Shown one piece after another: positions 1 to 18,151 of a stretch of 18,151 nucleotides of DNA. The notes under the pieces were generated by a model that did no database searches, was not told where the DNA came from, and was given only the letters and a program-made list of their open reading frames with translations. The DNA comes from Candidatus Alcyoniella australis (GTDB lineage Bacteria > Lernaellota > Lernaellaia > JAVCCG01 > Alcyoniellaceae). Position numbers and translations under genes: made by a program. How positions within the stretch are numbered: position 1 is the first letter of the stretch; each line of letters starts with the position of its first letter. The DNA is taken from positions 1 through 18,151 of the forward strand of contig JAVCCG010000121.1 in NCBI GenBank assembly GCA_030765605.1, in the 5' to 3' direction.

Positions 1-299
1 GCCCAGAAGTATTTCTTGAGGATTGTGTTTATCAGACCCATGTATTCACCCATCAAAGGCGTAATGCTAATAGCATACCATCTGCTGCCGCACAAGCTCG
101 TATCGTGGACAACTTCACGAATAACCAAGACTTGTCCCGCGCCCGCAAAGTTGCCGACGCGTAGGACATTACGCGGGATGCGGCGCGCCGTGCAAAGCGC
201 ATTACGCCCGCGGCTTGACCTTGGATGTGCGCCTGCCGATAATTCAGCCAGACCAACGGCCGACGGTTCGGCTCTAATGAAGATCAGGTAAAAGACGGG
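1..299. other. Intergenic stretch without a convincing gene
   Basis: I see no credible gene here. The two small open frames (16-291 plus, 53-256 minus) translate to low-complexity Arg/Ala/Pro-rich peptides with no recognisable domain. The first 130 bases are visibly richer in A+T than the rest of the window, so this may be the end of a larger intergenic region. An inverted repeat of TCCCGCG (135-141) and CGCGGGA (172-178) has a 30-base gap and no T-run, so I do not call it a terminator. No tRNA-like fold was apparent. Confidence 0.5.
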
Positions 300-1205
300 A
301 TGTACCAACAAGACCAGAAAAGTCTGCTGCGCAAGGCCGACGAGCTGATCGACAACCGCGACTATGATCGCGCGTTGTCGATCCTCGGCGATTTGGGCAG
401 TAATGGGCTCGAGCCCGAGATCGACATCGAGGTGCGCTTCCTCACCGGCAGCGCCTACTACGAGCGCGGCGACTACGACGATGCTCTGCCTCACCTGCAG
501 GCCGTGGCCGCAGGCCCCCCGGAGCATCCCGATCGGCCCGAGGCCCTGCTGCTGCTGGGCTACATCGCGATTTTCAAGGCCTTCGACGCTGACGAGGAGG
601 GCGACAGCGAGGGATTCACGGCCAACATCCGCCGGGCGCTGCCGCACTTCAAGACCTTCGAGACCGAATACCCCGACCGGCCGGACATCTCCGAGGCCTA
701 CGGCCGCATCGGCCAATGCCACCTGGAGCTGGACAATCTGCGCACGGCCATCGACTACTACTGGCGCGCCAAGGAGAACTGTGGGGAGGACGAGCTGGTC
801 GGCTTCTACCTGCGTAAGCTCGGCACGATCTACCAGGACCTCGAGGAGTACGACACTGCGCAGGAACTGCTGACCCAGTCGCTGCAACACCCCGACACGC
901 CCAACGGTCGCGGCCAGGCGCTGTCCAACCTGGGCCGCATCGCGCTGTTCGTGGACGACGACCCCGAGCTGGCGATGAAACTTTTTAGCGAGGCGCTCGA
1001 GCTGTTCGACTCCCAGGCCGAGGATTACGTATCGGCCAGCCACGACCACGCGCTGTACGGCATGGGCGAGGTGCTGCTCGACGCGGGCGAGGTCGATACC
1101 GCGCGCTACTACTTCGAGCGGGTGATCGTGATGGACAATCCCCACACCGGCAACGCCGAGCTGGCGGCCGAGGCCCTGCTCGAGACCACCACCACCAGAC
1201 ACTGA
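300..1205 (+). CDS. Soluble tetratricopeptide-repeat (TPR) protein
   Basis: A 301-residue acidic protein with no signal peptide or membrane segment, so probably cytoplasmic. It consists of helical-hairpin repeats of TPR type. Examples are around residues 7-40 (a DNRDYDRALSILGDL pattern), 46-80 (GSAYYERGDYDDALPHLQ), 130-160 (YGRIGQCHLELDNLRTAIDYY), 170-200 (LGTIYQDLEEYDTAQELL), 208-235 and 253-275 (GMGEVLLDAGEVDTARYYF). TPR arrays are protein-interaction scaffolds; nothing points to a specific partner. The ATG at 300 is preceded only by a weak purine stretch (AAAGACGGG). The next gene begins 30-60 bases downstream on the same strand, so the two are probably co-transcribed. No catalytic motif is visible. 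Confidence 0.85.
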   Translation: MYQQDQKSLLRKADELIDNRDYDRALSILGDLGSNGLEPEIDIEVRFLTGSAYYERGDYDDALPHLQAVAAGPPEHPDRPEALLLLGYIAIFKAFDADEEGDSEGFTANIRRALPHFKTFETEYPDRPDISEAYGRIGQCHLELDNLRTAIDYYWRAKENCGEDELVGFYLRKLGTIYQDLEEYDTAQELLTQSLQHPDTPNGRGQALSNLGRIALFVDDDPELAMKLFSEALELFDSQAEDYVSASHDHALYGMGEVLLDAGEVDTARYYFERVIVMDNPHTGNAELAAEALLETTTTRH

Positions 1206-1265
1206 CCGGCCCGCATTTTTTAACGGAGAGGGTCGCTGGAAAACAACCGCAGGCATAGACGGGCT

Positions 1266-2783
1266 TTGCGGCAAAAGGCCGCTCGCGCCGGACGCAGTTT
1301 ATTGCGCGGCTACCAGATCGCGGCCCACCGGCCGCTGGTCCTGTTGAGCCTGGCGTTGCTGCTGTACGTGCACGCGGCCCAGGAGATGCCGCCGCTGTGG
1401 ACGCTGGTCGCGCTGATTGCGTTGAGCGCGGTCGCGATGTTCCAGCGCCACTTGTTCGCCGCAGCGTTCGTGCTCGTCGTGCTGATTGCGCTGTGGGAGA
1501 GTTTTAAGTTCGCGGTGTTCGTGCTGCTCGCCGCACCGTGGGCACTGGCGCTTACCGTACTGTGCGCCGCGACCCTGACCCTGGCCCGTCCGCGGCGGCC
1601 GTTGGGCGCGCCGGAGCTGATCGGCTGGGCCACACTGTTCGTCGGACTGATCGTCTGGACAGCGCCGACCCTGGACAGCCGTCCGCCGTGGGTCGCCTGG
1701 TCCGCGGCAGCGGGATTCGTGCTGATCGGTGCGCTCTACGCGGTCCTGGGCCGGGCCGGCCTGATGCGCATGCTGATCGGGCTGTGCGGGCTGGCCGTGG
1801 CCTTGAGCATCGGCTCGCAGGTCTGGGAGGTCAGTCGGCCGCGCAGCGGACCGGGCTTCCGCTGGCTGGATGTGCCGCTGAAGCAGATCACATTCGCGAT
1901 TCCGATCGAGGGCAACCGCTACCTGCTGGCCCCGCACTTCCATCAGGCGCTGGCCTATCTGGTCGATGGCTCGGGCAAAATTTTGGCCAACTACGAGTCG
2001 GCGCGGGAGTCCAGCTCAACTTACCAAGTGCTGCAAACCGAACAGGGGCCGCGCTATCTGCTGGGACTGGGGCCGGAGCTGTTTGCCTTTGACCCGACCT
2101 CCCAACAGCTGGAGAGCCTGCTGGTCTTTAATGAGACCGACGCCCAGGGCTATTTGCATTTGGATCAGCCGGGCCGACGCCTGGTCTCGACCTTTGATAA
2201 CGGGGACGCGCGGCTGATCAATATCGACAGTTGGGAGATCACCTCCCTGCTGCCCGGCGAGCAGCAGGGGTTCGTGCGCATGACCGACGACATCGCGCCG
2301 CTGCCCGCCAGCGAGGACCTGGTGCGGCTGGACTGGCACCACATGTTCTTCGGTCGGCTCACGCGCTGGAATCCGCAAACCGGCGAGATCAAGGCTCAAC
2401 GCCCGCTGTTCCCGGTCGCCGGATTCATCAACCTCGACGTGGTCGGCGATCCGCCGCTGCTGCTGGCGATCCTCACGGTGCCGGGCAAGTTGCTGGTACT
2501 CGACCCACAGACCCTGGCCACCGTTCGCGAGATCGACCTGGACATGGGCATCCGCAAGGGCGCCTATGACCCGCAACGCGGCCTGTACTACCTGATCAAC
2601 TACTTCAACGGCGAGCTCTACGCTGTTGACCCTGCAAAAGGGGAACTGGTCGCCACGGTCCGCACCGGCCTGCGGCGCTGCCGTCTGCCCGCCGTGGACC
2701 TCGCGGCCCAACGGCTGACCGTTGCCAACCACTACAAACTGTTGGTGATCGACCTGGATCAGTGGCTGCCGATCGCGGACTGA
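1266..2783 (+). CDS. Membrane protein with C-terminal beta-propeller-like domain
   Basis: About 505 residues. The N-terminal ~190 are very hydrophobic, with roughly six or seven predicted membrane spans (about 23-38, 43-59, 62-80, 83-105, 117-133, 143-160, 164-185). After W198 comes a soluble ~300-residue region of repeated beta units such as LAYLVDGSGKILANYES, RLINIDSWEITSLLPG, LLVLDPQTLATVREIDL and LYAVDPAKGELVATV. These resemble YVTN/PQQ-like propeller blades, though I cannot name the family. The start is uncertain. TTG at 1266 has no clear ribosome site. An in-frame CTG at 1236 lies seven bases after GGAG (1225-1228) and would add ten basic residues. The gene follows the TPR gene and may share its transcript. 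Function unknown. Confidence 0.75.
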   Translation: MRQKAARAGRSLLRGYQIAAHRPLVLLSLALLLYVHAAQEMPPLWTLVALIALSAVAMFQRHLFAAAFVLVVLIALWESFKFAVFVLLAAPWALALTVLCAATLTLARPRRPLGAPELIGWATLFVGLIVWTAPTLDSRPPWVAWSAAAGFVLIGALYAVLGRAGLMRMLIGLCGLAVALSIGSQVWEVSRPRSGPGFRWLDVPLKQITFAIPIEGNRYLLAPHFHQALAYLVDGSGKILANYESARESSSTYQVLQTEQGPRYLLGLGPELFAFDPTSQQLESLLVFNETDAQGYLHLDQPGRRLVSTFDNGDARLINIDSWEITSLLPGEQQGFVRMTDDIAPLPASEDLVRLDWHHMFFGRLTRWNPQTGEIKAQRPLFPVAGFINLDVVGDPPLLLAILTVPGKLLVLDPQTLATVREIDLDMGIRKGAYDPQRGLYYLINYFNGELYAVDPAKGELVATVRTGLRRCRLPAVDLAAQRLTVANHYKLLVIDLDQWLPIAD

Positions 2784-2823
2784 TTCTTGATTTAACAATT
2801 TCCATAAAATGATCGTTGTGGGG

Positions 2824-2839
2824 TGTAGAATATTGTACA
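2824..2839. promoter_or_regulatory. Palindromic motif upstream of the sigma54 activator gene (site A)
   Basis: TGTAGAATATTGTACA is a 16-bp palindrome with seven of eight base pairs symmetric, 26 bp before the activator's ATG. Its reverse complement matches the motif at 4274-4289 at 13 of 16 positions, including the run TGTACAATA. In direct orientation it matches 4307-4322 at 13 of 16. The sequence TAGAAT (2826-2831) inside it could serve as a -10 element, so a protein bound here might repress the activator's own promoter. The operator role is inferred. Confidence 0.45.
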
Positions 2840-2865
2840 GTTGGACTCGGGCAAGGAAATAGACG

Positions 2866-4254
2866 ATGAAAAACAAACTGCTGGTGATCGACAGCGATAT
2901 CGGCACACGCAAGTTGATCAGCAAGGTCCTCGAACAAGAGGGCTATGAGGTTGATTCGGCCACCAGCGGCAGCGCGGGCCTGGCCACGTTCTTCGAACGG
3001 CGGCACATGGTCGTGCTGTGTGAGCTGAAGATGTCCGGGATCAGCGGCCAGGAAGTTCTCAAATCGATCAAGGACCAGGCGCCCCAAACCGAAGTAATTA
3101 TTATGACCGCCTACGGTTCGGTGGAGGAGGCGGTACGCGTGATGCGTTTGGGAGCGCAGGACTATTTGGCCAAACCGTTTACGCGCGAGGATCTGGTGTT
3201 CACCGTGCGCCGGGCCTTTGACAAGTCCGCGCTGGCCCACGACAATCTGCGGCTGAAAAGCGCCCTGGCCGACCGCAAACGCGCCGACCTGGTGGGAAGC
3301 TCCAAGACCTGGCTCAATGTACTGGATTTGGTGGAGCGCATCGGTCCGACCAATGCCACGGTGTTGCTCACCGGCGAAAGCGGCACGGGCAAAGAGCTGA
3401 TCGCCTCGGCCTTGCACGGCCTCTCGGACCGCTCGGCCAAGCCCTACGTGGCGCTGAGCTGCACGGCGATCCCCGCCACTTTGCTCGAGAGCGAACTATT
3501 CGGCCACACCAAGGGCTCGTTCACCGGCGCGGTGCGCGAGCAAAAGGGTAAGTTCGAACTGGCGCACACCGGCACGATCTTTCTCGACGAGGTGGGATCG
3601 ATGCCGATGGAGTTGCAGTCCAAGCTGCTGCGCGTGCTCCAAGAACGCCAGGTCGATCCGATCGGCGCCCGGCAGCCCAAGAACATCGACGTGCGGGTGA
3701 TCGCGGCCACCAACACCGACCTGAAACAGGCCGTACGCAACAAGAACTTTCGCGAGGACCTGTTCTATCGGCTGAATGTGATCCCGATCCACGTGCCGCC
3801 TTTGCGCGAACGGATCGAGGACGTGCCGCTGTTGCTGCGATACTTTATTAAAAAATACGGCGGCGACAGGTTCACGGTCGAGCCGGAGGTCGACCGGCGG
3901 CTGGCGGCCTACAGCTGGCCGGGAAATGTACGCGAGCTGGAGAACTTCGCCCAGCGACTGGTGCACTTGAGCAATTCCGAGCACATCAGCCTCAACCAGT
4001 TGCAGCAAGGCCTGATGCCCGGCGCAGGCCTTAAGGGTTTTTCCCAGGAACCGGTCGACGAATTCAGCTTCGTGCTGCCCGAGCAAGGTGTGGACCTGGA
4101 GCAGATCGAACGCCTGATCATCCAGGACGTATTGCAGCGCACCAACAACAATAAGAGTCGAGCCGCGCGATTTTTAGGCATCGAGCGCCACGTTCTGCTG
4201 TATCGGCTGAAAAAGTTCGGGATAGACATCGACCGTACTAAATCCGAACGCTGA
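2866..4254 (+). CDS. NtrC-family sigma54 activator with degenerate receiver domain
   Basis: 462 residues in the classic order receiver (about 3-120), AAA+ sigma54-interaction domain (about 141-370), Fis-type helix-turn-helix (about 412-452). The AAA+ domain looks functional: Walker A GESGTGKE (170-177), L1-loop GSFTGA (217-222, a variant of GAFTGA), Walker B GTIFLDEV (236-243), arginine-finger segment PPLRER (311-316) and WPGNVRELEN (351-360). The receiver keeps Thr81 and Lys103 but lost its phosphorylation chemistry: the acceptor Asp is Glu53 (codon GAG, in VLCELKMSG) and the second Asp of the metal-binding pair is Ser10 (VIDSD). Family knowledge says such receivers are not phosphorylated normally. 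No histidine kinase gene is adjacent. AAGGAAAT (2853-2860) serves the ATG. The next gene has a sigma54-type promoter, its likely target. Confidence 0.93.
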   Translation: MKNKLLVIDSDIGTRKLISKVLEQEGYEVDSATSGSAGLATFFERRHMVVLCELKMSGISGQEVLKSIKDQAPQTEVIIMTAYGSVEEAVRVMRLGAQDYLAKPFTREDLVFTVRRAFDKSALAHDNLRLKSALADRKRADLVGSSKTWLNVLDLVERIGPTNATVLLTGESGTGKELIASALHGLSDRSAKPYVALSCTAIPATLLESELFGHTKGSFTGAVREQKGKFELAHTGTIFLDEVGSMPMELQSKLLRVLQERQVDPIGARQPKNIDVRVIAATNTDLKQAVRNKNFREDLFYRLNVIPIHVPPLRERIEDVPLLLRYFIKKYGGDRFTVEPEVDRRLAAYSWPGNVRELENFAQRLVHLSNSEHISLNQLQQGLMPGAGLKGFSQEPVDEFSFVLPEQGVDLEQIERLIIQDVLQRTNNNKSRAARFLGIERHVLLYRLKKFGIDIDRTKSER

Positions 4255-4273
4255 GGCCATTTTCTCAACCATC

Positions 4274-4289
4274 TGTACAATAGTACACA
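4274..4289. promoter_or_regulatory. Putative upstream activator site (site B)
   Basis: TGTACAATAGTACACA begins with a near-perfect palindrome, TGTAC-AATA-GTACA. It matches the reverse complement of site A (2824-2839) at 13 of 16 positions. Its centre is about 185 bp upstream of the start point predicted from the sigma54 promoter at 4441-4456, a usual distance for enhancer-type NtrC-family sites. Binding by the upstream-encoded activator is inferred. Confidence 0.5.
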
Positions 4290-4306
4290 AAATTCCCCAA
4301 CCCGTG

Positions 4307-4322
4307 TGTAGATTATTATTCA
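4307..4322. promoter_or_regulatory. Putative second upstream activator site (site C)
   Basis: TGTAGATTATTATTCA matches site A (2824-2839) at 13 of 16 positions in the same orientation. It begins 33 bp after site B, almost exactly three helical turns, so dimers on both would lie on the same DNA face. Its centre is about 152 bp upstream of the predicted start point. Its internal symmetry is weaker (five of eight pairs), so it may be a lower-affinity site. Confidence 0.4.
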
Positions 4323-4440
4323 TTTTGTCGATCGAGGGCCTGGAACAGCTCCCTACGGCCGAAAAAGTGTAAGCCGGATTACTTTCAAATATCGCCATCA
4401 TACATAAGCGGCTCAACTTAATTACTACCTATCCCGTTCA

Positions 4441-4456
4441 TGGCACGATCATCGCT
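4441..4456 (+). promoter_or_regulatory. Sigma54 (-24/-12) promoter for the Crp/Fnr-family gene
   Basis: TGGCACGATCATCGCT fits the RpoN consensus TGGCACRNNNNTTGCW at every defined position except one (TCGC for TTGC). The invariant GG and GC doublets have the required ten bases between them (GG 4442-4443, GC 4454-4455). The predicted start is near 4467. That leaves a short leader containing GGAGGG (4473-4478) before the ATG at 4486. It lies directly downstream of a sigma54-activator gene and of two candidate activator sites. Confidence 0.75.
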
Positions 4457-4472
4457 ATATCTTTATTTGTAT

Positions 4473-4478
4473 GGAGGG
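4473..4478 (+). promoter_or_regulatory. Ribosome binding site that decides the Crp/Fnr-family start
   Basis: GGAGGG lies seven bases before the ATG at 4486. It lies inside or too close to the alternative in-frame ATGs at 4471 and 4480. The predicted sigma54 transcript would start near 4467, which also argues against 4471. Confidence 0.7.
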
Positions 4479-4485
4479 CATGGAA

Positions 4486-5175
4486 ATGAATTTTGCGTAC
4501 CAGAAAATTATTGAGTCTTCTAGGCTGTTGTCTTTGGTGCCGGCTGACAAGCTAGGCGACCTGACCAGCCAATCCCGAGTGTTGAGCTTTCGACGCAACG
4601 ACGTGATCTACATGGAAGGTTCGGAGCTTATATCGCTCTATCTTATCGTCTCGGGCAGGATCAAGCTCATCAAGTATGCGTCAAACGGCTCGGAGACGAT
4701 CCTCGGCGTGTTTCACGCCGTGGACACCATCGGAGAGCTATCGGCCATCGACGCCCGACCCTCGACCCACTCGGCCGTGGCCATGGAACCGACCACCGTG
4801 CTGCAGATCAACATGCCGCTGTTCCGCCTGCTCTTGCGCAACAATCCCGGATTGAGCCTGGAGTTGGCCTCGGAGGTCGGAAGCAGGCTGCGCGATTTTG
4901 AGGACCGCATCACCGGCCTGTCCACCAATCGGGTGGATCAGCGCATCGCAACGTTGCTGCTCAAGATCGCCAACGATCAGGGTGGCGGTCGACCTCTGCC
5001 CGAAATCACTCTGCCCTACACCAGGCAGGAAATCGCCGACCTGGTGGGCACAACGGTCGAGACCTGCATCCGAGTGCTCTCCGCCTTTGAACGCCAAGGG
5101 GTGATCGGCAAGCTCTCGCGCACCAGGCTGAGCATCGACGCCAACCGACTCCAGGCCATGGCCAACATCAACTAG
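4486..5175 (+). CDS. Crp/Fnr-family transcriptional regulator
   Basis: 229 residues from the ATG at 4486. An N-terminal cyclic-nucleotide-binding-type beta-roll (about 15-115) includes GELSAID (83-89). A dimerisation helix follows (about 120-160), then a winged helix-turn-helix (about 176-212) with YTRQEIADLVGTTVETCIRV. The recognition helix keeps the Glu and Arg typical of the Fnr/FixK branch (E192, R196) but has Ile where Fnr has Ser. There is no N-terminal Cys cluster, so it is not an Fe-S oxygen sensor like Fnr. The Arg that contacts cAMP phosphate in Crp is His95 (THSAVA), so cAMP is an unlikely ligand. It is probably driven by the sigma54 promoter and activator just upstream. Its stop is 15 bases from the convergent gene's stop, with no clear terminator between. 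Confidence 0.9.
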   Translation: MNFAYQKIIESSRLLSLVPADKLGDLTSQSRVLSFRRNDVIYMEGSELISLYLIVSGRIKLIKYASNGSETILGVFHAVDTIGELSAIDARPSTHSAVAMEPTTVLQINMPLFRLLLRNNPGLSLELASEVGSRLRDFEDRITGLSTNRVDQRIATLLLKIANDQGGGRPLPEITLPYTRQEIADLVGTTVETCIRVLSAFERQGVIGKLSRTRLSIDANRLQAMANIN

Positions 5176-5190
5176 GGCGGCTATGAGCCA

Positions 5191-6654
5191 CTATCTAATG
5201 TAGATCGGGTTGGCGTAGATCCAGGGGTAGTCGCGGATGAACAGCTCCGGGCTGGTCCCTAAAAACGGAATCAGGTGCAGGGGCACGATGTGCGCCACCG
5301 CGCGAAACACGCCCGGACCCTCGACCTGATACTCGATCTGCGTATCCGAGGATGCCACCACCTCGCTGCCCAGCTCGTCGATGCGCACCAGCTCGAGACT
5401 GACCTCGGGCTGCGGCCCGTTGGGGTCGATGTAGAACGGCTCAGGCAGACTGACGCTGATCGTCAGGCCCTCCGACCACGGCACCTCCTGGCCCATCTCG
5501 TAGACCCCTTTGGCGTCCTGGGCGCGGAAGTCAAAGCCGATCGGGAAGCCGAGGAACTCGAAGACCGAGAGCATCCTCCCGCTGTCCAGCGCGTCCTCGT
5601 ACGAGGCCAACTGTTGGTCGTCGACCAACAGGTAGTTGGAGAAGAACTGCATCATCCGGCGGTAGCCGTCGGCGCGCTCGCCGTCGGAAAGCGGGAAGGG
5701 CAGCGCGTTGCGGTGCACGTCCGTGGCCGCCACCGCGTAGCAGCGCTGCACGCCCAGCAGCGCGTCCCAGCGTTCGTTCCAGGCCTGGGTCTGCGGCCAG
5801 AAGGTCATGATCGCCAGGTTGGGATGCGGGGTCAGTGGATCGAGCAGGAAGATCAGCAGGTCGTCGACAAAGTCCAGGCCGGGCAGGCCCAAGTCGGCTC
5901 GGTTGTCCGGATCGATGGCCGCGTGCAGGTTAAACAGCTCGACCCCGTCGGGCGCCAGAGTTTTGAGCTCGTCGATCGACCAGCCCTCGGGATGATTGAC
6001 AATCAGCGAAGCGCCCAGAGCGCGCAACTGCTCGGCCGAGGCGGAGTCCCGCGCGTCGTACAGCGCATAGCGTTCCTGCACCGTGCCATCGAGGTGCTGG
6101 TGCATGTGCACCGGCATAAAGTCGTTCTCGGTTCCCACGGCCACGGTGACGGAACTGCCGTCTGCGCAGTGAATCAGGTTGGCCGCGGGCCGATCCTCGT
6201 CGTCGTAGACCAGCCGATCGCCGTACTCGGGCAAATAGAGCAGCACGTCGGGAAACTCGTGCTCCGCGAAGCTGTCCGCGTGGTCGGTGAGCATCAGGTA
6301 GTTCTGACGCGTGTCGCACAGCGCCTGGCGCAGTTGCATCAGGCACTCGGTGTTGCCCTCGGGTTTGTTGTCGCACGCGTCGTGGGAATAGATCGAATGC
6401 GCGTGGATGATCCCGCGCGCCCAACTGCGGTCGCGCACCGGATCGAGCACGTCCATGGGCACGACCCAGCCCGGGTCGTAGTACGGCCCGCCGTCGTCGT
6501 CATCGCCCAGATCGTCGTCGCCGGAGTCGTCATCCTCGGATTCGTCGTCCGCAACTTCGTCGTCGTCATCGTCGTTGTCTGATTCGCAGCCCGCTGCCAG
6601 ACACAGCGCCAGCAGCGCCGAGAGGATCACCAACAGCCAGATTCCACGCATCAT
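5191..6654 (-). CDS. PHP-domain metallohydrolase-like lipoprotein with Asp-rich linker
   Basis: 487 residues (486 if the second ATG, at 6651, is used). A lipoprotein signal peptide ends at lipobox LAAGC, with Cys23 as the lipidation site. Residues 26-54 are mostly Asp/Glu. The catalytic region resembles the PHP family: HAHS (84-87), TDH (123-125), GTEND (174-178), VNHP (219-222) and ATDVH (310-314) match its metal-ligand motifs in order. Known PHP proteins are phosphoesterases or related metal-dependent hydrolases; the substrate here is unknown. The C-terminal ~100 residues form a beta-rich domain seen behind secreted PHP modules. It is expected to sit on an envelope membrane facing outward from the cytoplasm. 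It starts 39 bases after the DUF422-like gene, so the two probably form one transcript. The upstream ribosome site (GGGG) is weak. Confidence 0.85.
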   Translation of the reverse strand: MMRGIWLLVILSALLALCLAAGCESDNDDDDDEVADDESEDDDSGDDDLGDDDDGGPYYDPGWVVPMDVLDPVRDRSWARGIIHAHSIYSHDACDNKPEGNTECLMQLRQALCDTRQNYLMLTDHADSFAEHEFPDVLLYLPEYGDRLVYDDEDRPAANLIHCADGSSVTVAVGTENDFMPVHMHQHLDGTVQERYALYDARDSASAEQLRALGASLIVNHPEGWSIDELKTLAPDGVELFNLHAAIDPDNRADLGLPGLDFVDDLLIFLLDPLTPHPNLAIMTFWPQTQAWNERWDALLGVQRCYAVAATDVHRNALPFPLSDGERADGYRRMMQFFSNYLLVDDQQLASYEDALDSGRMLSVFEFLGFPIGFDFRAQDAKGVYEMGQEVPWSEGLTISVSLPEPFYIDPNGPQPEVSLELVRIDELGSEVVASSDTQIEYQVEGPGVFRAVAHIVPLHLIPFLGTSPELFIRDYPWIYANPIYIR

Positions 6655-6693
6655 CCAGCCCCGACGGATAATTTTTCGGATATTAACACAACC

Positions 6694-7677
6694 CTATCCG
6701 CCGAGCCCCAGGCCCTGGCGGAGGATGGTCAGGGTCGGGCCGCCCCAGCCCTCGATCAGCCACATGCAGACCACCAGGCACACGCCGCTGATCCCCTGGC
6801 TTACCGGCACGGCCACGGCCAGGGTTGCGAACTTGCGCAGGGTCGACCAATCGCCGCGCCCCTCGATCCAGACCAGGAACGTGGCAAAGGGCACCAGGGC
6901 GAAGAACCACGATGCGAAGTTGAGCAGCGGCACGCCGCAGAAGTGCGGGCCCTGGGCCAGCAGATCGTTCCAGAACCACAGGTGCGCCTCGGTGGCCACC
7001 GGATCGACGTTGAGGTCCAGCAGCGTACCGGCCGTGGCCGCGGTAATGCCGATCAGCAGCGGCCTGGATTTGGTGCCGCGCCAGATCGTCTGCGCGATGT
7101 GCACCGTGGGGTAGAATACCGTGGTCCAGCCCAAGATCGTGGCCAGCGGCGCGAAGTACTCGCGGCCGAACTCGTAGTTGTACCCCTGCTCGTAGAAGAA
7201 GCCGTTGACCGTGCCCGAGCTCTCCAACGCCGTACCGTAGGCCAGGCCGATCACATAGAACATCACCACTCCGCGCCAGCCGCGGAACCACAGGCAATGC
7301 AGCACCAGCAGTCCGACCCAGACGAAGGTCGTGATCTCGTGGGCCCAGACCAGCGCAGCGTTGGGCGAGCCGCCGGGGCGTAGCGCGGCCGAGGCCTCGG
7401 GCGCCAGGTAGTACGGCCCGAGCACCGCGGCCATTGCCACCAGCGTGACCACGCCGAACAGGTCCTGGGCGCGGCCCAGCCCCTTTTGCATATCGAGCCT
7501 GCGCCAATAGTAGATCAGCACGACCAGGATCGGCGCGGCCGCGGTCCAGGCCCACTCGTGGCGCGGCCCGTTGGGCAGCGAGGTGATATTGATTAGAGTG
7601 ATTCTGCCGACCGTGAATAAAAAGAACCAGGCCGGCAGATGGGTCCACAGCTCGCGGATCAGCGAAAGCAGGCGCAC
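6694..7677 (-). CDS. Carotenoid biosynthesis (CruF/DUF422)-like integral membrane protein
   Basis: 327 residues with about seven or eight hydrophobic spans. It carries the conserved pattern of the DUF422 carotenoid family, whose characterised member CruF hydrates carotenoid ends: ALESSGTVNGFFYEQGYNYEF (150-170), PLATILGWTTVFYPTVHIAQ (177-196), DLNVDPV (221-227), LWFWN (233-237) and GVPLLNFASWFF (248-259). The substrate cannot be read from sequence, and no phytoene synthase or desaturase gene is in the window. The GTG start at 7677 lies seven bases after a good ribosome site (GGAGGA on the minus strand). A -10-like TATAAT lies about 35 bases upstream. The PHP lipoprotein follows 39 bases downstream; no functional link is evident. 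Confidence 0.75.
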   Translation of the reverse strand: MRLLSLIRELWTHLPAWFFLFTVGRITLINITSLPNGPRHEWAWTAAAPILVVLIYYWRRLDMQKGLGRAQDLFGVVTLVAMAAVLGPYYLAPEASAALRPGGSPNAALVWAHEITTFVWVGLLVLHCLWFRGWRGVVMFYVIGLAYGTALESSGTVNGFFYEQGYNYEFGREYFAPLATILGWTTVFYPTVHIAQTIWRGTKSRPLLIGITAATAGTLLDLNVDPVATEAHLWFWNDLLAQGPHFCGVPLLNFASWFFALVPFATFLVWIEGRGDWSTLRKFATLAVAVPVSQGISGVCLVVCMWLIEGWGGPTLTILRQGLGLGG

Positions 7678-7712
7678 TTGGGATTCCTCCGGGCAGGTTT
7701 TGTCGAAACAAG

Positions 7713-7718
7713 ATTATA
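7713..7718 (-). promoter_or_regulatory. Possible -10 element for the DUF422-like gene
   Basis: On the minus strand this reads TATAAT, a perfect -10 hexamer, 35 bases before the GTG start at 7677. No good -35 hexamer is found 16-18 bases further up, so the call is tentative. Confidence 0.35.
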
Positions 7719-7757
7719 GGGGATTGCGGCCACGGATTGCACTGCCGCAACGCAACC

Positions 7758-7787
7758 TTGACGAGGCACGGGCGAAGCGGGTAGAAC
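7758..7787 (+). promoter_or_regulatory. Possible sigma70 promoter for the CsgG-like gene
   Basis: TTGACG (7758-7763) and TAGAAC (7782-7787) are separated by 18 bases. If used, transcription would start only two or three bases before the ATG at 7797, giving an almost leaderless mRNA. That fits the absence of a clear ribosome site there. The -10 match is only four of six. Confidence 0.3.
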
Positions 7788-7796
7788 TTGCCCTGT

Positions 7797-8549
7797 ATGA
7801 AAAAACTCGCCTGTATTGCGGCATTGTCGATCCTGCTCGTACTGATCTGCGGCCCGGCGGCCGCCGTGGATCAACCGGTTGACGCGCCGATCAAGGTCGC
7901 CGTGTTGCCGTTCGTCAACAAGTCGCTGAATCCGGATTTCGCCTACATCGGCCCGATGCTCGTCGACGCCTTGGAGTACAAAATCGCGGCCGCGGGCGTG
8001 TTCGACCTGGTCGATCCGGCGTTGGTCCACGAGCAGATCCGCTCGTCGAGCTTCGACCCGTCGATCTTCGAGGGCCAGGAAGTAATCAAACGCACGGGCC
8101 AAAACCTGGACGCCGAGGTGATGCTCTGCGGCTATTACGAACGCTCAGGCGGCTACCTGAACCTCGAAGTACGGATCTACGACAGCCAGCGCGGCAACAT
8201 CATCATCGGCACCAACGGGGTCTCGATGTACAAGGAGTTCTTCTCCAGTTGCGACGAAATCGTACTTAGCCTGGCGCAGGTCTGTAACGTGGTGCTCGAC
8301 GCCGGCGCGCACTCGCGGATGAAGAGTATTCCGACCAACAACCTCAGCGCCTACGCCACGTTCGTCGACGCGCTGATGGCCTCGCGCTCAGGCCGAAGCG
8401 CAGCGGCCCTCGAGTTTTTAGACAAGGCGACCAGCGTGGATCCGGGCTTTTGCAGGGCTTTGCGCCTGGCCGCCAAGTTGGCCGTTGCCGCGAACGATCC
8501 CAGCGCCGCCGAGCGTAGCGCCCGCGCAGCGCAGTGTACCGGACGATGA
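7797..8549 (+). CDS. Exported CsgG/TolB-N-like protein with short helical C-terminus
   Basis: 250 residues from the ATG at 7797; a TTG at 7788 is an alternative. A Sec signal peptide is clear: KK, a hydrophobic core, then GPAAA before VDQP (cleavage near residue 23). Residues 32-160 match the fold of periplasmic CsgG/TolB-N/FlgO-like domains: KVAVLPFVNKSLNPDFAY, then a helix DALEYKIAAAGVFDLVD and a strand pattern MLCGYYERSGGYLNLEVRIYD. Residues 190-245 resemble a TPR-like helical tail (YATFVDALMASRSGRSAAALEFLDKATSVDP). There is no lipobox Cys, so it should be a soluble periplasmic protein. Such domains occur in envelope assembly proteins and secretion-channel partners; a specific role is not evident. 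Its stop overlaps the greA start (ATGA, 8546-8549), implying translational coupling. Confidence 0.75.
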   Translation: MKKLACIAALSILLVLICGPAAAVDQPVDAPIKVAVLPFVNKSLNPDFAYIGPMLVDALEYKIAAAGVFDLVDPALVHEQIRSSSFDPSIFEGQEVIKRTGQNLDAEVMLCGYYERSGGYLNLEVRIYDSQRGNIIIGTNGVSMYKEFFSSCDEIVLSLAQVCNVVLDAGAHSRMKSIPTNNLSAYATFVDALMASRSGRSAAALEFLDKATSVDPGFCRALRLAAKLAVAANDPSAAERSARAAQCTGR

Positions 8550-9019
8550 CCAACTCGGTTCCGATGACCACGCGTGGTTTCGAAATGCTCAAGGCTGAGC
8601 TGAACCAGCTTAAGTACCATGATCGACAGCGGATCGTGCGCGACATCGAGGAGGCGCGCGAGCACGGCGACCTGTCGGAGAATGCCGAGTACGACGAGGC
8701 CAAGAACGCCCAGGGGCTGCTCGAGGCCCGCATCCGCGATATCGAGCAGAAGCTGGCCGGGGCACGGGTGATCGACACCTCGACCCTCAGCGGCGACAAG
8801 GTGGTGTTCGGCGCCACGGTGACCATGGAGAACATCGACAGCGGCGCCGAGGTAATCTACCGCATCGTCGGTGCGGACGAGGCCGACGCCAAACGCGGCC
8901 TGCTCTCGATCGAGTCCCCGGTGGCGCAGGCTTTGATCGGCAAGCACGTGGGCGACCTGGCGCGCGTTCGCACTCCCGGCGGACTGCGCGAGTTCGAGGT
9001 AACCGAGGTCAAGTTCTAG
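8546..9019 (+). CDS. greA: Transcription elongation factor GreA
   Basis: 157 residues, the usual GreA length. The N-terminal coiled-coil hairpin contains the signature EEAREHGDLSENAEYDEAK. Its acidic tip residues act in the RNA polymerase secondary channel to stimulate cleavage of backtracked RNA. The C-terminal FKBP-like domain carries VVFGATVTMENIDSG, YRIVGADEAD, LLSIESPVAQALIGK and the closing VRTPGGLREFEVTEVKF. I chose the ATG at 8546 because MTNSVPMT aligns with the usual GreA N-terminus and because it overlaps the stop of the upstream gene as ATGA; an in-frame GTG at 8534 lies inside the previous gene. Placement behind an exported CsgG-like gene is unusual. The next gene follows after 88 bases on the same strand. 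Confidence 0.97.
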   Translation: MTNSVPMTTRGFEMLKAELNQLKYHDRQRIVRDIEEAREHGDLSENAEYDEAKNAQGLLEARIRDIEQKLAGARVIDTSTLSGDKVVFGATVTMENIDSGAEVIYRIVGADEADAKRGLLSIESPVAQALIGKHVGDLARVRTPGGLREFEVTEVKF

Positions 9020-9107
9020 CCTGAACGCAGCCGCTTCCCCTTTTTACCCAATGTGGTAGGCTGTAATCGTTCCCAGCAGGGGGAGCGAACGTTCGGGAGA
9101 ACACAAC

Positions 9108-9875
9108 TTGAGATTGATCGTCCTCGGCTCCGGAACCAGCATCGGCGTACCGGTTATCGGCTGCCACTGTCCGGTTTGCAGCTCATCTGATCACCGCGAC
9201 AAGCGCATGCGCTCGAGCATCTACATCGAGCACGAGGGCCAATGTCTGCTGATCGACACCTCGACCGACCTGCGGACCCAAGCCCTGGCTTGCGGCATCG
9301 AGCAGGTGGACGCCGTGCTCTACACCCACACCCACGCCGACCACGTGCACGGCATCGACGACCTGCGGGCCTTCAACTTCATCAAGGGCGGCCCGATCCC
9401 GATCTACGGCAGCCCGGTGAGCATCGAGGACATCAAGCACCGCTTCGACTACATCTTTGGCGGGGCGACGCAGGCCGGAGGCGGTTTGCCCGGGCTGACT
9501 CCAAACGAGGTGCAGGGGCCGTTCGAATTGTTCGGCCTGCAGATCGCGCCGGTGCCGATCGCCCACGGCAAGATGAAGATCGTCGGCTACCGCGTAGGGC
9601 CGATCGCCTACCTTACCGACTGTTCGGGCGTGCCGCGCTCGAGCCGCAACATGTTGCACGACCTCGATCTGCTGATCATCGGCGCGCTAAGACCGTTCCC
9701 GCACCCCACGCACTTTAGCTTCGACCAGGCCGTGGCCGAAATCGAGCGCATCGCGCCGCGCCGCGCGCTGCTGACGCACATCAGCCACCACGTCAAGCAC
9801 TCCGAGCTCGAGCGCCGACTGCCGCGCAACGTCAGCCCGGCCTACGACGGCCAGGTGATTGATATCAACGCTTGA
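9108..9875 (+). CDS. PhnP/RNase Z-like metallo-beta-lactamase-fold hydrolase
   Basis: 255 residues. The N-terminus LGSGTSIGVPVIGCHCPVC is typical of the PhnP-like branch; C19, C21 and C24 correspond to its structural zinc site. The metal-binding signature HTHADH (74-79) is intact, followed by H81 and D84, with LTDCSG (169-174) and HISHH near the C-terminus as further ligands. PhnP is a cyclic-phosphate phosphodiesterase and relatives act on nucleotides or RNA; no phosphonate genes are nearby, so the substrate is open. The start is TTG at 9108, seven bases after GGGAGA (9095-9100). A 10-bp palindrome CGAACGTTCG (9086-9095) lies just before it. The stop codon overlaps the TTGACA of the tryptophan leader promoter. 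Confidence 0.88.
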   Translation: MRLIVLGSGTSIGVPVIGCHCPVCSSSDHRDKRMRSSIYIEHEGQCLLIDTSTDLRTQALACGIEQVDAVLYTHTHADHVHGIDDLRAFNFIKGGPIPIYGSPVSIEDIKHRFDYIFGGATQAGGGLPGLTPNEVQGPFELFGLQIAPVPIAHGKMKIVGYRVGPIAYLTDCSGVPRSSRNMLHDLDLLIIGALRPFPHPTHFSFDQAVAEIERIAPRRALLTHISHHVKHSELERRLPRNVSPAYDGQVIDINA

Positions 9876-9901
9876 CAAGCTGCGTCAAAATTCCGTATAT
9901 A
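9872..9901 (+). promoter_or_regulatory. Sigma70-type promoter of the trpL-trpB2 unit
   Basis: TTGACA (9872-9877) is a perfect -35 hexamer, followed after 18 bases by TATATA (9896-9901); a TATATC two bases further is an alternative. The -35 overlaps the stop codon of the upstream hydrolase gene. The predicted start, around 9908-9910, coincides with the ATG of the leader peptide. Confidence 0.6.
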
Positions 9902-9909
9902 TCGTTGCA

Positions 9910-9987
9910 ATGATCGACAAAGCCCAAACCCGCGTTCTTAACGACTGGTGGTGGTGGACTGCCATAGGCGGCGCGCGCGTGGGCTGA
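9910..9987 (+). CDS. trpL: Tryptophan leader peptide (TrpL), four consecutive Trp codons
   Basis: A 25-residue frame, MIDKAQTRVLNDWWWW then TAIGGARVG and TGA, missed by ordinary length cut-offs. Four adjacent TGG codons (9946-9957) are very unlikely by chance and are the sensor of classical ribosome-mediated attenuation: scarce Trp-tRNA stalls the ribosome here. No ribosome site precedes the ATG (upstream is TATATATCGTTGCA). The promoter would start transcription at or within two bases of it, so translation is probably leaderless, as known for the trpL of Sinorhizobium meliloti. The TGG region overlaps one arm of a seven-bp RNA stem (9943-9949 with 9990-9996). A terminator follows 26 bases after the stop, then the trpB2 gene. 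Confidence 0.9.
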   Translation: MIDKAQTRVLNDWWWWTAIGGARVG

Positions 9988-9996
9988 AAACCAGTC
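9943..9996 (+). promoter_or_regulatory. Protector (1:2) stem of the trp attenuator
   Basis: GACTGGT (9943-9949), which contains the first Trp codon, pairs perfectly with ACCAGTC (9990-9996). A ribosome stalled on the Trp codons would cover the left arm and free downstream RNA to disrupt the terminator. The competing antiterminator is not obvious by eye; GGCGG (9967-9971) or GTGGG (9979-9983) could pair with the left terminator arm (10014-10019). Confidence 0.6.
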
Positions 9997-10013
9997 AAAT
10001 ACGCCGAATGCGA

Positions 10014-10044
10014 CCCGCCCCGAACAACTCGGGGCGGGTTTTTT
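10014..10044 (+). terminator. Attenuator terminator before trpB2
   Basis: A perfect 10-bp stem, CCCGCCCCGA (10014-10023) with TCGGGGCGGG (10029-10038), encloses the loop ACAAC and is followed at once by six Ts (10039-10044). It stands between the Trp-rich leader peptide and the trpB2 start, as expected for the 3:4 structure of a trp attenuator. Confidence 0.92.
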
Positions 10045-10077
10045 ATTAGGGCGTGAAAACCCGAAGGGAGACACCAG

Positions 10078-11394
10078 ATGAAACCGATCCGATTCGAACT
10101 ACCGTTCGAGGACAGTCCGCAAAACTACTACAACATCGTGCCCGACCTGCCGACCCCGCCGCCGCCGCCGCTGCATCCGGGCACGGGCGAGCCGCTGAAG
10201 CCCGACGAGATGGAGCACATGTTCCCGCGCGGCCTGATCGAACAGGAGATCAGCTCTCAGCGCGAAATCCCGATCCCCGAGCCGGTGCGCGAGGCCTACG
10301 CACTGTATCGCCCCTCGCCGCTGATCCGCGCCGCGCGTTTTGAAAAGGCGTTGGGCACTCCGGCCAAGATCTACTTCAAGTACGAGGGCGTCAGCCCGGT
10401 GGGCTCGCACAAGGCCAACACCGCCCTGGCCCAGGCCTACTACAACAAGCTCGAGGGAATCGACACCATGACCACCGAGACCGGCGCGGGCCAGTGGGGC
10501 AGCGCGTTGGCCATGGCCGGGTCGTTCTTCGGCCTTAAGGTGCGGGTCTACATGGTGCGCGTGAGCTTCGACCAGAAGCCCTACCGCCGCGTGGTGATGG
10601 AGACTTACGGCGCCCAGGCCTTTGCCAGCCCCTCGCAGCGCACCGAGACCGGCCGCAAGGTGCTCGCCGAGTTCCCCGACACCCCGGGTAGCCTGGCGAT
10701 CGCCATCAGCGAGGCAATCGAGGACGCGATCGGCTCCGAGAACACCAAGTACGGCCTGGGCAGCGTGCTCAACCACGTAATGCTGCATCAGACCGTGATC
10801 GGCCAAGAGGCGCTCAAGCAGTTCAAGCTCGCCAACGATTACCCCGACGTGGTGATCGGCTGCCACGGCGGCGGATCGAACTTCTCCGGCATGTCGTTCC
10901 CGTTCGTACGCGACAAGATCAACGGCCGCGACCTGCGCATTATCGCGGTCGAGCCGCGCTCATGTCCCTCGCTGACCAAGGGCAAATACGAGTACGACTT
11001 CGGCGACAAATCCGAGATGACGCCGCTGCTCAAGATGCACACCCTGGGTCACAACTACATTCCGCCGGGAATCCACGCCGGTGGATTGCGCTACCACGGC
11101 GCCGCGCCGCTGGTCAGCCATCTGCTCGACCTGGGACTGATCGAGGCCAAGTCCGTGCCTCAGGGTCCGGTGTTCAAGGCCGGCATTGCATTCGCACGGA
11201 CCGAGGGAATCATCCCCGCGCCCGAAACCTGCCACGCCATCGCCGAGGTGGTGAGCCAGGCCGAGCGTTGCAAGCAGGAGGGCAAGGCCGAGACGATCGT
11301 CTTTAACCTCTCGGGCCACGGTATGCTCGACCTGTCGGCCTACGACGACTACCTGAGCGGCAAGCTGGTGTTGGTCGAAGGCGACGAAGACTAA
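10078..11394 (+). CDS. trpB2: Long-type tryptophan synthase beta chain (TrpB2)
   Basis: 438 residues, longer than the usual ~400 of TrpB1, with the N-terminal extension and PRGLIEQE segment (50-57) of TrpB2-type enzymes. The PLP-binding Lys is K112 in GSHKANTA. The catalytic-loop Glu is E134 in TETGAGQWG, and the phosphate-binding loop is GGGSN (264-268). The reaction is PLP-dependent joining of indole and L-serine to give L-tryptophan. TrpB2 enzymes often work without TrpA and are thought to salvage free indole. No trpA or other trp gene is adjacent: the gene stands alone behind a leader peptide and attenuator and ahead of a strong hairpin. It contains one Trp residue (W140), fitting expression during Trp shortage. 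AAGGGAG (10064-10070) lies seven bases before the ATG. Confidence 0.95.
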
Positions 11395-11410
11395 CCACCC
11401 TAAACCCAAC

Positions 11411-11446
11411 CACGGCGCTGGTGTGCTTAAGCGCATCAGCGCCGTG
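11411..11446 (+). terminator. Hairpin terminator downstream of trpB2
   Basis: CACGGCGCTG (11411-11420) pairs perfectly with CAGCGCCGTG (11437-11446). The inner GTGTGC and GCGCAT extend the stem to 16 bp with two wobble pairs around a TTAA loop. The tail is short (CTTTATC), so termination may be imperfect. Confidence 0.65.
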
Positions 11447-11457
11447 CTTTATCGACC

Positions 11458-11572
11458 GGCTTAGAGCCGGTGCAAAACTCGCGCACTGCGATTGGTTATT
11501 AACAACGACCAATTCCGCGTCGCGGAGAGCATCGTTGGACAATAATTATGATCCGCTCGCGTGCCTTGCGGC
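11458..11572. repeat. 115-bp tandem repeat, copy 1
   Basis: First of two head-to-tail units with a 115-bp period, about four mismatches apart. It opens with the hairpin CCGGCT-TAG-AGCCGG (starting one base earlier, at 11457) and contains a second inverted repeat, GATTGGT with ACCAATT (one wobble pair). The period is not a multiple of three, so a shared reading frame is not maintained. It lies between the convergent trpB2 and the minus-strand lipoprotein-like gene. Nature unknown. Confidence 0.85.
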
Positions 11573-11687
11573 GGCTTTGAGCCGGTGCAAAACTCGCGCA
11601 CTGCGATTGGTTATTGACAACGACCAATCCCGCGTCGCGGAGAGCATCGTTGGACAATAATTATGATCCGCTCGCGTGCCTTGTGGC
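11573..11687. repeat. 115-bp tandem repeat, copy 2
   Basis: Second unit, about 96% identical to copy 1. The opening hairpin is CGGCT-TTG-AGCCG and the internal inverted repeat is GATTGGT with ACCAATC, now fully paired. A third, partial unit of only the opening hairpin (GCAGCT-TAG-AGCTGC, 11687-11701) follows in phase and contains the stop codon of the adjacent minus-strand gene. Confidence 0.85.
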
Positions 11688-11690
11688 AGC

Positions 11691-12647
11691 TTAGAGCTGC
11701 GGCCGGGTCACGTCGTAAACCTCAAGGCGTAGGCCGTCGGCCTGCTCGATTACGAACAGCCCATCATCGGGCTCGCGGCCGTCCCAGCCCAGGCCAAGCT
11801 TGCCGTTTTCGTCGTTGTACAAATAGCCCTGGTGCAGGTTGAACTGCGCCTTGCGGTCCCACTGCGGCAGATCGAAAATCCGCGCGCCGAGCTTATCGGC
11901 CAGCAGATTGACTTGGCCTGTGGGCAGGCCGTAGCACAGGTTGATCACGTATTGACGTTGCTTGGGATCGAACCCGTCCAGATTTGCGTCGCGCACCGCA
12001 TGGTGCAGTCGCACTGCCTGGCGCCCATCGATTTTCACCGCGGGCATGCCGTGCAGCTCGATCCGCGCGGCGTTGCTTGACGAGGCCGAGGCGACCTCGA
12101 CCGCACCGTCGCCGTCAAAATATACCGGCTCGACAGTTCGCACGATCCCGCGGTCGAACAGCCGCACCTTATATGAGTTGGAATAATCCAGCGCCTCGTC
12201 CCACAGCACCAGCAGATCGCTGCTGTCGGTGTAGCCGTTGAAGTATTCGATCACGAATCCACGGCTCAGCTCGGCGTAGCCCGGCAGCTGACGATGGTCG
12301 CCCTCAAGGGTGTCGGCGAGCAGATCGTAATAGTCCGTGGCTTGCAGGTCGTACCCGTACTTCTCCGGCATGAATCCCGGCTGCATTGCGGCGTCGACAA
12401 TGGTTTTCAGCGAGATCGCCTGACGCTCGACTTGATCGTCGGGCGAGGTCCAGTTATATGCGGGCAGCCCCTCAAGGTAGATCGTGACTGCGGCGCTCTC
12501 GCCCAGCGCCACGTAGAGTTTTTGGTCGCCGTGCCAAACCTGAGGCGGCTCAGAGTTGCCCAGCCGCACGATCCAGGTAACCAGCAGGATTACCACGGCG
12601 ATCGCCAGTAGCGTCCATAGAAGTTTGTGACCGCGCTGATCAGCCAT
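11691..12647 (-). CDS. Membrane-anchored protein with two copies of an unrecognised domain
   Basis: 318 residues. A hydrophobic N-terminal anchor (about 9-28) lacks a lipobox Cys, so the rest is probably periplasmic and tethered to the inner membrane. The remainder is two related domains, about 37-175 and 180-313. The first has WHGDQKLYVALGE, ISLKTIVDAAM, YGYDLQATDYYDLL, RQLPGYAELSRG and WDEALDYS; the second has ARIELHGMPAV, VRLHHAVRDANL, LHQGYLYND and LGLGWDG. Both align by eye, in the same order, with the two domains of the upstream neighbour (12718-13767), so the genes are tandem duplicates. I do not recognise the family; no enzyme or metal motif is evident. GGGGAGG lies four bases before the ATG. 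It starts 70 bases after the neighbour's stop and probably shares its transcript. Confidence 0.8.
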   Translation of the reverse strand: MADQRGHKLLWTLLAIAVVILLVTWIVRLGNSEPPQVWHGDQKLYVALGESAAVTIYLEGLPAYNWTSPDDQVERQAISLKTIVDAAMQPGFMPEKYGYDLQATDYYDLLADTLEGDHRQLPGYAELSRGFVIEYFNGYTDSSDLLVLWDEALDYSNSYKVRLFDRGIVRTVEPVYFDGDGAVEVASASSSNAARIELHGMPAVKIDGRQAVRLHHAVRDANLDGFDPKQRQYVINLCYGLPTGQVNLLADKLGARIFDLPQWDRKAQFNLHQGYLYNDENGKLGLGWDGREPDDGLFVIEQADGLRLEVYDVTRPQL

Positions 12648-12669
12648 CCGACCTCCCCTGAAAACTATA

Positions 12670-12693
12670 GGGGGACGGCACGGGCCGCCCCCC
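12670..12693 (-). terminator. GC-rich hairpin between the two minus-strand paralogues
   Basis: On the minus strand GGGGGGCGGC pairs with GCCGTCCCCC (one wobble pair) around CCGT, and flanking AAAAC and GTTTT add further pairing. The tail (TATAGTTTTC) is only moderately T-rich. It may act as a partial terminator or mRNA stabiliser between the two co-oriented genes. Confidence 0.4.
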
Positions 12694-12717
12694 GGTTTTA
12701 CGAATGCGTTACTCGGA

Positions 12718-13767
12718 TCAGTCCGTAGTCACATCGTAGACGTCGATATATCCGCCGTCCATGTGCTTAATGCTGAAGTGGCTGGACATTACGGCGGCAT
12801 CGTCCCAGCCCAGCTTGTGGCCATCGGTGTCGCCATCGTAGATCCAGCCGTGATGCACGTCTTGACTGGTCTCGGTGTCCTGCCACACCGGCAGCAGGCT
12901 GGTGTCGCCGCCGAGCTTCTCGCTAAGCACCGACCAGTTGCCGTCACCATCGTTGGAAATGAAGTTAAAGCCGTAGTCGTAGGTCTTGGGGTCGAAGTCC
13001 GTCAGGTCGGCATCGTTGACGATCAGATACAGCGGCACGCCCAGGGTGCCCTCGTTGTCCACCACCGGCATGCCGAACAGGTCGACCTCGGTGTAGGTCT
13101 TTTCCACGCCGTAGGCCACGTTCACGGTGATGTGCTGATCGTAAAGGATGTTCTCGACGGCCTGGATCGTGCCGCCGTCCATCATCCGCATCTTCAGGCC
13201 GCTGGAGAAATCCAACGACTCATCCCAACCAAGGCGGATGTCGGTATATTTGGAATCGTCTTCCTCGTACTCGTAGATGTAGCCCAGGGCCAGGTCGGCG
13301 TAGCCCGGCAGCTCGCGGTAGTCGCCGTCCATGCCCTTGTTCAGCGGATTGTAGTTGTCAGTGGCGATAAACGTGTACTTATAGTCAGCCAAGTCCTTGC
13401 CCTTGACCTCGGCCGCGGCGTCGACAATTGTCTTAATTCGCAGGCAGAGCATCTCGCCGGCGTCCGGGTCGTCCTCGGGATTGTCCCACATTACGCCGCC
13501 CAGGCCCGCGAACACGACCTCGACCGGATCGTCATCGCCCAGCTCGACGAAGATCGTCTCATCGCCGGTCCAGGGGATGTCGTCGTCGTCATCATCGTCG
13601 TCGTCATCATCGTCGACATCATCGTCGTCGTCGTCAACATCATCGTCGACATCATCGTCGTCGTCATCATCGTCGTCCCCGGAGCAGCCGAGCAACGAGC
13701 CTCCGGCCAAGGCGGCCACGATCATGGCGATTAACAACATCAGGAAAAAATGGCTTCTATTGTGCAT
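12718..13767 (-). CDS. Poly-Asp lipoprotein with two copies of the same unrecognised domain
   Basis: 349 residues from the ATG at 13767, chosen because AAAGGAG ends six bases before it; an upstream in-frame ATG at 13800 lacks such a site. The lipoprotein signal peptide ends in SLLGC (Cys28). Residues 31-63 are 30 Asp and three Val. Two domains follow, about 66-205 (WTGDETIFVELGDD, IKTIVDAAAE, YTFIATDNYN, RELPGYADLALG, LGWDESLDFS) and 208-349 (VDLFGMPVV, LYLIVNDADL, VHHGWIYDGD, KLGWDD). They match, in order, the domains of the downstream paralogue and the small plus-strand lipoprotein at 14109. It is predicted to be acylated and held in the outer or inner membrane, with the acidic tract as a spacer. 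A TTGACA promoter lies upstream. Function unknown. Confidence 0.83.
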   Translation of the reverse strand: MHNRSHFFLMLLIAMIVAALAGGSLLGCSGDDDDDDDDDVDDDVDDDDDDVDDDDDDDDDDDDIPWTGDETIFVELGDDDPVEVVFAGLGGVMWDNPEDDPDAGEMLCLRIKTIVDAAAEVKGKDLADYKYTFIATDNYNPLNKGMDGDYRELPGYADLALGYIYEYEEDDSKYTDIRLGWDESLDFSSGLKMRMMDGGTIQAVENILYDQHITVNVAYGVEKTYTEVDLFGMPVVDNEGTLGVPLYLIVNDADLTDFDPKTYDYGFNFISNDGDGNWSVLSEKLGGDTSLLPVWQDTETSQDVHHGWIYDGDTDGHKLGWDDAAVMSSHFSIKHMDGGYIDVYDVTTD

Positions 13768-13773
13768 TTGAAT

Positions 13774-13780
13774 CTCCTTT
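13774..13780 (-). promoter_or_regulatory. Ribosome binding site that decides the poly-Asp lipoprotein start
   Basis: It reads AAAGGAG on the minus strand, six bases before the ATG at 13767. This favours that start over the in-frame ATG at 13800 and puts the signal peptide at the very N-terminus. Confidence 0.75.
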
Positions 13781-13818
13781 GTGATCCTGATTACAAACAT
13801 CTGTCAGAGGCGGGGGCA

Positions 13819-13848
13819 TCTATATCATGGGGGTCGCTTTTATGTCAA
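13819..13848 (-). promoter_or_regulatory. Promoter for the minus-strand lipoprotein pair
   Basis: On the minus strand TTGACA (13843-13848) is followed after 18 bases by TATAGA (13819-13824). Transcription would start about 45 bases before the ATG at 13767. Confidence 0.5.
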
Positions 13849-14032
13849 TTGTGATATATACCTGTCAAGGCTAGCTTTTTTGCGCTATGTTATTAGCTAC
13901 TTATGCTTTTTTAGAATTATGGGGCTCAAATAAAAACCATCGGCATGCCCAGCCCGAAACAACGTCGCCGTTGCGGTTGTTACAATTATTCCGTCTGATA
14001 TCAGCTAGTTCAACGGCAAAGTACATTATGCC
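13849..14032. other. AT-rich divergent intergenic region
   Basis: This is the middle of a 341-base gap (13768-14108) between two divergent transcription units encoding related proteins. It is markedly richer in A+T than the coding DNA, with T-runs near 13880 and 13908. It carries the 10-bp palindrome CTGATATCAG (13995-14004). I see no small gene in it. Confidence 0.5.
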
Positions 14033-14048
14033 TTGACTGATAAATCAG
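13995..14048. promoter_or_regulatory. Paired CTGAT/ATCAG palindromes, candidate operators
   Basis: CTGATATCAG (13995-14004) and CTGATAAATCAG (14037-14048) share the half-sites CTGAT and ATCAG, with spacers of zero and two bases. Their centres are 43 bp apart, about four helical turns. The second overlaps the -35/spacer of the promoter at 14033-14060, where a bound protein could block RNA polymerase. The regulator is unknown. Confidence 0.4.
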
Positions 14049-14060
14049 CCAGTCTATAAT
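14033..14060 (+). promoter_or_regulatory. Sigma70-type promoter of the plus-strand envelope operon
   Basis: TTGACT (14033-14038) and a perfect TATAAT (14055-14060) are separated by 16 bases, about 50 bases before the ATG at 14109. Downstream, TATAGTCA occurs twice 12 bases apart (14073-14080, 14085-14092). Confidence 0.7.
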
Positions 14061-14108
14061 GCGTTCGTTCTGTATAGTCAGACATATAGTCAACCTCAGG
14101 CATAGCAA

Positions 14109-14645
14109 ATGACACGTCTTATGAAACATCGGCATCCCAATCATTACGCCCTGATCGTGGCCCTATGCGCCATGCTGACCGTGGCGGTTTTTGGCTGCGG
14201 ACCGGGCTGGGAGGGCTACGACGACCAGTATTCCGAGGTGACCGACTTCACCGGCGGCGTGTGGGAAGGCGACGAGCGGGTCTATGTGGTGCTCGGCGAC
14301 ACAGAGGTCGAGGTCGTGCTCGAGGGCATGGATCAGCACGACTTCAACGGCGCTCCGGCAGTGCTGCTCTCCGAGGTGATCCTCCAAAGCAGCCTGGCCG
14401 ACGCGCCCGAGCTGTACCGCTACAACCTCACGGCCACCGACGGCTACGACCTATTTATCAAGCGTTACGAGGATCTATCGCTCCTGCCCTCTTGGGAGGA
14501 GATGAAGCACGGCTATTTATATTACGACTCGCGCTACGACGACCTGACCTCGGGCTGGACCAAAAATCCGTGGGGCAGCGCCGAGTGTGCCTATAGCGTC
14601 AAGTGGATGAACCACGGGGTCATTACCCTGTATTCCCAGGAGTAA
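14109..14645 (+). CDS. Small lipoprotein with one copy of the unrecognised domain
   Basis: 178 residues with a lipoprotein-type signal peptide ending VAVFGC (Cys30), then an acidic stretch and a single domain from about residue 50. It contains VWEGDERVYVVLGD, VEVVLEGMD, YRYNLTATDGYDLF, LLPSWEEMKHGYLYYD and TSGWTKN, and closes with VKWMNHGVITLYS. The same pattern occurs twice in each minus-strand paralogue and in divergent copies in the following gene, so this is the minimal form of the family. No catalytic residues or haem motif are visible. The ribosome site is weak (CAGG, eight bases before the ATG). A strong promoter lies about 50 bases upstream. The next gene starts two bases after its stop, using AGGAG within this gene's end, so the two are coupled. 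Confidence 0.8.
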   Translation: MTRLMKHRHPNHYALIVALCAMLTVAVFGCGPGWEGYDDQYSEVTDFTGGVWEGDERVYVVLGDTEVEVVLEGMDQHDFNGAPAVLLSEVILQSSLADAPELYRYNLTATDGYDLFIKRYEDLSLLPSWEEMKHGYLYYDSRYDDLTSGWTKNPWGSAECAYSVKWMNHGVITLYSQE

Positions 14646-14647
14646 AG

Positions 14648-17080
14648 ATGAAGCTTAACAGCTCAAGATCGTTCGTTTTAATCCTGACCCTGGTCCTGGC
14701 CCTAAGCCTGACGCTGTGGGCCGGCTGCGCCAAAGATACCGGCGACGACGATGATGATGACGACGACGGCCAAGGGGTCGGGGCCTATACCTTCTATTTG
14801 AACATGGTCCCGGTGCCGCTGGCCGACTTCACTCCCCAGGGCTTCATGGTCATCGACGCCGAGGGATCCGAGCAGCAGGTCCAGGGACTTAACGTGGCCG
14901 ACGTGCTGCTGAGCATCCCGCAGTTTGCCTCCGACGCGCCCAGGTTCACCTACGATTTCGTCAGCTCTTTTGATGCCGAACTCTCCGACCGCGTGGGCGA
15001 CGAAAATCTGCCGACGCTGGACCAGCTTCAGGACGCTGTGTTCTACGAGTGCGCGGCCGATCTGTGCATCGGCTGGATTGCGGAACCGGCCAAGGGCGAT
15101 TACCACGCATCGCAGATGAACAACGGCTCGCTGGTCAGCCTGCCGATCGCGGGCGAGTTCGAGATGACCGACCTGGCCGACGTCAACCAGCGCGACGGCG
15201 ACGACCCGGCGCAACTGGGCCAGACGCTGTGCGTCAACGGCGTGGTCACCGTGGGCACGCGGGTGATCGTCGACGGCTCGTACCTCAAGACCTTCATCCA
15301 GCAGAAAACCGACGGCGTCAAAGTCTTTGCCGACATGAGCTCCACCGAGGAAGACGACGGCTACGACGGCGCCTTAATGTCCGAGATCAGCACCTACGAG
15401 GGCGACGAGCTGTTCGTCAAGGGACGCGTGACCGTGCACGGCAACATGCTCGAGTTCATCCCGATCAGCGGCTACCACGTGGTCAAACTCTCGATCAACA
15501 ACGAAGTGCCCGATCCGCAGCCGACAACCATCGACGAGCTGGTCGCCTCACCCTACGACTACGCCGGATCGCTGATTCGACTCAGCGACCTCTCGATCGT
15601 CGACATCGACCCCGAGGATGCGACCACCGACTGGCCGCCCTACGCGCAGAAATCCAAGGACATCACGATCCGCCACAGCAGCGGCGGGCCCAAGGCCAAC
15701 CTGCGGATCTACGAGAGGACCGGCGTGCCCGGCTCGAACAAGCCCGACGACGGCTTTGACATGGACGGCATCATGTTCGTCGACGACGCGCTGGCCGGTG
15801 TGTTCGCGCGCAAAATCGAGGACATCAATCCCTCGGACGAGCGGCTCGAGGGCTACGTCAATGTCACGGTCTACGGCGAACAGCTCGAGGCCAACGTCAA
15901 CCTGGCGACCCTGCCGACCTGCCTCTACGATGTGGGCGACGGCCCACAGCCCGTGGTTTCGCTGGCCTCGGTGATCCGCGCCGCGGGCCTGAACCGCGAA
16001 CCGAAAAAGTTCGAGTACAAGCCAGTGGCCTACGACGAACGCAAACCGTTTGACAAGATCTCGTTCGACGAACAGAAATCCGGAGTGCTCTACCAGGATG
16101 AGCCGACCAGCTCCGAGCAGCCCGACCCGTTGGTCAGCTCCCATTACTGGGAGGAAATGAATCTCTCCGATATCTACTTCCTGCACGGCGTGACCAAGAT
16201 CGAGGCGATCCGCGAGGTTGAGCCGCCGCCCGAGGGCGACGCCGTACACGGCGAGGGGATCACGCTGAAGATCAACGGCCGTAAGTTCGCCATCAACTTC
16301 GACACCATGGACACCGTCGACTACGAGGGGCACGAGGCGATCGCCATCGCCGACTTCGTCTCGGACTACGTGATCGAGCTGTTCGCCATGGACGGCAGCT
16401 TCACCACCGATCAGATCAAAGTGCTCTACGACTACAAGATCGAGCCCTGGCAGGGCAAGTCCGATGTGATCGTCACCTGGGACGATATGCAAAACGGCTA
16501 CCTGATCATCGACGACCCGCCCTACTCCGTGTTTCCCGACCTGGGCGAGTCCGCGCGCGTGGACGATCTGTACGTGATCGACATGCTGCGCTTCATCGAA
16601 GTCCAGGATCCGCCGGGCGACCCGGTCAAGATCTATTTGCGCGACTGCGATACCAGCGAAGTCGAGGTCGAGCCCGACGTGTACGAGGAGGTGGTCTACT
16701 TCAAGACCGTGCTCGAGCTCGGCGGGGTCGATGTGGATGGCGATATGTACCTCTACGACGTCAACATCCACGCGGCCGACGAGTTCGTCTCCACCTGGAC
16801 CTACGGCCACAACCACGTGGAAAACATGTACTACCGGCCCTATGCCAACCGCGGCTTCATCGACGATCCTGACCTCTCCGAATGGGGCGGGCGCGTCTCG
16901 ACCAAGGCCGTGGACAAGCTGATCTTGATCAACGTGCCCCAGGAAGCCCCGTCGATCCCGGTGCTGATCGGCGGCGACACGCTGTGGGGCTCGGACGCCA
17001 ACACCTGCGAGGGCTGCCACTACAAACACGACCAGTTGCAGCTGCCCATCAACTGCTACAGCTGCCACGACGAGCCCTGA
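14648..17080 (+). CDS. Large multidomain lipoprotein with two C-terminal CxxCH haem c motifs
   Basis: 810 residues from the ATG at 14648, five bases after AGGAG. Lipobox LWAGC (Cys27) is followed by an Asp-rich stretch (30-40). The domain shared with the neighbours appears, diverged, at about 46-168 and again at 404-524 and 536-652 (YDYKIEPWQGK, VTWDDMQNGYLIID), with a less certain copy at 660-763. Between the first two, residues 172-390 look like OB-fold beta-barrel units (LGQTLCVNGVVTV, GDELFVKGRVTVHGNMLEFI). The C-terminus has CEGCH (787-791) and CYSCH (803-807), each a covalent haem c attachment site; H794 is a possible axial ligand. It is predicted to be exported, lipid-anchored and possibly redox-active or haem-carrying. 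It precedes a TonB-dependent receptor by eight bases, suggesting joint function at the outer membrane. Substrate unknown. Confidence 0.85.
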   Translation: MKLNSSRSFVLILTLVLALSLTLWAGCAKDTGDDDDDDDDGQGVGAYTFYLNMVPVPLADFTPQGFMVIDAEGSEQQVQGLNVADVLLSIPQFASDAPRFTYDFVSSFDAELSDRVGDENLPTLDQLQDAVFYECAADLCIGWIAEPAKGDYHASQMNNGSLVSLPIAGEFEMTDLADVNQRDGDDPAQLGQTLCVNGVVTVGTRVIVDGSYLKTFIQQKTDGVKVFADMSSTEEDDGYDGALMSEISTYEGDELFVKGRVTVHGNMLEFIPISGYHVVKLSINNEVPDPQPTTIDELVASPYDYAGSLIRLSDLSIVDIDPEDATTDWPPYAQKSKDITIRHSSGGPKANLRIYERTGVPGSNKPDDGFDMDGIMFVDDALAGVFARKIEDINPSDERLEGYVNVTVYGEQLEANVNLATLPTCLYDVGDGPQPVVSLASVIRAAGLNREPKKFEYKPVAYDERKPFDKISFDEQKSGVLYQDEPTSSEQPDPLVSSHYWEEMNLSDIYFLHGVTKIEAIREVEPPPEGDAVHGEGITLKINGRKFAINFDTMDTVDYEGHEAIAIADFVSDYVIELFAMDGSFTTDQIKVLYDYKIEPWQGKSDVIVTWDDMQNGYLIIDDPPYSVFPDLGESARVDDLYVIDMLRFIEVQDPPGDPVKIYLRDCDTSEVEVEPDVYEEVVYFKTVLELGGVDVDGDMYLYDVNIHAADEFVSTWTYGHNHVENMYYRPYANRGFIDDPDLSEWGGRVSTKAVDKLILINVPQEAPSIPVLIGGDTLWGSDANTCEGCHYKHDQLQLPINCYSCHDEP

Positions 17081-17088
17081 TCCGCTGA

Positions 17089-18151
17089 TGAGCGTTCGCA
17101 GTTTACGATTGTTGATCCTGCTGCTCGCGCTATGCCTGGCCCTGCCGCCGTACGCGGTGGCGCAGCAGGACGACGGCGATCAGTCCGATGACGATGACCA
17201 GTCGACCTTCACCCTGGGCGAGGTCGTGGTGCTGGGCAAACGAAGCCCGGCGCAGCGCACCTCGTTCGCCGTGCTCATCGACGCCAAAGACATCAAAGCC
17301 CTGGGCGCGCAGAACGTGGCCGAAGCCTTGGCCGCGGATTCCGGCTCGCGGATCGACGCCGCACCGACCTCGATCTCGGCCAACGGCAAACACGAGAGCC
17401 TGGTCAGCCTGCGCGGACTCGATCCGCGCAACGTGGCCGTGCTGGTCGACGGCGTGCCGATCTACGAGCCGTACTTCCACGTGCTGGACCTAAGCAAGCT
17501 GCCGGTGGGCGACGTGGCCTCGATTCGCATTGCGCGCGGCGCCAGCTCGGTACTCTACGGTCCCAACACACTGGGCGGCGCGATCAACATCGTCACGTTG
17601 CGCGGCTGTGCCACCCCGCGCACACGACTGAGCGCGGGCTACGGCGACGTCAACGCCTGGCGCGGCTCTGCGCGCACCTCCGGCGCGTACAAGGACTTTG
17701 ATTACTACCTCGCACCCGCGTTCTCGACCAGCGCGGGCTACCTGACCTCACAGCAGATGGAGCCCACGCGCAACGAGGACGGCAAGCTGCGCAACAACTC
17801 CGATTCCGAGGATCTATCGCTCAGCGGACGCCTGGGCTACAGCGGATCGCTGGGATCAGTGGCGCTCAGCGCCGGGCACTACGAGTTCGAGGGCGGCGTG
17901 CCGTTCAACATGGAGGCGGTCGATCCCTCGACCCTCTGGCGCAAGGACTGGCGTAAAAGCTCGGTGGCGCTGCACGCTGAGCTGGTGCCCACCGATTGGC
18001 TGCTCTTGCGCTCCAAGCTTTTCTACGTGCGCTTCTACAACACGATCACCACCTATGAAAACGCGGGCATGTCCGCGGTGCTCTCCGAGGGCCTCGCGAT
18101 CAGCACCTACGACAACGATGTGGCCGGGTTCTCGCTGCTGCCGCAATTCGA
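17089..18151 (+). CDS. TonB-dependent outer-membrane receptor, partial (cut by window end)
   Basis: The frame is open from the ATG at 17089 to the last base; 354 complete codons are visible. A Sec signal peptide ends YAVA-QQ (cleavage near residue 26), followed by an Asp-rich spacer and a TonB-box-like segment FTLGEVVVLG (41-50). The plug domain (about 60-170) has the family motifs SLRGLDPRNVAVLVDGVPIY (107-126) and SSVLYGPNTLGGAINIVT (153-170), and beta-barrel strands begin after it. Such receptors import metal chelates, haem, cobalamin or glycans using TonB energy. It starts eight bases after the haem-motif lipoprotein, with only a weak ribosome site, so translation may be coupled. The ligand cannot be read from this part; the rest of the barrel lies beyond the window. 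Confidence 0.95.

Follow-up and report, generated by a model that had tools for sequence, protein, structure and literature searches.

Four adjacent genes in the window, the 18,151-nucleotide contig of Candidatus Alcyoniella australis analysed here, encode exported proteins that together carry nine copies of a domain of ~110-140 residues (2, 2, 1 and 4 in A, B, C and D) and lie beside a gene for a TonB-dependent receptor. Models and profiles in part support the view that the domain belongs to an expanded branch of the sulfite-oxidase (SUOX) fold, metal-free and so far unrecognised, and not to an unknown fold. Relatives of the domain in other phyla are likewise paired with TonB receptors and recur next to genes of molybdenum metabolism. 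We consider it about an even chance that the lipid-anchored, metal-free domains capture a molybdenum- or pterin-type ligand for TonB-dependent uptake.

Architecture of the locus

The four genes lie at the positions given in the earlier note. Genes A and B, both on the minus strand, are paralogues with 34% identity. Gene A (11691..12647) encodes a 318-residue protein with a transmembrane anchor at its N terminus, no lipobox, and copies A1 (about 12132-12536) and A2 (about 11703-12131). Gene B (12718..13767, with an alternative upstream start at 13800) encodes a lipoprotein (LLGC) in which an Asp-rich linker accompanies copies B1 (about 13156-13578) and B2 (about 12721-13155). On the plus strand, gene C (14109..14645) encodes a 178-residue lipoprotein (CGPGWEGYDDQYS) with a single copy at about 14250-14642 that contains the motifs ATDGYDL and VKWMN, and gene D (14648..17080) encodes an 810-residue lipoprotein with four copies, an OB-like middle and two CxxCH motifs. 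The receptor gene (17088..18149, plus strand) starts a few bases 3′ of D; the contig end cuts it after the N-terminal 354 residues, which include a Plug domain (PF07715, E = 1.8e-20). All four proteins had been described as exported and most as lipid-anchored; by sequence, B, C and D are lipoproteins and A is anchored by its transmembrane segment. For the 'inner-membrane and lipid-anchored sides' of the earlier note, the sequences give one transmembrane anchor lacking a lipobox and three lipoproteins.

To count the copies, we took each domain family out of an alignment of orthologues and compared the families with hhalign. Column-shuffled controls reached 3.6% at the 99th percentile and 21% at most, and a non-member stretch of D scored <1% against the domain. 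The values were 99.1% for B1-B2, 99.0% for B1-C and 96.3% for B2-C, and C matched D2 at 96.2% and D3 at 91.5%. A pooled A/B/C profile matched D1 at 94.6%, D2 at 90.1%, D3 at 90.8% and D4 at 54.5%; D4 reached 86.7% against a profile of relatives from outside the class, to which D1 gave no match (0.3%). Alignments of single sequences gave Z-scores of 38.8 for A1-B1, 32.9 for A2-B2 and 18.5 for A1-C. The D copies were weak or at background by this measure (best C-D3 at 7.2 and C-D2 at 6.7, with D1 at or near background and D4 at background), so their assignment rests on profiles and fold; a profile of C also finds D2 independently (E = 0.0056). Profile support is, on these sequence comparisons, very strong for the five copies outside D and less strong for the four within it. 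Because the hhalign values exceed the shuffled controls, we set the number of copies at nine and regard seven to eight as firm. The earlier estimate of about nine, with two per minus-strand paralogue and one in the small lipoprotein, is thereby confirmed, and its 'three or four diverged copies' in the 810-residue lipoprotein become four. D1 and D4 could instead be unrelated beta-rich domains and no true members of the family, as their single-sequence scores and, for D4, a model matched solely by ubiquitin-like folds would allow, but their profile values (94.6% for D1, 54.5-86.7% for D4) make this unlikely. As far as sequence libraries go, the domain is as unrecognised as it first appeared: Pfam and NCBIfam models gave no match to A-D, and a PDB sequence search with three family profiles returned chance matches only.

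Within D, copy D1 (14771..15163) is followed by a region without a domain copy (15164..15847, residues 173-400; hhalign <1% to the domain) that, judged by eye from its sequence pattern, looks putatively OB-like. Copies D2 (15839..16219), D3 (16235..16612), which is the best modelled of all, and D4 (16610..16951), with an invariant Cys667 and a YGHxH motif, come next. At its C terminus D has a pair of c-type haem motifs, CEGCH (17006-17020) and CYSCH (17054-17068), which are invariant across four orthologues and mark D as a candidate c-type cytochrome. Neither these motifs nor the OB-like insert of ~230 residues figured in the earlier note. No haem-motif domain was found in the lipoproteins of relatives outside the class.

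Predicted fold of the domain

AlphaFold2 models were built from small alignments and are of moderate confidence, with a pLDDT of about 66 for B and about 82 for D in residues 530-710 only; the confident fold comparison covers D3 and B1, as predicted models. A Foldseek search with the B model alone gave nothing below E = 0.001, and the SUOX match emerged only upon realignment against the Foldseek candidates. The D3 model aligned best with SoxCD (2xts; Z = 10.5 over 104 residues, 2.8 Å), followed by SorT (9.4) and plant sulfite oxidase (9.2), and gave Z-scores of 9.0, 8.7 and 8.5 with three PruR proteins, against 5-6 for unrelated entries in the same realignment. The top ranks for B1 were chicken sulfite oxidase (3hbg, Z = 8.5), SorT (8.0) and PruR (7.0). 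According to the structure-alignment tool, Z-scores below 8 may reflect a common arrangement; the D3 scores lie above that value and agree over many proteins of a single superfamily. B1 and D4 also have ubiquitin-like matches, which span only ~70 residues and were taken as a shared beta-grasp part.

PF00174 gave no match to A-D, none reaching the curated Pfam score, and its best match among the relatives was a weak one to a distant member, L062 (E = 0.16, 11.9 bits versus a cut-off of 24). Comparison of our profiles with small SUOX proteins gave 44-58% (shuffled maximum 3.8%) and a common strand-helix-strand-DGY core, which, independently of structure, weakly suggests the same fold. The faint sulfite-oxidase-type resemblance that the earlier note had remarked on is thus supported by the predicted structures of D3 and B1, and weakly by profiles. 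The D4 model matched beta-grasp folds only.

The Mo domains of PF00174/sulfite oxidase, SorT and SoxCD share with our domain the predicted fold and a strand-helix-strand core, GV-x-L-x-x-[IL]L ... DGY. The domain differs in being shorter, in lacking the Mo-ligating cysteine in its conserved copies and in scoring far below the Pfam cut-off. No cysteine is conserved in the copies of A, B and C or in D2 and D3, and for this reason the A/B/C copies are not expected to ligate molybdenum. The invariant Cys667 of D4 is at most a candidate counterpart of the Mo-ligating cysteine.

A precedent is PruR, a periplasmic SUOX-fold protein without the Mo cysteine that binds reduced pterins at a site with Asn/Asp-x-Tyr and Trp (PMC13259868; PDB 7KOS, 7KOU, 7KP2, 7KOM). 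Like PruR, the domain is small and exported, lacks the Mo cysteine and is predicted here to have the SUOX fold. PruR, however, is single-copy, soluble and paired with DcpA or a kinase, whereas the copies at the locus number nine, stand in tandem, are lipid-anchored and are paired with a TonB receptor. PruR chains gave no detectable sequence match to the domain. A residue-level alignment to PruR proved impossible. C has DGY and W166, A1 has DYY and B1 has DNY, and we infer that the DGY/DNY of C, A1 and B1 would correspond to the Asn/Asp-x-Tyr of PruR. C, A1 and B1 retain this D/N-x-Y motif and A2, D1 and D3 have lost it, which makes a structural role probable for some of the copies. The 'expansion around a binding function' suggested in the earlier note is plausible, since PruR, nearest by fold among small Mo-free relatives, binds pterins.

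Conservation and gene neighbourhoods

The earlier note had asked whether the genes of the locus stay together, and within the class they do: C, D and the receptor, together with B, are kept in four of seven genomes (G000, the genome of the window, and G002, G004 and G006, all three with orthologues of B and with receptor orthologues 3′ of D). The other three (G001, G003, G005) yielded neither C nor D. Against their orthologues, C is 54-57% and D (three orthologues) 48-51% identical. One class relative is the public record PMZC01000227.1, labelled Deltaproteobacteria bacterium fen_1099. A receptor with a Plug domain adjoins all four class loci; the receptors score below cut-off against B12/siderophore/haem receptor models. 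Neither the window nor the sequence fetched on either side of the orthologous class loci contained a convincing Mo or Moco gene. A MoaA-like match in G006 proved to be an AhbD/NirJ-type radical SAM gene, which adjoins B, and G002 has CbiMQO-like genes about 12-14 kb downstream.

A profile of the C and B copies run against a broad sample of 386 genomes found one match outside the class, a lipoprotein in G096 (E = 1.7e-8). With this lipoprotein included, the profile found relatives in 7 of 195 genomes in the phylum of G034, probably Myxococcota, with E down to 3e-20; the phylum of G044 gave none, and a plasmid collection gave no match. The domain thus has relatives in two other phyla, reached by the kind of profile search that the earlier note proposed. 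We read nine loci outside the class (L062, L105-L112), and in six of them a TonB receptor directly adjoins the domain lipoproteins. Five of these six encode a single-copy lipoprotein (L062, L106, L108, L109, L110); the sixth, L112, encodes a triple-copy one, as does L111. L105 and L107 encode a double-copy and a one-copy lipoprotein with a 410-residue protein resembling an outer-membrane barrel. The receptors of these relatives align with complete class receptors over about 640-730 residues, nearly full length (94-165 bits), compared with only about 150-210 residues (57-83 bits) for a second receptor of G006.

Genes of molybdenum metabolism recur in these outside neighbourhoods. A ModE-like helix-turn-helix gene adjoins three of the nine loci (E values 2e-13, 1.7e-14 and 1.8e-22), namely L062 and, in both cases tail-to-tail, L106 and L108; the matches fall short of the curated cut-off, and the molybdate-binding half is missing from them. 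In L062 it is in frame with a PF01497 binding protein, an arrangement reminiscent of MolA. L112 has MOSC and MoaC beside the lipoprotein-receptor pair, and MoaC and MoaA adjoin L111. If the density in G002, roughly one ModE per 2.3 Mb, is taken as background, a rough binomial estimate puts the chance of three ModE genes in nine loci at about 5e-6. The TonB receptor link, the haem motifs of D and the Mo/Moco gene links of related genomes, all absent from the earlier note, hold most of the functional information.

Possible roles of the domain

We propose that the nine metal-free SUOX-fold domains, borne by three lipoproteins and a fourth, membrane-anchored protein next to a TonB receptor, would act as extracytoplasmic capture modules for a ligand that we infer to be of molybdenum or pterin type: a pterin, molybdopterin/Moco, or a molybdate/tungstate chelate. 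Capture would occur at or near the outer membrane, the ligand would be passed to, or taken from, the receptor for uptake, and the haem-bearing lipoprotein D may add an electron-transfer or ligand-reduction step. A conserved pairing of lipoprotein and receptor genes is also seen in SusC/SusD-like systems, but here the lipoprotein is SUOX-like and not SusD, and the associated genes are Mo/Moco and not glycan genes. Several points count against capture: the Mo link comes from distant relatives, key ligand-site residues are decayed in A2, D1 and D3, G000 makes Moco itself, and a SUOX fold is no proof of ligand binding.

The locus might, more specifically, import pre-formed molybdopterin, Moco or a precursor over the outer membrane, held by the cofactor-free SUOX-fold domains. 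MoaC (PF01967) was found in G000, G001, G003 and G005 and was not found genome-wide in G002, G004 and G006, which are 96, 96 and 84% complete; if independent, all three would miss it by chance with a probability of ~3e-4. The 2.28 Mb (43%) of G002 that was read held no MoaC or MOSC. It encodes a MoeA-family protein (PF03453, E = 9.5e-35) and a ModE-like helix-turn-helix, the latter about 240 kb away from the locus. A formate dehydrogenase alpha subunit is encoded as well (787.6 bits versus a curated cut-off of 666.25); an in-frame TGA occupies its catalytic Cys/Sec position (U366 in DHCARLUHSSTVAG). Formate dehydrogenases of this class require a molybdopterin cofactor. The same contig carries Asp-run lipoproteins typical of these genomes, which makes a contaminant less likely. 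Because it has a selenocysteine formate dehydrogenase and MoeA and no MoaC, G002 needs a pterin cofactor that it apparently cannot make itself. Cofactor import is nevertheless rather doubtful, weakened as it is by the incompleteness of the metagenome-assembled genomes, by the 43% of G002 that was read and by G000, which has retained Moco synthesis alongside the locus (a different contig carries an apparent moeA-moaA-moaC-MOSC-mogA run, with MoaA and MoaC confirmed).

Other roles seem less probable still. The fold, size class and missing cysteine shared with PruR, and a DGY/DNY in C, A1 and B1 at a position presumed comparable, would fit a sensor whose periplasmic pterin binding signals to a membrane regulator without import; yet in the loci read the immediate neighbours of the lipoprotein genes include no recognised DcpA, GGDEF or histidine-kinase gene, TonB receptors and lipid anchors being found instead, and such signalling is quite unlikely. 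Redox chemistry is suggested by D, with its two invariant CxxCH motifs, the Cys667 and YGHxH stretch of D4, and SoxCD as the best fold match of D3: D would be a degenerate SUOX-cytochrome fusion of sulfite-dehydrogenase-like descent that handles electrons at the outer membrane and might reduce a metal complex on behalf of the TonB receptor. The conserved copies, however, lack the Mo-ligating cysteine, PF00174 gave no match in the genomes with the locus, and the lipoproteins outside the class have no haem-motif domain, so that we regard this as improbable. The receptor might also carry another substrate (haem, a siderophore, cobalamin or another metal), with the SUOX-fold domain only a protein-protein or structural module. 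The sub-threshold scores against B12/siderophore/haem receptor models, the radical SAM gene beside B in G006 and the CbiMQO-like genes of G002 point that way, but the recurrence of ModE and Moa/MOSC neighbours in relatives leaves it little likelihood.

Bacteria are generally assumed to make their own molybdopterin and to obtain molybdate through porins and inner-membrane ABC importers. The known molybdate importers ModABC and MolBC-A work at the inner membrane (PMC4031551), a review of TonB-dependent transport makes no mention of molybdenum, tungsten or pterin (PMC11658791), and our search of the literature on TonB and molybdenum found no such system described. If capture by these domains is borne out, a conserved receptor and multi-copy Moco-fold lipoproteins, in loci repeatedly linked to ModE and Moa genes, would provide a step at the outer membrane that has not been described for the supply of molybdenum or pterins. 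A family without a curated model also gains a predicted fold, a probable class of ligand and a hypothesis on what the TonB receptor carries. Were cofactor scavenging also true, Moco would be imported through TonB as haem and cobalamin are.

Candidate ligands in D and a second lipoprotein

The fourth domain copy (D4) of the 810-residue lipoprotein D contains an invariant cysteine, Cys 667, and a conserved Y-x-H-x-H stretch at residues 719-723 (window 16646-16816, + strand). Both lie close to the two CxxCH haem motifs of D (17006-17068, +) and are possible haem or metal ligands. Elsewhere in the window, the HAHS motif of an Asp-rich lipoprotein (5191-6654, −) is suggestive of a PHP-type phosphoesterase; a Pfam search of this protein gave no match.

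Genes in two same-class genomes

An AhbD/NirJ-type radical SAM/SPASM gene (L030:3615-4664, +; TIGR04545, 328 bits, under the cut-off) lies immediately upstream of the B orthologue of G006. In the formate dehydrogenase alpha subunit of G002 (L120:2442-5180, contig G002:C4, −), the catalytic position is encoded by an in-frame TGA and is likely selenocysteine; MoaC was undetectable in this genome.

Lipoprotein sets and molybdenum-gene neighbours at other loci

Two loci outside the class, L105 (9379-12036, +) and L107 (7264-9968, −), each have a related two-copy lipoprotein, a one-copy lipoprotein and a putative 410-residue outer-membrane barrel in place of the TonB receptor, accompanied by a PPK2-like gene.

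G033 encodes a 270-residue exported protein with two tandem PF00174-like domains, both cysteine-less (L084:642-1454, +). The adjoining membrane protein resembles, by eye, the one at L111:2295-2966, a neighbour of MoaC.

In G096, the reading frame of a ModE-like HTH continues into a PF01497 periplasmic binding protein that carries a lipobox of its own (L062:594-2045, −). The two are either fused or joined by a quirk of assembly or annotation. In G396, an NTPase (NTPase_1/DUF2478-like) with a fused membrane region (L111:1184-2320, −) is flanked by the SUOX-fold lipoprotein on one side and MoaC/MoaA on the other.
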